DNA of 64,000 bases from Carboxydothermus hydrogenoformans Z-2901. Its GTDB lineage: Bacteria; Bacillota; Z-2901; Carboxydothermales; Carboxydothermaceae. A program made the position numbers and the translations under genes. How positions within the stretch are numbered: the stretch's first letter is position 1; each line of letters opens with the position of its first letter. The DNA lies in the NCBI RefSeq assembly GCF_000012865.1, contig NC_007503.1:744001-808000 (forward strand), given 5' to 3'. This document shows positions 1 through 64,000 of this stretch, in pieces. The notes below the pieces were generated by a model that ran no database searches, was not told where the DNA came from, and saw only the letters and a program-made list of their open reading frames with translations.

Positions 1-2
1 TG

Positions 3-353
3 GAAAAGAATAGACGAGGCAGTATCCCGCTTTACGTGGACTACCAAGGGAAACGTGTGGTCTCTGGCATTCTCGGCCCGGACAAGGTTTTCCGTAAATC
101 GGTTGAACTGCGGCAAAAACTGGTAGTCATGGACGCTTACGGCATCGACGAGGAGAACTTCCGGGAACTCAACGCCTTCGGCTGCAAAGTTATCGAGTTG
201 CGGGAGCGAGACACCGGGAGGAAATACCTCATAGATTTCGACACCTTCAAAGCCAAAGCAGTACCTCGGCAAATCGGTAAGTTTGGCTTGCGGTACTATC
301 TTCCGCTTCGCTATTGGCGAACCCTTGAACCGGCAGTAGGCGATACGCCATAA
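3..353 (+). CDS. Hypothetical protein of the integrated element, 5' end outside window
   Basis: The reading frame is open from base 3 and has no stop before 353, so the GTG at 36 need not be the start and the gene probably begins outside the window. The visible part, about 116 residues, is basic and Tyr/Arg rich (RDTGRKYLIDF, FGLRYYLPLRYW) with no signal peptide or membrane segment. It ends 33 bp before the primase-helicase gene and probably shares its transcript. I do not recognise the family. By position it belongs to the replication block of the mobile element. Confidence 0.55.
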   Translation, partial: EKNRRGSIPLYVDYQGKRVVSGILGPDKVFRKSVELRQKLVVMDAYGIDEENFRELNAFGCKVIELRERDTGRKYLIDFDTFKAKAVPRQIGKFGLRYYLPLRYWRTLEPAVGDTP

Positions 354-385
354 GAACCGCCTAACTTTTCAAAAGGAGGGATTAC

Positions 386-2401
386 ATGAACACTGTTTCT
401 ATTCCCAGTTTAGCCGTTTTTCAAGCCGCAAACAAGTACCTCCAGCGAGGCTGGCAGGTCATCCCGGTGCCTTTCAAACAGAAAAGTCCAGTCATCAAGA
501 ACTGGCAAAACCTGCGTTTGACCCAAGAAGATATTCGACGTGTTTTCGCAAAACCCTCCAATGTGGGTATACTCTTAGGCGAACCCTCTGGCGGACTTGT
601 GGACATCGACCTTGACGACCCATTAGCGGTAAAACTCGCCCCCTATTTCCTTCCATCTACCGAAGCTATTTTTGGCCGAACTTCGAAGCCTGCAAGTCAT
701 TGGCTGTATCTCTGCTTTGGGGCAAAAACGACCAAATGGCAAGGCATTGATGGAGAAATGCTCGTTGAACTCCGTTCAACCGGTTGCCAAACGGTATTTC
801 CGCCTTCGATACACCCATCGGGAGAAGCTATCACATGGCACAAAGAAGGGCAACCTACGCAAGTAAGTAAAGCAGAGCTTGAAAAAGCCTGCTCAAAACT
901 TGCAAGTGCTGTCCTTATCGCAAAACATTGGCCTTCTCAAGGCACTAGGCAGGATACCGCTCTGGCCCTTGCAGGCGGGTTAATTCGCCTTGGATTCGGT
1001 GAAGAAGAAGCGGAAAGATTCATTGAGGCTGTAACCGTAGGAGCAGGAGACGAAGAAAGCAGGGACAGGGTGAAAACAGTCGTTTATACCGCACGCAAAA
1101 CAGGAAATTCACCAACCACCGGATGGAAACGATTGAGCGAACTCATTAGTGAGGAAGTGGTTAATAAGGTCTTGCAATGGCTTGGAGTGGAGAAACGAGA
1201 GGAAGAAAAGCAATCAAGGCCCAACGTTGAAATTAAACTTTGGACTGCTACGGAACTCATGGAAACAGACTTCCCCGAACCTTCGTGGCTTATTCCGGGA
1301 ATCCTACCCGAAGGCGGTTTGGTGCTATTGGCCGGAAAACCAAAAGTAGGAAAAAGCTGGCTTGCGTTAAATATGGCTTGCGGTTTAAGCAATGGCGGTG
1401 CTGTCTGCGGTATTCCTGCGGAAAAGGCTGTTAAGACCTTATACCTTGCGTTGGAAGATACTACCCGGAGACTGAAAACACGAATCCAACAGGCAGGATT
1501 AACGCCAAATGAAAATTCCCTCATTTCAACGACATGGCCCAAACTCAATGAAAAAGGCCTTACTCTGTTAGAAGAAACGATAAAGCAGGCTGGTATTCAA
1601 GTCGTAATCATTGACACATTGGCGAAGGTAAAACCTTCTTCTAAATCGAAGGTAGTTTCCTTGTATGACAATGATTATGAAATGCTCGGTAGTCTCAAAG
1701 AACTTGCGGACAGACTGGGAATCACCGTTGTAATCGTTCATCATTTGCGGAAAAGCGAAAGTGAAGATCCATTGGAAGAAGTTTCAGGAACTACTGGAAT
1801 CACCGGTGCGGTTGATACGATTTTGGTGTTGAAGCGTGCAAGGACTGAGGCGGACGGAACATTGTTCATAACCGGACGGGATTGCGAGGAACAGGAGTTA
1901 GCCCTTCGATTCAATGCAGGACGTTGGGAGGTGCTTGGAGAGGCGAAACTATACGAAATTTCGAAGGAGCGGAGAGAGATTCTCGAAGCAATCGAAAAAC
2001 TCGGAGGAAGTGCAAGCCCGAAAGAGATAGCTGAAATAACCGAAAGGCCTCATGGCTCGGTTAAACACCTCCTTCGCAAGCTGGAGGAAGATGGATTGGT
2101 AACTTCATTCAATGGCAGATATTCACTTACCACCTCCTTGAATGATATTCACCCAGACAACTCCGTTCACCCTGTTTACTCTATTCACTCTATTCACTCC
2201 GTTCACCCTATTCACTCTATTCACCGTTCACCCGGTGAACAGGGTGAATACTCGGTGAATGATACCATTCACCCTGAAAAATGCAGTAATGATGAGCCTT
2301 TCGGGGATTCGGTGAATGCGGTGAACACGGTGAACGGTGAACCTGTTGTTTTAGCAAGAAGCAACGTCTCACAACTCGATATAGAGGTATGGGAGATATG
2401 A
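386..2401 (+). CDS. Bifunctional primase-polymerase / RepA-like ATPase (mobile-element replication protein)
   Basis: 671 residues with ribosome site AAAGGAGGG ahead of the ATG. Residues 10-130 look like a prim-pol domain: an N-terminal GWQVIPVPFKQKSP segment, the acidic motif GLVDIDLDD near 71-79 and RTSKPASHW just after. Residues about 300-500 form an AAA/RecA-type ATPase with Walker A GKPKVGKS near 316 and Walker B VVIIDT near 407. A winged helix follows (about 530-585). The tail carries repeated I/V-H-S/P tripeptides encoded by iteron-like DNA. This is the usual layout of a plasmid, ICE or satellite replication initiator that primes and unwinds its own origin. The stop overlaps the next start (ATGA). 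Confidence 0.85.
   Translation: MNTVSIPSLAVFQAANKYLQRGWQVIPVPFKQKSPVIKNWQNLRLTQEDIRRVFAKPSNVGILLGEPSGGLVDIDLDDPLAVKLAPYFLPSTEAIFGRTSKPASHWLYLCFGAKTTKWQGIDGEMLVELRSTGCQTVFPPSIHPSGEAITWHKEGQPTQVSKAELEKACSKLASAVLIAKHWPSQGTRQDTALALAGGLIRLGFGEEEAERFIEAVTVGAGDEESRDRVKTVVYTARKTGNSPTTGWKRLSELISEEVVNKVLQWLGVEKREEEKQSRPNVEIKLWTATELMETDFPEPSWLIPGILPEGGLVLLAGKPKVGKSWLALNMACGLSNGGAVCGIPAEKAVKTLYLALEDTTRRLKTRIQQAGLTPNENSLISTTWPKLNEKGLTLLEETIKQAGIQVVIIDTLAKVKPSSKSKVVSLYDNDYEMLGSLKELADRLGITVVIVHHLRKSESEDPLEEVSGTTGITGAVDTILVLKRARTEADGTLFITGRDCEEQELALRFNAGRWEVLGEAKLYEISKERREILEAIEKLGGSASPKEIAEITERPHGSVKHLLRKLEEDGLVTSFNGRYSLTTSLNDIHPDNSVHPVYSIHSIHSVHPIHSIHRSPGEQGEYSVNDTIHPEKCSNDEPFGDSVNAVNTVNGEPVVLARSNVSQLDIEVWEI
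2146..2343 (+). repeat. Iteron-like 9-bp repeats inside the primase gene; candidate replication origin
   Basis: From 2146 to about 2230 the motif RTTCACYCT recurs, mostly every 9 bp (for example ATTCACTCT, GTTCACCCT). From 2232 to 2343 the inverse, GGTGAA, recurs (2234, 2243, 2254, 2311, 2320, 2329, 2335). The first block is read in frame as I-H-S and V-H-P tripeptides. Arrays of this kind at or in a rep gene commonly bind the initiator. Origin function is inferred. Confidence 0.65.
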
Positions 2402-2742
2402 CTGCCGAGGCCATTGTTACCGAACTGGAAAGGTTAAACGTAAAAATAACTGTTGTCGGGGACAAGCTCAGGCTTGAGGCCCCGGCTGGCATCCTCACAC
2501 CTTCAATAAAGGAACTCATAGCACGCAATAAGGCCCAAATCATCGAATGGCTAATGAATCCTACTACCGATTGCATGGGCACGGTAGTAAAGTTATACCA
2601 CGCAAGAAAGGAATGTTTAGAAGCGGGCTACTGCTTACAATTTACACTGGACTGTGACTTATTCCCTCTAACATGGCGTTGGGGATGGTGCAGGGAAGGG
2701 GTAAGCATGGCAAGGCCCAAAAGAAATGCAGGGGGAGGATAA
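2398..2742 (+). CDS. Small protein with TubC-docking-like N-terminal domain
   Basis: About 114 residues starting at the ATG that overlaps the stop of the primase gene; an ATG at 2389 is also possible. Residues 1-50 (start MTAEAIVTELERLN, then KLRLEAPAG and LIARNKAQIIEWL) match the short helix-hairpin fold called the TubC N-terminal docking domain, which is often seen as a tiny protein beside phage and plasmid primases. The rest is Cys- and Trp-rich and unrecognised. The translational coupling suggests it works with the replication protein, perhaps as an adaptor. That role is inference. Confidence 0.6.
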   Translation: MTAEAIVTELERLNVKITVVGDKLRLEAPAGILTPSIKELIARNKAQIIEWLMNPTTDCMGTVVKLYHARKECLEAGYCLQFTLDCDLFPLTWRWGWCREGVSMARPKRNAGGG

Positions 2743-2958
2743 AAATTTCCTTCCTTTCCTGCAAATGACCCGCCGGGCACTCGCTTGCGTGAAAAAATCC
2801 CCCATAAAAGCGAGGGTAGTCCCTTTAACGGACATCCCCTAGGGGCATGCCGAAAATTTTGGCCCTGCTCCAGAGAACCGGCGACGTGCAGGCTTGCGTT
2901 CGCAAAATTCGCTTTATCTCGCAAGAGGGGAAAAAGAGCGGTTGAATTGACTACCCCC

Positions 2959-2999
2959 TCCTCAAATCTGAGGAAGCCTCCTAAGTTTTACTTAGTAGG
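2959..2999 (+). repeat. Two adjacent hairpins, IS605-end-like
   Basis: TCCTCA (2959-2964) pairs with TGAGGA (2969-2974). CCTCCTAAGT (2977-2986) pairs with ACTTAGTAGG (2990-2999) with one mismatch. There is no T-run, so a terminator is unlikely. A decayed end of an IS200/IS605-like element is one reading. Confidence 0.35.
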
Positions 3000-3090
3000 C
3001 CGAGAGAGGGGATAGCGAATCTCTACCACGCCAAAGGGAAGACCGGCGAGCTGGGCCATGAAGGTACGTCCGCAAGTTTTACCGATTTTT

Positions 3091-3160
3091 TGGAATTTGT
3101 CACTTTTGCCTTGAATTTGCTACTTTTAGCTTAAATTTGCCTGCTTTCGGTAATTTTACC
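3091..3160 (+). repeat. Tandem 20-bp repeat, three and a half copies
   Basis: Units start at 3091, 3111, 3131 and (partial) 3151, with a shared AATTTG...CTTTT core and an exact 20-bp period, i.e. two helical turns. This suggests cooperative protein binding on one face of the DNA. It may be a second origin or partition site of the element. Confidence 0.55.
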
Positions 3161-3289
3161 TCTCCCCCCGGTGCAGTAAATCAAGAGCACTCTGGAGACC
3201 GGCGGGCAGGCCCTCCAAATACTCCGGAATATACTCTTTCACGAGGGTGGTTGAAATGCTACGCACATTGTGAACCTCGAGGCCATACC

Positions 3290-3309
3290 TGTGACCGCAA
3301 ACGGTCACA
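3290..3309. promoter_or_regulatory. Palindromic operator-like site
   Basis: Perfect 8-bp arms, TGTGACCG and CGGTCACA, flank a CAAA spacer. The site ends 22 bp before the start of the HTH gene at 3332, next to its ribosome site. It is a plausible binding site for a dimeric regulator, perhaps that HTH protein. No function is shown. Confidence 0.45.
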
Positions 3310-3331
3310 AACAATAAGGGAGGGGTGAAAT

Positions 3332-3853
3332 ATGGCAACAAAGGGATACAAACGGGAACACGGTCTTACCATCGAACAACTTAATGCTGTTGAACTTTTA
3401 GTTATGGGCAAGACCGATAAAGAAGTGGCCGAAGCTGTGGGAGTGAACCGGGTAACGGTTACAAAATGGCGGTTGTATGACCCTTATTTTCAAGCTGAGT
3501 TAAACAGGAGGAGGAAAGAAATATGGGGCGTTGCAGTAGACAGGTTTAGAAGCCTTCTATTGAAGGCCCTGAATACGGTTGAGAAGGCCCTTAACGAGGG
3601 AGATACAAGGACGGCGGTTGAAATTCTCCGGATGGCTGGACTGGACATGACAAAAGGGGGTGGCACTCTGGGGACATACCTTGTAGGTGAGACGGAAGCG
3701 GAAAAGATACTTGAGGAATTAGCAGAAGCGAAGAAGCGAGAAGAAACATTCAAGGCTTTTTCTGTTGCCGATTGGGAGAAGAAAAGCGTCCTTGACGAAC
3801 TCGAAGAACTGGCAAGAAGATTGGAGAGGTTGCAGACCAGAACCGGAACATAG
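3332..3853 (+). CDS. Helix-turn-helix protein, phage terminase small-subunit-like
   Basis: 173 residues, ATG behind an AAGGGAGGGG ribosome site. Residues about 8-45 form a helix-turn-helix (DKEVAEAVGVNRVTVTKW) of the kind found in small terminase subunits and related phage HTH proteins. A helical middle (FRSLLLKALNTVEKALNEGD) and a charged C-terminal coiled coil follow. Small terminase subunits recognise packaging sites and load the large subunit, but no large subunit is visible, so this may be a remnant or may serve as a DNA-binding regulator. A palindrome lies directly upstream. Confidence 0.6.
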   Translation: MATKGYKREHGLTIEQLNAVELLVMGKTDKEVAEAVGVNRVTVTKWRLYDPYFQAELNRRRKEIWGVAVDRFRSLLLKALNTVEKALNEGDTRTAVEILRMAGLDMTKGGGTLGTYLVGETEAEKILEELAEAKKREETFKAFSVADWEKKSVLDELEELARRLERLQTRTGT

Positions 3854-3926
3854 CGAAAACAATTGCTTGGATAACGCAAAATAACGCAACCCCCCCTGAA
3901 AACGGACATTTTCGGACATCATTAAA

Positions 3927-3957
3927 AGCCCAGTCGCAAGAGAAAGACGACTGGGCT
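3927..3957 (-). terminator. Rho-independent terminator (minus strand)
   Basis: Ten-base-pair stem AGCCCAGTCG/CGACTGGGCT. Read on the minus strand it is followed by TTTTAAT. It lies 49 bp past the stop of the minus-strand gene at 4006-4365. Confidence 0.7.
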
Positions 3958-4005
3958 ATGCTAATTGAAGATGCAAAGGCTAAAGGGTTAAAAGGGCCGT
4001 GGTAG

Positions 4006-4365
4006 TTATTGCACATCCACATTATTCGGGGTGTTAACATTTTTTGGCTTTCTTGCCCCGAAGAATTCCATAACAGCTAATATAAGAGCAATAACACCCC
4101 AAACTTTCATGTCAGAAAAATCGCTCGTCGCTCCATTTATGAAAGCAAATAAAGCTGCTGCGGCTGAGAAAATCATTGCGACCTTTGGAAGGGCAAAAGC
4201 AAAAGCACCACCGATGAAAAGTAGAAAGGCAACAAACATACCAAGGTCGCCACTACTGCCAGTTGTTTTGCCTGAAAACAATGCATCACCAAAACTGACA
4301 GTGCAGGACTGTAAAAACACTAAAATCCCGATGATGAGAGAAATAATACCAGATGCAATTCTCAT
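4006..4365 (-). CDS. Small four-helix membrane protein
   Basis: 119 residues with a clear ribosome site (AAAGGAGG on the minus strand). It has about four hydrophobic segments: residues 4-20, 42-62, 64-82 and 90-103. A Cys near 16 (LQSC) is not in a proper lipobox. The C-terminus is polar (KPKNVNTPNNVDVQ). Phages and integrative elements often carry such proteins, in some cases for superinfection exclusion, but nothing here proves that. It is transcribed opposite to the replication genes and has its own terminator. Confidence 0.6.
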   Translation of the reverse strand: MRIASGIISLIIGILVFLQSCTVSFGDALFSGKTTGSSGDLGMFVAFLLFIGGAFAFALPKVAMIFSAAAALFAFINGATSDFSDMKVWGVIALILAVMEFFGARKPKNVNTPNNVDVQ

Positions 4366-4451
4366 AAAAATTACCTCCTTTAAATTTTGTTTTTCAAGAA
4401 AAATTCTACAAAAAATAAAGAATTCCTTCTTTTTCTAAAGGTGGTTATAAA

Positions 4452-4592
4452 GTGAAAGTCGGAGAACTTATTGCAGTACTTAGTGTTGATATGTCGCAGT
4501 ATGATAAGGATTTGGCTACAGCGAAATCCAAAGCAGAAACTATAGTAAGTTCCTTAGAAAAGCCTGCAAAAGCCCTTTTCTATGCATGGTGA
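4452..4592 (+). pseudogene. Tape-measure protein N-terminal remnant (46 residues)
   Basis: A GTG start behind AAAGGTGGT opens a 46-codon frame beginning MKVGELIAVLSVDMSQYDK. This resembles the N-terminus of phage tail tape-measure proteins, which normally run to 500-2,000 residues. The frame stops at 4592 and no continuation is visible in the next bases. I read it as a severely truncated tail gene, which would give the element a prophage ancestry. A genuine short protein cannot be excluded. Confidence 0.5.
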
Positions 4593-4618
4593 TATAAAAC
4601 TATTCGGTGCAAGAAAAA

Positions 4619-4650
4619 AACCGCCTTAAAAGGCAAATATGAAGGCGGTT
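4619..4650 (-). terminator. Rho-independent terminator of the integrase transcript (minus strand)
   Basis: AACCGCCTT (4619-4627) pairs with AAGGCGGTT (4642-4650). On the minus strand the stem is followed by a run of seven T. It lies just past the stop of the small gene at 4656-4874. Confidence 0.8.
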
Positions 4651-4655
4651 GCAAG

Positions 4656-4874
4656 CTAAGAAAGCCCTTCTGCCCAAGCCGGTAAATTCGTTTTAATCCC
4701 CTTTTTCTCTAACTTCTCCACCAGAAACTTGCCGGAAACGCCTATTTCCCCGATATACCACTTTACCAAATCCTTCGCTTTCGGATTGTTTTCATCTATA
4801 GCCCTTGAAATCCCCTCATAGATGGCAAGAGTAACGGGGATGTAAAGCTCCCTCGGGATAGAAAGATTTTTCAT
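4656..4874 (-). CDS. Small hypothetical protein coupled to the integrase
   Basis: 72 residues starting at the ATG at 4874, which overlaps the integrase stop codon (TGATG) behind a GGGGGTGG ribosome site; an in-frame GTG at 4877 is less well placed. The sequence is helical (YIPVTLAIYEGISRAIDENN, then LVKWYIGEIG) without membrane segments. I do not recognise it. Tight coupling to the integrase suggests an accessory role such as a recombination directionality factor, but no winged-helix or MerR-like motif is visible. Confidence 0.6.
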   Translation of the reverse strand: MKNLSIPRELYIPVTLAIYEGISRAIDENNPKAKDLVKWYIGEIGVSGKFLVEKLEKKGIKTNLPAWAEGLS

Positions 4875-5836
4875 CACTTTCCACCCCCGGAGAGCTTTCT
4901 CGGTGCTCTCTTGCCCATCTGCTGTAACTTCTGCACTGGAGAAGCCTTTTCATGAACTTCCTTTATGTCATCCTGCGAAAGCCTGACATACCGACGTGTC
5001 ATAGTCAAATCTGTATGGCCCAAAATCCTCTGGAGGCTGAACGGATCTCCACCGGCTTTTAGAAACTCAATGGCGAAGGTATGGCGTAAGCCGTAGGGAG
5101 TGACTTTAACCCCTGCTTTCTTGCAGTATTGCCTTACTCTTTTGGCCCAATCGTTTTCATTCAAAGTAATGCCATTCTCGGAAGCAAACAAAGGCACGTC
5201 ATCGCCCCAATGCTCTGGGCGTATTCTCAAGAACCTTGCAATCTGCTGGGCAGTAAAGGGAGTGATTATAAGCGTCCTTCCTATCCTTGTCTTTGCCACT
5301 TCGGGCCTTATCCGTATCTCCCTTGACTCAAGGGAGAGGTCTGACCCCCTCACTTGCAATAACTCTCCGGGCCTTACGCCTGTGTCAATCTGCACGAGCA
5401 TAAGACAGTAATCCCTAAGGCCCGTATAGGTCTTTTTGTCCGGCTGTTGGAGAAGTTTTTTCACTTCCTCAAGGGAGACATGGCGGATATTAGTAATATC
5501 CTCTTTGGCCCTTTTTATACCTTCTGCTGGATTGGCAGGAATATAACCTTCTTTTGCACACCACGAAAAGAAAGCCTTGAGATGGGCTAATCTCTTATTT
5601 CTCGTGCTGGGGGAAGCCTTTTCGGTGAAGTATTTTAATACGCTTTGGCGTAGGGAGGTATAAGACTCCAAAGCATGAGGGAAGCGGTTGAAGAACCTTT
5701 CAATGTGGAAGCGGTAATCGTGGATTGTCCTTGCACTTCTGCCCTCTGCCTCTTTGACGAGGATAAACTCGTCCAGTAAATCCTGCCATGTTATTTTTAA
5801 CGAGAGAGGCAATCTTAAGACGTTACTTTTGGGCAT
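4874..5836 (-). CDS. Tyrosine recombinase / integrase
   Basis: 320 residues. The ATG at 5836 is chosen because AGGAGG sits 8 bases upstream; an in-frame TTG at 5854 has no ribosome site. An N-terminal SAM-like core-binding domain (about 15-100) is followed by the catalytic domain with the family residues: Arg in DTGVRPGEL (about 160), the LRHTFA box, GHTDLTMTRR and the Tyr nucleophile in RRYVRL (about 283). It catalyses site-specific insertion and excision. The gene lies directly beside the 3' end of tRNA-Thr, the usual arrangement when a tRNA gene is the attachment site. Confidence 0.92.
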   Translation of the reverse strand: MPKSNVLRLPLSLKITWQDLLDEFILVKEAEGRSARTIHDYRFHIERFFNRFPHALESYTSLRQSVLKYFTEKASPSTRNKRLAHLKAFFSWCAKEGYIPANPAEGIKRAKEDITNIRHVSLEEVKKLLQQPDKKTYTGLRDYCLMLVQIDTGVRPGELLQVRGSDLSLESREIRIRPEVAKTRIGRTLIITPFTAQQIARFLRIRPEHWGDDVPLFASENGITLNENDWAKRVRQYCKKAGVKVTPYGLRHTFAIEFLKAGGDPFSLQRILGHTDLTMTRRYVRLSQDDIKEVHEKASPVQKLQQMGKRAPRKLSGGGK

Positions 5837-5854
5837 AAAAATAACCTCCTTCAA

Positions 5855-5866
5855 GACCTACGCATT
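5855..5866. repeat. 12-bp direct repeat of the tRNA-Thr anticodon-arm region (possible att-related site)
   Basis: GACCTACGCATT occurs here, between the integrase and the tRNA gene, and again at 5937-5948 inside tRNA-Thr. The copy here is also the left arm of a small hairpin, AAGACCTA/TAGGTCTT. It may be a secondary attachment or arm-binding site. Chance or terminator use is possible. Confidence 0.4.
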
Positions 5867-5908
5867 TTTTTAGGTCTTTCGGAGGCTGGAAGGCTTGATA
5901 TTCAAGGT

Positions 5909-5983
5909 TGGAGCCGATGGTGGGATTCGAACCCACGACCTACGCATTACGAGTGCGTTGCTCTGCCCCTGAGCTACATCGGC
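5909..5983 (-). tRNA. tRNA-Thr (anticodon CGT)
   Basis: Read on the minus strand: acceptor stem GCCGATG/CATCGGC, D arm with GCTC/GAGC, anticodon stem ACGCA/TGCGT with loop CTCGTAA (anticodon CGT), T arm GTGGG-TTCGAAT-CCCAC, discriminator T and encoded CCA. It decodes ACG. The 3' end faces the integrase, marking this gene as the probable integration site of the element to the left. Confidence 0.95.
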
Positions 5984-6197
5984 AACAACATTGCATTAAT
6001 ATTTTAACGGGAAATAAGGTGGTAGTCAACGGGCAAATATTTGGGAGTAGCTTTAATTTTGAATCTTTTTGGAATACCATTCAGTATAAAAAAACAACCA
6101 ATCACCGTCATATAATGCAACTGAGTAATTATTCATTGAATTGAGCAGTATTCAGGGATAAATTTAACTTAAAAACCCTTTAATGGGAGGTAAGTTT

Positions 6198-7850
6198 ATG
6201 GTGGAAAAAGCTTACCCCTGGGTTAAACATTATCCACCTCATGTTCCTTTAAGTCTGACCTATCCGGAAACTCCACTTTATGAGCTTTTAAGGAAAACGG
6301 CTCAAAAGGTAAATAAAACTGCTTTAATCTTTTTTAATAAAAAATTATCATACAGCGAATTAACAGAATATATTGAAAATTTAGCAGTAAATTTATCCCC
6401 TTTGGGCCTGGAACCGGGGGACCGGGTGGGGATTATGCTACCAAATTCGCCCCAGTACGTAATTGCATATTTTGCCTTAATGGCGGCGAGGATGATTGCG
6501 GTCCCCTTAAATCCACTCCTGTCGGCAAGAGAACTAACTTATATTATTGAAGATGCCGGAGTCAAGGCTATTTTTGCCTTAAATCTTTTTGCGGAAAAGT
6601 TAAAAAACCTTGATAACGTAAAAATAATTTATACAGCAATTGCCGATTTTTTAGCGTTTCCTTTAAATTTTCTTTTAAAACTTAAAGAAAAAGCCCCTCC
6701 CGTAAAAATCGATAATGAAAAGGTCTTTGCATTAATGCCCCTTTTAAAAAATACCGGAAGCAAAAACTTTAGCCCCAAACAGCGGGACCTTAAAAAGGAA
6801 CCGGCGGTGATTATTTACACCTCCGGCACTACCGGTAAACCCAAAGGGGTTATGCTCTCGGAGTATGCCCTGATAGTCAATGCCTATCATGTCAAGGTCT
6901 GGGGAGATTTAGTGCCGGAAGATGTGATGTTAACAGTCTTACCGATTTTTCACGGTTTTGGCATGAGCGTTTGCATGAATGCTCCCCTTTTAACCGGCTC
7001 TTCGGTGGTGTTACTTCCGCGGTTTTCGGTGGAAGAGTTTTTTAAAGCAGTAGCGAAACACCGGCCAACATTGTTTGCGGGAGTTCCGACAATGTTTGTG
7101 GCAATGTTAAACCATAAAGATCTAACCAAATACGATCTTTCCTCCTTTAGAGGTTGTTTTGTTGGGGCGGCGGCCATGCCCCCGGAGGTAAAGGAGCAGT
7201 TTGAAAAAATGACCGGAGCTCAGGTTTTGGAAGGTTATGGTCTTACCGAGGCGGTAACCGCTAAGTGCTGCAATCCCTACCGCGGCGTAAATAAAACCGG
7301 CAGTATTGGGATACCTTTCCCCGATACGGTGATGGAAATTGTCGATGCGTTTACCGGAGAACCATTGCCGCCGGGAGAAATAGGGGAAATACGGTTAAAA
7401 AGCCCCGATTTAATGCTGGGCTATTACAAGCAGGAAGCTGCGACCCGGGAAGTGATTAAAGATGGCTGGCTTTATACTGGAGACATTGGACGGATGGACG
7501 AAGATGGTTATTTTTACATCGTTGACCGCAAAAAAGATTTAATCATTACCGGAGGTTTTAATGTTTATCCCCGGGAAGTGGAAGATGTTCTTTACTCCCA
7601 TCCCGATGTTAAAGAAGCCTGCGTGGTGGGGATTCCAGACAATTATTACGGGGAAGTGGTCAAAGCTTATGTAGTGTTAAAAGAAGGGGCTAAGACTTCG
7701 CCGGAGGAGCTAAAAGCCTTTTGCCGGGAAAACTTAACCCATTATAAAGTGCCCAAAATCATTGAAATAAAAGATGATTTACCAAAAAGCGCGATAGGTA
7801 AAATTTTGCGGAGGGCTTTAAAGGAAATGGAGAGTGAGGCCAGGCAATGA
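6198..7850 (+). CDS. Acyl-CoA ligase (AMP-forming, long-chain/aryl type)
   Basis: 550 residues. The ATG at 6198 lies 7 bases past GGGAGG; the in-frame ATG at 6183 overlaps that ribosome site. ANL-superfamily motifs are all present: the P-loop YTSGTTGKPKG near 207-217, YGLTE near 345, the hinge region GWLYTGDIG near 423 and the catalytic Lys in SAIGKILRR near 530. It would activate a carboxylic acid to its CoA thioester using ATP. It overlaps the next gene by ATGA and heads an operon with two dehydratase-type subunits and their activator, so its product is probably the substrate of that enzyme. The acid is not identifiable from sequence. Confidence 0.85.
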   Translation: MVEKAYPWVKHYPPHVPLSLTYPETPLYELLRKTAQKVNKTALIFFNKKLSYSELTEYIENLAVNLSPLGLEPGDRVGIMLPNSPQYVIAYFALMAARMIAVPLNPLLSARELTYIIEDAGVKAIFALNLFAEKLKNLDNVKIIYTAIADFLAFPLNFLLKLKEKAPPVKIDNEKVFALMPLLKNTGSKNFSPKQRDLKKEPAVIIYTSGTTGKPKGVMLSEYALIVNAYHVKVWGDLVPEDVMLTVLPIFHGFGMSVCMNAPLLTGSSVVLLPRFSVEEFFKAVAKHRPTLFAGVPTMFVAMLNHKDLTKYDLSSFRGCFVGAAAMPPEVKEQFEKMTGAQVLEGYGLTEAVTAKCCNPYRGVNKTGSIGIPFPDTVMEIVDAFTGEPLPPGEIGEIRLKSPDLMLGYYKQEAATREVIKDGWLYTGDIGRMDEDGYFYIVDRKKDLIITGGFNVYPREVEDVLYSHPDVKEACVVGIPDNYYGEVVKAYVVLKEGAKTSPEELKAFCRENLTHYKVPKIIEIKDDLPKSAIGKILRRALKEMESEARQ

Positions 7851-8857
7851 AATTAAACTATTTTTGCAGTTACTGGCCGGTGGAAATATCCGAAGGAGCG
7901 GGGATTTCTACGGTCCGTTATTTCCCGTCCGATGAAAGCAAAGCTCCGGTAAGGCTTCCTGCTTACTGCTGTTCTTATGCCAGGGGAAGCCTTGCCGAAA
8001 TTGAAGAAGAAGGAGACGGTGACTTTTGGGGATTTGCCCACAGTTGCGACACGATGCAGAGTTTATACGGCATTACTAAGAGTTTACTGGGAGACGACCG
8101 GGTTTTTCTTTTCGTTCCGCCGGTTGACTTAACCACCGCTTTTGCCCGGGAATACTACCGGGAAGCTTTAATTTATCTCTGGCGGGAACTTTCCCAAAAA
8201 AGCGGGGTTAATGGTGAGGAAAAGTTAAAGCTTACCTGGGAAAAGTTGAAGGAGTTAAGAAATAAGGTTAAATCTTTGGAAAACTTGACGTCAATTATTC
8301 CTTCCTCCGAAATTTTTGAGCTTTTAAAAAAGCTTCAGACCCTGCCGCTGGATGAGGCTTTGGATTACCTCGAGGCCAAAAAAGCGGAATTTACCAGTTT
8401 ATCTGTGGCTCAAAAGGCTATAGGGATTATTTTAACGGGAGCGGTAGTCACTAACAGTAAACTTTACCTTGCTTTAGAACAACAGGGATTTAGAGTAGTT
8501 TATGATGATACCTGTACCGGCTTTCGTCATTTTGCTGGAGAGATAGAGGATAAAGACGATATTTTGGAGGCAATAGTTTCTTACTACCTTTCAAAGCCCC
8601 CCTGTCCCTGCAGGCATAAGGGAGTATGGGCGAGGGCGGAGTATTTAAAAAATCTTTATCATAACAAAAATGCCCGGGCCATTGTACTTTTACAAAATAA
8701 ATTTTGTGACCCCTTTGCCTGGGATGTTCCCTATTTAGTGGACTACTTTAAAAAACAGGGAGTTCCGGTTTTAGTTTTAGAGGTGGAAGGCGGAGAAATC
8801 GGCGAGCAAAATAAAACTCGCCTCCAGGCCTTCCGGGAAAGCGTGGGTGGAGTGTAA
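7847..8857 (+). CDS. 2-hydroxyacyl-CoA dehydratase / benzoyl-CoA reductase-type subunit (HgdB family, smaller)
   Basis: 336 residues. Family signs are Cys in PAYCCSYARG (41-42), GFAHSCD (67), PPCPCRHKG (about 252-254) and the conserved C-terminal NKFCDPFAWDVPYL segment (about 287) followed by GVPVLVLEVEGG. Such subunits bind [4Fe-4S] clusters and, with a second homologous subunit, perform radical-based dehydration or reduction of acyl-CoA esters in the cytoplasm. The start overlaps the ligase stop and the stop overlaps the next ATG, so the three are translationally coupled. A role in a double-cubane-cluster-type reductase is an alternative; substrate unknown. Confidence 0.75.
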   Translation: MKLNYFCSYWPVEISEGAGISTVRYFPSDESKAPVRLPAYCCSYARGSLAEIEEEGDGDFWGFAHSCDTMQSLYGITKSLLGDDRVFLFVPPVDLTTAFAREYYREALIYLWRELSQKSGVNGEEKLKLTWEKLKELRNKVKSLENLTSIIPSSEIFELLKKLQTLPLDEALDYLEAKKAEFTSLSVAQKAIGIILTGAVVTNSKLYLALEQQGFRVVYDDTCTGFRHFAGEIEDKDDILEAIVSYYLSKPPCPCRHKGVWARAEYLKNLYHNKNARAIVLLQNKFCDPFAWDVPYLVDYFKKQGVPVLVLEVEGGEIGEQNKTRLQAFRESVGGV

Positions 8858-10071
8858 TGGCTAAAAAAATCTTTAAGCCTCTTAAGGCTTCAGAGAAAAT
8901 AAATAAAATTTTAAAAAATCATTATTTAAAAGCAAAGTATTTGCCAACGCTTGGAAAATTTTTTGGTTATAAAACCGCCTGGATTACCAGCGGAGCTCCG
9001 GTGGAACTACTGCGGGCCTTTGGTATAGAGCCGGTTTATCCGGAGAATTACGGTGCCATTTGCGGTGCCCGCAAGGTTTCGCCGAGTCTTTGCCAGGTAG
9101 CGGAAAACAGGGGTTATTCTCTCGATTTGTGTTCTTATGCCAAGAGTAATCTCGGAAGTATCTGGAATCCGAAAGAAAGTCCATTTAACGGCTTACCCCG
9201 GCCGGATTTACTGGTGGTTTGCAACAACATTTGCGGGACGGTTTTAAAGTGGTACGAAACTTTAAGCCGGGAATTTAATATTCCCCTTTTTATCATTGAT
9301 ACCCCTTTTATCACCGGTGAACCCCAACCCTGGCAAATCCAGTATGTGGCCAAACAGATAGAAAAACTGGCGATTGAACTGGAAAAATTTTTCCGGAAAA
9401 AGTTGGATTTAAACCGTTTGGAAAAAGTAATTCTCCTTGCCAATGAGACGGTGGATTTATGGAAGGGGATAAGAAATTTTGCCAAAAATAAACCTTCGCC
9501 GGTAAACGTTACCGATTTATTTATTAATCTGGGGCCAATGGTGGTTTTAAGGGGTACCGAAGTTGCCCGGGATTTTTACGAGGAAGTTTACCGGGAAGTG
9601 GAAGAAAGGTACAAAGCCGGGGTTCCGGCGGTAGAGGGAGAAAAATACCGTTTAGTCTGGGACAACATTCCCATCTGGTACGGACTGTACCGTTTTTACG
9701 GTTATTTTGCCGAAAGGGGAGCGGTTTTTGTTACCGATTCCTATACCGGTGGCTGGGCGGTCAACATAAAAAAGGGTCCTCCCTTTTATGCATTAGCCGA
9801 GACCTATGCCGGCGTCTTTTTAAATCGGGATTTAGAATTTCGCAAAAATCAGTTGCAATCTTTCATTGAGGAATTTTCTGCCGATGGCTTTGTCATGCAC
9901 TCCAATCGTTCGTGCAAAGCTTATTCTTTTGTGCAGGAGGAAATCCGGCGCCAAATCATGAGGTCACTAGGAGTGCCGGGGTTAATAGTGGATGCCGATA
10001 TGACCGACAGCCGGCTTTATTCCGAAGAAACGGTTTTAAACCGGGTCCAGGCTTTCCTGGAGAGCCTGTAG
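8857..10071 (+). CDS. 2-hydroxyacyl-CoA dehydratase-type subunit (HgdB family, larger)
   Basis: 404 residues, second subunit of the same family. Visible cluster-ligand candidates are Cys in GAICGARK, SPSLCQV, LDLCSYAK and VVCNNICGT in the N-terminal half and SNRSCKAYS near the C-terminus. HgdB-like landmarks include IDTPFITGEP. Together with the preceding subunit it should form the heterodimeric catalytic component that takes an electron from the activator encoded next. C. hydrogenoformans is known to make a related double-cubane-cluster protein, but whether this pair is that type, a benzoyl-CoA reductase or a hydroxyacyl-CoA dehydratase cannot be settled here. Confidence 0.75.
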   Translation: MAKKIFKPLKASEKINKILKNHYLKAKYLPTLGKFFGYKTAWITSGAPVELLRAFGIEPVYPENYGAICGARKVSPSLCQVAENRGYSLDLCSYAKSNLGSIWNPKESPFNGLPRPDLLVVCNNICGTVLKWYETLSREFNIPLFIIDTPFITGEPQPWQIQYVAKQIEKLAIELEKFFRKKLDLNRLEKVILLANETVDLWKGIRNFAKNKPSPVNVTDLFINLGPMVVLRGTEVARDFYEEVYREVEERYKAGVPAVEGEKYRLVWDNIPIWYGLYRFYGYFAERGAVFVTDSYTGGWAVNIKKGPPFYALAETYAGVFLNRDLEFRKNQLQSFIEEFSADGFVMHSNRSCKAYSFVQEEIRRQIMRSLGVPGLIVDADMTDSRLYSEETVLNRVQAFLESL

Positions 10072-10092
10072 AGAAAAAGGGGGAGGGAGATT

Positions 10093-10857
10093 TTGTATCT
10101 TGGAGTTGATATTGGTTCGCTTACGACCAAGGTTGTCTTAATTGACCGGGGAAAAAATCTTATTGCTTATCGTTACAGTAAAACCGGACCTGCCGGAAAG
10201 GAAACGGCCGAGCGGTTAATTCAAGAGGTTTTGATAAAAGCGAATATTTCCCGGGACGATATTCAGGGAATAGTTGCTACCGGTTACGGCAGGGTTCTCT
10301 TTTCCGGAAAGGAGTTTTCGGAGATAACCTGTCAGGCCCGGGGGATTGGGCATTTATACCCGGAGGCAAAAACGATTATCGATATTGGTGGCCAGGATAG
10401 CAAAGTAATTTCTCTGGGAAAAAACGGAAAGGTACTGGACTTTGCCATGAACGATAAATGTGCTGCTGGCACCGGACGTTTTTTGGAGGTGATGAGTCAG
10501 GCCCTTGAAGTTCGTCTGGAAGAGATAGGGGAACTTGCCGAAAAGAGCCAGGAGGCAGCTAAGATATCTTCGGTTTGTACCGTTTTTGCCGAATCGGAAG
10601 TGATATCCAATTTATCCCGGGGGCAGAGCCGGGAAGCGGTAGCACGGGGAATTTGTGAGGCGGTGGCGGCCCGAACGGCTATACTGGCGCAAAAAGTGGG
10701 GGTGGTAGAACCGGTGGTTTTTACCGGAGGGGTGGCCAAAAATACTGGAGTTGTGGCGGCTTTGGAGCGAAAGCTTGGGGTTAAGTTATTAATTCCGGAA
10801 GATTCCACGATTACCGCAGCTCTGGGGGCGGCTTTATTAGCCGCTGAAAATTCTTAA
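10093..10857 (+). CDS. CoA-dehydratase activator, BadF/BadG/BcrA/HgdC ATPase
   Basis: 254 residues from a TTG start behind GGGAGGGAGA. ASKHA-fold ATPase motifs are present: VDIGSLTTK at the N-terminus, IDIGGQDSK near 97-105 and FTGGVAKN near 210. The two cysteines that bridge one [4Fe-4S] cluster between monomers are NDKCAAGTGRF (about 122) and SSVCTVFAESEV (about 162). The protein uses ATP hydrolysis to inject a low-potential electron into the dehydratase/reductase encoded by the two preceding genes. It closes the acyl-CoA operon. Confidence 0.9.
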   Translation: MYLGVDIGSLTTKVVLIDRGKNLIAYRYSKTGPAGKETAERLIQEVLIKANISRDDIQGIVATGYGRVLFSGKEFSEITCQARGIGHLYPEAKTIIDIGGQDSKVISLGKNGKVLDFAMNDKCAAGTGRFLEVMSQALEVRLEEIGELAEKSQEAAKISSVCTVFAESEVISNLSRGQSREAVARGICEAVAARTAILAQKVGVVEPVVFTGGVAKNTGVVAALERKLGVKLLIPEDSTITAALGAALLAAENS

Positions 10858-10912
10858 AGAGGAAAATTCGGGAATTTCAAGGGGTTAGCTTTAAAATTGC
10901 CGAAAGGAAATC

Positions 10913-11032
10913 ATGAACTTGATTATTCAACACGAGTATTATAAAAAGCTGCAGGAAGAAAGTATGGCTGGCAGAAACCTTGAAAAAGACGCCAAGGAAG
11001 CGGACCGGGAAGAGGAGAAAGTATACGAATAA
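10913..11032 (+). CDS. Small charged hypothetical protein (39 residues)
   Basis: ATG behind GAAAGGAAA; the frame starts [20 protein letters not shown] and is very rich in Lys and Glu. No known domain. It ends 7 bases before a good terminator, so it is probably the last gene of the transcript that includes the activator. Small size makes the call tentative. Confidence 0.45.
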
Positions 11033-11039
11033 AAATTAT

Positions 11040-11061
11040 AGCCTCTTTTGGGGCTTTTTTT
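11040..11061 (+). terminator. Rho-independent terminator
   Basis: AGCCTC (11040-11045) pairs with GGGGCT (11050-11055) around a TTTT loop, followed by a run of T. It ends the acyl-CoA/activator operon before the FprA promoter. Confidence 0.75.
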
Positions 11062-11130
11062 ATTTATTGTTTGTGTTTTCGATTAAAATTTATGGTATAT
11101 TAAAATTATAAAACAAAGGGAGGTGTCCGA

Positions 11131-12321
11131 ATGGGAGTTAAAATTAGCGATTCCGTTACATATGTTGGCAAGATTGACTGGGAGCTTAGACGGTTTCACG
11201 GGGAAGAACTTTCTACCCACCGGGGGTCAAGTTACAACTCGTACTTAATTAGGGATGAAAAGGTGGCGTTAATTGATACTGCCTGGATCAAATTTGACAA
11301 AGAGTATGTAAAAAAGCTTTCGGAGGAAATTGATTTAAATAAAATTGACTATGTCGTAGCCCTTCACGGGGAAATTGACCACAGTGGAGCCTTACCGGAA
11401 TTAATGCGCCATATTCCCGATAAACCCATTGTTTGTTCGGCTAATGCCGTTAAGTCGTTAAAAGGTCACTACCACCAGGACTGGAATTTCCAGGTGGTTA
11501 AAACCGGAGATACCCTGGATCTTGGCAGCAAAAAGCTTATCTTCATTGAAGCCCCGATGCTCCACTGGCCCGACAGCATGATGGCATACTTGACCGGGGA
11601 AGAGATTTTGTTTTCCAATGATGCCTTTGGTCAGCATTATGCCTCGGAAAGTCTGTTTAACGATTTGGTGGACCAGCACGAACTTTTTGAGGAAGCCTTA
11701 AAATATTACGCTAACATCCTGGCGCCTTTTAGCGCCCGGGTGGTAAAGAAGATAGAAGAAGTACTGGCCTTAAATTTACCGGTGAAAATGATTGCTCCCA
11801 GTCACGGGATAATCTGGCGGGATAACCCCCTGCAAATAGTTAATAAATACCTGGAGTGGGCTAAAGACTATAAGGAAAACCAGATCACCATTATTTACGA
11901 TACCATGTGGGATGGCACCCGACGGATGGCCGAAGAAATAGCCCGGGGAATTAAAGCGGCGGATCCGGAGGTTACGGTGAAGCTTTACAATTGTGCCCGG
12001 TCGGATAATAACGATATTGTGGTGGAGGTATTTCGCTCCAAGGCAATATTGGCGGGTTCACCTACGGTTAACCGAAATATTTTGTATAACTTAGCCGGAC
12101 AGCTGGATTTAATTAAGAGCTTGCAGTTTAAAGGGAAAAAAGCTTCTGCTTTTGGCGCTTACGGCTGGAGCGGTGAAGGGGTTAAAATCATTACCGAGAT
12201 TTTAAAGGAAGCGGGTTTTGAAATTGTAATGGAGGGTATAAGAGAGCTCTGGAACCCCGATGATGAAGCTTTAAAACGTTGTTTTGAATTTGGGAAAAAT
12301 TTTGCCCAGGCAGTAAAATAA
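11131..12321 (+). CDS. A-type flavoprotein FprA (oxygen/nitric oxide detoxifying)
   Basis: 396 residues, ATG behind AAAGGGAGGTG. Residues 1-250 are a metallo-beta-lactamase-like di-iron domain with HGEIDHSG near 80-87 and later SNDAFGQHYA and SHGIIWRDNP ligands. Residues about 252-396 are a flavodoxin domain (start TIIYDTMWDGTRRMAEEI) that binds FMN. There is no rubredoxin or other C-terminal extension, so an external electron donor is required. Family members reduce O2 to water or NO to N2O in anaerobes. It appears monocistronic, between terminators at 11040 and 12348. Confidence 0.9.
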   Translation: MGVKISDSVTYVGKIDWELRRFHGEELSTHRGSSYNSYLIRDEKVALIDTAWIKFDKEYVKKLSEEIDLNKIDYVVALHGEIDHSGALPELMRHIPDKPIVCSANAVKSLKGHYHQDWNFQVVKTGDTLDLGSKKLIFIEAPMLHWPDSMMAYLTGEEILFSNDAFGQHYASESLFNDLVDQHELFEEALKYYANILAPFSARVVKKIEEVLALNLPVKMIAPSHGIIWRDNPLQIVNKYLEWAKDYKENQITIIYDTMWDGTRRMAEEIARGIKAADPEVTVKLYNCARSDNNDIVVEVFRSKAILAGSPTVNRNILYNLAGQLDLIKSLQFKGKKASAFGAYGWSGEGVKIITEILKEAGFEIVMEGIRELWNPDDEALKRCFEFGKNFAQAVK

Positions 12322-12347
12322 TCTCAGAAAAAAGAATAATGTAGATA

Positions 12348-12373
12348 AGGGCGCACTTCTGTGCGCTCTTTTT
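12348..12373 (+). terminator. Rho-independent terminator after fprA
   Basis: GCGCAC (12351-12356) and GTGCGC (12361-12366) form the core of the stem around TTCT, followed by TCTTTTTTT. Confidence 0.85.
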
Positions 12374-12469
12374 TTGTATTTATTTTCTCAACTTTTTCTT
12401 CTACCCCCTGACACTTCCCGTATTAATTTTTGTATGGAAGAGAGTTTTATGCATTTTAAAAATGTACGG

Positions 12470-12498
12470 TTGCACATGCTGCAATAATTTACTATAAT
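12470..12498 (+). promoter_or_regulatory. Sigma-A-type promoter
   Basis: TTGCAC (12470-12475), 17-bp spacer, TATAAT (12493-12498). It lies about 50 bp ahead of the C_GCAxxG_C_C-type gene and probably drives that gene and the RNase H gene. Confidence 0.75.
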
Positions 12499-12548
12499 AC
12501 TTTATGTAGCGAAGTAAAAGTGACGAAATACACAAGGAGGCGCTGACA

Positions 12549-12992
12549 ATGGCTGTGGAAAAACTTCAAAATAACGTGGAAAAAGTAGCACAAAAAGCGG
12601 TTTACAATTTTGTGGAAGATAGTTACAATTGTGCTGAAGGGATAGTTGCTGCTTTTTCGGAGGAAATGGGTTTGGCTGCGAAAACCTATACAGCTTTAGC
12701 CATGCCCTTTGGCGGAGGTATAGGGAGCCTTGGTCATATGTGCGGAGCTATTTCCGGAGGTTTAATGATGCTTGGCTTAAAAGGTGCGCAAAAGGGCTTA
12801 AAAAAGCCGGAAATTCGGGAACTGGCCCAGAAGCTTTACAAGGGCTTTGAGGAAAAATTTGGTGCTGTTAACTGCCACACCTTAACTCGGCATGATTGTA
12901 ACGATGCCAGTTCTGCTCCTTATGATATAAAAAACTGCGCACCTTATATTCAATATGTGGTTTATAAAGTAAATGAACTCCTGGGGGATTAA
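12549..12992 (+). CDS. C_GCAxxG_C_C family redox-cysteine protein
   Basis: 147 residues, ATG behind AAGGAGGCG. It has the family's four-part cysteine signature: YNCAEGIVAAF, then GHMCGAISGGL (G-C-A-x-x-G type), then CHTLTRHDC and KNCAPYI. The family is common in anaerobes, often near redox or metal genes, and is thought to be membrane-associated or redox-active, but its activity is not established. The stop is 1 base from the start of the RNase H gene, so they are co-transcribed. Confidence 0.8.
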   Translation: MAVEKLQNNVEKVAQKAVYNFVEDSYNCAEGIVAAFSEEMGLAAKTYTALAMPFGGGIGSLGHMCGAISGGLMMLGLKGAQKGLKKPEIRELAQKLYKGFEEKFGAVNCHTLTRHDCNDASSAPYDIKNCAPYIQYVVYKVNELLGD

Positions 12993-12993
12993 G

Positions 12994-13440
12994 ATGAAGT
13001 ATAAAGTTCATATCGATGGGGGTTCCCGGGGAAACCCGGGGCCTGCCGCTTCTGCGATGGTTATTTATGACGAAAACGGGGAAGTCCTGTATGAAAAAAG
13101 CAAATATTTAGGTATAACAACAAACAACGTGGCGGAGTGGGAAGCCCTGAAAGGGGCTTTTTTGGCTTTGACCTTTCTTGCTCAAAAGCATGGTAAGGTT
13201 GAAGCCGAGATTTTTGCTGACAGTGAACTTATGGTTAAGCAGTTTAACGGGCAGTATAAAGTAAGAGATGAAAAGTTAAAGGAAATATACGCTGAAGTAA
13301 AAAAATTGGCAGCAAATCCTGCTCTAAAAGTAACTTTGTCCCATGTCTACCGGGAGAACAATAAAGCTGCGGACCGACTTGTTAATCTTGAATTGGACCG
13401 GCAGGAAAATGCAAACATTGACAGCGAAATTATAGAATAG
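12994..13440 (+). CDS. Ribonuclease HI-like protein
   Basis: 148 residues from the ATG at 12994, which lies 6 bases past GGGGG; an upstream in-frame ATG at 12973 lies inside the previous gene. Catalytic acidic residues are visible: IDGGSRGNPGP near 6, NVAEWEAL (Glu, about 45), FADSELMV (Asp, about 70) and NKAADRL near the end. It would cleave RNA in RNA-DNA hybrids. The short form without an N-terminal hybrid-binding domain resembles RnhA-like proteins of Clostridia. Confidence 0.88.
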   Translation: MKYKVHIDGGSRGNPGPAASAMVIYDENGEVLYEKSKYLGITTNNVAEWEALKGAFLALTFLAQKHGKVEAEIFADSELMVKQFNGQYKVRDEKLKEIYAEVKKLAANPALKVTLSHVYRENNKAADRLVNLELDRQENANIDSEIIE

Positions 13441-13484
13441 TATAATAGAACAAAAAATTGCGAAAAATGGAGGGGAGCGGCATT

Positions 13485-13700
13485 ATGGATTACGCCGAAA
13501 TGAGTTTACAGGAGCTCCAGGAAGAGCTAAAAAAGCTTAAAGAAACCCTTGAAGAGGTAGAGGAAGAAAAGTTTTTTGTTTTAGGGCAGAGCGGTTTTCA
13601 TGTATCGGGGGGCAAAGTAAAACAGTACGAACAGGAAATTTCTGAGCTGCAGGCGAAAATTAAAGAAGTGGAGAGGTTGATCAGGGAAAAAAGCAATTAA
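13485..13700 (+). CDS. Small coiled-coil protein (71 residues)
   Basis: The ATG at 13485 has AGGGGAG 7 bases upstream; an in-frame ATG at 13458 has no ribosome site. Almost the whole protein is heptad-like Leu/Glu/Lys coiled coil (LQELQEELKKLKETLEE, LQAKIKEVERLIREK) around a short FVLGQSGFHVSGGK turn. No enzyme motif. A possible -10 box (TATAAT) at 13441-13446 suggests its own promoter and a strong terminator follows. Function unknown. Confidence 0.65.
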   Translation: MDYAEMSLQELQEELKKLKETLEEVEEEKFFVLGQSGFHVSGGKVKQYEQEISELQAKIKEVERLIREKSN

Positions 13701-13706
13701 GAGTTG

Positions 13707-13731
13707 AGCCCTGCTTTTTTCAGGCAGGGTT
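13707..13731 (+). terminator. Rho-independent terminator
   Basis: CCCTGC (13709-13714) pairs with GCAGGG (13724-13729), extended by wobble and A-T pairs and followed by TTTTA. Confidence 0.85.
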
Positions 13732-13798
13732 TTACTTTTCTGGACAACGGGGTAAAAATAATAATAACCATATCATGATCATAAAAGGGGGTATTTTA

Positions 13799-14173
13799 AT
13801 GGAAGACAGGGTAATGCCTATTGCAGAAGAAAATTTACCGGAAGAATTAAAACCCATTTATGAAAATTTTAAGCAAAATTTTGGCGAGGTTCCGTTACCG
13901 ATTAAAGTCATGGCCAATAATCCGGCTTATTTAAAATTGTTTGTGCAAAAGCATAAAGTACTCTGGGAAGAAAACTCGCTTGATCCCAAGACCAAAGTTC
14001 TTATCGCCTTGGTTATTTCTACCTTAAATAACTGTGAATTTTGCATTAGAAATTATACGATGCAGGCAAAGAAATTGGGGATATCCGATAAAGAGATAAT
14101 TGAGGCAATTAGTTTAATTGATTTAGTTGGCAGCATGAATCACTTTAACAATGGAATGCGGATTAAACCGTGA
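13799..14173 (+). CDS. AhpD-like carboxymuconolactone decarboxylase family protein
   Basis: 124 residues from the ATG at 13799, 7 bases past AAAGGGGG; an ATG-less extension to 13775 lacks a ribosome site. The core helices carry the redox motif CEFCIRNYTMQAKK (CxxC, about 81-84), typical of AhpD-type peroxidase/disulfide proteins rather than of true decarboxylases. The expected role is alkyl-hydroperoxide or thiol redox chemistry in the cytoplasm. Monocistronic, with a strong terminator after it. Confidence 0.8.
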   Translation: MEDRVMPIAEENLPEELKPIYENFKQNFGEVPLPIKVMANNPAYLKLFVQKHKVLWEENSLDPKTKVLIALVISTLNNCEFCIRNYTMQAKKLGISDKEIIEAISLIDLVGSMNHFNNGMRIKP

Positions 14174-14179
14174 AAGATG

Positions 14180-14211
14180 GGGGCTAACCTTAAAGGGAAG
14201 AGGTTAGCCCC
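14180..14211 (+). terminator. Rho-independent terminator
   Basis: Eleven-base-pair stem GGGGCTAACCT/AGGTTAGCCCC with a 10-base loop, followed by TTT. Confidence 0.8.
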
Positions 14212-14242
14212 TTTAAATTTCCCAATAACTTCGAAAATAGTA

Positions 14243-14272
14243 TTGACAGCGAAAACCATGGCGTTTTAATAT
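14243..14272 (+). promoter_or_regulatory. Sigma-A-type promoter of the BASS/ACR3-like transporter
   Basis: TTGACA at 14243-14248 with TAATAT at 14267-14272 after an 18-bp spacer, about 50 bp before the transporter start. Confidence 0.6.
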
Positions 14273-14323
14273 AAATAAGTAAAGATTACGCTATTATTAA
14301 ATATAGAGAAAAGGGGGTATAAG

Positions 14324-15310
14324 ATGTTTAAAAAAATTTTTCTTTTTCCTTCCCAAAATTTAGTTACAGTAATACCGCTGGTGATGATTCTGGGAATCAT
14401 CGTGGGTTATTTTGTGGATACGAGCTTCCTTAAAAACTACATTCTGGTATTTACTTTTTTAATGCTTTATCCAACCATGATTGGGATGAAAATTAAAGAA
14501 GCTTTTGATTTGTCCCATAAGAATGTGGTGGGTCTTGCTTTTCTTTTAAACTTTATTGCCATTCCTTTGATTGCCTGGGGTCTTGGAACTTTACTTTTAA
14601 AAGGCGAACCGGAACTTTTTGCCGGCCTTGCCATTAGTTCTCTTTTGCCTACTTCCGGGATGACCATTTCCTGGACAATGCTTTACAAAGGGAATGTGCC
14701 GGCAGCGGTAAAAAATACTACATTAAGTCTTATTATTGGCTCCCTTTTGGCGCCCTGGTATTTATTACTGATGGTTGGCAAGTACGTGCCGGTGGATGTG
14801 GTTGCTACTTTTAAGCTTATTGTTACGGTAGTCTTTATTCCCCTGATTCTTGGACATTTTACATATAAATGGCTTTTAAAAAAATATACAACGGAGCAGT
14901 TTAATAAAGAGATAAAACCGTTTTTACCGGCTTTTTCGACGTGGGCGATGCTTTTAATCGTGTTTACCAGTATCAGCATGAAAGCAAAGATGCTGGTGCA
15001 AAATCCGAAGCTTTTGGGTTATGGTTTATTAATTTTGGCGGTGTTTTACGGTATTAACTTTTTCCTTGGAACCATTGCCGCTAAGGCATTTTTGAACCGA
15101 CCGGATGGTTTGGCTTTGGTTTTTAGCACCGTCTTAAGAAATTTATCCCTTTCTTTAGGAATTGCGGCAACGGCCTTTGGGCCAAAAGCTGCCTTTATTG
15201 TTACCCTGGCGTTTATTTTACAGGTTCAGGGAGCTGCCTGGTACGGAAAAATGATTAATAAATACGGAGTTTTTAAAGATGAAACGGCGATGCAAACAGC
15301 AAAGGCCTGA
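14324..15310 (+). CDS. BASS/ACR3-like secondary transporter
   Basis: 328 residues with about ten hydrophobic segments starting at residue 15 (VIPLVMILGIIVGYF). The SBF/ACR3 fold is suggested by the PTSGMTISWTMLYKGN segment (about 110) and the VLRNLSLSLGIAATAFG segment (about 265), equivalent to the crossover regions of bile-acid sodium symporters and arsenite efflux proteins. It sits in the cytoplasmic membrane. No arsenic genes are adjacent, so the substrate could be an organic anion, a metabolite or arsenite. Own promoter and own terminator. Confidence 0.75.
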   Translation: MFKKIFLFPSQNLVTVIPLVMILGIIVGYFVDTSFLKNYILVFTFLMLYPTMIGMKIKEAFDLSHKNVVGLAFLLNFIAIPLIAWGLGTLLLKGEPELFAGLAISSLLPTSGMTISWTMLYKGNVPAAVKNTTLSLIIGSLLAPWYLLLMVGKYVPVDVVATFKLIVTVVFIPLILGHFTYKWLLKKYTTEQFNKEIKPFLPAFSTWAMLLIVFTSISMKAKMLVQNPKLLGYGLLILAVFYGINFFLGTIAAKAFLNRPDGLALVFSTVLRNLSLSLGIAATAFGPKAAFIVTLAFILQVQGAAWYGKMINKYGVFKDETAMQTAKA

Positions 15311-15313
15311 AGT

Positions 15314-15341
15314 CATGCCCCAAAATTTTGGGGCATTTTTT
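15314..15341 (+). terminator. Rho-independent terminator
   Basis: Perfect palindrome ATGCCCCAAAA/TTTTGGGGCAT followed by TTTTTATT. Confidence 0.9.
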
Positions 15342-15371
15342 ATTTGTGGTGGCAGGATAAATTCATTGTGG

Positions 15372-15377
15372 TATAAT
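15372..15377 (+). promoter_or_regulatory. -10 element of the NfeD/slipin operon
   Basis: TATAAT preceded by TGTGG, an extended -10 type, 23 bp before the gene. The -35 region is poor. Confidence 0.5.
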
Positions 15378-15399
15378 AAGCCAAAAGGGGAGGATTTTG

Positions 15400-16692
15400 G
15401 TGGGGAAATTCAGGGGAAAAATTATCTTTTGGCTTATGGTTTTTCTCTGGTTGACGACTCCCGTTTATGCCGGTGTTCTGGCTACCAGGGTTGAGGGTGT
15501 CATTGACCCGGTAATAGCGGGGCACCTTAAGGAAATAATCCAAAAAGCAGAGCGGGAAGAAGCAAGCTTTGTCTTAATTGAACTTAATACTCCCGGTGGT
15601 CTTGATACTTCTATGCGGGAGATAACTTCTGCGATTTTAGCTGCAAAAGTACCGGTGGGAGTCTGGGTTGGTCCTTCCGGAGCCAGGGCGGCTTCTGCCG
15701 GAACATTTATTTTATACAGTGCTCAGGTAGCGGCAATGGCTCCGCAAACCACTATCGGGTCTGCTCATCCGGTAAATCTCGGGGGACAGTCCCTGGATCA
15801 GGATTTGCGGGCCAAGGTGGAAAACGATGCGGTTTCTTATATTACTTCCCTGGCAAAAAGGAATGGAAGAAACCCTGTTTGGGCGGAAGAAGCGGTTAGA
15901 AAAAGTGTTTCGGTGGATGCGGAGGAAGCTTATAAAAAGGGAATAATAAATTTTATTGCTAAAAACCCGGAAGAATTTTTAGAAAAAGCCCATGGGCTCC
16001 GGGTAAAAGTTTCCGGCAGCGAATTAGTCTTAAATTTAAAGGGGCAAAGGATAAAATATCTTGATTTAAGCTTGTGGGAAAAATTTTTACATGCTTTGGC
16101 CAATCCTGAGCTTGCCTATTTTCTTATTTTGGTTGGAATTTACGGTCTAATTTACGAGTTTGCCCATCCCGGAGGGATGGTTGGCGGGATAACGGGGGTT
16201 CTTGCTTTACTCATGGCTTTTTATAGCCTTTCCGTTTTGCCGACTACTCTAACGGGCCTTTTATTGCTTCTTTTTGGTTTGGCTTTAATCATTGCCGAAC
16301 TTTATTTGCCGACTTTTGGAGCACTGGGAGTGGGAGGGGTGATTAGCATTACTCTTGGTTCGCTGTTTCTTTTTGGCACCGATTTACCGGGGTTAACCAT
16401 TAGCTGGGTTAATATTCTCCCGCTGGTTTTGCTTTTAGCTTTAGGAGTATACCTGTTAATTAAACTTGCGGTTCGGGCGCAGAAAAGTAAAAGTTTAACA
16501 GGAATGGAGGGGATGATCGGCCTTACTGGTAAAGTTACCGCGGATCTTCAACCGGAAGGATTTGTAATGGTAAGGGGGGAAATCTGGAAAGCAAAAGCGG
16601 TGGAAGGTAAAACCATACCACGGGGTACACCGGTAAAGGTGATAGGGGTTAACGGGTTGACCCTGGTGGTGGATGAGGTTAACGAAAGTTAA
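15400..16692 (+). CDS. NfeD-family membrane serine protease (long form)
   Basis: 430 residues from the GTG at 15400 (6 bases past AGGGGAGG; the TTG at 15397 is too close). A signal peptide or anchor (FWLMVFLWLTTPVYA) precedes a ClpP-class protease domain with the nucleophile region GPSGARAASAGTFI and the general-base region NGRNPVWAEEAVRKS. Four to five membrane segments (about 240-360) and a C-terminal OB-fold NfeD domain follow (GLTGKVTADLQPEG). It cleaves membrane proteins and usually works with a stomatin-like partner, which is encoded 24 bp downstream. Confidence 0.88.
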   Translation: MGKFRGKIIFWLMVFLWLTTPVYAGVLATRVEGVIDPVIAGHLKEIIQKAEREEASFVLIELNTPGGLDTSMREITSAILAAKVPVGVWVGPSGARAASAGTFILYSAQVAAMAPQTTIGSAHPVNLGGQSLDQDLRAKVENDAVSYITSLAKRNGRNPVWAEEAVRKSVSVDAEEAYKKGIINFIAKNPEEFLEKAHGLRVKVSGSELVLNLKGQRIKYLDLSLWEKFLHALANPELAYFLILVGIYGLIYEFAHPGGMVGGITGVLALLMAFYSLSVLPTTLTGLLLLLFGLALIIAELYLPTFGALGVGGVISITLGSLFLFGTDLPGLTISWVNILPLVLLLALGVYLLIKLAVRAQKSKSLTGMEGMIGLTGKVTADLQPEGFVMVRGEIWKAKAVEGKTIPRGTPVKVIGVNGLTLVVDEVNES

Positions 16693-16716
16693 AATAACTT
16701 TTCTGGAGGGATGTAA

Positions 16717-17496
16717 ATGGAGATTATTGGTGCCCTTTTAGGGGCAATGGGCCCGCTTCTGGTTTTAATCCTGTTTTTTCTTTTCTCGGCCGTTAAAGTT
16801 ATTCGCGAGTACGAACGGGCGGTAATCTTTCGCCTGGGTAGAGTTATCGGTGCTAAAGGGCCGGGACTTATCATTGTAATACCCATTATTGATAAGGTCT
16901 GGAAAGTTGACCTGCGGACGGTGGCTATGGATGTACCACCGCAGGAAGTAATCACCCGGGATAACGTACCGATAAAAGTAGATGCGGTGGTGTATTTTCG
17001 GGTTATGGACCCGGTAAAAGCGGTGGTGGAAGTAGAAAATTATATTTATGCCACCTCCCAGTTTTCTCAAACAACTTTAAGGTCGGTGCTGGGTCAGGCG
17101 GAACTGGATGACGTTTTAACCAAACGGGAAGCGATAAACCACGAGCTTCAGAAAATCATCGATGAAGCTACGGATCCCTGGGGGATTAAGGTTACTTCTG
17201 TGGAGTTAAAAGCGGTAGAACTGCCCGAAGGGATGAAGCGGGCCATGGCCAAACAGGCGGAGGCGGAACGGGAGCGACGGGCTAAAATTATCTCTGCCGA
17301 AGGGGAGTTTCAGGCTGCCGAAAAACTTACCGCTGCTGCAAGCTTGATCGGTCAGGTACCAACTGCTTTACAACTGCGCTTTTTACAGACTCTGGTGGAA
17401 ATTTCCGCCGAGAAAAATTCCACCGTTTTATTCCCCTTCCCCATAGAGTTAGTAGAGCCTTTTCTGAAAAAAATGACGCAAAATCAGGACAAATAA
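16717..17496 (+). CDS. Slipin / stomatin-like SPFH protein
   Basis: 259 residues, ATG behind TGGAGGG. One N-terminal membrane hairpin ([18 protein letters not shown]) is followed by the SPFH domain ([34 protein letters not shown]) and a coiled helical tail ([16 protein letters not shown]). Slipins form membrane-bound oligomers and are the partner, and sometimes substrate, of the long NfeD protease encoded immediately upstream in the same operon. A role in membrane quality control is known for the family. Confidence 0.92.
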
Positions 17497-17522
17497 GCGG
17501 GGATTTTTACTGAATTTACAAG

Positions 17523-17548
17523 GCTGGCCGAAGTAGGCCAGTCTTATT
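17523..17548 (+). terminator. Rho-independent terminator
   Basis: AAGGCTGGCC-type arm pairs with GGCCAGTCTT around GAAGTA, followed by ATTTATTT. It ends the NfeD-slipin operon. Confidence 0.7.
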
Positions 17549-17556
17549 TATTTCCA

Positions 17557-17973
17557 TTAGATATTAATTTTCTTACCCGGAGGGGTTTTTTGCACCGGTA
17601 AGTTTAAACGAATGTCCCGGGCGATTAAATCGGGGTTTTCGGCGTAACGGATTGATACTTCGTAAAACTTTTTTAAAGTTGGTTCATACCAGATTAGGGA
17701 CGAAAATTCCATGTAGGTTTCCCGGCCTTTGGGAGTTAAATTTAGCGAATCTTTTTCCACCAGCTCCCACTGGCGGAGTTCGGCCAGTAACTGCTGGACG
17801 TAAGGGCTAAAAACTCCCTTCCCTTGCTTAATAAAATTAAACCGGTAAAACGGTTCGAGCGGCCGACCGTAAAAATACAAAAGGTAGATTAAATTGTGAA
17901 GATCCTTTTCTCTTTTGGGTTTAACGGTAAAAAGTAAAAGTAAGATAAAAAGGTGTTTTAACGAGAGATTCAA
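17557..17973 (-). CDS. Hypothetical protein, winged-helix-like
   Basis: 138 residues on the minus strand, starting near a GGGGGAAGC ribosome site. A hydrophobic N-terminus (LKHLFILLLLFTVKPKREKDL) is followed by FNFIKQGKGVFSPYVQQLLAEL and the wing-like LVEKDSLNLTPKGRETY, reminiscent of YwgA/DUF4065-like or PadR-like winged helices. No partner gene lies next to it and the family is not certain. It converges on the slipin operon. Confidence 0.55.
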   Translation of the reverse strand: MNLSLKHLFILLLLFTVKPKREKDLHNLIYLLYFYGRPLEPFYRFNFIKQGKGVFSPYVQQLLAELRQWELVEKDSLNLTPKGRETYMEFSSLIWYEPTLKKFYEVSIRYAENPDLIARDIRLNLPVQKTPPGKKINI

Positions 17974-18065
17974 GGCTGCTTCCCCCTCTTTTTAAAAATT
18001 ATATCTTTTTTTGGCCGGTTACAACACTGCTACTTGGCAAAAAGATAGGAAAAATATATAATAAT

Positions 18066-18086
18066 ATATGAACAAATGAACATATG
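18066..18086 (+). promoter_or_regulatory. ArsR/SmtB-type operator
   Basis: Two direct ATGAACA units (18068-18074, 18076-18082) lie inside an inverted ATATG/CATAT pair, directly before the metal-sensor gene and just after an AT-rich -10 region. The layout resembles SmtB/CadC operators. Autorepression of the sensor and the ATPase is inferred. Confidence 0.5.
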
Positions 18087-18096
18087 AGGTGATAAA

Positions 18097-18456
18097 GTGA
18101 AAGAAAAGGCTCCGGTGTGTAAGGTTACTTTATTTGATGAAGAAACGGTCCAGACAATTCGCCAAAACTTACCCGGTGAAGAGACAATTATCGAGCTTTC
18201 CGAGGTGTACAAATCCCTGGGAGATGGAACCAGGCTCAAGATTTTGCTGGCCTTAAAAGAAAAAGAAAGTTGTGTTTGTGATTTAGCCGCTGCCCTTTCC
18301 ATGAGCCAGTCGGCTATTTCCCATCAATTACGGGTTTTGCGGAATGTGCGCTTGGTGAAATACCGAAGAGAAGGGAAAATGGTTTACTACAGTTTGGATG
18401 ATGAACATATTTTAAAAATTTTACAGGAAGGTTTAAACCATATTACCCATAAATAG
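18097..18456 (+). CDS. ArsR/SmtB-family metal-responsive repressor
   Basis: 119 residues. It has a winged helix with the recognition segment SMSQSAISHQLRVLR and the alpha-3 metal site motif CVCDLAAAL (ELCVCDL-type, about 49-51). The N-terminus also carries a Cys (VCKVTLFDEE), as in CadC-type Cd/Pb/Zn sensors. A C-terminal alpha-5-like segment (DDEHILKILQEGLNHITHK) contains His and Asp residues. It should repress its own operon and release on metal binding. The P-type ATPase gene starts 12 bp downstream. Confidence 0.88.
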   Translation: MKEKAPVCKVTLFDEETVQTIRQNLPGEETIIELSEVYKSLGDGTRLKILLALKEKESCVCDLAAALSMSQSAISHQLRVLRNVRLVKYRREGKMVYYSLDDEHILKILQEGLNHITHK

Positions 18457-18468
18457 GTTGGTGAAATT

Positions 18469-20529
18469 ATGGCAAAAAATAGTATTTTTTACCTTACCGG
18501 ATGCAGCTGACAGAGCTGTGCAGCCGTTCTGGAAGAACGGGTGAAAAAGCTTCCCGGTGTCATAGATGCTGAACTTGATTTTGCGGCAGGGAAACTGAAA
18601 GTTTTAGGGGATGTGGACCCTGAAGTTATTATCAAGGAAGCGGAAAAAGAAAAATTTAAAGCTTATTTATCCCGGAGTGATGTTCCAAAAGCTCAAAATT
18701 TTTTCAAAGAAAATTACCTTTTACTTATGGGAATATTGTTTTTGCTTGTTGGTACCGGTATTAACTTTATCGGCCAGGATAAAGTAGCTTCATTATTTTA
18801 TTTAGCGGCAATTCTGGCCGGTGGCCGGGAAACCATTGAAAAAGGTTTAAAAAACCTGTGGCAACGAAAAATAACCAGCGATTTATTAATGTTAACCGGC
18901 CTAATTGGGGCGATGGCGTTAGGAGAATTAACAGAAGCAGCTTTAGCAGCGGTATTATTTGGGATAAGTGAGTTTGTCGAGAACTATAATCTTGAAAAAG
19001 CCCGTACTGCTTTAAAAGAGTTGTTTGCAGCAGTACCCGAAGAAGCATTGGTGTTAAAAAATGGTGAAGAACAGCTCTGTAAAGTAGAGGAAATACGTCC
19101 GGGAGATTTGGTAGTTATAAAGCCCGGTGAGAAAATACCTGTGGACGGTGTCCTGAAAAAAGGAAGAATTGAGGTTAGCCAGGCCGCTATTACCGGGGAG
19201 AGCCGGGGAATTTTAAAACTTCCCGGCGAGGAAGTATATGCGGGAAGTATAAATCTTGATGGTTTTGGTATAATTGAAACCCAAAAGCCGAGCGGTGAAA
19301 CGGTTATAGCCAGGATGGCCGAATTAATCGAGGAAGCGCAAAAGGAAAAACTTCCGGCGCAAACGTTGTTAGATAGATTTGCCGCGGTTTATACACCGCT
19401 GGTTTTAGCTCTGGCCTTTTTAGTTGCCTTCATTCCACCGCTTCTCCTTGGTGGTGAATTTCGACTCTGGATTTACCGGGCTCTTACCTTTTTGGTGGTA
19501 TCCTGCCCCTGCGCCCTTTTAATTGCCGTACCGATTTCGGTGATTTCAAGCCTTGGAGCGGCAGCGAGACGGGGAATTGTAGTAAAGGGTAGTCGGAATT
19601 TGGAACAACTTGCCCTGTGTGATACGATAGTATTCGATAAAACCGGGACTTTAACCCGGGGTGAAATGGAAGTTACCGAGGTAATTGCTGTAAGTCCTGA
19701 TTTTTGGCCGGCGGTATATTCTTTAGAAAAAAGGGCAACCCACCCTTTAGCTAAAGCAATTATAAAGGCGGTGCCGGCCGAATATCAAAAAGAAATAGAG
19801 GTTTTAAACTTTCGGCAAATTCCGGGACTGGGAGTGCTCGGCCAGGTTGAGGGTTCCAATTACTTTATCGGTTCACCAAAAGGAATTAAAGAAATTCCCG
19901 AAAGCTTCATAAAAACTCTTCAGGAAATTGAAGAAAAGGGGCAAACGGCCATTTTGGTGGCAAAAGAAAATATTCCCGTTGCCCTTTTAGCTGTGGCGGA
20001 TGTTATCCGGGATGATGCCGGTGAGGCGATTCGAAATATAAAAGCCCTTGGGCTTACCCCGGTGCTGCTTTCTGGTGATAGTAAAAAGGTAGCCCTGCGG
20101 GTTTCCGAGGAGTTAGAAATAGGAAAATGGTACGGTGAAGTTTTACCCCAGGAAAAGCTTACCGTCATAAAAGAGCTGCAGGAAAGCGGACGAAAAGTTA
20201 TAATGGTGGGAGATGGGATTAACGATGCTCCGGCCTTGGCTGCGGCCGATGCGGGTATTGCAATGGGAGAGGGGAGCGGACTTGCCACCACTACAGCGAA
20301 AATAGTTCTTTTGTCGGGGAAATTAAACAATATTCCCTTTTTAATAAAACTTGCGCGCCAAAGCCGGGCTATTGTTAAACAAAATATAATTTTAGCTATC
20401 GGGCTAAAATTGTTGGCCCTGATGGCGATTCTTCCTGGCTGGTTAAACCTCTGGCTGGCAATCGGAGCCGATATAGGGGTTGCTTTGCTGGTTAGTTTAA
20501 ATGGCCTCAGGGTTTTGTGGTTAAAGTAA
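18469..20529 (+). CDS. Selenocysteine-containing Zn/Cd/Pb-translocating P1B-type ATPase
   Basis: 686 residues if the UGA at 18508-18510 is read as Sec14. The ATG at 18469 gives M-A-K-N-S-I-F-Y-L-T-G-C-S-U-Q-S-C, so the heavy-metal-associated GMxCxxC motif becomes GCSUQSC. After it the HMA domain continues in the same frame (VKKLPGVIDAELDF). The remaining motifs are ordinary: membrane helices, TGES, CPC at 346-348 (P1B-2 type), DKTGT with phosphorylated Asp390, HP near 425 and GDGIND at 581-586, then a C-terminal Asp-x-x-Gly helix. It exports soft divalent metals. Starting at GTG 18541 instead would remove half of the metal domain and has no ribosome site. The 3' end overlaps the convergent M23 gene by 23 bp. 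Confidence 0.88.
18508..18540 (+). promoter_or_regulatory. UGA (Sec) codon with bacterial SECIS-like hairpin
   Basis: The UGA is at 18508-18510. Thirteen bases later CCGTTC (18524-18529) pairs perfectly with GAACGG (18535-18540) around the loop TGGAA. A 6-bp stem with a small G-containing apical loop about 20 nt after UGA fits the bacterial SECIS rule for SelB recruitment. Confidence 0.78.
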
Positions 20530-21106
20530 CGGTATTTTTTTCCCAGTATTTCAACAGATTATAGGGGTTTACCGCTCGCATTCCCGGAGCATAAAGGCCG
20601 TAATGGAGATGGTCCGGTGTAAAATCGGCATTGCCGGTATGTCCAACATAACCGATAACCTCACCTCTTTTAACTTTCCGCCCGGGTTTAATTTCCGGGC
20701 GGATTCCTTTTAAATGGGCATAGTAATGGTAGAGGCCGTTTTGGTCTTTAATTAATACCCGGTTTCCTCCCAGAGAAAGCCAGCCGCTCTTTACTACTTT
20801 TCCGGACATTACCGCCCGAACTTCCGTTCCTTCGGGAGCAAAAATATCTATGCCGAGATGAATCCTTCCTCCTTCCCGGGGAGCATGCCAGTTGGCGGAA
20901 ATAAAATACTGGTTACCTGCTACGGGAAATACGCCATTGGCGAGATTTTGCAGAGTTGTCTTGTCAAGCTTTTCCCAGGAAATGTCGGTGATTTTTTGAA
21001 GTTCAAGGTATTGATTATAGTTCTGGTAAGAGGAAAGGATATTAAGAAAAAAGCAAAGGAAGAAAAAAACGAACAGAATAACAAAGATTCTTTTAACCTT
21101 TGCCAC
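20507..21106 (-). CDS. M23-family (LytM) peptidase, membrane-anchored
   Basis: 199 residues from the GTG at 21106, 6-8 bases past AAGGTGGGAT. One N-terminal membrane helix (RIFVILFVFFFLCFFLNIL) anchors an extracytoplasmic domain. The peptidase zinc motifs are visible: HLGIDIFAPEGT (H...D) near 103, HYYAHLKG and the C-terminal HLH in DHLHYGLYA. Such LytM proteins cut peptidoglycan cross-links, or act as SpoIIQ-like scaffolds in sporulation when degenerate; here the metal ligands look intact. Convergent with the P-type ATPase. Confidence 0.85.
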   Translation of the reverse strand: MAKVKRIFVILFVFFFLCFFLNILSSYQNYNQYLELQKITDISWEKLDKTTLQNLANGVFPVAGNQYFISANWHAPREGGRIHLGIDIFAPEGTEVRAVMSGKVVKSGWLSLGGNRVLIKDQNGLYHYYAHLKGIRPEIKPGRKVKRGEVIGYVGHTGNADFTPDHLHYGLYAPGMRAVNPYNLLKYWEKNTVTLTTKP

Positions 21107-21219
21107 CTTAATCCCACCTTTTCTTAGGAAATTTATAGTTGTTTTTGGGCAAAAATATTCCTTACTCGACAAATCCGTTAAAAAAACATAAAATAAAAGA
21201 AAAAACAGGGGGTGGAACG

Positions 21220-21651
21220 ATGATTAAGGTTACCTGGGAAGGAAAAATGAAATTTCGGGGAATTGGCCCATCCAACCATGAGGTATTCATGGATACCGAT
21301 GCAGCGGGGGGCGAAGATACCGCAGCCCGTCCGGCAGAAGTCATGATGATGTCCCTGGGCGGTTGTACCGGCATGGATGTAGTGGCAATTTTAAACAAAA
21401 TGCAAATTGCGGGTTATGAGTTTTGGCTGGAAATTGAACCAACCTGGGCAGAAGATCATCCCAAGATTTTAAAACATGTAAAAATGACCTACTGCTTTAA
21501 AGGAGAAAACTTACCTAAAGATAAAATTGAGAGGGCGGTATTTTTATCCCAGACCAAATACTGCCGGGTAAGTAACACCTTAATTAAAGCCGCTCCGATG
21601 GAGGTATATATTAATTTAAACGGTGAAACCTGGCAGTTAAAAACTCAATAA
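21220..21651 (+). CDS. OsmC-family protein
   Basis: 143 residues from the ATG at 21220 behind AGGGGGTGG; the longer frame from 21139 has no ribosome site. The two redox cysteines of the OsmC/Ohr fold are in LGGCTGMD (about 52) and KYCRVS (about 117). The family reduces organic hydroperoxides or acts in sulfur/thiol chemistry; the short YhfA-like form here is of undefined substrate. It shares a bidirectional terminator with tatC. Confidence 0.85.
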   Translation: MIKVTWEGKMKFRGIGPSNHEVFMDTDAAGGEDTAARPAEVMMMSLGGCTGMDVVAILNKMQIAGYEFWLEIEPTWAEDHPKILKHVKMTYCFKGENLPKDKIERAVFLSQTKYCRVSNTLIKAAPMEVYINLNGETWQLKTQ

Positions 21652-21677
21652 AAAAGAGGGCGAAAATTCGCCCTCTT
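21652..21677. terminator. Bidirectional terminator between the OsmC-like gene and tatC
   Basis: AAGAGGGCGAA and TTCGCCCTCTT form a near-perfect palindrome with A- and T-rich flanks on both sides, so it can serve both converging genes. Confidence 0.8.
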
Positions 21678-22407
21678 ACTTGCGTTCTCCGGAAAATTCT
21701 TTTGGTTTTATAAATTTAGCGATAAATATGCTTACTTCATAGAGGATTAAAAGAGGAGCAGCCATTAAGAGCTGGCTTATGACATCGGGGCCGGGAGTCA
21801 GGGCGGCGGCCAGGATAAATACCACCAGTAAGGCGTATTTCCGGTTTTTTACCAAGAATTCATGGGAGATAATATTTAGCTTGGCCAGGATATAAACAAC
21901 TACCGGCAGCTCAAAAACCAGACCAAAAGGTATCAAAAAATTTAAAGCAAAAGAGATATACTTGCCGATGGTTATCATCGGACTCATAATATCGCCGCCA
22001 AATTGTAAAAGAAATCGGGTGGCAATTTGAAAGACTGTAAAGAAGGCAAAAACGATACCGGCGACGAATAAAATAATTATTACTGGAATCATCCTTAGGA
22101 TAAACTTTCTTTCCGCCGGTTTCAACCCGGGAGCGACGAAACTCCAGATTTGCCACAAAATTATCGGGGAGGCAAGTATAATTCCCAGTATTATGGCAAT
22201 TTTCAGTTTTGTCATAAATGCTTCGGTGACATTGATAAAAACTAACTTCATTTTAAGAGCGGTAACCGGCTGGAGTAAGATATTTAGAAAATAATCGACA
22301 TAATTATAAGCAATTATTGAGCCAATAACTATGGCAATAACGCTAATAATAATTACTTTCCGTAAAGCTTCTAAGTGTTCAAACAACGTCATCGGTTTAT
22401 CTTCCAT
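21676..22407 (-). CDS. tatC: Sec-independent (Tat) translocase subunit TatC
   Basis: 243 residues, six membrane segments. The N-terminal signature MTLFEHLEALRKVI and the FxxE-type periplasmic loop before the second helix (FINVTEAFMTKLKI) are typical of TatC. The C-terminal part contains LTPGPDVISQLLMAAPL, a strongly conserved stretch. TatC recognises twin-arginine signal peptides of folded redox proteins. Two tatA genes lie in the divergent neighbourhood at 23687 and 27254. Confidence 0.95.
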   Translation of the reverse strand: MEDKPMTLFEHLEALRKVIIISVIAIVIGSIIAYNYVDYFLNILLQPVTALKMKLVFINVTEAFMTKLKIAIILGIILASPIILWQIWSFVAPGLKPAERKFILRMIPVIIILFVAGIVFAFFTVFQIATRFLLQFGGDIMSPMITIGKYISFALNFLIPFGLVFELPVVVYILAKLNIISHEFLVKNRKYALLVVFILAAALTPGPDVISQLLMAAPLLILYEVSIFIAKFIKPKEFSGERK

Positions 22408-22578
22408 TAAGATACCTCCACCTGCTGTAAAAACTTGAAGTTTTCTTTGATATGACTTTCGACCTACCGGGGAAATCTTTTAAGCTATCCGGAGACACAT
22501 GATAAACGCCTCCATTTTTTAAGTAAGTCATTATCAATTATATAAAAAATTTATTTTCTTAAAAAGGGGAGATGGGGG

Positions 22579-23646
22579 TTGTATTTAAAAGTTTTTGATT
22601 TTAGCGGTAAAAAGCTTAAAGTTTTGCCCTGGGGTTATTTTGCCGATGGACAGATTAAGCAGGGGGTAATTACCGTTAATAACGGAATTATCTCTTCAAT
22701 TGAAAAAACGGGGGAGGCGGATTTAAAAGTACCGTATTATTTATATCCGGTGTTAGCCGATGCTCACCTCCACTTGAACTTAATGGATAACAGTGAGCTT
22801 ACACTCCCGGAAATTATGGCAAAGCTAACCGGTCACGGCATTATGGGTTTTAGGGAATGCGGGGATAGGAGTGAATTCTGGAAAACCGCCAGAGAACACT
22901 GCTCGTATGTAAAAGGTGTATTTTGCGGAAATGGTCTTTACAAAGAAGGTTATTACGGCCGAATTGCCGGAATTGCCGTAAAGGATACCAGGGAGGCTCT
23001 TTATGAAATTTCGCGTCTTTACGAAGAAGGGGCGAAGTTTGTAAAAGTATTTGTTACCGGATTGGTGAGTTTAAAGGAAAAGGGTAAAGTAGGGGCTACG
23101 GGATTTAGTCTTGAAGAATTAAAAAAAATTGTCGATACAGCCCATAAGCTGGGGCTAATGGTTGCTGCCCATGCCAATGGCCCCGAAGGAATAGAAATAA
23201 GTATTGAAGCCGGGGTCGATACCTTGGAGCATGGCTATTACATAACTGATGAGCTTCTTTTAAAAATGCGGGATGCCGGTACCTGGTGGGTTCCAACGGT
23301 GGCAGCAATTCGAAACCAGATGTACCGGGAAGAATTGAGTCCTGCGGAAAGAGAAAATGCTTATTATGTATATAAAGAGCAGCTTTTTAAAGTAAAGAGA
23401 GCCTTTGAACTGGGGGTAAAGCTCGGACTTGGTACCGATAGCGGTACGTCGTTTTTGGCTTTTGGTGAAGCTCTCTGGGAAGAGATGGAGCTTTATCTTA
23501 AAGCAGGTATTCCTCCCGGAGAAGTAATAAAAATTGCGGTAGAAAATAACTTTCAAATGATGGGGATATCAGGTTTTTCTGGTATAAGGCCTGGAAATTT
23601 TGCTAAATTTCTGGGGCTTAAAATTCCCTTTGGCGATGAGGTATAA
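22579..23646 (+). CDS. Amidohydrolase-family protein
   Basis: 355 residues from a TTG behind GGGGAGATGGGGG. TIM-barrel amidohydrolase features: an N-terminal beta-sandwich (GVITVNNGIISSIEKTG), the metal motif DAHLHLN near 61, Lys in FVKVFVTG near 155, His in AAHANGPEG and TLEHGYY, and Asp in LGTDSGTS near 294. The layout is close to imidazolonepropionase-like hydrolases acting on cyclic amides. The precise substrate is unknown. It is followed at 40 bp by the tatA-mob operon. Confidence 0.75.
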   Translation: MYLKVFDFSGKKLKVLPWGYFADGQIKQGVITVNNGIISSIEKTGEADLKVPYYLYPVLADAHLHLNLMDNSELTLPEIMAKLTGHGIMGFRECGDRSEFWKTAREHCSYVKGVFCGNGLYKEGYYGRIAGIAVKDTREALYEISRLYEEGAKFVKVFVTGLVSLKEKGKVGATGFSLEELKKIVDTAHKLGLMVAAHANGPEGIEISIEAGVDTLEHGYYITDELLLKMRDAGTWWVPTVAAIRNQMYREELSPAERENAYYVYKEQLFKVKRAFELGVKLGLGTDSGTSFLAFGEALWEEMELYLKAGIPPGEVIKIAVENNFQMMGISGFSGIRPGNFAKFLGLKIPFGDEV

Positions 23647-23686
23647 TAAAAGTTGAAAATTTAAACATTAGGAAGGAGAGTATATT

Positions 23687-23887
23687 ATGTTCGGTAATTT
23701 TGGGTTTCAGGAATTGGTGGTTGTTTTAATTATTGCCCTTATTATTTTTGGACCTTCCAAACTTCCGGAGCTTGGACGGGCTTTGGGACGCGGTATTCGG
23801 GAGTTTAAAAAGGCTACTACCGAAATTGAAGAAAGCATAACAAAAGAGGTAAATGCGGTTAAAGATAATAATTTCAAGGAGGGTTAA
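23687..23887 (+). CDS. tatA: Twin-arginine translocase protein TatA/E
   Basis: 66 residues, ATG behind AAGGAGAG. It starts [10 protein letters not shown], has one membrane helix ([20 protein letters not shown]) with the [10 protein letters not shown] hinge, an amphipathic helix ([15 protein letters not shown]) and an acidic/polar tail. It forms the translocation pore with TatC. First gene of a run that leads straight into molybdenum cofactor genes (1 bp to mobA). Confidence 0.95.
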
Positions 23888-24481
23888 ATGCAAAATTTAA
23901 CTGTTGCCATTTTGGCCGGGGGTAAAAGTTCGCGCATGGGGCAAAACAAAGCCCTTTTACCTTTGGGTACAATGAAGATAATTGAGCATCTGGTAACCAA
24001 TTTAAGACCTATCGCTTCCGAGCTTTTGCTTGTTGCGAACACCGATGAATATGCTTTTTTAAACCTTCCGGTTTACCGCGACCGTTTTCCCGGCCAGGGA
24101 CCGCTGGCGGGAATTGAAACGGCTTTAAGGGTTGCGTTTAATGAAAAAGTATATATTACCGCCTGTGATTTACCGCTGTTACCCGCTGAAATCCCCCGGT
24201 TTTTGGCTGAAAATACCGAAGATTATGATGTAACGGTTTTAGCTTATAAGGGGAAAATTGAACCGTTAATAGGCATTTACCGAAAAAGTATTTATCCGGT
24301 GGTAGAAAAACATTTAATTCTTCGGAAAAATAAAATAATAGATTTTTACCCCCAGGTGAAGGTAAAGATAATTAATTTTGAACAACTTCCCGAGAATTTG
24401 CAGCGGGAAGAATTTCTTTTAAACGTTAATACCCCGGCGGATTATGAAAAACTGTTAAAAATATTCAGTTTAAAGGAGTAG
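23888..24481 (+). CDS. mobA: Molybdenum cofactor guanylyltransferase MobA
   Basis: 197 residues. The N-terminal nucleotide motif LAGGKSSRMGQNKALLPLG and the acidic motif TACDLPLLP (about 98) are diagnostic of the MobA nucleotidyltransferase fold. GPLAGIETAL lies between them. It attaches GMP to molybdopterin for bis-MGD enzymes such as formate dehydrogenases. The start follows the tatA stop directly and the next gene begins 5 bp after its stop. Confidence 0.93.
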   Translation: MQNLTVAILAGGKSSRMGQNKALLPLGTMKIIEHLVTNLRPIASELLLVANTDEYAFLNLPVYRDRFPGQGPLAGIETALRVAFNEKVYITACDLPLLPAEIPRFLAENTEDYDVTVLAYKGKIEPLIGIYRKSIYPVVEKHLILRKNKIIDFYPQVKVKIINFEQLPENLQREEFLLNVNTPADYEKLLKIFSLKE

Positions 24482-24485
24482 TTCA

Positions 24486-25745
24486 ATGGAGACCAATGTA
24501 GCTTTAGAAAAAGCTTTAAATATGCTTTTGGCTTATGTTCCTAAACCCGGAACGGAGATTGTCGAAATTTTAAAAAGTCAGAACCGGGTGCTGGCAGAAG
24601 ACGTTTTAGCCGACATTATGGTACCTCCTTTTTCCCGTTCGCCCTTGGATGGATTTGCTTTTAGAAGCAGTGATTCCCCGCGGGAAAAAGGGCAAAAGGT
24701 TCGGCTTAAAATTGTTGACTACCTTCCCGCGGGAGTGCCGGCTACAAGGCCGGTAAACTCCGGTGAAGCGGTAAAACTTATGACCGGGGCCATGATTCCC
24801 GAAGGAGCCGATGCGGTAGTCAAATTTGAAGATGTGGTGGAAGAAGACGGCTATGTAATTATCGATTTTCCGGTAAAGCCAGAGACAAATATCGTTAAAA
24901 AAGGGGAAGACTTTTTACCAGGTGACGTCATCATTGAAAAAGACCGGGTAATTAATGCCAATGCCATTTCTCTATTAGCGTTAGCCGGAAAAAAGAAAGT
25001 GTTGGTTTATAAAATACCTAAAGTTTATATTATTTGTACGGGCAGTGAACTGGTGGATATTGAACAAATTCCCGGTCCGGGGAAAATTCGCAATACCAAT
25101 TTATACAGTATCGGGGCATTGGTGGCAAGGTCCGGAGGAGAGCCTGTTTTAGGCCGAATTGTGAACGATGATTTAAATTTAATTGCCCAAGAAATAAAAC
25201 GAGGACTGGAAGTGGCCGATTTAGTGCTGACCACCGGGGGAGCGTCGGTGGGGGAATATGACTTGATAATTAAGGCTTTAGAAAGTATCGGTGCCGAAAT
25301 TTTATTCTGGAAAACCGATTTTAAACCCGGTACACCGGTGATTGGGGCAGTAGCTAATGGGAAAATAGTTATTGGTTTATCAGGAAATCCCCAGGCAGCT
25401 ATGACTTCTTTCGAGCTAATTGCTTACCCCGTGATCAGAAAATTAACCGGTCGGCAAAATATTTACCATGCCCGGGTAAAAGCATTTTTGGACCACCCCT
25501 TTGATAAAACCCGGGGGCAACGGCGTTTTGCCCGGGGCTATTGTTATTTAAAAGAAGGGGAGTTTAGGGTAAAAATCTTACCCTGGCTTTCCCCGGGCTC
25601 GTTAAAAGGGGTTTTAAACTCCAACGCTTTGGTGGAAATCCCCAAAAATTGTCCGCCCTTAAAAACCAATGATCCCGTTAATATTGTTTTAATTGAAGGA
25701 GGAAGCTTAAGTGCCTTTGATACTCCAGATAGTGGGCTATTCTAA
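24486..25745 (+). CDS. moeA: Molybdopterin molybdenumtransferase MoeA
   Basis: 419 residues with the standard MoeA domain order. Visible motifs include FSRSPLDGFAFR near 45-55, MTGAMIPEGADAVVKFEDV near 98, CTGSELV near 180, TGGASVGEYDL near 250 and GLSGNPQAAMTSFEL near 298. It inserts molybdate into adenylylated molybdopterin. It overlaps mobB by 35 bp and is part of the tatA-mobA-moeA-mobB run. Confidence 0.95.
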   Translation: METNVALEKALNMLLAYVPKPGTEIVEILKSQNRVLAEDVLADIMVPPFSRSPLDGFAFRSSDSPREKGQKVRLKIVDYLPAGVPATRPVNSGEAVKLMTGAMIPEGADAVVKFEDVVEEDGYVIIDFPVKPETNIVKKGEDFLPGDVIIEKDRVINANAISLLALAGKKKVLVYKIPKVYIICTGSELVDIEQIPGPGKIRNTNLYSIGALVARSGGEPVLGRIVNDDLNLIAQEIKRGLEVADLVLTTGGASVGEYDLIIKALESIGAEILFWKTDFKPGTPVIGAVANGKIVIGLSGNPQAAMTSFELIAYPVIRKLTGRQNIYHARVKAFLDHPFDKTRGQRRFARGYCYLKEGEFRVKILPWLSPGSLKGVLNSNALVEIPKNCPPLKTNDPVNIVLIEGGSLSAFDTPDSGLF

Positions 25746-26202
25746 TTCTGGCAAGACCACCGTAGCAGAAAAATTAGTGCAGCTCTTTACCCGGCATGGG
25801 TTTAAAGTAGGGGTTGTAAAACACGATGTTCACGGCTTTGAAGTGGACCAACCGGGAAAAGATACTTATCGTTACCGGCAGGCGGGCGGAGTGAAGGTTG
25901 GAATTCTTGGACCTGGAAAAGCAGCCTTTATGGTGGAAAGGGAAGTGCTACTCGAAGAAGTTTTTGAATTTTACCGGGATATGGACCTTATCCTGGTGGA
26001 AGGCTTTAAAAACCGGCCTTTTCCCCGGATAGAGGTAATTAGAAGTGAAATTTACCAGGAGCCTTTTTCTCCACCAGGACTTCTGGTGGCGGTGGTTAGT
26101 GATTTAAATTTAGAGGTAGACTGTCCGGTATTTGGTTTCGGGGAAATCGATAACTTATTCCAGTTTTTGCTTAAGTACTTTGAAATGGGCGGAGGAGTAT
26201 GA
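25711..26202 (+). CDS. mobB: Molybdopterin-guanine dinucleotide biosynthesis adapter MobB
   Basis: 163 residues from a GTG behind GGAGG, inside the end of moeA. The P-loop GYSNSGKTTVAEKL (about 8-21), VVKHDVHGFEVD and the LILVEGFKNRPFP segment are typical of MobB GTPases, which assist MobA. Overlap of 4 bp with the following ferredoxin gene implies co-translation. Confidence 0.92.
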   Translation: MPLILQIVGYSNSGKTTVAEKLVQLFTRHGFKVGVVKHDVHGFEVDQPGKDTYRYRQAGGVKVGILGPGKAAFMVEREVLLEEVFEFYRDMDLILVEGFKNRPFPRIEVIRSEIYQEPFSPPGLLVAVVSDLNLEVDCPVFGFGEIDNLFQFLLKYFEMGGGV

Positions 26203-27248
26203 GTGACTTTTTTGAATTTTTAAATTCCGGGAAGGCAGAACTCTCGCCTTCCTTTTGTTTGGAACACCGGTATTTGCCTTTTAAATGCGGCAAATGTGTA
26301 ACGGTTTGTCCTGCAAATGCGATATTTAAAGACGGTGAAAAAATTGCCATAAAAAAAGAGGAATGTACAAACTGCGGCTTTTGTAAAGCAGTATGTCCAA
26401 CGGGAGCCATAAGTTTTGGTGGGGTTACTCCGTTAAAAGAAATTGCAGAGGTGCGGGACGAGGGACATGTTGGTTGTACCTTGAATTCAGCCAATACCGG
26501 GAAAGTAAACCTTCCCTGTTACGGATTTTTAGATGCCGGGGAAATAGCAATTTTAGCAGCGGCAGGAAAGAAGCTTAATTTTTACCTGGAAAACTGCAGC
26601 ACCTGTCAGTATCAAAAGGGGAAGGAGCTTTTTTTAACTCACCTCAAGGAAACCGAGACCAAGCTTGGCGGTCTTTCGGGAATTACTTTACACCAAAAGG
26701 GCCGTCCCCCAAAGGATTTCTCCCGACGGGAATTTTTTAGCTTTTTGACCGGAAAAATAAAAGTAACTGCCGCAACTTTTCTTTTAAAAGAAGATGAAGA
26801 CCCCAATGATATCTTTGCCAAACGCGTGCCGTTAAAATACCGCTATTTTTTAAAGGCGGTAGAACTCCTCCAGGGGAAGATTAACGGGGAGTTGGAAATC
26901 GGAGAAAGTCTTAAAGTCATTGGAGAATGTAATGGCTGCGGGGTTTGCGAGCGGCTTTGCCCTACCGGGGCTCTTCGTTTAAAAGAGGGAGAGTTAACCT
27001 TTAAGGCTCATCTTTGTCTAAACTGTAGTCTTTGTGTGGAAAGTTGTCCGCAAAAAATTTTAAAATATGATGGTAAAATTACCGTAAATGATGTATATTT
27101 AAAGACAGAGCAGGTTTTAGCCAAAGTTTTAACCAAAACCTGCGCGAAATGTGGAAAAATCTTTACTCCGGTAAATAATGAAGAATTATGCCTTAATTGT
27201 TACATTACCGAAGGCTTTAAAACGGAGAATTTATTTGAAGGAGGCTAA
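26199..27248 (+). CDS. Multi-[4Fe-4S] ferredoxin-type protein
   Basis: 349 residues. Cysteine motifs of four cluster-binding units are visible: CGKCVTVCP, CTNCGFCKAVCP (about 59-70), CNGCGVCERLCP (about 245) and CLNCSLCVESCP (about 275). A mid-region CSTCQYQKG and a C-terminal zinc-ribbon-like CAKCGKIF...CLNCY follow. It lacks a flavin or membrane part, so it is an electron-transfer subunit or adapter. Position between mobB and tatA suggests service to a molybdoenzyme or its maturation. Exact partner unknown. Confidence 0.75.
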   Translation: MSDFFEFLNSGKAELSPSFCLEHRYLPFKCGKCVTVCPANAIFKDGEKIAIKKEECTNCGFCKAVCPTGAISFGGVTPLKEIAEVRDEGHVGCTLNSANTGKVNLPCYGFLDAGEIAILAAAGKKLNFYLENCSTCQYQKGKELFLTHLKETETKLGGLSGITLHQKGRPPKDFSRREFFSFLTGKIKVTAATFLLKEDEDPNDIFAKRVPLKYRYFLKAVELLQGKINGELEIGESLKVIGECNGCGVCERLCPTGALRLKEGELTFKAHLCLNCSLCVESCPQKILKYDGKITVNDVYLKTEQVLAKVLTKTCAKCGKIFTPVNNEELCLNCYITEGFKTENLFEGG

Positions 27249-27253
27249 AAAAT

Positions 27254-27442
27254 ATGTTTGGTAATTTTGGCTGGCAAGAACTTTTGATAGTTTTAGTAAT
27301 AGCTTTGATTATTTTTGGTCCCTCTAAGCTTCCGGAACTCGGCAAAGCTTTTGGCCAGACGGTAAAAGAGTTTCGTAAAGGTGCCAAAGAAATTCAGGAC
27401 GAAATCGCTTTAGAAGAAGCGAAAGAGGAAAAACAAGCGTAA
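27254..27442 (+). CDS. tatA: Twin-arginine translocase protein TatA/E (second copy)
   Basis: 62 residues, nearly the same N-terminus as the copy at 23687 (MFGNFGWQEL, then [19 protein letters not shown]) but a different, more charged tail. It lies 5 bp after the ferredoxin gene and ends the operon. Two different TatA/TatE proteins with one TatC can tune substrate range or pore size. Confidence 0.93.
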   Translation: MFGNFGWQELLIVLVIALIIFGPSKLPELGKAFGQTVKEFRKGAKEIQDEIALEEAKEEKQA

Positions 27443-27470
27443 CTTTCAACCTCCAACTTTATACCTCCAC

Positions 27471-27500
27471 TACCCCGGCAGAGCTGCCGGGGTATTTTTT
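27471..27500 (+). terminator. Rho-independent terminator of the tat-mob operon
   Basis: TACCCCGGCAG and CTGCCGGGGTA pair almost without a loop and are followed by eight T. Confidence 0.9.
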
Positions 27501-27535
27501 TTAAATGGTCACTGGCAGAACCGTCCCTAACGGTA

Positions 27536-28657
27536 CTATTCTAATCGTTTCTTGAACCTGAGAGACGCTACCACCAGCAAAAATACCCCTAATACCGTTA
27601 AGGCTATAGCCTGGTTTTGCAGTTCTAAAAGGCCGGCCCCCCGGATAATAATGCCCCGCAGGATTTCCAGGAAATAGGTAAGGGGGATGGCATAGCCGAG
27701 ATACTGGATAATTTTCGGCATAGCTTCCCGGGGAAACATAAAGCCGGAAAGCAAGATGCTGGGCAGAAGAAAAACTATGGTCATCTGCATGGCCTGCAGC
27801 TGGGTCCTGGCTACTGTCGAGATTAAAATGCCGATAGCCAGTGCTACAGCTACAAAGCAGAGGGCTAAGGCAAAAAGGGTTAAGGTATCACCCTGCATAG
27901 GGACGGAAAACCAGTTGATTCCGAAATAGAAGGCTATCGTAAAGGACAAAAAACCAATTAATACATAAGGGACAAGCTTTCCTAAAATTAACTCAAATGA
28001 AGTAACCGGAGTCACAATAAGCTGCTCGATAGTTCCCCGCTCTTTTTCCCGTACTAAAGCAAAAGCAGTTAAAAGGACCGTAAGGTTTTGCATAACAAGA
28101 CCAATTAAACCAGGAATAGTGAAAATTTGGCTTCTAATTTTCGGGTTGTAGCGAACCTCCGGCCGGATGAGGGATATCGAAGTACTGGCTATTTGCGGAT
28201 ATTTTTTGGCCAAAATTTCTCTGGTGTAATTTTGTCCCACCAAAACCCCTGATGATAAAGCGGGGCGGGCTATTGAAGGGTCCGAGCCATCCACGATATA
28301 CTTTACCTCCGGTATTTGGCCCCGGGAGAGTTTTTCGGCATAATCGGGCGGGATGATTAAACCTGCTTTAATTTTGCCCTTTTTAAAAAGGGAATTTAAT
28401 TCAGCGGTCGTATTTACAGGATAATCAAGATTAAAATAATTGGACGCCGTAAACTTTGCCAGAAGTTCCCGGCTTTCCGGCGTGCGGGAGAGATCTAAAT
28501 AAGCAGTGGCGATGTGGTCGACGTCGGTGGAGACCGCATAACCGAACAGTAAAAGCATCATCACCGGCATTATAAGAGCAATGGCCATACTGGGTTTATC
28601 CCGTTTTAACTGGAGGAACTCTTTTTTAACTATAGCCCAAAACCGTTTTGGATTCAT
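27536..28657 (-). CDS. ABC-2-type exporter permease (YhhJ/YbhR-like)
   Basis: 373 residues on the minus strand. An N-terminal helix (PSMAIALIMPVMMLLLFGYAV) is followed by a large extracytoplasmic domain (about 40-170) and five C-terminal helices, with the ABC-2 signature LVREKERGTIEQLIVTPV near 200. It starts 4 bp inside the ATPase gene, which starts 13 bp after the HlyD gene: a three-component exporter operon. Substrates of such systems include drugs, lipids and peptides. Confidence 0.88.
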   Translation of the reverse strand: MNPKRFWAIVKKEFLQLKRDKPSMAIALIMPVMMLLLFGYAVSTDVDHIATAYLDLSRTPESRELLAKFTASNYFNLDYPVNTTAELNSLFKKGKIKAGLIIPPDYAEKLSRGQIPEVKYIVDGSDPSIARPALSSGVLVGQNYTREILAKKYPQIASTSISLIRPEVRYNPKIRSQIFTIPGLIGLVMQNLTVLLTAFALVREKERGTIEQLIVTPVTSFELILGKLVPYVLIGFLSFTIAFYFGINWFSVPMQGDTLTLFALALCFVAVALAIGILISTVARTQLQAMQMTIVFLLPSILLSGFMFPREAMPKIIQYLGYAIPLTYFLEILRGIIIRGAGLLELQNQAIALTVLGVFLLVVASLRFKKRLE

Positions 28658-29439
28658 GGAGTCTCCCCTCCAATAAACTTTTCCAAGTCTTTAAAATCGT
28701 ACACTTTTTTCCCGGTGGCTCTTTCCACATATTCGATAAATACATCTTCTAAACTACCTTTTCCTTCCTGAGCCATTAATTCTGCGGGCGTGCCGAAAGA
28801 AACTAATTTCCCGTTAAAAATAAAACCGACGATATCGCAAATTTCCGCTTCATCCATGTAGTGGGTAGTAACCAGCACGGAAATCCCTGTTGCACATAAC
28901 TTTTTAATAATTTCCCAGAAAATCCGGCGGGATACCGGGTCAACTCCGGCGGTGGGTTCATCTAAAATTAAAAGTTTGGGCCGGTGAATCATGGCAGCTC
29001 CTAAGGCTAAACGCTGCTTCCAGCCCCCGGAGAGGTGAGCGGTCAGGGTTTTGCGGTTATCCGTAAGACCGGCCATAAGAAGGATTTCTTCTTTCCGGGA
29101 TTTTAAAAGCTTTGCCGGTAAATTGTAGATTCGGCCAAAAAAATCGAGATTCTCTTCGACGGTTAAATCTTCATAGAGAGAAAAACGCTGGGACATGTAG
29201 CCGATAAGGTTGCGTACTTCCCGGGTCTTTTTTACCACATCCAGGCCAAAAATTTCAGCCCGCCCGGAAGTAGGCAACAGAGCACCGCACAGCATCCGGA
29301 TGGTGGTGGATTTCCCGGAGCCATTAGGGCCTAAAAGACCAAAAATTTTCCCCGCTGGAACTGTAAAAGAAACATTATCTACTGCAACTTTTGGACCAAA
29401 AGTTTTGGTCAACTTTTCGGTTAAAATTGCTACTGTCAA
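28654..29439 (-). CDS. ABC transporter ATP-binding protein
   Basis: 261 residues from a TTG behind AAGGAGTGG on the minus strand. Walker A GPNGSGKSTT (about 36-45), Q-loop GYMSQRFSLYEDLT, signature HLSGGWKQRLALGAA, Walker B LLILDEPTAGVD and the switch His in VTTHYMDEA are all present. It energises the ABC-2 permease encoded next. The gene order HlyD, ATPase, permease is that of YbhGFSR-like exporters. Confidence 0.93.
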   Translation of the reverse strand: MTVAILTEKLTKTFGPKVAVDNVSFTVPAGKIFGLLGPNGSGKSTTIRMLCGALLPTSGRAEIFGLDVVKKTREVRNLIGYMSQRFSLYEDLTVEENLDFFGRIYNLPAKLLKSRKEEILLMAGLTDNRKTLTAHLSGGWKQRLALGAAMIHRPKLLILDEPTAGVDPVSRRIFWEIIKKLCATGISVLVTTHYMDEAEICDIVGFIFNGKLVSFGTPAELMAQEGKGSLEDVFIEYVERATGKKVYDFKDLEKFIGGETP

Positions 29440-29452
29440 GCTTAACCACTCC

Positions 29453-30202
29453 TTACGGCAAGGTCAGGGTTAAGAGCATCCCCGGCTGCACATCCTGAAA
29501 ATCTTTTGTTAGCTCAATTTTTACTAAATAGGAAATTTCACTCTGGTCTTCCCGGGTTTCGGCGGGTTTCGGGGTAAATTCACCTTTCGGGGAAATATAA
29601 ACCACTTTTCCGGTAGGAGCCATTTTGAGATTTTCATTTTTAACACATACCGTATCCCCGAGTTTAATTCTGTTTAAATACTTTTCGGGGATATAATATT
29701 TAACATAGATTTTGCCTAAGTCGATTATGGTTGCAACGGTGGTTCCGGGATTAACAAACTCACCGGGTTTTACGGGAGTTGTCAAAACTGTACCACTTAC
29801 CGGAGAGGAAATTTTAGCCTTTTCTAATTGGATTTTCGCTAAATCCACCTGGGTTTGGGCAAGTTTTATCCCTGCCTTTGCCTGGTCTTCGAGGTTTTGG
29901 CCTTTGCCTTCCACTTGTTCGTATTTTAACCGGGCTAATTCCAAATTAGCCCTGGCAGCTTCTAACTGGTTTTTAAGTAAAGAATCATCAAGAGCAACTA
30001 AAGGTTGGCCCTTTTTGATTTCATCTCCTTCCTTAACGAAAACGTTATTAACTTTTCCGGCTATTTCGGCTTTTACTTCATACTGGTCAGCTTCGGCGAT
30101 GCCGTCAAAGGAAGGGGGAGTATTTTTATCGCCATTAAGGCTGCACCCACCTGCTAAGAGACTAAATATTAAAATCATAATTATTAAAGATTTTTTGGCC
30201 AT
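29453..30202 (-). CDS. HlyD-type membrane fusion lipoprotein
   Basis: 249 residues from the ATG at 30202, 6 bases past GGGAGG; the ATG at 30208 abuts the ribosome site. A lipoprotein signal (IFSLLAGGC, Cys about 20) is followed by a biotinyl-lipoyl-like half motif (VKAEIAGKVNNVFVKEGDEI), a coiled-coil hairpin (LEAARANLELARLKYEQVEG) and the second half (ISSPVSGTVLTTPVKPGEFV). It links the inner-membrane ABC exporter to the exterior; in a Gram-positive it would act at the outer face of the membrane. Confidence 0.88.
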   Translation of the reverse strand: MAKKSLIIMILIFSLLAGGCSLNGDKNTPPSFDGIAEADQYEVKAEIAGKVNNVFVKEGDEIKKGQPLVALDDSLLKNQLEAARANLELARLKYEQVEGKGQNLEDQAKAGIKLAQTQVDLAKIQLEKAKISSPVSGTVLTTPVKPGEFVNPGTTVATIIDLGKIYVKYYIPEKYLNRIKLGDTVCVKNENLKMAPTGKVVYISPKGEFTPKPAETREDQSEISYLVKIELTKDFQDVQPGMLLTLTLP

Positions 30203-30284
30203 AGCCATCCTCCCTTTTTACTTTTTAAGTATAGTAGTATTAAACAAAAACACTTTAATTTCCTTTTAAAAAATTAAAATGTGG

Positions 30285-30290
30285 TAAAAT
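30285..30290 (+). promoter_or_regulatory. -10 element ahead of the candidate structured RNA
   Basis: TAAAAT preceded by TGTGG, an extended -10 form used elsewhere in this window (compare 15372). Transcription would start near 30297. Confidence 0.4.
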
Positions 30291-30296
30291 ATTTTA

Positions 30297-30460
30297 ATAA
30301 AACCGATTTAAATGTAACTTTAAACTTTTGCCTTGGTCATGATATCCCTTTTACCAGGGAAAGTCAAGCACCAACCCTACATAATTTATGAAAGACAGGG
30401 TATATGGGTAGAATCCCTCAAAGGTTCTGGGAAAAACTATAGAAGGCTAAAATTTTTCTT
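30297..30460 (+). ncRNA. Candidate structured non-coding RNA
   Basis: No gene fits here. TTTTGCCTT (30326-30334) pairs with AAGGC-T-AAAA (30443-30452, one bulge) and closes three hairpins: TCCCT/AGGGA (30345-30360), ACCCT/AGGGT (30374-30401) and GAATCC/GGTTC (30411-30427). A T-run follows the closing stem (30453-30457), as in an intrinsic terminator. It lies between its own possible -10 box and a separate promoter for the next gene. It matches no riboswitch that I recognise; a 6S-like or regulatory RNA is possible. Confidence 0.45.
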
Positions 30461-30488
30461 GTCGACTACCTCCCGGCTTTGCTATAAT
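30459..30488 (+). promoter_or_regulatory. Sigma-A-type promoter of the HD-domain gene
   Basis: TTGTCG (30459-30464), 18-bp spacer, TATAAT (30483-30488), 24 bp before the ATG at 30512. Confidence 0.7.
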
Positions 30489-30511
30489 CAAAAAAAGTGC
30501 CGGGGGTGCTA

Positions 30512-31202
30512 ATGGTGATTTACCCCGCTCCAATTTATCTTTACTGCAAATTTTTGCCAAAAGAAACTGCCATGGCTGGTAAAAATACTGGTCTGGCAGT
30601 TTCTGTGTTTTTCCGGGAAAAGCAATTTAGCCAAAATCCTTTGGAGAGTTTATTAGCATTACATCAAAAAGGGCTTCTCTTTAAAGCACTACCGGAGTTA
30701 TCTCACCTGGTAGGCTTACCCCAGAATCCCGAACGCCATCGCCTTTGTGCCTGGGGGCATACTTTAAGGGTTTTGGAGGAGCTTCCCGAGAAGGATTTAG
30801 AATTAATCATGGCCGCTCTTTTGCACGATGTGGGAAAGGGTCTACCGGGGGTACGAACGTACAAAAACGGCTATCCCAACGGATTTTGGCCATGCCGAGC
30901 GGGGAGCGGATATAGCCCGGGGTATTTTAAAACGCTTCAATTTCCCCCGGCAAACTATTGACCGAACCGCCTGGCTTATTTATTACCACATGTCCGTACC
31001 CTATGAAGTAGAAAAAGTAGAATTTTGGCTTAAGCAGCTTGGGAAAACACTACCTCCGGGTGAACTTTACCGGCGGGTACAAAAGTTAATTACTTTAAAA
31101 GAAGCGGATAAACGCTCGGATAACATCGGTGCCGAAGATAAAATCCAGGCATTGAAAAAGGTAAGGGAGGAAGTAGAGAAATTTTACCTTAAAAGTAAAT
31201 AA
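30512..31202 (+). pseudogene. HD-domain phosphohydrolase with a frameshift
   Basis: The ATG at 30512 (GGGGG 5 bases upstream) opens a frame with CAWGHTLRVLEELP and LLHDVGKG, the first two HD-domain metal motifs. This frame goes off track after about 30880. A second frame (to 31202) supplies the rest: FGHAERGADIARGILKRFNFP, then LIYYHMSVP and a helical tail. The crossover is within about 30850-30890, near AAAAAC and GGATTTTGG runs. Together they make one about 230-residue HD protein like the HD part of CCA-adding or related phosphohydrolases. It is either a real disruption or a one-base sequence error. Confidence 0.75.
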
Positions 31203-31236
31203 AGATTTTGCTACAAGCGGTAAAAAGGGTGGTATA

Positions 31237-32772
31237 ATGAAGTTAGAAACTTTAAGTCGGGTGATAAGAGCGATGAACCGGGTTTATGAAATAATTACCG
31301 ATACTTCTTTGGATTACAAAGATAAGCGGCACTTACTGGCGGCGGAGGCGGAAAACTCCCTTCCTTATGTAAAAATTAGTGAAAAGGCTCAGCAGTACTT
31401 TTCCCAGGGAATCTTATGTGATCTTTTTGAAGGTCACGCTCCCTACCGGCCGCGTTATATTTTGCCGGATTACCAAAAATTTATGGAAAAGGGAAGCGAG
31501 TACTTAAATTTAAAACCCCCGCAGGATTTATTTGAAGCGGTTAATGCCCTTTTAATTATCTATCGCTACGTTCCTTCCATAACGAGCTATCCCGTATATC
31601 TGGGACAGGTAGATGAGCATTTAGAACCGTTTGTTTTGGCTGCCGGCGAGGAACTTTCCGAAAAACTCTTAAAAATGTTTTTGGTGCAAATAGACCGGGT
31701 GTTACCCGATGGGTTTGTCCACATGAACATTGGGCCCAAAGATACCCGTACCGGACGATTAATTTTGAAGCTGGAGCGGGAGCTTAAGCAGGCAGTACCC
31801 AACATTTCCTTAAAATATAATGAAGAAACTCCTGATAGTTTTGCCATAGAGGCGGTTAAAACGGCATTGGAAATTGGAAAACCGTATTTTGTCAACGACC
31901 GGGAATTAAAAGAAGACCTTGACCCTGCTTACGGAGTTGCCAGCTGCTATAATACTTTATTAATTGGTGGAGGCAGCTTTACTTTAGTTCGGTTAAATTT
32001 AAAAGAAGCTGCCAAAAAAGCGAGGGATTTTCAGGACTTTATCCGGAATGTTTTACCTGATGCAGTGTTGGCGCAGGCCGAGGTTATCAATGCCCGGGCT
32101 AAATTTATCGTAGAAGAAGCGAAATTTTTTGAAACTTCCTTTTTAGCTAAAGAAGGTTTAATTTCCCTTGCCCGCTTTACCTCCATGGCCGGATATTTTG
32201 GACTGTACGAATGTATTGAACACTTAACGGGACTGAAGCTTGGTAAGGATAAAGAAGCCCTTTACTATGCCGAACAAGTGTTAAAAACCGCCAAAGATAC
32301 TTTAGAAAGTGTCCCGGGAGCTTACTGCTACGGTACCGGCGGCAGGATAGGTTTTCATGCCCAGTCGGGGATTGACAGCGACATCGATGTAACGCCCGGG
32401 GTGCGGATAAAATACGGCGAGGAGCCGGACATTTTTACCCAGATTAAAACCGAGGGAAGGCTCCATAAATACTTTGATACAGGCATTAGTGATATTTACA
32501 TCTTTGACCGGACCGCCCGGGAAAATCCGGAAGGGGTTTTAAAAATAATCAAGGGGGCTTTAAAAGAGGGAATCAGAGTATTTTCTTTCAACACTTCCGA
32601 TTCGGAATTTATCCGGATTACCGGTTACCTTGTAAAAAGAACCGATGTTTTAAAATACGAAAAAGGCGAGGTTTTACGGGAAGATACGGTAAAGCTTGGA
32701 GCAGCAAGCATTAAAAACAACAATACCGAAGCCAGAAAGGTAAGGATAATCGGTGAGAGGAATAGTCAATAA
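31237..32772 (+). CDS. yjjI: YjjI-family glycyl radical enzyme
   Basis: 511 residues. The active-site Cys is probably in YGVASCYNTLL (about 235) with GGGSFTLVRLNL after it. The glycyl radical loop is FIRITGYLV (Gly about 463), placed unusually far (about 48 residues) from the C-terminus because a Lys/Glu-rich tail follows. YjjI proteins are short glycyl radical enzymes whose reaction is not firmly established. The gene for the dedicated activase overlaps its 3' end by 20 bp, so the pair is one unit. Oxygen-sensitive, cytoplasmic. Confidence 0.85.
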   Translation: MKLETLSRVIRAMNRVYEIITDTSLDYKDKRHLLAAEAENSLPYVKISEKAQQYFSQGILCDLFEGHAPYRPRYILPDYQKFMEKGSEYLNLKPPQDLFEAVNALLIIYRYVPSITSYPVYLGQVDEHLEPFVLAAGEELSEKLLKMFLVQIDRVLPDGFVHMNIGPKDTRTGRLILKLERELKQAVPNISLKYNEETPDSFAIEAVKTALEIGKPYFVNDRELKEDLDPAYGVASCYNTLLIGGGSFTLVRLNLKEAAKKARDFQDFIRNVLPDAVLAQAEVINARAKFIVEEAKFFETSFLAKEGLISLARFTSMAGYFGLYECIEHLTGLKLGKDKEALYYAEQVLKTAKDTLESVPGAYCYGTGGRIGFHAQSGIDSDIDVTPGVRIKYGEEPDIFTQIKTEGRLHKYFDTGISDIYIFDRTARENPEGVLKIIKGALKEGIRVFSFNTSDSEFIRITGYLVKRTDVLKYEKGEVLREDTVKLGAASIKNNNTEARKVRIIGERNSQ

Positions 32773-33598
32773 AATTATTGAGGTAAGCTTTATCGACGGT
32801 CCCGGAACCCGGATGGCAATCTTTCTCCAGGGTTGTAATCTTGACTGCCTGTACTGTCACAACCCGGAAACCCAAAAATACTGCCAGAATTGTGGTAGAT
32901 GTGTTGAACAGTGCCCGGCCGGAGCCTTAACAAACCTTGACGGTAAGGTAACCTGGGATAAGGCGATTTGCCAGGGGTGTGACCGTTGCCTTGAGGTGTG
33001 TCCCCATTCATCCACTCCCAAAACTACCCTTTGGGAGGCGGAGGATTTAGTAGCTTATATTTTGGAAAATGAAGTTTTTTTAGATGGGGTAACCTTTTCC
33101 GGCGGGGAATGCACCCTGCAGGCGGATTTTATCCTGGAAGTTAGCAAAAAGCTTAAAGAAAAAAGTAATCTAACGGTTTTTGTCGATACTAATTGCTTTC
33201 TGGAGGAAGAGAAATTTCTAACCTTATGTCAAAATATCGATGGAATTATGGCCGATTTAAAAGCTTTTGACCCGGTTTTGCACCGAAAGCTGACCGGTGT
33301 GGCCAACGAATTAATTTTTCAAAATTTAAATACGGCGTCGCAGCTTGGAGTACTGTATGAGATTCGAACGGTATTGGTGCCCGGCTTAAACGATCATCCG
33401 CAGGAAGTAAAAAACATTGCCCGGTTTATTCGTGAACTCAATTCGTATACATTGTTAAAACTGATACCTTTCCGTAACTATGGTGTAAAATCTTATTTAA
33501 AAGGCGTACCGAACTTGCCTGAAGAAAAATTTTTTGAGCTATTTGAGTTTGCAACGGAAATTCTTGGTTCCCGGGTTTACGGGAAGTACGGTATGTAA
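32753..33598 (+). CDS. yjjW: YjjW-family glycyl radical enzyme activase (radical SAM)
   Basis: 281 residues from a GTG inside the end of yjjI, behind AAGGTAAGGA. The radical SAM motif is CNLDCLYCHN (Cys about 28, 32, 35). Two ferredoxin-like clusters follow (CQNCGRCVEQCP, CQGCDRCLEVCP), then the SAM-binding GGE (FSGGECTLQ). Activases of this group reduce SAM to make the 5'-deoxyadenosyl radical that abstracts hydrogen from the Gly of their partner, here the YjjI protein. Confidence 0.92.
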   Translation: MRGIVNKIIEVSFIDGPGTRMAIFLQGCNLDCLYCHNPETQKYCQNCGRCVEQCPAGALTNLDGKVTWDKAICQGCDRCLEVCPHSSTPKTTLWEAEDLVAYILENEVFLDGVTFSGGECTLQADFILEVSKKLKEKSNLTVFVDTNCFLEEEKFLTLCQNIDGIMADLKAFDPVLHRKLTGVANELIFQNLNTASQLGVLYEIRTVLVPGLNDHPQEVKNIARFIRELNSYTLLKLIPFRNYGVKSYLKGVPNLPEEKFFELFEFATEILGSRVYGKYGM

Positions 33599-33629
33599 AG
33601 TTTGTATTTAAATTCTTTTGCCAAAAGTA

Positions 33630-33657
33630 TTGTAATTTTAACTTTATGTTTTATAAT
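33630..33657 (+). promoter_or_regulatory. Promoter of riboswitch-controlled gene
   Basis: TTGTAA (33630-33635), 16-bp spacer, TATAAT (33652-33657). The riboswitch begins about 28 bp further on. Confidence 0.6.
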
Positions 33658-33684
33658 AGAGTAAAAAAGATAAGATTTTACCGA

Positions 33685-33768
33685 TAAAGGCAAACCCGGC
33701 GAAAGCCGGCGACGCAAAGCTACAGGGGCTAAGGCCGTAAGGCTATGCCAGCCAGCTGCCGAAGGTGT
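33685..33768 (+). promoter_or_regulatory. Cyclic di-GMP class I (GEMM) riboswitch, copy 1
   Basis: The class I aptamer core is clear: GGCAAACC, a CCGGC-GAAA-GCCGG hairpin with GNRA loop (P2), GACGCAAAGC, the tetraloop-receptor side with GGGGCTAAGGCC and ATGCCAGCCAGCTGCCG closing. Such RNAs bind cyclic di-GMP in gene leaders. A hairpin, AACCCTCC/GGAGGGTT (33782-33808), lies between aptamer and start codon and can act as expression platform. The controlled gene is the secreted protein at 33833. Confidence 0.93.
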
Positions 33769-33832
33769 TAAGGGGATTATTAACCCTCCGCTTTCTGGCA
33801 GGAGGGTTTAAAATTTTAAAGGGGGTATTTTA

Positions 33833-34693
33833 ATGAAGAAGATAGCGGTTTTAGTTTTAACGGTATTTTTACTTGGGATTACTTTACCTGCGTTGGCCGA
33901 TACTGCTACCACCGTGCCAGCTAATACCACTCCGGGGGTAAGTGATACTGTTTATGCCAACCAAACTCCAACCGTAAGTGACACTACCTATACTACCCCA
34001 TCGGTAACGGATCAAACTTATCAACCTGTACCGGCTCCAGCAGACAACCCGTTGCCTTTTGATTTAAACCTTTTAAACAGCTTGTCTTATAATCAGCTAA
34101 AACAGTTAAAGGAAGAAATTGAAAATCTTTTGGAGCAAAAAGAGGAAGAACTTCAGGAATTTAAAGGAATTGTAACTTCCTTTGACGGACAAACTCTTAC
34201 CGTTAAAGGAGAAAACGAAGAAAAAACTTTTGTAATTACATCGGATACGGACATGGAAGTAAAAGGAGAGTTAGGTGCTGGTTATAAAGCAGAAGTAAAA
34301 TACGATCCGGCAAGCAACGAGGCTATAAAAGTTGAAGCAAAACCTGTAATACTGGAATATACCGGTACGGTAATTTCTTTTGATGGTAACAATCTCACCG
34401 TTGCCCGGGGAAATGGTGAACAAAAAACCTTTAGTATTACGGAGAACACTAAAATTGAAGGATTAGGCAAGCTTAAAGGAGAAAAAACCATCAAACCTGG
34501 TTATAAAGTAGGTGTTAAATACACCTTAACGGGAAATGCTATCGAAGTTAAGGTAATACTGGCAAAGGTTGAAAAGGATAAGGAAAAAGAAAAGGAGAAA
34601 GAAAAGGAAAGAAAAAAAGAAAGTAAAAAAGAAAAAGAACAAAAATCAGAAACAAAAAAATTCGTAAAAAAGACATACTACAAAAAAAGATAA
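33833..34693 (+). CDS. Secreted repeat protein under c-di-GMP riboswitch control
   Basis: 286 residues, ATG behind AAAGGGGG. A signal peptide (VLTVFLLGITLPALA) is followed by a Thr/Pro/Tyr-rich region with VSDT-type repeats (24-70), a short coiled coil (LKQLKEEIENLLEQKEEEL) and two similar beta domains, GIVTSFDGQTLTVKG and GTVISFDGNNLTVARG, that resemble DUF5666 repeats. The last 45 residues are nearly all Lys/Glu. It is probably exported to the cell surface, where it may take part in adhesion or matrix formation; that role is inferred from riboswitch control. Confidence 0.75.
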   Translation: MKKIAVLVLTVFLLGITLPALADTATTVPANTTPGVSDTVYANQTPTVSDTTYTTPSVTDQTYQPVPAPADNPLPFDLNLLNSLSYNQLKQLKEEIENLLEQKEEELQEFKGIVTSFDGQTLTVKGENEEKTFVITSDTDMEVKGELGAGYKAEVKYDPASNEAIKVEAKPVILEYTGTVISFDGNNLTVARGNGEQKTFSITENTKIEGLGKLKGEKTIKPGYKVGVKYTLTGNAIEVKVILAKVEKDKEKEKEKEKERKKESKKEKEQKSETKKFVKKTYYKKR

Positions 34694-34706
34694 ACCTTTT
34701 TAATAT

Positions 34707-34737
34707 TAGCCGACTGGTTTACCGCCAGTCGGCTTTA
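34707..34737 (+). terminator. Rho-independent terminator
   Basis: AGCCGACTGG pairs with CCAGTCGGCT around TTTACCG, followed by TTATTATT. Confidence 0.85.
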
Positions 34738-34835
34738 TTATTGCATGCGAAAGTTGCCAAGGGGCTGGCAACACAAAATGTTCCATTTTCGCTGTGGAAT
34801 CTGTCATGTACATTACTTGAGAGCTGACAAAATAT

Positions 34836-34881
34836 ATACAAACAGGGAGGAGTATGGTATAATTTTGAAGAATATGTCGAA
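34836..34881 (+). promoter_or_regulatory. Shared-layout promoter with Spo0A-type box, copy 1 (GGDEF gene)
   Basis: ATACAA (34836-34841), 16 bp, TATAAT (34858-34863), and TGTCGAA (34875-34881), which matches the Spo0A box core, 17 bp after the start of the -10. The same spacing recurs at 37073. A box just past the transcription start would fit repression by Spo0A. Confidence 0.6.
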
Positions 34882-34978
34882 ATATTGGAATTTTTTTATT
34901 TAAGAAGTAAAAAATATTACCGCCCCAAGAAACGTTTGGAAGCTTTGGAAGCTTGAAAAAAGGGAGGCTTGACGGGGC

Positions 34979-36985
34979 TTGAAGGATAAAAAAATATTGA
35001 TCGTGGAAGACAGTAAATTTCAAGCAAAAACCATAGCCAATATCCTGAATAAATACGGTTATACCGTTGAAATTGCTCTAACCGGTGAAGCGGCAGTCGA
35101 AAAAGTAAGTGGTGGATGGTACCCTGATCTCATCTTAATGGATATTGAGCTGGGAGAAGGGATGGATGGAGTACAAACAGCGCTGGCAATTCAGCAGATT
35201 AGTGAGCTGCCCGTTGTTTTTCTAACTGCGCATACTGAACCAGCAGTGGTAGAAAAAATTCGTTCTGTTACGGCCTACGGATATGTAATGAAAAGTGCTA
35301 CTGAACAAGTGCTGATAACCATAGTTGAAATGGCCTTGCGGCTTTATGAGGCAAACGTCCATGCAAACATGTACTGGCAGATATTAGAGGATTCGCTAAA
35401 TGAAATTTATATTTTTAACCCTGAAACATTGAGATTTCATGTGGTCAACCGTGGTGCCAGGAAGAACCTGGGATATACCCTGGAAGAATTGAACACCATG
35501 ACACCCCTTGACCTTAAACCGGAATTTGACCTTAAAAGTTTCAGAGCTCTGCTTGAACCCTTGCTGAGCGGTAAGGAGGAACAAATTGTTTTTTATACTG
35601 TACACCGGCGGAAGGATGGTTCGCTATATCCCGTAGAAGTTCACCTGCAGCTTTTTGACTACCGGGGAGAAAAATTGTGCCTGGCCCTGGTTATTGATTT
35701 GACCGAAAGGAAAGCGCTGGAAGAGGAAAACAGGCGTAAAGAAGAACAGCTCCGTTTGATGTTAGAAGCCTTACCCAATCCTACATATCTCATTAACAGA
35801 GAACGACAAATAATTGCCTTAAATCAGGTGGCAAAGGAACGGGGAGCAGTAGTTGGCGATTATTGCTGGCACAGCATTCATCATTTAAAAACTATTTCTC
35901 CTGTTGAACGTCAATTTTTTGAAAACACCGGAAAACCGCTGCCCGGTACCAAGTGTTATTTTTGCCGGGCGGATGAGGCTTTAAACCGAAAGCAAAAAGA
36001 AAATTGCGAGGTAAATTTGGATGGTTTATTCTGGAATATCTGGTGGGTACCGATCGATGAAAATACCTATCTTCACTATGTTATCGATGTAACAAAATAT
36101 AAAAAAATGGAAGAAGAAATAAGGGAGCAAAAGGAATTTTTACGGCTTATTCTTGACAGTATGCCGGCTGGAGTTATGGTCGTTGATGCTAAAACTTTCA
36201 GGATTGAAAACGTAAACCTGGAAGCTGCTGCGATGATTGGAGCATCTCCGGAAGAGATTATTGGCAAAAGCTGCTTTGAAATATTTCCGGAAAGTAAGGG
36301 ATTATGTCTGATTACAGCGGTAGGTCAGGAAATGGATTGGGCGGAGCGAATTTTACATAGAATGGATGGCTCTCAATTGCCTGTACTTAAAATCGTTAAA
36401 CGACTTAGAACTAAAAGCGGCGAAAAGTTAATTGAGACTTTTATAGACCTTACGGAACGCAAAAAGCTGGAGGAACAGCTTTACCGCTTATCCATTACCG
36501 ATTATTTAACCCAGGCTTACAACCGCCGTTATTTTACAGAAATGTTAGAACGGGAAATAGAACGTGCCAAAAGGACTAAAATGCCCTTTGCGTTAATTAT
36601 GTTAGATATCGACCATTTTAAGAATGTAAATGACCGTTTTGGACATGCTGCTGGCGATTTGGTTTTAAAAACCCTGGCAAATTTGATTAAAAACAGGATT
36701 CGTCAAACCGACTGTCTGGCCCGCTGGGGTGGGGAAGAGTTTGTGATTCTCTTACCGAATACTCCAGTGGAAAAAGCAGCAGGCTTAGCGGAAGAATTGC
36801 GGGAGCAGTTAAGCATGCTGGAGATTCCGGGCGTAGGCCGGGTGACCGCCAGTTTTGGGGTAACCGGTTACTGTCCCGGAGATACGCTTGATACGTTATT
36901 AATGCGTGCTGACCAAATGCTGTATACAGCCAAAGCTTCAGGAAGAAATTGTGTTCGTTTTTCCGAGAAATGTCCGGAAAAGTAG
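34979..36985 (+). CDS. Response regulator diguanylate cyclase (REC-PAS-PAS-PAS-GGDEF)
   Basis: 668 residues from a TTG behind GGGAGG. The receiver domain (1-125) has Asp55 in LILMDIELG and Lys in YVMKSA. Three PAS-like domains follow: about 130-250, about 255-375 with an odd cysteine set (GDYCWHS, CYFCRADE, NCEVNL), and about 385-500. The GGDEF domain ends the protein, with a GGEEF active site near 584 and the inhibitory RxxD (RQTD) nine residues earlier. It should make cyclic di-GMP after phosphorylation or ligand sensing. No kinase gene is adjacent. Confidence 0.92.
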   Translation: MKDKKILIVEDSKFQAKTIANILNKYGYTVEIALTGEAAVEKVSGGWYPDLILMDIELGEGMDGVQTALAIQQISELPVVFLTAHTEPAVVEKIRSVTAYGYVMKSATEQVLITIVEMALRLYEANVHANMYWQILEDSLNEIYIFNPETLRFHVVNRGARKNLGYTLEELNTMTPLDLKPEFDLKSFRALLEPLLSGKEEQIVFYTVHRRKDGSLYPVEVHLQLFDYRGEKLCLALVIDLTERKALEEENRRKEEQLRLMLEALPNPTYLINRERQIIALNQVAKERGAVVGDYCWHSIHHLKTISPVERQFFENTGKPLPGTKCYFCRADEALNRKQKENCEVNLDGLFWNIWWVPIDENTYLHYVIDVTKYKKMEEEIREQKEFLRLILDSMPAGVMVVDAKTFRIENVNLEAAAMIGASPEEIIGKSCFEIFPESKGLCLITAVGQEMDWAERILHRMDGSQLPVLKIVKRLRTKSGEKLIETFIDLTERKKLEEQLYRLSITDYLTQAYNRRYFTEMLEREIERAKRTKMPFALIMLDIDHFKNVNDRFGHAAGDLVLKTLANLIKNRIRQTDCLARWGGEEFVILLPNTPVEKAAGLAEELREQLSMLEIPGVGRVTASFGVTGYCPGDTLDTLLMRADQMLYTAKASGRNCVRFSEKCPEK

Positions 36986-37049
36986 GACTATCAATGAACA
37001 AAATACAACTTATAAGTTTGTTGAATTGTAAAAATATAACAATATTGGT

Positions 37050-37069
37050 AAAAAAAAAAAAAAAAAAAA
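37050..37069 (+). repeat. Run of 20 adenines
   Basis: An uninterrupted A tract just upstream of the promoter at 37073. It may bend DNA or act as an UP element, and is prone to length variation. Confidence 0.8.
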
Positions 37070-37072
37070 TAT

Positions 37073-37118
37073 ATACAAATGGAAAATATTATATTATAAT
37101 ATTACAAAAGATGTCGAA
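37073..37118 (+). promoter_or_regulatory. Shared-layout promoter with Spo0A-type box, copy 2 (HD-GYP gene)
   Basis: ATACAA (37073-37078), 16 bp, TATAAT (37095-37100), TGTCGAA (37112-37118), all at the same distances as in copy 1. The A20 tract precedes it. Confidence 0.6.
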
Positions 37119-37161
37119 ATTTCATGAAAACACTCTTTTTAGCGTTTATGACGAATATTAC

Positions 37162-37192
37162 ACCCTTTTGCCTTAGGGTAAAAGGGTTTTTT
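37162..37192 (+). terminator. Terminator in the leader of the HD-GYP gene (attenuator-like)
   Basis: ACCCTTTT (37162-37169) pairs with AAAAGGGT (37180-37187), then TTTTTT. It lies between the promoter at 37073 and the gene at 37228, so it would end transcription after an about 85-nt leader unless bypassed. It could also be the end of a small RNA. Confidence 0.65.
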
Positions 37193-37227
37193 GATAAAAA
37201 GATAGAGAGTAGAGAAGGGGAGGTTAA

Positions 37228-38304
37228 ATGTTATCTATCAATATTACTTCCTTAGCTTTATCTTTAAACAGAAACTTTGGGTTATATGAAAAAAAAGAGC
37301 ATCTTTACCGTTTAAGAATGGCATTGATTGGTTTGCTTATTGGAAAAAAGCTAAATTTAAGTGAAGAAGAGATGAAGAAAATATTTATCCATTCTTTGCT
37401 TAAAGGCAATCTGGATTCAAATTGTAATATAATTTCAAATTCTATCGAAGAAATAATATGTCTGGCAAGATTAGTAGCAAAATTATTAGGGAGAAGAAAT
37501 GTTTGCATTTTTGTTAAAGATAAGGTACGTAAATATATTTTAAACGAATATTTAAATGTTTTTCCAATGACTCCGGTAGTTATGGCACTTTTGGAACTTA
37601 TGGAGGAAGAGGCATTTTGGTTTAATTTGGAAAAAGAGTTTTTGTTTTTGGATATTTTAAAAATGACAATGGGTTGGGAAGACAACAAGATTCTTAAAGA
37701 AGAAGAGATTAAAAAAGTTGCTAACTTACTTACCCGTTTAATTGAGAATAAAGATGTACAAACTCGAGAACATTCTCAAAGGGTAGCGAGAATTGCCTTA
37801 CGACTAAGCGAAGAATTAAAATTGTCTGAGGAGCAAATTCAGAAAGTTGAGCTTGCAAGTCTAATCCATGATATAGGCAAACTTGCTATACCCGCTAAAA
37901 TACTTCATAAACCAGGCAAGTTAACTGAACGTGAGTTTTTATTAGTAAAATCGCATCCTTTTTACACGTACAAACTTTTTGAAACTGTTGACGGATTAGA
38001 TGAAGTTGCTAAATGGGCAGGATACCATCATGAAAAGCTGGATGGTAGTGGGTATCCTTTTAAGGTTAAAAAAGAAGATTTGGATATTGAAGCACGTGTT
38101 ATCCAGGTGGCGGATATAACAGCTGCTTTGTTAGAAAAAAGAAGTTACCGGGATTCAATGGATAAAGAACAGGTGATAAAAATATTAAGACTTGAAGCTC
38201 AGAACAACAAGATTGATTTGGAAGTTTCGGAGTTAACACAAAGATTGTTGCTGGAGGACGAATTATTAAAAGATGATATAACTTATTCTATAGCTATCCT
38301 TTAA
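37228..38304 (+). CDS. HD-GYP cyclic di-GMP phosphodiesterase with degenerate N-terminal HD-like domain
   Basis: 358 residues, ATG behind GGGGAGG. Residues 1-150 are helical and look like a second, degenerate HD domain without metal residues. Residues about 170-340 are the HD-GYP domain: TREHSQRVARIALRLSEEL, LIHDIGKLAIP near 212, KSHPFYTYKLF and HHEKLDGSGYP near 268. It should hydrolyse cyclic di-GMP. The gene sits next to a diguanylate cyclase under the same type of promoter, giving a make/break pair. AT-rich relative to the window's core genes. Confidence 0.88.
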   Translation: MLSINITSLALSLNRNFGLYEKKEHLYRLRMALIGLLIGKKLNLSEEEMKKIFIHSLLKGNLDSNCNIISNSIEEIICLARLVAKLLGRRNVCIFVKDKVRKYILNEYLNVFPMTPVVMALLELMEEEAFWFNLEKEFLFLDILKMTMGWEDNKILKEEEIKKVANLLTRLIENKDVQTREHSQRVARIALRLSEELKLSEEQIQKVELASLIHDIGKLAIPAKILHKPGKLTEREFLLVKSHPFYTYKLFETVDGLDEVAKWAGYHHEKLDGSGYPFKVKKEDLDIEARVIQVADITAALLEKRSYRDSMDKEQVIKILRLEAQNNKIDLEVSELTQRLLLEDELLKDDITYSIAIL

Positions 38305-38314
38305 GCAACATAAA

Positions 38315-38721
38315 ATGGGGGAATTAAAAATGATAGCTTGGCATGATAGTATTGGAAGCAATTTATTAAACGTAACAGTAAATCTTTTAGAATTTAAAAA
38401 TGAATTTAATATAAGTTGTTTAAGGGTACTTTTGGTTGATAAATTTACAATATTGAAGAACTTAATAGTGATAATAACATCAATGATAACATTTTTGAAC
38501 ATTCTCTGCAATTTTTTTAAGGCAAAAATGTTGTGCATCTTGCATTGGAAAAGTTGAAGCCGGTTCATCATATTGCGGATGGTGACGATTCTGTTGTATT
38601 TATAAATAATGACTTTGTGGAAGAAGTTTGTATTCCTATAAGTTTTGAAAAAAATAAAGATATTGCAGTATGTGTATATTTTGGTTTTCTTAATAGAACT
38701 GCTATGTATCGATGTTGTTAA
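38315..38721 (+). pseudogene. Broken N-terminal sensor part of a HD-GYP/PilZ-like gene
   Basis: The ATG at 38315 opens a frame (MGELKMIAWHDSIGSNLLN) that loses coding sense at about 38445. A second frame then continues (NIEELNSDNNINDNIFEH), meets a TAA at 38518-38520 in a T7 run, and resumes in the same frame (GKNVVHLALEKLKPVHHI) through EVCIPISFEKNKDIAVCVYFGF to 38721. That last stretch aligns by pattern with the sensor domain of the intact protein at 54974 (VMQIIPIYVDKNSKNIMIIGYF). The sensor half is therefore disrupted at two or three places. Confidence 0.65.
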
Positions 38722-40022
38722 CATCATTTTTGAATAGGTTTAATCTTTTTGCAATATATTCTTATGCGCTTTTAAAATATAACCAAATAATTGCGATTGA
38801 AAGAGTTTTTAAATTTTTTATAATGATTGAAGATTATCTGAAAAATAACCTGCCTTCTATGAGGTTGCATGCTTTTAATGTTGCTTATTGGACTATTGAA
38901 ATAGCTAAAAAACTAAATTTACCAAAAGATGAGCGTGAGAAGCTTTATTACGCGGCATTATTCCATGATATAGGAAAAATAAATGTTAAAAACAGTATAG
39001 TAAACAAAGAGGGCCCATTAACACCAGAAGAATATGAAGAAATAAAAGAACATGCTGAGTTTGGATATGTAATTACTAGGGAGTTATTTGATAATATTTA
39101 CCCAGACATACCTTTTTGGATAAAGTGGCATCATGAAAACTATGACGGAAGTGGTTATCCTGAAGGTTTAAAAAAAAATGAAATTCCTTTTCCGAGTAGG
39201 ATTCTCAGGGTTGCAAATGTAATAGATGTTTTACATTCGCCTAAAAGTTACAAGAAGCCTGTTACTGTAAAGGAACTGGTGGAAGAACTTAAAAGATGTA
39301 CAGGAAAAGATTTTGATCCTGATGTGGTAGATGCAGCTCTTGATGTAATTAATGAAAGAATTGTTTTACCGATGGACATATTAAAATCCAATGTTGAAAA
39401 AATATTTCCAGCATTACTTTCGTTACGTACTTTTAGAGATGTATATAATTTTAATGGGTATTTTGTTTTTAACGAAAAGCGGAGTTATTTCAAATCTACT
39501 GATTTAAATGGAAATAGTGTTAAAGATTTATGGGATTTACAATCGGCATCTCTGGTGGTAGAAATATTTAATTCAATGTATGAGTATGAAGTAGAAGTAA
39601 TACCGGTAGAAGAACACACCTATATAATTTCGAACATTCGTCCTATGGAAAAAAAGAATTTTATCTCAATTTTATGGGAATTGGAAGCGGAATTAATTGC
39701 AGCAAGTGGTAAGAGCTTGAATGTTAAAGTAAAAAGACTTTCTGGTGATTATTTGTTATTTGCTCATGATAATTCCTGCCCTTTGGATATGTCAAGTCTT
39801 TATAAAATGAAGATAAAATTTGAAGATGGTGAAGAGTTGATTTTAAACGGTATAATTACCTATTATTATAATGCATCAACTAATTATGCTTTTTATAAAT
39901 ATGCATTTGTAAATATTGGTGAAACAACAAGAGATAAATTGTTTAAACAGATTTTTAAAAAACAAATTTATTTAAGAAGTTTTTTAAAGAAAGATAGATG
40001 GATCAAAAATAAAGCAGGATAA
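38712..40022 (+). CDS. HD-GYP protein with C-terminal PilZ-like domain (N-terminus lost)
   Basis: Frame of 436 residues; the start is uncertain (ATG 38712 or 38824; neither has a good ribosome site) because the upstream sensor domain is frameshifted. HD-GYP motifs are intact: ALFHDIGKINV near 86, EHAEFGYVI, WHHENYDGSGYP near 140 and RVANVIDVL. A middle region of unknown fold follows. The end (YAFVNIGETTRDKLFKQIFKKQ) matches the tail of PilZ-like domains and parallels the C-terminus of the protein at 54974. Probably a decaying paralogue; a shortened active enzyme is possible. Confidence 0.7.
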   Translation: MLLTSFLNRFNLFAIYSYALLKYNQIIAIERVFKFFIMIEDYLKNNLPSMRLHAFNVAYWTIEIAKKLNLPKDEREKLYYAALFHDIGKINVKNSIVNKEGPLTPEEYEEIKEHAEFGYVITRELFDNIYPDIPFWIKWHHENYDGSGYPEGLKKNEIPFPSRILRVANVIDVLHSPKSYKKPVTVKELVEELKRCTGKDFDPDVVDAALDVINERIVLPMDILKSNVEKIFPALLSLRTFRDVYNFNGYFVFNEKRSYFKSTDLNGNSVKDLWDLQSASLVVEIFNSMYEYEVEVIPVEEHTYIISNIRPMEKKNFISILWELEAELIAASGKSLNVKVKRLSGDYLLFAHDNSCPLDMSSLYKMKIKFEDGEELILNGIITYYYNASTNYAFYKYAFVNIGETTRDKLFKQIFKKQIYLRSFLKKDRWIKNKAG

Positions 40023-40141
40023 GTTTGAAGTGCAGATTAATTCTCTAAGCAATAGCATAAACCTATACTACTAATTTTTTTTTAATTTTCAGGCGCAAAA
40101 ATTGAGCAAGAATAAAAATACAAGAATAAAAAATACAAATA

Positions 40142-40438
40142 TTGTCAGGAATCTGGGAAGAAACTGCTAAATACCTGGGAGTTTTTACCGTTAAACTTTT
40201 AGTAGACAGGGTAATTTACGATCTAAGTCCAGAACTTCCGGAAGTAGAAATTTTAGAGTGTGATGAAACGGGCTTTGATTTTGAGAAAATCCGAAAGTTT
40301 TTAAGAGATAACCCCGACTTTGATTTTGGAGAGTTAGTATCAAAATTTACCACAAAATATGTGGGGATTATCGCCAAACTGGTGGATCCGAAAACACTAC
40401 AAAACCTAAAAGAGAAATTAGAAAGAAAGGGGTTTTAA
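40142..40438 (+). CDS. Small hypothetical protein preceding a KaiC-like ATPase
   Basis: 98 residues if the TTG at 40142 is used, but there is no ribosome site and the N-terminus may be truncated: the ATACAAAT just upstream repeats the -35 part of the district's shared promoter without its -10. The sequence has a hydrophobic patch (YLGVFTVKLLVDRVIY) and a basic helical tail (LVDPKTLQNLKEKLERKGF). It ends 2 bp before the KaiC-like gene, so they were one operon. Family unknown. Confidence 0.5.
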   Translation: MSGIWEETAKYLGVFTVKLLVDRVIYDLSPELPEVEILECDETGFDFEKIRKFLRDNPDFDFGELVSKFTTKYVGIIAKLVDPKTLQNLKEKLERKGF

Positions 40439-40440
40439 CA

Positions 40441-41331
40441 TTGGAGAGATTGGTGACGGGTATAGAAAACTTTGATGAGGTTTTAGGCGGTGGTATTCCC
40501 TTGTATTCAATAAATATTATCGCTGGTAATCCCGGCAGTGGTAAAACGATTTTAGTTCAAAACATTTTATTTAACGCAGCAAGGAGAGGATTAAAGAGTT
40601 TATATTTTACCACCGTTTCCGAAAGCCAGTTTAAAATGGTAAGAAACTTGGCTGATTTTGAGTTTTTTGATAATAGCTTTTTAGGTGAACAAATTATTTA
40701 CCGGGACTTAGGGCTTATCTTGAAAAAAGAGGGGCTTAATGGTGCGTTTGCTGCTGTTGATGATTTAATGAAAAAATTTAGACCGGATATTCTGGTAATT
40801 GACAGCTTTAAAGCTTTAAGAAGTCTTGTTGATAGCGAAAAAGAGTTCCGAGCCATGGTTTTTGAGTTAGCCTCTAAGTTGGCGGTTTGGGAAACCACTA
40901 CTTTTTTAGTTGGAGAGTACATAGAGGAAGAGTTGAGCACTTTATCGGAGTTTGCTATTGCTGACGGCATCATCTATCTTTATGGCCAGCAGGAGCGGAA
41001 ATTCCAGAAGCGGTATTTAAGAATCCTGAAGATGCGTGGAACCGGGACAATTCCCGGGGAACATATTTTTTTAATTGGTAAAGATGGAATTAAGCTTTAT
41101 CCCCGAATGTTACTAAGTCAAGAAGAATTGGTTTATGATGTGGAAAAGGGTTTAGGTTTAGAAGTGCGGGATAATTTTGGTATTGAAGGGCTTGATAATC
41201 TCTTAGGTGGTGGAATTTACCGGGGAAGCTCAACTCTTTTGGCGGGAGCTACCGGTACCGGGAAAACCCTTTTTAGCTTAAAGTTTGCTTTGGAAGCGGC
41301 CCAAAGGGGAGAAAAAGAGCCTAAGTGCTGA
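40441..41331 (+). pseudogene. KaiC-like RecA-superfamily ATPase, truncated in second domain
   Basis: 296 residues from a TTG behind AAAGGGG. The first RecA/KaiC domain is complete: GIENFDEVLGGGIP, Walker A GNPGSGKT near 29-36, Walker B DILVIDS and RGTGTIPGEH. A second domain begins (FGIEGLDNLLGGGIYRG) and has Walker A GATGTGKT near 271, but the frame then runs into a terminator hairpin and stops, so about 200 residues are missing. Such double-domain ATPases act in signalling or DNA-related switches. The first domain might still fold and bind ATP. Confidence 0.75.
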
Positions 41332-41559
41332 AGCTTGGCTCTTTTTTGTTTTTAGGGCGTAATCAAGTTTTTCCGAATGTTCTTTAAGGGTAATTTTTAT
41401 TTCAGCAACATCTTTTTTAAGTTCTGCACCATCTTTTCTTAATTCTTCTACCGTAGCATTGGTATTACCTACAATCCGAATCAATTCAGTCATCGTTCCC
41501 GTTAATTGATCGAACCGGGCTAAAAATACCAAATTAAACCTAAATGAACATAATCCCAT
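41278..41559 (-). pseudogene. Minus-strand coiled-coil gene remnant
   Basis: Minus-strand frame whose central part (FDQLTGTMTELIRIVGNTN, then VEELRKDGAELKKDVAEIK, LKEHSEKLDYALKTKK) is a convincing coiled coil like that of small unknown proteins such as the one at 52538. Its end runs through the terminator hairpin and into the antisense of the KaiC-like gene, so the natural C-terminus is lost. The start codon is unclear. Confidence 0.45.
41312..41346. terminator. Bidirectional terminator at the truncation junction
   Basis: AAAAAGAGCC (41312-41321) pairs with GGCTCTTTTT (41337-41346). It has T-rich flanks on both strands and marks where the KaiC-like gene was joined to foreign sequence. Confidence 0.75.
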
Positions 41560-41610
41560 AACTATTTCCCCGGAAATTTAAAATAAACTTTTCACTACGA
41601 TTCTGGTTTT

Positions 41611-41700
41611 TCCGGAGACGAACTTAAAATCTTAAACTGGGGGACCGTACTGCACGATATCGGACGAAAGCTTTCTGGGAACAAGGATAAAAAAGAAACC
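41611..41700 (+). pseudogene. HD-GYP gene scrap
   Basis: An open stretch reads DELKILNWGTVLHDIGRK followed by a Lys-rich end. LHDIG is the metal motif of HD-GYP domains, with the same local context as in the intact genes nearby. No further domain is present. This is a leftover of a fourth HD-GYP copy in the district, ended by a hairpin AAACCCTG/CAGGGTTT (41697-41718). Confidence 0.5.
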
Positions 41701-41745
41701 CTGGTAAAATCAGGGTTTTTATTAAGTATGCCAATATTAAAAAGA

Positions 41746-41792
41746 ATACAAATGGAAAATGTTATGTTATAATATTGCATCTCGAAAATGTC
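41746..41792 (+). promoter_or_regulatory. Shared-layout promoter, copy 3 (before GEMM riboswitch 2)
   Basis: ATACAA (41746-41751), 16 bp, TATAAT (41768-41773), the same spacing as copies 1 and 2 and with nearly the same spacer as copy 2. Instead of the exact Spo0A box there is TCTCGAA at 41780, one base off and 5 bp closer. Confidence 0.55.
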
Positions 41793-41827
41793 ACATATTA
41801 TAAATCATAACAAGATTCACCCTTTGT

Positions 41828-41911
41828 CAATAGCAAACCCGGCGAAAGCCGGCGACGCAAAGCTACAGGGGCTAAAGCCGTAAGGCTATGCCAGCCAGCT
41901 GCCGAAGGTGT
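41828..41911 (+). promoter_or_regulatory. Cyclic di-GMP class I (GEMM) riboswitch, copy 2
   Basis: Almost identical to the copy at 33685, with two or three differences inside the aptamer. All core elements are present (GCAAACC, GNRA-capped P2, GACGCAAAGC, GGGGCTAAAGCC, closing CTGCCG). It is followed by a terminator at 41924-41952 and then the chemoreceptor-like gene at 41982. The high identity implies recent duplication or gene conversion. Confidence 0.93.
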
Positions 41912-41923
41912 GGATTTAGAGTT

Positions 41924-41952
41924 AAGCCTCCGCCTTTGGGCAGGAGGTTTTT
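41924..41952 (+). terminator. Expression-platform terminator of GEMM riboswitch 2
   Basis: AAGCCTCC (41924-41931) pairs with GGAGGTTT (41943-41950), then more T. It lies between aptamer and ribosome site, so ligand-dependent termination is likely. Confidence 0.75.
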
Positions 41953-41981
41953 ATATTAATTTAAAGGGAGGGGATGGAGAA

Positions 41982-42797
41982 ATGAAAATAAATAAAATCC
42001 TGGAAACTGTTTCTGATTATCAAAAATTATTTACTGAAGACGCAACGTTTATAGTTTCTGATCTGGAAAAGTATTTGTATTATCGTCCGGGGCGAATTGA
42101 TTTTGGGTTTAAGCCGGGAGATAAAATAGTGGAAGGAACATTAATGGAGAGAGCGATGAAGCAAAACAAAAAAATTGTTGCCAGGGTTGAAAAAGAACAA
42201 AGCAAATTTGGATTTCCATATATTGCAACGGTAATTCCTATAACTGATGAGGAAGGCGTTGTAGGAGCAATGGCGGTAGCTTTCAGTACGGAAACCCAGG
42301 ATATGGTAATTAATATGTCGGCCGATTTAGCTCGAGTCACCGGCGAAATTAGGGAGTCGGCAACGGAATTTAGTACTTCAGCTGCGGAGTTGGCAAATAC
42401 AAACCAGCGAATTGCCGGTGAATCAAAGGAACTTCAAGCAGAAATTGCAGGTATTCAGGAAATTGTTAACTTAATCAATATAATTTCCGATAAAACACAT
42501 ATTTTAGGCTTAAATGCGGCGATTGAAGCTGCCCGAGTGGGAGACAAAGGTCGGGGCTTTGCGGTGGTAGCGGAAGAAATAAGAAAACTTGCCCAGCAAA
42601 CCAAGTTTTCGGCCCAGGATATTAGAAACAAGATAAATCAAAGCTTACATAGACTCAATGAATTAGTACAGAGCATTCAAAACCTGGCAGCGATAAGTGA
42701 GGAACAAAGTGCGATGGCTCAGCAATTAACGGCAGCGATTGAAGAAATTTCAGGGGTAGCTGAGGATTTAAAGAATATTGCATTTAAGTTAAAATAA
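41982..42797 (+). CDS. Soluble methyl-accepting chemotaxis-like signalling protein
   Basis: 271 residues from the ATG at 41982 behind GGGAGGGG; the in-frame GTG at 41910 lies inside the riboswitch. Residues 1-105 form a PAS/GAF-like sensor ([20 protein letters not shown]). Residues about 120-270 carry the MCP signalling hairpin with the tip motif [29 protein letters not shown]. There is no membrane segment, so it is a cytoplasmic receptor. Control by a c-di-GMP riboswitch ties second-messenger level to motility signalling. Confidence 0.9.
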
Positions 42798-42843
42798 ATT
42801 AAGAAGTGATTATGATTATAAAAGTTGTGAAGGAGGGAAAGGA

Positions 42844-43032
42844 ATGCCGGTAATCCAGATTGATGCAGGGCCTATGTCCAAGGAAAAAAAAGCGGAGCTT
42901 ATTAAAAATCTTACCGATGCAGCAAGTTCTACGCTGAATATTCCGCCTCAAGCTTTTATTGTAATAATTCGGGAAAATTCTTTGGACAATGTAGGTAGCG
43001 GTGGCAAACCTCTTGCGGAGATAAATAAGTAA
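42844..43032 (+). CDS. 4-oxalocrotonate tautomerase-family protein
   Basis: 62 residues, ATG behind AAGGAGGG. Cleaving Met leaves the catalytic Pro1 (PVIQIDAGPMSKEKK). The beta-alpha-beta fold with KKAELIKNLTDAASSTL and the AFIVIIRENSLDNVGSGG end is typical. Such tautomerases isomerise enol/keto acids; the substrate here is unknown. Followed by a strong terminator. Confidence 0.88.
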   Translation: MPVIQIDAGPMSKEKKAELIKNLTDAASSTLNIPPQAFIVIIRENSLDNVGSGGKPLAEINK

Positions 43033-43080
43033 GAAAACCGGAAAAAGTAAGATTTAGTAAGTTTATAATTGGAAAAACTT

Positions 43081-43124
43081 GAGAGAAACCTTGTTTTTTA
43101 TAAAAATGCAAGGTTTCTCTTTTT
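43081..43124 (+). terminator. Rho-independent terminator
   Basis: AGAGAAACCTTG and CAAGGTTTCTCT form a 12-bp stem with an about 15-base loop, followed by TTTTTG. Confidence 0.85.
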
Positions 43125-43215
43125 GCTTTATTTACTAAAAAAAGGCTTTTTTCGGCATCAAGTTATTAGACCGGAAGGCCCTCAAAAAAAATTATTCTTC
43201 TGGCGAACGGAGTTT

Positions 43216-43269
43216 TTGTTAACTATAAAATAAAAAACGTTGACAAATGTGAAATTCAACCGGTATTAT
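43216..43269 (+). promoter_or_regulatory. BirA-type operator overlapping the bioB promoter
   Basis: TTGTTAAC (43216-43223), a 15-bp spacer and GTTGACAA (43239-43246) form an imperfect inverted repeat matching the known biotin repressor pattern. The right arm contains the -35 TTGACA (43240-43245); TATTAT at 43264-43269 is the -10. Biotin-dependent repression of bioB is expected. Confidence 0.7.
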
Positions 43270-43298
43270 AACTATAAACCGAGAGAGGGGGTAGAGCC

Positions 43299-44276
43299 AT
43301 GTTTAATCGGATAGTAGCCTTAACCCAAAAAGTACTGGATGGCGGACAAATTAATCAAATTGAAGCGCTGGAGCTTGCGCAGGCTGAGGGCGCAGATATT
43401 CTGATATTGGCAGCAATGGCGGCCAAGATCAGGGAAAAGTACGTGGGGGATAAGGTGGAGTTATGTTCAATCATCAGTGTAAAAACCGGTCATTGTCCTG
43501 AGGACTGTGCCTTTTGCGCTCAATCGGTCCATCATCATACAGAAATTACACCCACTGAAATGCTCGAGGAAGAAAAAATCTTGGCAAAAGCTAAGGCTAT
43601 GGAAGCGGCCGGGGCCCATCGTTTTGATTTGGTAACGGCCGGTCTGGGAATGACCGAGGAGGACGAGGATTTTAAAAAAATTTTAGCTATTTATAAACGT
43701 TTGCGTCAGGAAGTAAAACTGGAATTATGCGCTTGCCTGGGGACATTAACCGAAAAAGCAGCTATGCAGCTGCGCGAAGTCGGAGTTACTCGGTATAATC
43801 ATAATCTGGAAACAGCGCGAAGTTTTTTTAGCAATATCGTTACAACTCATACTTATGATGAACGGATAGAAACCATTAAAAATGTTAAAAAAGCTGGAAT
43901 GGAAGTATGTTGTGGTGGTATTATCGGTATGGGAGAAACTATGGAACAGCGAATTGAGTTTGCTTTTACGCTAAAAGAATTAGATGTTGATGCCATACCG
44001 ATAAACGTGCTCAATCCAATTAAAGGAACAAAACTGGAAAACCGGCCGCTTTTATCGCCCCTGGAAGTTATCAAGACTTTTGCAATTTTCCGCTTCATTT
44101 TGCCGGATAAAAATATCAGATATGCCGGTGGTCGGGAGGTAAATTTGCGGGATATGCAGGCTCTGGGGTTAATGGCGGGGTTAAACGGCATGTTAATCGG
44201 GCATTATTTAACAACTAAAGGCCGGGAAGTGGAAACAGATTTACAAATGATTAGAGATTTAGGTTTAAAAATTTAG
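43299..44276 (+). CDS. bioB: Biotin synthase BioB
   Basis: 325 residues, ATG behind GAGAGGGGG. The radical SAM motif CPEDCAFCAQS (Cys about 65, 69, 72), the cluster Cys in LELCACLG (about 139) and EVCCGGIIGMGE (about 202), the YNHNLET motif and the Arg of IRYAGGREVNLRDMQ (about 274) are all visible. It inserts sulfur into dethiobiotin using SAM radicals and a [2Fe-2S] cluster. It stands alone here behind a BirA-like operator; no other bio genes are in the window. Confidence 0.97.
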   Translation: MFNRIVALTQKVLDGGQINQIEALELAQAEGADILILAAMAAKIREKYVGDKVELCSIISVKTGHCPEDCAFCAQSVHHHTEITPTEMLEEEKILAKAKAMEAAGAHRFDLVTAGLGMTEEDEDFKKILAIYKRLRQEVKLELCACLGTLTEKAAMQLREVGVTRYNHNLETARSFFSNIVTTHTYDERIETIKNVKKAGMEVCCGGIIGMGETMEQRIEFAFTLKELDVDAIPINVLNPIKGTKLENRPLLSPLEVIKTFAIFRFILPDKNIRYAGGREVNLRDMQALGLMAGLNGMLIGHYLTTKGREVETDLQMIRDLGLKI

Positions 44277-44398
44277 AAGAGGGGGCCACTGGCCAAGGAA
44301 AGCGGTGGGAGATAAATGTAGCTGCGGAAAAAACGGTGGACGAAGGCTGAGCGTGAAATTTCGATGAATTTCGTTAACATGGGTTTGGAGGGTTTAAA

Positions 44399-45325
44399 AT
44401 GGGCTCTTTTAACTTTCTCTTTAAAGCCAGTGACGGACAGGAAATTTATTGCTACCGCTGGGTTCCGGATAAAGAGCAGAAACTCCGGGCGATTGTTTAC
44501 ATTGCCCATGGTATGGCGGAAACCGCAGCACGGTATGAGCGATTTGCTTTGGCTTTAACCAAAGAAGGTTATCTTGTCTTTGCCCACGACCACCGGGGGC
44601 ACGGGAAAACGGCGAAAAGCATTGAGGAAATAGGGTATTTGGGTCCCGATGGATTTAACCGGATGGTTCAGGACATGAAGGAACTTATTGATTTTGTTAA
44701 AAACGAAAACCGGGAACTTCCAATTATCTTATTTGGCCACAGCATGGGCTCTTTCTTGGCTCAGCGGTATATTTCCCTTTACGGGGAAAGCATAAATGGA
44801 GTGATTTTATCCGGGACTTCCTGCGATCCCGGGCCTATTGTTAATCTTGGCATCTTTTTGGCCAAAAAAGAAGTCGAAAAATACGGCCCTAAACATAGAA
44901 GCGTTCGTTTAACAAAGCTTAGCTTTGGCAACTACAATAAAAAGTTTAAACCAAACCGCACCGAGTTTGACTGGCTTTCCCGCGATGCCGAAGAAGTAGA
45001 TAAATACATTAATGACCCTTACTGCGGGGGAGTATTTACCGCAAGTTTCTACTACGATTTTTTAAGAGGGTTAAAGGAAACTTTCCGCCGGGAAAACTTG
45101 GCTAAAATCCCCAAAGAGCTTCCTATTTTCATTTTTAGCGGCGATATGGACCCGGTAGGTAACATGGGTAGAGGTGTTTTAAAGTTAATAAAAACTTACG
45201 AAAAATTAGGTTTAAAAAATGTAGCATACAAGCTCTATCCTGGAGGCCGGCACGAAATGTTAAACGAAATTAATCGGGAGGAAGTGGTCGGGGATATTAT
45301 AAACTGGTTAAATAAGTTGTTTTAA
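44399..45325 (+). CDS. Alpha/beta hydrolase, monoacylglycerol lipase-like
   Basis: 308 residues, ATG behind TTGGAGGG. It has the oxyanion motif IAHGMAETAARY near 39, GHDHRGHG-like AHDHRGHGKT near 68, the nucleophile elbow GHSMGS (Ser about 115), Asp in FSGDMDPVGN (about 250) and His in GGRHEML (about 283). The lid-like middle and HGMAE motif are typical of lysophospholipase/monoglyceride lipases. No signal peptide, so probably cytoplasmic. Confidence 0.85.
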   Translation: MGSFNFLFKASDGQEIYCYRWVPDKEQKLRAIVYIAHGMAETAARYERFALALTKEGYLVFAHDHRGHGKTAKSIEEIGYLGPDGFNRMVQDMKELIDFVKNENRELPIILFGHSMGSFLAQRYISLYGESINGVILSGTSCDPGPIVNLGIFLAKKEVEKYGPKHRSVRLTKLSFGNYNKKFKPNRTEFDWLSRDAEEVDKYINDPYCGGVFTASFYYDFLRGLKETFRRENLAKIPKELPIFIFSGDMDPVGNMGRGVLKLIKTYEKLGLKNVAYKLYPGGRHEMLNEINREEVVGDIINWLNKLF

Positions 45326-45384
45326 GTTGGAGAAAAATTGTGAAACGAGGTAAATATAGTGAATCTTTAACGAATTTTCAGGCT

Positions 45385-45579
45385 TTATTCTTCGAGTTCC
45401 ATATGGTAAAATTTAACATCCTCGTTAGAAATATTTTTTAAGTATTCTCTTTTAATACTAAATCCAACTTTTTTGTAGCAGTTTATAGCTCTTCGATTAA
45501 AGCTTCTAACTTCAAGGGCTACCGTCTGATTTGGAAATCTTTTTTTACTGTTGTTCAAAATTACTCTCTCCTTCTTCAT
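45385..45579 (-). pseudogene. GNAT acetyltransferase C-terminal remnant
   Basis: 64 residues on the minus strand. The part VALEVRSFNRRAINCYKKVGF corresponds to the last conserved strand-helix unit of RimI-like GNAT enzymes, but the acetyl-CoA-binding R/QxxGxG/A loop and all upstream strands are missing. Start sequence MKKERVILNNSKK looks like random fusion after deletion. Confidence 0.6.
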
Positions 45580-45718
45580 GGTGACATTTTCTCAAAATAA
45601 TTCTAAGGGGACAATATCACAGATTAATAACAAAGGATACCTAAATTCTTGACATATTTTAAAATTGAAAATAGAATAATACTCGTAAACTATTTTGGTT
45701 TTTTGGGGGTAGCTAAGT

Positions 45719-46396
45719 ATGATTTTGACCGAACGCCGCAAGCAATTTCTAGAGAAATTAATTGATCTATTCCAAAAAACGAATGTTCCAGTTCACTACG
45801 AAACAATAGCGAATGCACTTGGCGTCAGCAAATGGACGGCATACGACGTTTTGAAAGAATTAGAAAAACTTGGCTACCTTACCCGGGATTATACAGTAAA
45901 TCCTAACGAAATGGGACGTTCCCAGGTTGTTTTTATGCCTACTATTAAAGCTATAAATTTGTTTGAAGAAAAACGTACAAAAGAAATAAATATAGATGAG
46001 TGGAATAAAATAAAGACAAAGGTACTTGAGCTGCTAAACAGTTTAAAAACTCACAGCATTAGTGATGCTGTACAAAAAATGCTGGAGGAAATTCCAAAGG
46101 TTCAGGTACGAGTAACTTTTGGGGCATATGTCATAGGGTTATTTATCGTGTATCTTAGAAAATTGGGCGGAAGAACAGAAATGCTGGTTAAAAGTTTGGT
46201 TCAAAATGCACCTACCAGTGAAATGCGCATCATAATCTTTATTGGAACTGTTCTTGGTACTATTATTCAAACGATGAATCATGAGATAGGGGTTGGGGTA
46301 ACCGAGTTAGTCGGAAGGTATTTAAAGTCGCTTACCGATCTTTCTGATAAGGAAAAGGGTATGCTTGCGGATTTTCTTGTTGAAGCTTTAGCTTGA
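45719..46396 (+). CDS. Winged-helix transcriptional regulator with helical C-terminal domain
   Basis: 225 residues, ATG behind GGGGGTAGC; a TTGACA -35 lies about 70 bp upstream. Residues 5-60 are a winged helix (IANALGVSKWTAYDVLKEL, EKLGYLTRDY). The C-terminal 130 residues are helical with hydrophobic stretches (VIGLFIVYLRKLGG, IIFIGTVLGTIIQTMNHE), perhaps a ligand-binding or membrane-touching domain. I do not know the family. It precedes a patatin and a radical SAM gene and probably regulates that group. Confidence 0.65.
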   Translation: MILTERRKQFLEKLIDLFQKTNVPVHYETIANALGVSKWTAYDVLKELEKLGYLTRDYTVNPNEMGRSQVVFMPTIKAINLFEEKRTKEINIDEWNKIKTKVLELLNSLKTHSISDAVQKMLEEIPKVQVRVTFGAYVIGLFIVYLRKLGGRTEMLVKSLVQNAPTSEMRIIIFIGTVLGTIIQTMNHEIGVGVTELVGRYLKSLTDLSDKEKGMLADFLVEALA

Positions 46397-46617
46397 AATT
46401 GGTCACAAATTTAAGTTACGACCTTTTTATTTTACCAAGTTTTTTGGTTTTTTGGGTATATATGTAGATTATTTGTTTGGTGAGATGGGAAGTGGCGTGA
46501 TGGTATACCCCTTGGTTAAATATTTTTTTAAGTATTTTTTGTGTCTTTTGGGTACACCGGTTATTATCGGGAAAGAAAATATTCCTAAAAATATGTAGAG
46601 GCAATGGAGGCGAAAAT

Positions 46618-47556
46618 ATGTGTAAAAAACAGAAGGTTAAAGTAAGGCCACGTATTGGAATAGCTCTGGGAAGCGGTGGTGCTAGAGGTTATGCCCATAT
46701 AGGTGTGCTCAAGGCATTGCAGGAAGCAAATATACCAATTGATATTATAGCGGGGACCAGCATGGGGGCAGTTGTAGGTGCAGCTTATGCTGCAGGATAC
46801 CGGATCGAAGAGTTGGAGGATATAGCTCTCAAAATGCGGTGGCGCTGGATACTTAACCTTTTCGATCCTACTCTACCCCGCCAGGGCATAATAGCCGGAA
46901 ACAAAGTAGAAAAGTACTTTGAAATATTAACCCAGGGGAAAGAGTTTTCCCAGTTGCGGAAGCCTTTGACTGTTGTTGCTACTGATATCGTTTCTGGAGA
47001 AGAAGTTCGTATAAGTAAAGGATTGGTGGCTAAAGCCTTACGAGCCAGCATAGCTATACCCGGGGTATTTTCTCCTGTTAAGATTGATGAACGAATTTTA
47101 GTGGACGGTTCGGTAACAACTCCAGTACCTGTCCGGGCAGCTAAAGAAGCAGGTGCAGATATTGTAATAGCGATTGACGTTAGTTCAAATGTAGATCAGA
47201 CTTCCACCTTGGTTCATACCTGGAAGAGGATAAAAAATATGCCTTCTCAAAAAGTGGTCCGTTATATTAAAAATTCACGCTTCGAGATTATCAATGTTCT
47301 AGATAATACTTTGGAACTGTGTGCCCGGCCTAAAGAAGTTTCTTTGAATTCTGGACTTCATGGTAAACATTATTATTTGCTTAAGCCAGAGGTAGGAAAT
47401 ATTAAGTGGTATGAGTTCTATCGTGCTGGTGAGTGTATTCGTGCTGGGGAAATTGCAGGGAAGAAAGTGACTGAAAAAATAAAAATTGCTCTTGATACTG
47501 GAAATTTTATTGAAGAAGGAGTAAAGGAAAGCTTTTGGGAATTAAAAGCAATCTAA
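46618..47556 (+). CDS. Patatin-like phospholipase (RssA/YchK type)
   Basis: 312 residues, ATG behind TGGAGGCG. The three patatin blocks are present: the oxyanion loop GSGGARGYAHIG near 18, the nucleophile elbow AGTSMGAVVG (Ser about 45) and the catalytic Asp in DGSVTTPVP (about 162). No signal peptide, so it should hydrolyse acyl esters of membrane lipids from the cytoplasmic side. An about 75-residue C-terminal extension is unassigned. Next gene in the same direction is a radical SAM protein. Confidence 0.88.
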   Translation: MCKKQKVKVRPRIGIALGSGGARGYAHIGVLKALQEANIPIDIIAGTSMGAVVGAAYAAGYRIEELEDIALKMRWRWILNLFDPTLPRQGIIAGNKVEKYFEILTQGKEFSQLRKPLTVVATDIVSGEEVRISKGLVAKALRASIAIPGVFSPVKIDERILVDGSVTTPVPVRAAKEAGADIVIAIDVSSNVDQTSTLVHTWKRIKNMPSQKVVRYIKNSRFEIINVLDNTLELCARPKEVSLNSGLHGKHYYLLKPEVGNIKWYEFYRAGECIRAGEIAGKKVTEKIKIALDTGNFIEEGVKESFWELKAI

Positions 47557-47703
47557 AAAAATCTTTATGGCTTTTTAAGCAGAAGATATTGACTTTATGG
47601 AATTAAAAAAAGGGGGGTGAGTAACCAATATAAAAGCAAGCAAATGGTTATTTTTAGTATTTAATAAAGACAACATTAAAAAAATACTTCGGGGGTGACT
47701 AAG

Positions 47704-49059
47704 GTGAGCAAAAAATTTGGGACAAGTTTAGAATTTGCCAAACGGTACGTAAGTGAAAAAACCTTGCAGCAGCTGTTAAATTATCTGAGTAAAGATCCAG
47801 TTAACAATTTAGATCGGATATTTACTCTGGGAAAAATTTTAGCCAGACGAGAAGAACACAAACAAGCAATTTTGACGGTTGAGAGAAATCTTAATAACTA
47901 TCCTGCAATACGCCAATTAGTTGAAAGTTTATTACGAGACACTCATCCCAATGTACGTCAGCGTTTGCTTTTTAACTTTTTTATAAACTCGATTATTTTC
48001 GGTATTCCAAAACAGTTACAATTATCCGAAACCTTAGGATTTAAAGTACCTCATACAATTTTAGTGGATCCTACAAGCAATTGTAATTTACGGTGTGAAG
48101 GTTGCTGGGCTGGTGCATATGCCAAACATGATGAATTGGAGTATGAACGTTTGGACCGTCTTTTCAATGAAGCTAAGGAGTTAGGAATTTACTGGATAGT
48201 AATGTCAGGTGGGGAACCCTTTATGTATCCTTATTTGTTTGACTTAGCGGCAAAACATAACGATATGGCTTTTATGATATATACCAATGGGACAAGAATT
48301 GATGAAAAAACTGCCGATAAAATTATAGAAGTTGGTAATATTTCACCGGCTTTTAGTCTTGAAGGTTGGGAGGAACGAACTGATCGGCGCCGGGGAACAG
48401 GAGTATTTAAAAAAGTAATAAATGCAATGGAGATGTTGCGGGAAAGGGGAGCGGTTTTTGGTATTTCTCTTACGGCAACACGAGAAAATGTAGAAGAAAT
48501 AATGTCTGATGAGTTTATTGATTATATGATAGATAAAGGAGCAAAATACGGCTGGATATTCCATTACATTCCCATTGGTCGCAATCCAAACACGGATTTA
48601 ATGTTAACTCCTGAGCAGCGAGCCTATTTAGCAAAGGTTGTCCCTAATATCCGTAGAAATAAACCTATATTCCTGGCCGATTTTTGGAATGATGGCGAAT
48701 TTACTCAAGGTTGCATTGCTGGAGGAAAATATTATTTCCACATTACTGCAAGTGGTGCTGTAGAACCGTGTGCCTTTGTTCATATTTCTACTCATAATAT
48801 TAACGAATGCAGTCTTAAAGATGTTTTAAATTCACCTTTGTTTAAAGCTTACCAAAAGAGACAACCGTTTAATAATAACCACTTAAGACCATGCCCAATT
48901 ATTGACGTACCTTCTGCCCTTAGAGAGATTGTAACTGAAACCGGGGCAAAACCTACCCATCCTGGAGCTGATGATATCTTAAAAGGTGAAGTAAGCGAAT
49001 ACCTTGACCGGTTGTCTGAAGCCTGGGCAGAGGTTGCTGCCGAGATCAAGGAACGTTAA
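47704..49059 (+). CDS. Radical SAM protein with C-terminal auxiliary Cys region
   Basis: 451 residues from the GTG at 47704, 8 bases past GGGGG; the GTG at 47695 is inside that ribosome site. About 115 residues of helical N-terminus precede the radical SAM core with CNLRCEGCWAG (Cys about 126, 130, 133) and MSGGEP. The C-terminal part has QGCIAGGKYYFHITASG, EPCAFVHIS and RPCPIID, a SPASM/twitch-like cluster arrangement. Such proteins modify peptides or small molecules. No precursor peptide gene is visible; a lipid-related substrate is conceivable given the patatin neighbour. Confidence 0.8.
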   Translation: MSKKFGTSLEFAKRYVSEKTLQQLLNYLSKDPVNNLDRIFTLGKILARREEHKQAILTVERNLNNYPAIRQLVESLLRDTHPNVRQRLLFNFFINSIIFGIPKQLQLSETLGFKVPHTILVDPTSNCNLRCEGCWAGAYAKHDELEYERLDRLFNEAKELGIYWIVMSGGEPFMYPYLFDLAAKHNDMAFMIYTNGTRIDEKTADKIIEVGNISPAFSLEGWEERTDRRRGTGVFKKVINAMEMLRERGAVFGISLTATRENVEEIMSDEFIDYMIDKGAKYGWIFHYIPIGRNPNTDLMLTPEQRAYLAKVVPNIRRNKPIFLADFWNDGEFTQGCIAGGKYYFHITASGAVEPCAFVHISTHNINECSLKDVLNSPLFKAYQKRQPFNNNHLRPCPIIDVPSALREIVTETGAKPTHPGADDILKGEVSEYLDRLSEAWAEVAAEIKER

Positions 49060-49146
49060 AAATTATTTTAGCTCGAATTGATACGCCCTGAGGTTACCCA
49101 GAAAAACGTTAGAATTACTGCAATACTTTAAAATGTTTTATGAATT

Positions 49147-49275
49147 CTTGATTTGCCAATATCTTATAAACCGCTGGCAAAACTCATGGGAATTTGTGTT
49201 CGGAATAATAACAATATCTTACAAACACTGGAAAGGAAGGGCTATATAAGGGATGAATACTCATTTGCAATATGA
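49147..49275 (+). pseudogene. Winged-helix regulator scrap
   Basis: The frame reads LDLPISYKPLAKLMGI, then NNNNILQTLERKGYIRDEY before the stop at 49275. The second part lines up with the recognition helix and wing of the regulator at 45719 (VLKELEKLGYLTRDY). Upstream in-frame stops exclude a full gene. Remnant of a paralogous regulator. Confidence 0.45.
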
Positions 49276-49302
49276 GAATATCTCTTGGGGAGCGTGCGAT
49301 TT

Positions 49303-49617
49303 ATGGATATTTTTAGAAGGAGCCTTTTGTTAGGATTGGGATTAATATCTTTAACGAAAGAAAAAACGGAAGAGTTTTTAAAGGAACTTATGGAAAGAGG
49401 CAAGATGAGTAAAGAAGAAGCTCAAAGGTTTTTGGATGAATTAATTGAAAAAGGAAAGAACCAAAAGGAGGAGTTAAAATCTGAAATAGACGAAGAACTG
49501 CGAAAAATCATAAAAGATTTAAATTTAGTAACTCGTGAAGAATTAAATCTTTTAGAAAATCGGATAAAAGAGTTAGAGAATAAAATACAAGAAATAAATC
49601 TTTTTGGGGTAGAGTAA
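49303..49617 (+). CDS. Phasin-like / polyhydroxyalkanoate-granule-associated-type coiled-coil protein
   Basis: 104 residues from the ATG at 49303, 10 bases past GGGGAG. A short hydrophobic start (RSLLLGLGLISLTKEKTEEF) is followed by KMSKEEAQRFLDELIEKG, the motif of the phasin/PhaF-like family of Clostridia, and a C-terminal coiled coil (LVTREELNLLENRIKELEN). Such proteins coat granules or act as regulators. No PHA synthase is in the window, so the role here is uncertain. Confidence 0.65.
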   Translation: MDIFRRSLLLGLGLISLTKEKTEEFLKELMERGKMSKEEAQRFLDELIEKGKNQKEELKSEIDEELRKIIKDLNLVTREELNLLENRIKELENKIQEINLFGVE

Positions 49618-49679
49618 TAATAAAAGGAGCCATCCGGGCTCCTTTTAAAGTTGCCAAAGGCTAAAAGTGTTAATTTTCA

Positions 49680-49754
49680 TGGTGGGCGCGGCAGGGTTCG
49701 AACCTGCGACCTCTTGAATGTGAGTCAAGCGCTCTCCCGCTGAGCTACGCGCCC
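49680..49754 (-). tRNA. tRNA-Val (anticodon CAC)
   Basis: Read on the minus strand: acceptor GGGCGCG/CGCGCCC, D arm GCTC/GAGC, anticodon stem CTTGA/TCAAG with loop CTCACAT (anticodon CAC), T arm GCAGG-TTCGAAC-CCTGC, discriminator A and CCA encoded. It decodes GUG. Confidence 0.95.
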
Positions 49755-49864
49755 GCATTTCGTAAATTTATTTTAGCATGGACTATTAAGAGTGTCAATT
49801 ATTCCATTCTTCCAATCCCTGGAGGTGTGTGGTAAAATTAAGGAAAAGTGAGCAGGTGGTTTTG

Positions 49865-50137
49865 ATGATTGAGACTACTATTAATGCTCAGACGAAAAAT
49901 TATCTTTCGGAAGAAGAATTAGTTCGAATGCTAAAAAATATGAAGTTTAATGATGAATATGCTGTCCAGATTTTTAATTTTTTTACCGATGTGCCGCTTG
50001 AAGGCATTTATCGCTTTTTAATTAAACATAACCTTACAGAGAAACAGCTTTTAAATTACTACCGGATGTTTGTAAAAAAGTATTATCCCAATCCTGAATT
50101 TGAGGAGACTTTTGGCTATGGAATTTCCATGGGCTAA
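49865..50137 (+). CDS. Small partner of a nucleotidyltransferase (possible antitoxin)
   Basis: 90 residues from the ATG at 49865 with AGGTGG 5 bases upstream. The GTG at 49829 overlaps a TGTGGTAAAAT-type -10 box and is rejected. The protein is helical (LSEEELVRMLKNMKFND, then IYRFLIKHNLTEKQLLNYY) and basic at the end. It overlaps the nucleotidyltransferase gene by 20 bp. It is not a recognisable AbiEi antitoxin, but size, order and overlap fit a toxin-antitoxin arrangement. Confidence 0.6.
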   Translation: MIETTINAQTKNYLSEEELVRMLKNMKFNDEYAVQIFNFFTDVPLEGIYRFLIKHNLTEKQLLNYYRMFVKKYYPNPEFEETFGYGISMG

Positions 50138-50738
50138 ACTTTTTAAATTAGCGGTAGACTTTTTAAATGATTCCTTAATTCCTACTACTGATTGGACTTT
50201 TGGGGGAGGAAGTGCCCTATTTTATTATTTTTATCACCGGGAAAGTAAAGATGTTGATATTTTTTTAACCGATGCTCAGTATCTAACTTGGCTTACTCCA
50301 AGACTAAACAGTTTAATTGCTAAAAGCACTGAAGATTATGTGGAAAGTGCAAATTTTTTAAAATTACAACTAACTGATGGGGAAATTGATTTTATCATAG
50401 CTCCATATTTTACTGCCGACCCATATAAAAAAATTAATTTACTTGGAAAAGAAATTCAAATCGAAACCCCATGGGAAATTGTTTTAAAAAAACTTTTTTA
50501 TCGGGCGCAAAGCTTAAAAGTAAGGGATATTGTTGATGTTGCCGTGGTATATAAAAATCATAGGGAAACGCTTGTTAGATATGCAAAAGGGCTTGGCAAG
50601 AAAAAAGAAATTATTGAAAAAAGGTTTCAAAATTTAATAGAAATTTATCCCAAAGAAATTGAAAATTTAAAGATTTTGGATGAAAGTTTAAAAGTTGACG
50701 CGTTAAATATTTTAAAAAAATTTCTGCGAGAAATTTAA
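50118..50738 (+). CDS. AbiEii/MenT-like nucleotidyltransferase
   Basis: 206 residues from the ATG at 50118, 10 bases past GAGGAG; the in-frame TTG at 50100 lacks a ribosome site. The DNA polymerase beta-like motif is FGGGSALFYYFYHRESKDVDIFL in two parts: GGGS (29-32) and DVD (45-47), with a later FIIAPYF strand for the third acidic position. KKLFYRAQ and RDIVDVA are the AbiEii motifs III/IV. AbiEii/MenT toxins add nucleotides to tRNA or other targets. The upstream overlapping gene may be its antitoxin. Confidence 0.75.
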   Translation: MEFPWAKLFKLAVDFLNDSLIPTTDWTFGGGSALFYYFYHRESKDVDIFLTDAQYLTWLTPRLNSLIAKSTEDYVESANFLKLQLTDGEIDFIIAPYFTADPYKKINLLGKEIQIETPWEIVLKKLFYRAQSLKVRDIVDVAVVYKNHRETLVRYAKGLGKKKEIIEKRFQNLIEIYPKEIENLKILDESLKVDALNILKKFLREI

Positions 50739-50755
50739 ATCCTGGAGGAATAAAA

Positions 50756-51724
50756 ATGGCGGTTATTGAGGTAACCGGACTTACCAAGCGCTTTAAAGAG
50801 GTTGAAGCGGTGAAAGGGGTGGACCTTACCGTTAATGAAGGTGAGGTCTTTGGTTTTTTAGGACCCAATGGAGCCGGCAAAACTACTACTATTTCCATGC
50901 TTTGTACAATTTTAAAACCCGATGGGGGCCAGGGCCAGGTGGCGGGTTATGACCTGTGGCGGGAGAAGGATAAGGTCAGGCAAAATATTGGGTTAGTTTT
51001 TCAGGACCCAACGCTGGACCGGAATTTAACGGCCTACGAAAACCTATGGTTTCATGCTTTAATCTATGGCATTCCCGCCCGGGAACGCCGGGAGCGGATT
51101 GAGATGGTTCTTAAGATGGTGGAGCTTTATGAACGAAAGGACAGTCTGGTACAGACTTTTTCCGGCGGCATGAAGCGAAGACTGGAAATCGCCCGGGGGC
51201 TTTTACACCATCCGAAAATTCTTTTTTTAGATGAACCGACGGTTGGTCTTGACCCGCAAACTAGGGCCCACATTTGGGATTATATCCATAAAATTCGCAA
51301 AGAAAAAGGGATTACTATCTTTCTTACTACCCACTACATGGATGAGGCGGAAAACTGCGACCGGATTGCGGTAATCGATCAGGGTAAGATTATTGCCTTA
51401 GATACCCCGGACAATTTAAAGCAAATGGTTGGAAATAATATCGTCTACATAAACTCTCCGGAAGCAGCGGGAATTGTTACTTTTATTAAAGAAAAGTTTA
51501 ATTTAGAAGCCAAGCTCGTAAAAAATCAGGTAGTGGTGGAAGTAAAAGAAGCGGAAACCTTTATCCCGGCCCTTTTGCGGGAACTTTCTTTTCCGGTGAC
51601 TTCGGTGTCCATCAAAAAGCCAACCCTTGATGATGTGTTTTTAAAACTTACCGGACGGGAAATACGGGATGAAGTAGGGGAAAACCATAGAACACCTAAA
51701 TTTAGGCGCAGGAGGTGGCGGTGA
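50756..51724 (+). CDS. ABC transporter ATP-binding protein, DrrA-like
   Basis: 322 residues, ATG behind CCTGGAGGAA. Walker A GPNGAGKTTT (about 36-45), Q-loop VFQDPTLD, signature TFSGGMKRRLEIARGL, Walker B ILFLDEPTVGLDPQTR and the switch His TTHYMDEAE are present. A DrrA-type C-terminal domain (VKEAETFIPALLREL) follows. It pairs with the permease that starts at its stop codon (TGATG). Exports drugs or lipids in related systems. Confidence 0.93.
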   Translation: MAVIEVTGLTKRFKEVEAVKGVDLTVNEGEVFGFLGPNGAGKTTTISMLCTILKPDGGQGQVAGYDLWREKDKVRQNIGLVFQDPTLDRNLTAYENLWFHALIYGIPARERRERIEMVLKMVELYERKDSLVQTFSGGMKRRLEIARGLLHHPKILFLDEPTVGLDPQTRAHIWDYIHKIRKEKGITIFLTTHYMDEAENCDRIAVIDQGKIIALDTPDNLKQMVGNNIVYINSPEAAGIVTFIKEKFNLEAKLVKNQVVVEVKEAETFIPALLRELSFPVTSVSIKKPTLDDVFLKLTGREIRDEVGENHRTPKFRRRRWR

Positions 51725-52464
51725 TGGCGGCTCTCTGGGCGATTTTTTACCGGGAGTTAATTCGCTACTGGCGAGAAAAAATCAGGATAATAACTTCGTT
51801 AGTTCAGCCGGCCATCTGGCTTTTTGTCATGGGCGGTGGAATGGGAGCAGCTTTTACCGGACCCGGTGGAGTTAACTACCGTACTTTTATTTTTCCAGGA
51901 ATTGTGGGTATGACCGTATTGTTTTCGGCGGTATTTTCGTCAATTTCCATTGTTTGGGACCGGGAGTTCGGGTTTTTAAAAGAAGTGTTGGTCTCCCCGG
52001 CTTCCCGCGAAAGTATTGTTTTGGGGAAAGCCCTGGGGGGAGCTACCACTGCGGTTATTCAGGGGATGATTATTTTAATTTTTGCTCCGGCAGTTGGAAT
52101 CAATCTTTCTTTTTCCATGGTGGTAAAAGCTTTTGTTACCATGTATTTTATTGCCCTTACCATGGCGGCTTTTGGAATTGTGATTGCTGCCCGGATGCAG
52201 TCGATGCAGGGGTTTCAATTTGTCACGAACTTTATTGTAATGCCATTATTTTTCTTAAGTGGAGCTATCTACCCTTTAAAAGGAATTCCCGGTTGGTTGG
52301 CTACTTTGGCTGCGATTGACCCTCTGGCTTACGGGATTGATCTTTTAAAGCACGTATTTCTGCCCTACCATGAATATAGCTTAGCTACCGATATTACGGT
52401 GATGGCTGGATTTTGTTTATTGTTTTTATTTTTGGGGGTACTTCTTTTTAAAAAAGATGGATAA
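51724..52464 (+). CDS. ABC-2-type permease, DrrB-like
   Basis: 246 residues from the ATG at 51724, 8 bases past GGAGG and overlapping the stop of the ATPase gene. Six membrane segments; the ABC-2 signature WDREFGFLKEVLVSPASRESIVLGKAL is at residues about 80-105 and GAIYPLKGIPGW at about 180. No large external domain, as in DrrB rather than YhhJ. Together with the preceding ATPase it makes a complete two-gene exporter. Confidence 0.9.
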   Translation: MAALWAIFYRELIRYWREKIRIITSLVQPAIWLFVMGGGMGAAFTGPGGVNYRTFIFPGIVGMTVLFSAVFSSISIVWDREFGFLKEVLVSPASRESIVLGKALGGATTAVIQGMIILIFAPAVGINLSFSMVVKAFVTMYFIALTMAAFGIVIAARMQSMQGFQFVTNFIVMPLFFLSGAIYPLKGIPGWLATLAAIDPLAYGIDLLKHVFLPYHEYSLATDITVMAGFCLLFLFLGVLLFKKDG

Positions 52465-52537
52465 AATTTAAAATCCGGCAGGAAAAAATTATATTTTGTT
52501 GAATATACTAAATAGTTTGAAACCGGAGGGATTTAGT

Positions 52538-52906
52538 TTGGACGAGCATACCGGGGTCATGATAGAGGAGTTTAAGAGGTTAGTCCAGTTAGTTGCCGAG
52601 GGTGTGGCCGATAACAGCCGGCAAATTGCCGATTTATCCTTAGAAGTCCGGCAGGGCCTTACCGCTATTACCGAGCTGAAATTCCGGGACGAACTGGCGT
52701 TTAACCGCATTGATGAAATCAGCCGCCAGCTTACTTCTGGTTTACAATACATGGAAAGCATTCAGCAGCAGTTAATTGAAGTGAAAGCCAACCAGGAGCG
52801 GGTGCTCCTGGTAACCAGGCAGTTGGAAGAAAGCCTTGCCAAGATCGACAAAAAACTTGTGGAGTATGACAACCGCTTAAAACTTTTAGAATTAAAAGCT
52901 TTTTAA
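52538..52906 (+). CDS. Coiled-coil hypothetical protein
   Basis: 122 residues from the TTG at 52538, 7 bases past GGAGGG; the longer frame from 52496 has no ribosome site. The whole protein is a predicted coiled coil (FKRLVQLVAEGVADNSRQIA, then QQQLIEVKANQERVLLVTRQ, LVEYDNRLKLLELKAF). The remnant at 41278 on the minus strand is of the same general type. Function unknown. A terminator follows directly. Confidence 0.6.
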   Translation: MDEHTGVMIEEFKRLVQLVAEGVADNSRQIADLSLEVRQGLTAITELKFRDELAFNRIDEISRQLTSGLQYMESIQQQLIEVKANQERVLLVTRQLEESLAKIDKKLVEYDNRLKLLELKAF

Positions 52907-52937
52907 CCCCCAATATTTCGGGGGTTTTATTTTTTCG
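52907..52937 (+). terminator. Rho-independent terminator
   Basis: CCCCC and GGGGG pair around AATATTTC (plus A-T extension), followed by TTTTATTTTTT. Confidence 0.8.
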
Positions 52938-52975
52938 GCAAATTTTGTTAAGATAAAAGAAAAAAGGTGACGAAA

Positions 52976-53926
52976 ATGGAAAGGTATTATTCCTATACAA
53001 GGTATTTAAAGGAGAAATTTGGCGGCAAAGTATATAAAATTCCCGTGAATCTTCCCCATACCTGCCCAAACCGCGATGGTACGGTGGGAACCGGTGGCTG
53101 TATTTTTTGCGAAGACTCGCCCGGGGGATTTGTTTGTCTGCCCGATACCCGGGCCATATCTCAGAAAGTAGAGGAGTTAAAAAAGTATTTTCAAGATAAA
53201 TTTAAAGCGCAAAAATTTATCGTTTATTTTCAGGCCTATACCAATACCTATCATCCGCTTGCGGTTTTCCGGGATTATATTTTAGCAGCGGTGGATAACA
53301 CCGATATTGTTGGCCTCTCCGTTTCCACCCGACCCGATGCGGTAAACGATAAATACCTGGAGGTGCTGGCGGAGGTAAAAAATAAAAAAAATATAGAAGT
53401 AGATGTGGAACTTGGTTTGCAGACGGTTAATTATAAAAACTTAATAGCGATAAACCGGGGCCATACCTTGGCCGAATTTATCGATGCGGTCTTGCGCATA
53501 AAAAAGTTTGGCTTAAATGTTACGACCCACTTAATTTTAAACCTGCCCGGGGAAACGTTAGTTGATGTCATTGAAAATGCCAAAATTATGTCAGCATTAA
53601 AGATAGATTTTGTAAAGCTCCATACCCTGTTTATTCCAGAAAAAACGGTTTTAGGGGATATGTACCGGGAGGGGAAAATTGAGATTATACCCTTGGAGGA
53701 ATATGTCCAGTGGGTGGTAACCTTTTTGGAGTATTTAAGTCCGGAAGTGGTGGTGCAGCGGTTAATTGGAAAGGGTCCCGATGAAGGGATTCTCTTTTCC
53801 AACTGGGGCGTCAGCTGGTGGAAAATTAAACATTTAATTGAGGAAGAGCTGGAAAAAAGGGATACCCGACAGGGGGCAAAATGCGATTATTTAAACGGGA
53901 AGGCAGTACAAAAGTTTTTAAGCTAA
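52976..53926 (+). CDS. Radical SAM protein, YhcC/TIGR01212-like
   Basis: 316 residues from the ATG at 52976, 8 bases past AAAAAGG; the GTG at 52967 overlaps that site. N-terminal YTRYLKEKFGGKVYKIPV is followed by CPNRDGTVGTGGCIFCEDS, the unusual long-spaced radical SAM Cys motif of this family. ELGLQTVNYKNLIAINRGH, THLILNLPGE and KLHTLFIPEKT are further family landmarks. The family is widespread, and its activity is thought to concern RNA or cofactor modification; the exact reaction is not established. Confidence 0.88.
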   Translation: MERYYSYTRYLKEKFGGKVYKIPVNLPHTCPNRDGTVGTGGCIFCEDSPGGFVCLPDTRAISQKVEELKKYFQDKFKAQKFIVYFQAYTNTYHPLAVFRDYILAAVDNTDIVGLSVSTRPDAVNDKYLEVLAEVKNKKNIEVDVELGLQTVNYKNLIAINRGHTLAEFIDAVLRIKKFGLNVTTHLILNLPGETLVDVIENAKIMSALKIDFVKLHTLFIPEKTVLGDMYREGKIEIIPLEEYVQWVVTFLEYLSPEVVVQRLIGKGPDEGILFSNWGVSWWKIKHLIEEELEKRDTRQGAKCDYLNGKAVQKFLS

Positions 53927-53942
53927 GTTAGGGGGGCTTTTG

Positions 53943-54977
53943 GTGAAATTTATTGATCTTCGCAGTGATACGGTAACAACTCCTACTCCAAAGATGCGTG
54001 AGGCCATGTTTTCTGCCGAGGTAGGGGATGATGTTTACGGCGATGACCCTACGGTGCGGGAATTAGAAGAACTTGCTGCTCAACGAATTGGCAAGGAAGC
54101 GGCCCTTTTTGTTCCCAGTGGGACCATGGGGAATCAACTGGCTCTTATGACCCATACCCAGCGGGGGGACGAAGTGATTCTGGGGGAAGATTGCCATATT
54201 TTTAAATATGAAGTTGGGGCACCGGCAGTATTATCCGGGGTGCAGCTCCGGGGACTTAAGACAAATGGTGGCATGATGGATTTAGAGGAAGTAAAAGCTG
54301 CGATACGACCCAACGATATTCACATGCCGAGGACTTCCCTTATTTGCCTGGAGAATGCTTACAGTAGCGGAGAAGTAGTGCCCCTTCACTACCTGGAAAA
54401 AATCCGGGAAATTGCTGAAAGCCACGGTCTTAAAATCCACCTGGACGGGGCAAGAATTTTTAATGCCGCTATTTACCTGGGGGTTGATGCCCGGGAAATT
54501 GCCAGGTATGCCGATTCGGTCATGTTTTGTCTCTCCAAAGGTTTATCGGCTCCGGTAGGGTCAATTCTCGCCGGAAGTAGAGAGTTTGTGGAAAAAGCCA
54601 GGAAATACCGGAAATTATTAGGTGGAGGCATGCGGCAGGCGGGAATTTTAGCGGCAGCGGGAATGGTAGCTTTGAAAGAAATGGTGGATAGGCTTTGTGA
54701 AGACCACGAAAATGCATTATATCTTGCCCAAAAGTTAATTAACCTTGGCTTTGAAGTGGATTTAAAAAAGGTGCAGATTAACATGGTGTGGGCCAGGGCT
54801 AAATCGCATCTTAATATAGAAGATTTACCAGAAAAGCTTTTAGCAGAAGGAATAAAAATAAATCCTCCCATTAATGGGCTGTTTCGTTTCGTAACCCATA
54901 AAGATGTTACGAAAGGTGATATTGATAAATTTGTCGAAATTTTAGCTAAAACTATGCAGGTAGGGGAACAGGTATGA
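53943..54977 (+). CDS. ltaE: Low-specificity L-threonine aldolase
   Basis: 344 residues from the GTG at 53943, 6 bases past GGGGGG. PLP enzyme of fold type I: IDLRSDTVTTPT at the start, GDDVYGDDPTVRELE near 30, ALFVPSGTMGNQLAL near 55, HLDGARIFNA (Asp about 165) and the Schiff-base Lys in MFCLSKGLSAPVGS (about 198). It cleaves threonine or allo-threonine to glycine and acetaldehyde. Its stop overlaps the ATG of the HD-GYP gene by 4 bp. Confidence 0.93.
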   Translation: MKFIDLRSDTVTTPTPKMREAMFSAEVGDDVYGDDPTVRELEELAAQRIGKEAALFVPSGTMGNQLALMTHTQRGDEVILGEDCHIFKYEVGAPAVLSGVQLRGLKTNGGMMDLEEVKAAIRPNDIHMPRTSLICLENAYSSGEVVPLHYLEKIREIAESHGLKIHLDGARIFNAAIYLGVDAREIARYADSVMFCLSKGLSAPVGSILAGSREFVEKARKYRKLLGGGMRQAGILAAAGMVALKEMVDRLCEDHENALYLAQKLINLGFEVDLKKVQINMVWARAKSHLNIEDLPEKLLAEGIKINPPINGLFRFVTHKDVTKGDIDKFVEILAKTMQVGEQV

Positions 54978-56653
54978 ATTTCAAATGGATAATTGAGAGT
55001 TACGGGGAATATTTAGAGCGGATAAGCCACAAGTTTCAGGATATATTAACCGAACAAAATGGCGCCTTTATTTTGCTGGTTGAGGTTAGTGAAAGTAACA
55101 GATATGTATGCCGATTTTGTGAGTTTGCTGGAAATGTGCCCTATGATTTAAAAAGGGAAATTAATGAAAAAGTTAATGGCAGTTTAATTCCGGGAAATCT
55201 CGATTGGCTTAAAACATTAACCGAACCCCGGGTGTTAAACAAGGACCAGGTACAAAGCTATTTTCCCGAATTAAATCAAGTTGAAGTAATGCAGATTATA
55301 CCTATTTATGTGGATAAAAACAGTAAAAATATAATGATTATTGGTTACTTTCAAGATTTGACTCCCTCAAGTATCTCTTTTAATGTTAATGAACTTCAAA
55401 ACTACCTTTATATTGAACAATTTTACAATCTAATTTTTGAAATAATAATAATGTTTAACAGAGTTATTGAAGAAAAAGAACCGCTGATCCGTGGGCATAT
55501 GGAGCGAGTGGTGGAGTATGCTGACCTCATTGCCGGGGAAATCGGGCGTGAGGAAACCCAGCGCTTGATTTTACAAATAGCGGGAGCCGTGCATGATGTT
55601 GGAAAAATCATGGTACCGGATTTTATTTTACAGCACATCGGTAAGTACACCGAGGAAATGAGACAAAAGATGCAAAAACATTCGGAATTCGGTTATGAAC
55701 TTTTAAAAAATCTACCGATGTTTAATGAGGTGGCCGAAGTTATTTTATACCATCATGAGCATTATGACGGCCAGGGGTATCCCAAAGGACTCAAAGGAAA
55801 TGAAATTCCCCTTTATTCCCGGATATTGGCCATTGCCGACAGTTTTGATGCTATGGTCAGTGAGCGGGTTTACAAGGTATCAATGGGTTATGATGAAGCA
55901 TTAGAAGAACTGGTTAATAATAAAGGTAAGCAGTTTGATCCCGAATTAGTAGAAGCTTTTATTGCGGGATTTAGAAAAACCCGCCTCTTAAATCCTCTAA
56001 AATACAAAGTTCCGGATTTGCCCAAGCTCTTTTGCAGAGTTACTTTAGCGGTTGGCAATCAGTACTTTGACGGAAGGGTTTCTTATAGACTTGAAAACTC
56101 CCAAAAAGTGTTTATTAAGCTTTATCAAACTCTTTCATTTGATATGAAAGAAGCTTACGAAAAACCGCTGACCTTGTATTTTCAGGATAAGGGGATGTCG
56201 GCCTATGTTCGTGGCCATATGCAGTTTTATAATGTGTACAACCAGACGTTAATTTTCGAGGTTAAGGAAAATCCCGGATTTGTGGTACCGGAACAGTTTG
56301 TATCGCTGCCCATTTCCCGGGGTGGACTTCTGGTAAGCGGCAGCAATAATATACCTATATTAATAGTTGAGCTTGGTGGTAACGGGTTAAGATTTGTGGT
56401 TAATAAAGCAAAGTTAAAAGAAGTAGGCCTTGTATTAAAAGAAAATACCAGGGTAACAATACTTTTTGGATTAAAAGTTGAGGAGGAAGAGCAGTATTTT
56501 GGATTTAAGGGAACGATTATCGAAACTCCTAAAACATCATTAAACGAGTCTTACCTTGTGAAATTCGAAGATGTGGATGAAAAACATCGAGATAGACTTA
56601 TAAGTACCCTCTTAAAATACCAGATAAGTTTACGCCGGCGTGGTTTGCTGTAA
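54974..56653 (+). CDS. GAF-like/HD-GYP/PilZ-like cyclic di-GMP protein
   Basis: 559 residues, ATG overlapping the ltaE stop. Residues 1-160 look like a GAF-type sensor (VMQIIPIYVDKNSKNIMIIGYF). HD-GYP covers about 165-330: IRGHMERVVEYADLIAGE, AVHDVGKIMVP near 206, KHSEFGYELL, HHEHYDGQGYP near 260 and RILAIADSFDAM. From about 345 to the end a two-part beta region finishes with SYLVKFEDVDEKHRDRLIST, a PilZ/YcgR-like pattern. Thus one protein could sense, degrade and bind cyclic di-GMP. It has a broken sister at 38315-40022. Confidence 0.82.
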   Translation: MNFKWIIESYGEYLERISHKFQDILTEQNGAFILLVEVSESNRYVCRFCEFAGNVPYDLKREINEKVNGSLIPGNLDWLKTLTEPRVLNKDQVQSYFPELNQVEVMQIIPIYVDKNSKNIMIIGYFQDLTPSSISFNVNELQNYLYIEQFYNLIFEIIIMFNRVIEEKEPLIRGHMERVVEYADLIAGEIGREETQRLILQIAGAVHDVGKIMVPDFILQHIGKYTEEMRQKMQKHSEFGYELLKNLPMFNEVAEVILYHHEHYDGQGYPKGLKGNEIPLYSRILAIADSFDAMVSERVYKVSMGYDEALEELVNNKGKQFDPELVEAFIAGFRKTRLLNPLKYKVPDLPKLFCRVTLAVGNQYFDGRVSYRLENSQKVFIKLYQTLSFDMKEAYEKPLTLYFQDKGMSAYVRGHMQFYNVYNQTLIFEVKENPGFVVPEQFVSLPISRGGLLVSGSNNIPILIVELGGNGLRFVVNKAKLKEVGLVLKENTRVTILFGLKVEEEEQYFGFKGTIIETPKTSLNESYLVKFEDVDEKHRDRLISTLLKYQISLRRRGLL

Positions 56654-56729
56654 TAAGTATTGACGAAAAAATAAAATAGTATTAATTTATTTTTTGTAAA
56701 TAAAAACTTACCTGAAGGAGCGTGAAAAG

Positions 56730-57647
56730 ATGGAAACGAGAGAGTTAGTGATAATTGGCGGAGGCCCTGCGGGGCTGGCTGCGGCAATATACGGAGCCAG
56801 AGCGGCTTTAAATCCGCTTGTTTTGGAACGGGGTGTACCCGGCGGACAGGCTGCTACTACCGAATGGATTGAAAATTATCCGGGATTTGAGGACGGGATT
56901 GGCGGTTTTGAGCTGATGGTTCATATGCAAAGGCAGGCGGAAAAGTTTGGGGCTGAGTTCAAAAATGCCGATGTAACGGGGATTAAAAAAGAAAACGGAG
57001 TTTTTATCTTAAATACTTCAACCGGTGAAATTGCAGCGAAAACGGTAATTATAGCTACCGGAGCGGAACCAAAAGAATTGGGCGTTCCGGGTGAACGGGA
57101 ATTCAGGGGAAGGGGCGTTTCCTACTGTGCTACCTGTGACGGCAATTTCTTTAGAGGAAAGACCGTGGCGGTAGTAGGGGGCGGTGATTCTGCCTTAGAA
57201 GAAGCGATTTACCTTACGAAATTAGTGGAAAAAGTTTATCTCATCCACCGGCGGGATGGATTTAGAGCGGCGAAGGTTATTCAGGAGCGGGCTAAAGCTA
57301 ATCCCAAGATTGAGTTTGTTTTAAACACGGTGGTGGAGGAAATCGCCGGAGAGCGAAAGGTTGAAAAAGTGATAGTGAAAAATGTCCAGACCGGGGAAAA
57401 GTCCGAGATTCTCGTTGACGGTGTGTTTATTTATGTGGGTCTAAAACCGAACACCGCTTTTTTGGAAGGCTTTTTGGAGCTGGAAAACGGCTATATAAAA
57501 ACCGATGAAAATATGGCTACCGCTATTCCCGGGTTATTTGCAGCGGGTGACGTGCGGCTAAAAGACCTGCGTCAGGTAGTTACCGCTGTTGCTGATGGAG
57601 CTCAGGCTGCGGTAGCGGCGGAAAAGTATCTGGAGGGAAATAAATAG
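56730..57647 (+). CDS. trxB: Thioredoxin reductase
   Basis: 305 residues, ATG behind TGAAGGAGCG. FAD-binding GGGPAGLAAAIYGARA near 10, the redox-active CATCDG (Cys about 134, 137), NADPH-binding VVGGGDSALEEAIYL near 150 and the second FAD motif PGLFAAGDVR near 272 are all present. It reduces thioredoxin with NADPH. Next gene (yjbQ-like) starts 3 bp after its stop. Confidence 0.95.
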   Translation: METRELVIIGGGPAGLAAAIYGARAALNPLVLERGVPGGQAATTEWIENYPGFEDGIGGFELMVHMQRQAEKFGAEFKNADVTGIKKENGVFILNTSTGEIAAKTVIIATGAEPKELGVPGEREFRGRGVSYCATCDGNFFRGKTVAVVGGGDSALEEAIYLTKLVEKVYLIHRRDGFRAAKVIQERAKANPKIEFVLNTVVEEIAGERKVEKVIVKNVQTGEKSEILVDGVFIYVGLKPNTAFLEGFLELENGYIKTDENMATAIPGLFAAGDVRLKDLRQVVTAVADGAQAAVAAEKYLEGNK

Positions 57648-57649
57648 CC

Positions 57650-58033
57650 GTGGAAGTAATAAAAGTTAGCAGCTCAAGAAAAATTGAGCTAATTGATATC
57701 ACAGCCAGAGTAGCTGAGAAAGTTTGTAATTTTCCCGAAGCAAAGGCCCTAATGCTTTTTGTTCCTCACACTACCGCCGGGATTTTAATTAATGAAAATG
57801 CCGATCCCGATGTCAAAAGGGACTTAGAAATGTATTTTGCGAAAGTTGTTCCTGAACTTCCCTTTCGGCACTTCGAGGGAAACTCCCCGGCTCACATCCT
57901 GTCTTCTTTAGTGGGGGTATCGTTGTATGTGCCAATCAATCAGGGAAAGCTTGGTCTTGGAACCTGGCAGGGGATTTACTTTGCGGAATTTGATGGCCCC
58001 CGGGAGCGCAAGGTTTACTTAACTCCAGTTTAA
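57650..58033 (+). CDS. YjbQ-family protein (secondary thiamine-phosphate synthase-type)
   Basis: 127 residues from a GTG. Family motifs: LFVPHTTAGILINENADPDVKRDLE (about 36-60, with the conserved His), RHFEGNSPAHILSSLVG (about 83, with two conserved His) and QGIYFAEFDGPRERKVY at the end. The fold is a small beta-rich trimer; weak thiamine-phosphate synthase activity is known for one member, the physiological role is not. Followed by a strong terminator. Confidence 0.9.
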   Translation: MEVIKVSSSRKIELIDITARVAEKVCNFPEAKALMLFVPHTTAGILINENADPDVKRDLEMYFAKVVPELPFRHFEGNSPAHILSSLVGVSLYVPINQGKLGLGTWQGIYFAEFDGPRERKVYLTPV

Positions 58034-58046
58034 AATTTTAAATAAA

Positions 58047-58082
58047 AAAGCCGCAAAACCCATGAAGGTTTTGCGGCTTTTA
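58047..58082 (+). terminator. Rho-independent terminator
   Basis: AAAAGCCGCAAAACC and GGTTTTGCGGCTTTT form a 15-bp stem around CATGAA. Confidence 0.92.
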
Positions 58083-58271
58083 AAATATATATAGAGAAAA
58101 GGGAGAGGAGATTAGGCTTCGATATAAGTATAACCAAAAACCCCTGAGGATAAACAGTAAAAGTCGGTGAATGGTAAAAAATTAAGTGTAAACGGTAATT
58201 AGAAAGATTTAACTGAACAGTATTTACTTTTCAATCGAACATATGTACTATAAAGTAAGGGGGGGATTTTA

Positions 58272-58475
58272 GTGGAGTTTTTGGCGATAGACCCGGAGCA
58301 AAAAGCCATTAAATTATTTCCGGAGGTGAACGTTTTCTGTGGTCCGTATTTTCTTGGTTTAAAACGGGCGTATGAAAAAATTAAAGAGCAGCAGGAAGTA
58401 GTGGCACTAACTTACGGGGAGATTTACGAGATTAACCCGGAGGTAGCAACAATTAAGCCAAAAAATGCAGAATAG
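58272..58475 (+). pseudogene. Receiver-like N-terminal half of a regulator gene split by the TnpB element
   Basis: 67 residues from a GTG behind AAGGGGGG. The sequence (LAIDPEQKAIKLFPEVNVFCG, then LTYGEIYEINPEVATIKPK) looks like the later part of a degenerate receiver domain. It ends just before the TnpB element. If one A of the A6 tract at its end is dropped, the frame continues directly into the winged-helix half at 60004 (KPK then MHSLDDQARK). So both pieces were probably one response-regulator-like gene. Confidence 0.6.
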
Positions 58476-58528
58476 TGCAATAATACTTACTCAGCAATGG
58501 ATGAGGTTAATTTTACGAAATTGCAAGC

Positions 58529-59881
58529 GTGGTGAAAGCCGTGAAGCAAGTCATAACAATACAGGCACGGTTATTTCCAAAGGCAGAGGAGAAAGAGGTA
58601 TTAGATAACTTAATGCGAAAGTGGAACTCCTGCAAGAGATATGCCTATAACCGGTTGCTTGAAGGAAAAGCCCGAAAAGAACTGAAGAAAGAACTGCAAA
58701 GCCTCTTTGGATTGAATTCCAGATATGTAGACGATGCTATTTTTGAAGCTAACGAAATTTTGCAAAGTATCAGAGAACTTGGAGAAAACCCACGCAAGGT
58801 TATCTTTGGCGGGAAAGTATTGTTTTATAGACTAAAAAGGAAACATTTAAGCAGTAAGCAAAGGCAAAAGTACAAAAAAGAATGGGAAGATAAACGCAAA
58901 GGAACTCTTTTCTCTCGAGGTGATAGGTCCAAGCAAGGTAACTTAAACTTAAGAGTTATTGAAGAAAATGGCCAATTCTTTTTAAGAGTAAATGCAGGTA
59001 ATAGAAAATGGCTGTTTATAGAACTTAAAAGTTCGCATAAAAAATGGAGAAAGTTTGCAAAAACAATGCTAAATTTCTGTCCTTACAGTGTTCGCCTGCA
59101 GAGAAAGAATAATAAATATTATGCTTACATTTCCTTTGAAGACGACTTACCAAATACAGCAATAGATTTCAGCAATGGAGCTATCGGGATAGACTTAAAT
59201 GCTTTTCCATCCCACATAGCCTGGGCTGAAATAAAAAAAGACGGCACTCTGAAAAGCTTTGGAGAAATCCCCACACCACATCTCTGGGACGGGAGAAAAG
59301 AAAAAAGAGATTACTTTGCATGGGTATATGCCAACGAAATTGTAAAATTAGCCCTTGAGAAAAACAAAGGCATCGTAGTAGAAAAGTTAGCGATAAAAGA
59401 CAAAGGCTACCGGGGAGATTACAAGGGAAGAAAATCCAGAAGGGTAAAGCACGGTTTTAGCTATAGAAAGCTTATTGCCAGAATAAAGACCCTTGCCCAG
59501 AGGTACGGTGTAGCCATAAGAGAAGTAAGTCCAGCTTATACAAGCGTGATAGGAATGCTAAAGTATGCACCACAATTCAACCTAACAAAAGATACAGCAG
59601 CAGCCTATGTGATAGCCCGAAGAGGATTGGCTTTAAGGGAGAAAATTCCCTTGAAGTATAGAGAGCTTTTGAAAAGCCTGCAAAGCAAGTCACGGTCGGT
59701 ATCTTCATTAACCGAAGGAAGGAATGAAGGTACTGCGGTAAAGGGGAAAACCTTACCGTACAAACCGTGGCGAGTTTTGCGGGTAGCCCTCCTGACCGGA
59801 GCTCTCCTGGACAGGCCATTATATCGTGACCTGTCACCGCTGAAGAGGATGCTCGTAAGCGGTATGGGAGAAGGTGGCTGA
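58529..59881 (+). CDS. TnpB-like RuvC endonuclease (zinc-ribbon-less)
   Basis: 450 residues; GTG 58529 or 58541 may start it. N-terminal ITIQARLFPKAEEKEVL and the WNSCKRYAYNRLLEG segment are typical of TnpB. The RuvC triad is complete: Asp222 in GIDLNAF, Glu285 in VVEKLAI and Asp355 in TKDTAAAYVIARRG. Between YTSVIG and the last Asp, where TnpB normally has a four-Cys zinc ribbon, there is no Cys. The C-terminal 85 residues (LLKSLQSKSRSVSSLTEG) are an unusual extension. TnpB proteins are RNA-guided nucleases. Activity without the ribbon is plausible but not shown. Confidence 0.8.
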   Translation: MVKAVKQVITIQARLFPKAEEKEVLDNLMRKWNSCKRYAYNRLLEGKARKELKKELQSLFGLNSRYVDDAIFEANEILQSIRELGENPRKVIFGGKVLFYRLKRKHLSSKQRQKYKKEWEDKRKGTLFSRGDRSKQGNLNLRVIEENGQFFLRVNAGNRKWLFIELKSSHKKWRKFAKTMLNFCPYSVRLQRKNNKYYAYISFEDDLPNTAIDFSNGAIGIDLNAFPSHIAWAEIKKDGTLKSFGEIPTPHLWDGRKEKRDYFAWVYANEIVKLALEKNKGIVVEKLAIKDKGYRGDYKGRKSRRVKHGFSYRKLIARIKTLAQRYGVAIREVSPAYTSVIGMLKYAPQFNLTKDTAAAYVIARRGLALREKIPLKYRELLKSLQSKSRSVSSLTEGRNEGTAVKGKTLPYKPWRVLRVALLTGALLDRPLYRDLSPLKRMLVSGMGEGG

Positions 59882-59990
59882 AGGCCACGGCCAGTTCCTG
59901 CTTCTTGGGGCAGGGGCTATGGCTGTCCCAAATACCGCCAGTTGGGGCTGGGGCAGTCTGAAAGGCGGACAACAAATACCCCAGCCATCT
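59882..59990 (+). ncRNA. Candidate right-end guide (omega) RNA region of the TnpB element
   Basis: TnpB guide RNAs come from the gene's 3' end and the right end of the element. Here GGCTGGGG (59946-59953) pairs with CCCCAGCC (59979-59986), and other GC-rich arms (GGGGCAGGGGC, GGCTGTCCC) precede it. The guide would extend into the flank near 59990. Inferred from position and folding potential. Confidence 0.4.
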
Positions 59991-59994
59991 AAAC

Positions 59995-60402
59995 TTGGCA
60001 AAAATGCACAGTTTAGATGACCAGGCCAGGAAAACTTTGTCCGGCGCCAAAGTTATTATCAAATATAAGGAAGAGAAAGTTATTGTGGATGCTTTTTATG
60101 AACAGTACCAGCACTACTTTGCCGACAAAACAAAGATTACTTTAAAAAATTATTTAACCCCCACCGAATATCGCTTGCTGGTTTTCCTCTGGGAAAACCG
60201 GGGCAGAATTGTTTCTAAGGAAGTAATTATGGAAAGGGTTTTAGCGGATTTTGCCGGAGTTAGCGATGAAAGCCTCAAATGGCATTTAAAAAATCTGAGA
60301 AAGAAGCTTCGGGATTTGGGATACGAAAATATTATTCTCTGTCATAAAGGTTACGGTTATTCGTTTAATAAGGAAACCCTTTTTAATTTTGAATTTGATT
60401 AA
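59995..60402 (+). pseudogene. Winged-helix (OmpR/PhoB-type) half of the split regulator gene
   Basis: About 130 residues. LTPTEYRLLVFLWENRGRIVS, then SLKWHLKNLRKKLRDLGYENI and KGYGYSF are the classic winged-helix effector domain of response regulators. An N-terminal linker begins MHSLDDQARKTLSG. The TTG at 59995 is a chance start: the original N-terminal half lies at 58272, before the TnpB element. The domain itself is intact and could be expressed from element-derived transcription. Confidence 0.65.
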
Positions 60403-60480
60403 AACTCCCTTAAATCCTCCCTTTTTGCTACACGAAAACCTCCCCCGGGCAAAAGTAAATTGCTGGGCGGAGGTGTTTTT

Positions 60481-60924
60481 ATGTCGATAAAGTATAACGA
60501 AGTGATCGGCTTTTATCCATGTTTAAAGCCGGGAGTTGGTGAAGGAACGATGGTGGTAATGAAAGGCGGGGATGAGGTGTTTCTCCCGAAAAGTATTAAA
60601 AGCTTTCGACGAGAAATATTGTGGTATTATTTTGTGGATTTTAAAGCCTTAAGGAGTATGGCCAGAGCTTTAGGGGAGCCGGTACCTTTGGTTCTGGGGG
60701 AACGGGTGTTCGTTCCCTTAAAATTTCGCCACCGTGCTTTTGCCGGGGATTTTTGTTATGGTTATTTTTCTCTGGATGAAATTGTTTTTTGCGGTGGGAA
60801 GGGGAAAGCAGCAATTATTTTAAGTTGCGGTAAAAAATATGGTTTAGCTTGCCGGGTAAAAACAGCAACTGCTTCGTTAATAAGGGCAAAAATCTTTCGT
60901 TTGGAGATAAGTTTCAGAAAATAA
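60481..60924 (+). CDS. Hypothetical protein, possibly ComK-like
   Basis: 147 residues from the ATG at 60481, 8 bases past GGCGGAGG. Mostly beta, no membrane segment; motifs such as PVPLVLGERVFVPLKFRH and FCYGYFSLDEI recall the order of blocks in ComK-type competence regulators (P-I/V, F-x-P-T/L, G-W/Y-I/F), but similarity is weak and I would not assign it. Promoter-distal position after the split regulator; AT-rich spacer follows. Confidence 0.5.
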   Translation: MSIKYNEVIGFYPCLKPGVGEGTMVVMKGGDEVFLPKSIKSFRREILWYYFVDFKALRSMARALGEPVPLVLGERVFVPLKFRHRAFAGDFCYGYFSLDEIVFCGGKGKAAIILSCGKKYGLACRVKTATASLIRAKIFRLEISFRK

Positions 60925-61083
60925 GTTATTTTTTTCACCAGGCAGGAAATTAAAAAAATAAAGAGAAAAATATGAAAATTAAGAATATATATAATATTAG
61001 TAAAAAAGATTTAAATTGTATAGTGTATACAAAGTTGATTTTTTATTTTTCAACATAAATTTATTCAGCAAGGAGGGAAGGTA

Positions 61084-62205
61084 GTGAAACTTTTTGAATA
61101 CCAGGTAAAGAAAATTATGAGGGAGTTCGGGATTTTAGTTCCCCGGGGTGAGGTTTTTTTTGATTTAGAGCAGGCCAAAAACCATCTGGAAAAAGTTGGC
61201 GAAGGAGTAATCAAAGCGCAGGTATTAACCGGTGGCAGGGGTAAAGCCGGGGGGGTAAAAATCTTTTCCAATCCGGCAGAAGGTTTTGAACTGGCGGAAG
61301 CTATCTTGAAGATGACCATTAAGGGAGAGAAAGTTCAGGCAATCTTAATTGAAGAGAAAATTCCCATTGAGCAGGAGCTTTATTTATCAATTTTTGTGGA
61401 TGGACGGATTAAAAAGCCGGTAGTGATTGCTTCAAAAGCGGGTGGCGTGGACATTGAAGAAGTACCGGAAGAGGAAATTTTAAAACTTCCCGTAGACCCG
61501 TTAATTGGAGTTAGAAATTATCACGGAAACCTGGTGGCGCAAAAGCTGGGACTTACGGGAGATTTAGGAAAACAGCTTGCTACTTTGTTAATTAACTTAT
61601 ACCGCATTTTTGAAACTTACCAGGCGGAGCTTGTGGAGATAAATCCCCTGGTGATTTCCCGGGAAAAGCTTATCGCCGCCGATGGCAAGATGACGGTGGA
61701 TGATGATGCGCGTTTTCGCTGGCCCGCGGACCTTCCCTTTAACGAAGAAAAAACCCCGTTGGAAAAAAGAGCCGAGGAAATTGGCGTATCCTTTGTCGAA
61801 CTGGATGGGGATATAGCGGTGATGGCCAATGGTGCGGGAATTACCATGGCTACTTTGGACTTAATTGCCTATTTTGGCGGAAGGCCAAAGAATTTTATGG
61901 ATGCCGGTGGTGGGGCTAACGCCGAGCAAATGGCCAAAGCGCTGGACCTTTTAATCTCCACCAATCCCAAGGCAATTTTAATAAATATTTTTGGCGGTAT
62001 AACCCGTTGTGATGAGGTGGCAAAAGCTTACTTAACGGTGAAACAGGAGAGGGAAATAACGGTGCCGGTGGTGATTCGCCTGGTGGGAACCAATGAAGAT
62101 ATCGGGGTAAAAATGCTTCAGGAGGCGGGAGTGGAAAGCTTTTCTTCCCTGCGGGAAGCGGTGATTAAAGCGGTGGAGCTTGCCAAAGTTGGGGGGGATA
62201 ATTAG
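61084..62205 (+). CDS. sucC: Succinyl-CoA synthetase beta subunit
   Basis: 373 residues from a GTG behind AAGGAGGGAAGG. ATP-grasp N-terminus (KLFEYQVKKIMREFGILVPRG, KAQVLTGGRGKAGGVK), ELVEINPLVIS near 180 and NFMDAGGGANAEQM plus NIFGGITRCDEVAK in the CoA-ligase part are diagnostic. With the alpha subunit it interconverts succinyl-CoA and succinate with ATP/GTP. The stop overlaps the sucD start. Context with methylmalonyl-CoA mutase suggests succinyl-CoA/propionyl-CoA interconversion. Confidence 0.93.
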   Translation: MKLFEYQVKKIMREFGILVPRGEVFFDLEQAKNHLEKVGEGVIKAQVLTGGRGKAGGVKIFSNPAEGFELAEAILKMTIKGEKVQAILIEEKIPIEQELYLSIFVDGRIKKPVVIASKAGGVDIEEVPEEEILKLPVDPLIGVRNYHGNLVAQKLGLTGDLGKQLATLLINLYRIFETYQAELVEINPLVISREKLIAADGKMTVDDDARFRWPADLPFNEEKTPLEKRAEEIGVSFVELDGDIAVMANGAGITMATLDLIAYFGGRPKNFMDAGGGANAEQMAKALDLLISTNPKAILINIFGGITRCDEVAKAYLTVKQEREITVPVVIRLVGTNEDIGVKMLQEAGVESFSSLREAVIKAVELAKVGGDN

Positions 62206-63074
62206 TGGCTATCATTATTACCGAAGAAACGCGGATAGTTGTCCAGGGGATTACGGGTAATCAGGGACGGTTTCATACCGGGAAAATGCTGGAATACGGG
62301 AGCAAAGTTGTGGCCGGTGTAAGTCCCGGTAAAGGGGGGACAGAGGTTTTAGGGGTGCCGGTTTTTAATACCGTTTTAGATGCGGTAAAAAATACCGGAG
62401 CCAATACCTCGATATTGTTTATCCCTGCGCCCTTTGTTTTGGATGCTGCTCTGGAAGCAATGGAAGCGGGGATTAAAACCATTGTTATTATTAGCGAGCA
62501 TGTACCCTTACACGATGCTCTGAAAATTATGCGGGTGGCAGAAGCCTACGGAGTTACCGTTGTTGGTCCAAACACTTTTGGAGTTATCTCCCCGGGAATT
62601 GCCAAAGTTGGGATTATGCCCAATACCATTTACCAGAAAGGTCCGGTTGGGATCGTGGCCCGAAGCGGTACTTTAAGCTACCAGATTGCTTATGAATTAA
62701 CCAGGGCGGGTTTGGGTCAATCGACGGTCGTGGGGCTGGGGGGAGATCGAATAGTGGGACTTTCCCTGGCCGAAGTGATCTTAAGCCTTGCCCGGGATGA
62801 GGAAACCCAGGGAATTGTGGTGGTGGGTGAAATTGGCGGTACAGCGGAAGAAGAAGCGGCGGAGGTCATTCGCCACATTAATAAGCCGGTAGTGGCTTTT
62901 ATTGCTGGAAAAACAGCGCCTCCGGGAAAAAGAATGGGGCATGCCGGGGCTATTATTGAGAGGGGGCGGGGCACTTACCAGAGTAAAATTGATGCCCTCT
63001 GGAATGCCGGCGCTTTAATTGCGGAAGTGCCCTGGGAAGTGCCGGTGTTAATGAAATCAGCTTTGGTTAAGTAG
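62205..63074 (+). CDS. sucD: Succinyl-CoA synthetase alpha subunit
   Basis: 289 residues from a GTG overlapping the sucC stop. N-terminal CoA-binding [56 protein letters not shown] and the active-site His in [16 protein letters not shown] (about 246) are present. It carries the phosphohistidine intermediate. The mutase gene follows at 14 bp. Confidence 0.94.
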
Positions 63075-63087
63075 GAGGGTGTTGGGG

Positions 63088-64000
63088 ATGGCTGTTGAGG
63101 AGAAAAAAGTGGTTTTAGACTCGGGGATCGAGGTCAAAACCGTTTACGGCCCCGATGATCTTGCAGGCTTTAACTATCAAGAGAAACTCGGTGAACCGGG
63201 GCAGTACCCGTATACCCGGGGCATTCAGCCCAATATGTACCGGGGAAGACTGTGGACGATGCGCCAGTATGCGGGGTTTGGTACTGCCAGGGAAACCAAT
63301 GCCCGTTTTCACTACCTTTTACAACAGGGGCAGACGGGGTTATCGGTAGCCTTTGATTTACCCACCCAGATTGGCTATGATTCGGACCATGAGCTGGCCC
63401 GGGGAGAGGTTGGCAAGGTTGGTGTTGCCGTGGATTCTCTTTTGGATATGGAAGAGCTATTTTCCGGAATACCCCTTGATAAAGTTAGCACCAGCATGAC
63501 CATTAATGCACCGGCGGCGGTTTTACTGGCGATGTATATTGCGTTAGCCAAAAAGCAGGGAGTGGACCCCAAAAATTTAAACGGCACCATCCAAAACGAT
63601 ATTTTAAAGGAGTATGTGGCCCGGGGAACGTATATTTTTCCGCCGGAACCATCTATGCGGATTATTACCGATATTTTTGCCTTTTGTAAAAAAGAAGTAC
63701 CCAAGTGGAATACCATTAGTATTTCCGGCTACCATATCCGGGAAGCGGGCGCGACTGCCGTGCAGGAGTTAGCCTTTACCATCGCCAACGGAATTGCCTA
63801 CGTTGAAGCGGCAATTCAAGCGGGCTTATCGGTGGATGAATTTGCCCCGCGTCTTTCCTTTTTCTTTAACGCCCATTTAAACTTTTTTGAGGAAATTTCC
63901 AAATTCCGGGCGGCCCGGCGGATTTGGGCCAAAATCATGAAGGAACGGTTTGGCGCGCAAAATCCCAAAAGCTTACTTTTGCGCTTCCACACCCAAACGG
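63088..64000 (+). CDS. Methylmalonyl-CoA mutase large-subunit N-terminal part, 3' end outside window
   Basis: 304 residues visible, ATG behind [103 protein letters not shown] and [20 protein letters not shown] are the conserved barrel motifs of the catalytic domain. The enzyme interconverts methylmalonyl-CoA and succinyl-CoA with adenosylcobalamin, linking it to the sucCD genes just upstream. Isobutyryl-CoA mutase is an alternative. Confidence 0.9.

Follow-up and report, generated by a model that had tools for sequence, protein, structure and literature searches.

A P1B-2 metal-efflux ATPase of Carboxydothermus hydrogenoformans is almost certainly a selenoprotein. Judged from the sequence, the in-frame UGA at positions 18508-18510 would be decoded as selenocysteine (Sec) at the first Cys position of the CxxC motif in the N-terminal heavy-metal-associated (HMA) domain (Table 1; coordinates refer to the window, that is, the whole stretch of 64,000 nucleotides analyzed here). 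According to the original prediction, an ATG 12 bp past an ArsR-type gene opens a frame that is closed only by one UGA, and the coordinates and translation agree: the ArsR gene stops at TAG 18454-18456, the ATG of the ATPase follows 12 bp later at 18469, and the frame 18469-20529, with UGA taken as a residue, encodes 686 amino acids and includes a single UGA, at residue 14. The spacing suggests that the two genes are probably co-transcribed. The CxxC motif reads GCSUQSC, with the second Cys in place, and the Pfam HMA match, which amounts to 20.0 bits (cut-off 24.8) when the protein begins at GTG 18541, rises to 40.8 bits when the upstream segment is included, in agreement with the earlier claim that read-through restores the HMA domain and places the UGA on the first Cys of its motif. 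Apart from this one, three HMA domains were found in the genome, all with ordinary Cys.

Table 1. Features of the selenoprotein ATPase locus, in window coordinates.
Feature	Position	Strand	Basis
P1B-2 (Zn/Cd/Pb-type) efflux ATPase, predicted selenoprotein	18469..20529	+	686 aa; TIGR01525, TIGR01512, motifs
ArsR/SmtB-family metalloregulator, CVCDL motif	18097..18456	+	Pfam HTH_5 66.8 bits; NCBIfam HTH_metalloreg 101 bits over cut-off
N-terminal HMA domain with predicted UxxC	18490..18657	+	Pfam PF00403, 40.8 bits, residues 8-63
UGA, putative Sec codon, residue 14, first position of CxxC	18508..18510	+	homologues with Cys or UGA here
Candidate bacterial SECIS	18513..18552	+	folds, inverted repeat, recoding test 3/5000, homologue covariation
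Core hairpin of candidate SECIS	18524..18540	+	
Wider inverted repeat of candidate SECIS	18521..18543	+	
In-frame GTG, possible internal start giving an HMA-truncated pump	18541..18543	+	sequence, ORF list

Several features place the pump in the P1B-2 (ZntA/CadA) group, namely the P1B fold, the CPC motif, the K in TM7 and the DxG in TM8, along with the DKTGT, TGES and GDGxNDAP motifs. Among the NCBIfam models, TIGR01525 (529 bits) and the cadmium-type TIGR01512 (446 bits) matched over cut-off, and the copper-type TIGR01511 remained below its cut-off for this protein. In the segment CPCALLIAVP, the Ser of the usual CPCx4SxP pattern is not kept. Based on its family, the substrate of the pump would be Zn, Cd or Pb. 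In its architecture, catalytic motifs and membrane motifs, this protein agrees with the ZntA/CadA ATPases with a Cys-type HMA domain, which an ArsR-type gene often adjoins, as it does here; the difference lies in the first position of the HMA CxxC, which is Cys in the latter and predicted Sec (UGA) in the C. hydrogenoformans protein. Elsewhere on the + strand of the window, there are two c-di-GMP-I riboswitches (33679-33763 and 41822-41906; 83.1 and 77.4 bits, respectively).

The original prediction looked to homologues for a Cys at the UGA position, and alignment places Cys or UGA exactly there: the best homologues in 60 relatives have one or the other at the position of residue 14, so that the in-frame UGA corresponds to a Cys in homologous proteins, as in other bacterial selenoproteins. 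Of 399 genomes sampled from the phylum, 77 contained a match (E<=1e-28), and in 22 of these a single UGA is the only stop of the frame, in every case at exactly the residue-14 codon; neither UAA nor UAG was found at this codon among the homologue sequences read. In another three of the 77 genomes, the gene contains other stops, away from this codon. The loci L015, L131 and L132 have Cys at the motif and their stops at other places, and for this reason they were excluded from the Sec count. A search of about 85,000 species genomes with a sequence pattern recovered 38 stretches, of which 35 are UGA-type ATPases, from Bacillota and Actinomycetota, some of them sharing one genome; the other three (L066, L076 and L086) lack an ATPase frame and match by chance. 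One homologue (L081, Dethiobacter sp. isolate Tomsk_51_21) has UGA in the first of its two HMA domains (GITULDCA) and Cys in the second (GITCLDCA), and is a natural Sec/Cys pair within one protein. At another locus (L130; genome G410, contig C193, reverse strand), a second frame near the UGA-type Zn/Cd ATPase begins with two HMA domains, with the motifs CAAC and UASC (UGA at the first Cys), and looks like a copper-type ATPase with Sec, although the locus stops before the catalytic part.

The perfect 6-bp hairpin with the loop TGGAA that had been described 13 nt downstream of the UGA is located at 18524-18540 (CCGTTC-TGGAA-GAACGG). In bacterial SECIS elements, the apical loop lies about 16-37 nt after the UGA and has a G among its first two bases. 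The structure obtained with RNAfold for C. hydrogenoformans, a 7-bp stem with the apical loop GGA beginning 20 nt after the UGA, conforms to this rule. The 59-nt region has a z of -2.3 against dinucleotide shuffles, and of 5000 synonymous recodings, only 3 reach the folding strength of the native hairpin. In the UGA homologues, the apical loop of the commonest hairpin begins 21 nt past the UGA and reads, for instance, GAAAA or GAGAA. The mean z in the recoding test is -1.9 for 34 UGA homologues versus +0.29 for 13 Cys homologues, which thus display no excess folding. Across 25 aligned UGA genes, chosen for the common hairpin form, 89.7% of the cells are paired, and both-side changes occur in 21 cells versus a shuffled mean of 8.3 (none of 500 shuffles reached 21). 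The covariation score amounts to 0.287, compared with 0.171 after shuffling and no more than 0.159 when the structure is slid. Since these genes had been chosen for the common form, and since kinship inflates shuffle tests, the slid control and the Cys control weigh more. The C. hydrogenoformans hairpin is slightly shifted in register relative to the common form and lies outside the covariation alignment. Some UGA genes, for example L053, L062-L064 and L014, do not stand out in the fixed 32-nt test; L053, L062, L063 and L064 have longer hairpins, with the loop further downstream. A search of Rfam at the UGA site returned chance-level matches only. A SECIS-like hairpin is kept with compensatory changes in the UGA homologues and is absent from the tested Cys homologues. 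Although the UGA is one base away from UGC or UGU, a sequencing error or a recent, pseudogene-like point mutation of a Cys codon is an extremely improbable explanation, given the identical UGA with a SECIS-like hairpin in dozens of other genomes, the improbability of the C. hydrogenoformans hairpin under synonymous recoding and the closed state of the genome, a single contig of 2,401,520 bp. Two CO dehydrogenases encoded in this genome match the C. hydrogenoformans PDB chains 6elq and 7b7q at all of the 624 positions compared.

The Sec machinery, whose absence would have spoken against the original prediction, was found in the genome: a tRNA-Sec with the anticodon UCA, a match to SelB (398.7 bits) and, immediately before selB and in the same orientation, a match to SelA (642.5 bits). 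None of the refuting conditions of the original prediction that can be checked by computation came true. A survey from 2006 includes SelD among the selenoproteins of C. hydrogenoformans (PMC1794560). Because selA, selB and tRNA-Sec are present, there is no need to invoke nonspecific read-through, a frameshift or an alternative code. Among the UGA-type genomes tested, SelB is over cut-off in 20 of 22; in the genome of L069, SelB is below cut-off, yet SelA and tRNA-Sec match over cut-off, and selB may be situated in an assembly gap. The second of the two exceptions is the genome of Alicyclobacillus sp. ALC3.

Were the UGA an ordinary stop, translation of the ATPase would begin at or near GTG 18541, the product would lack a working HMA domain, and the upstream segment would be a relic. 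The in-frame GTG with GGAAG 5 nt upstream is compatible with this scenario, as is the retention of every catalytic motif in the ORF shortened to this point. We nevertheless consider it very unlikely because the HMA reading survives before the GTG, with the second Cys in place, because UGA, never UAA or UAG, is conserved at the residue-14 codon in many genomes together with a covarying hairpin, and because the genome possesses the Sec machinery. An exception that speaks for an ordinary stop comes from Alicyclobacillus sp. ALC3 (NZ_CP066784.1, genome G071, complete), which keeps two copies of the UGA-type ATPase (L070 and L075), both with SECIS-like hairpins; in this genome, no match to selA was obtained, and none to selB or tRNA-Sec exceeded the cut-off. 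Thus, a UGA in this ATPase gene does not always stand for Sec, and the two copies were possibly acquired recently or are possibly translated from an internal start.

In the C. hydrogenoformans window, the SD-like GGAAG (18531-18535) is embedded in the SECIS hairpin, 5 nt before the GTG (the whole segment spanning 18531-18543), and many UGA homologues have a GTG (Val) at the equivalent place behind GAA/GAG-AAG; the arrangement may be a coding coincidence or an internal start. We give little credence to a scheme in which selenium supply determines which of two pumps is made, the full-length form with the Sec-containing HMA domain when SelB decodes the UGA or, when selenium is short, an HMA-truncated form from GTG 18541. 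Such a layout, if true, could also explain the persistence of the UGA gene in ALC3, where no Sec machinery was detected. For C. hydrogenoformans, Sec insertion at the UGA remains our preferred reading.

On a rapidly built tree of 79 proteins, 10 changes of the Sec/Cys label are required, at least 7 of which are forced by well-supported branches (the two-HMA protein L081, with Sec in the first domain and Cys in the second, was counted as Sec; when labelled Cys, 11 changes are needed). It follows that Sec and Cys have been interchanged repeatedly. The C. hydrogenoformans ATPase forms a long branch (top identity 41%), so that its position in the tree is unsure, and no comparable ATPase match was obtained in two other Carboxydothermus genomes.

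The novelty implied by the original prediction does not hold since the family of Sec-type E1-E2 ATPases with the UxxC motif is already published and catalogued (PMC9312934, PMC13188914, PMC2398784, PMC5029168). A 2026 review credits it to Zhang and Gladyshev 2007 (PMC9312934, PMC13188914); the GOS survey of 2008 reported the same ATPase family with UxxC (PMC2398784), and a survey from 2016 gives a total of 32 genes for it, from 25 organisms (PMC5029168). The C. hydrogenoformans protein, a COG2217/TIGR01525 ATPase with UxxC, matches this family in protein family, motif and taxonomic setting, and no difference was found. The expectation that annotation would miss the Sec has to be abandoned as well, given that an accession of the C. 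hydrogenoformans series, ABB15669.1, is listed in the literature as a UxxC selenoprotein. This accession falls between ABB15544 and ABB16214, both from C. hydrogenoformans (PMC7661550), and one UGA-type ATPase of this kind was seen in the genome; hence ABB15669.1 very probably corresponds to the gene at 18469-20529. The ATPase is absent from the 2006 list of 9 selenoproteins of this organism (PMC1794560). To this record, the present analysis adds the SECIS covariation, the repeated Sec/Cys interchange and the two UGA copies of ALC3. The catalogues returned by our literature search only list the family, and no functional test was found; according to the 2026 review, further study is needed on what exactly these proteins do in the detoxification of heavy metals (PMC13188914). 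Other Sec-containing metal-resistance proteins are the mercuric transport protein, SaoB/SaoC and MbdU, for some of which a metal-ligand role has been suggested (PMC13188914). These share with the ATPase a predicted Sec at or near metal-handling motifs but belong to other families, whereas the ATPase is a primary pump with the predicted Sec in a cytosolic HMA domain.

With respect to function, the gene layout suggests that the ArsR-type repressor would derepress itself and the pump upon entry of a toxic metal. During translation, SelB carrying Sec-tRNA(UCA) would, in all likelihood, bind the hairpin just past UGA 18508 and insert Sec. The selenolate/thiolate pair of the HMA domain could then act as a ligand for a soft metal ion and control or supply the pump, and the Sec/Cys pair might capture metal more tightly or faster than a Cys/Cys pair. 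The earlier suggestion that a selenolate at this place would be a softer ligand than a thiolate for Cd, Hg or Pb, or could sense redox conditions, is a reasonable one.

The usual role of Sec is redox catalysis; in the UGA-type ATPases, which are primary pumps, Sec may instead serve to bind metal in the regulatory domain. The many natural Sec and Cys versions of these ATPases constitute a comparison set for the benefit of selenium in metal handling.
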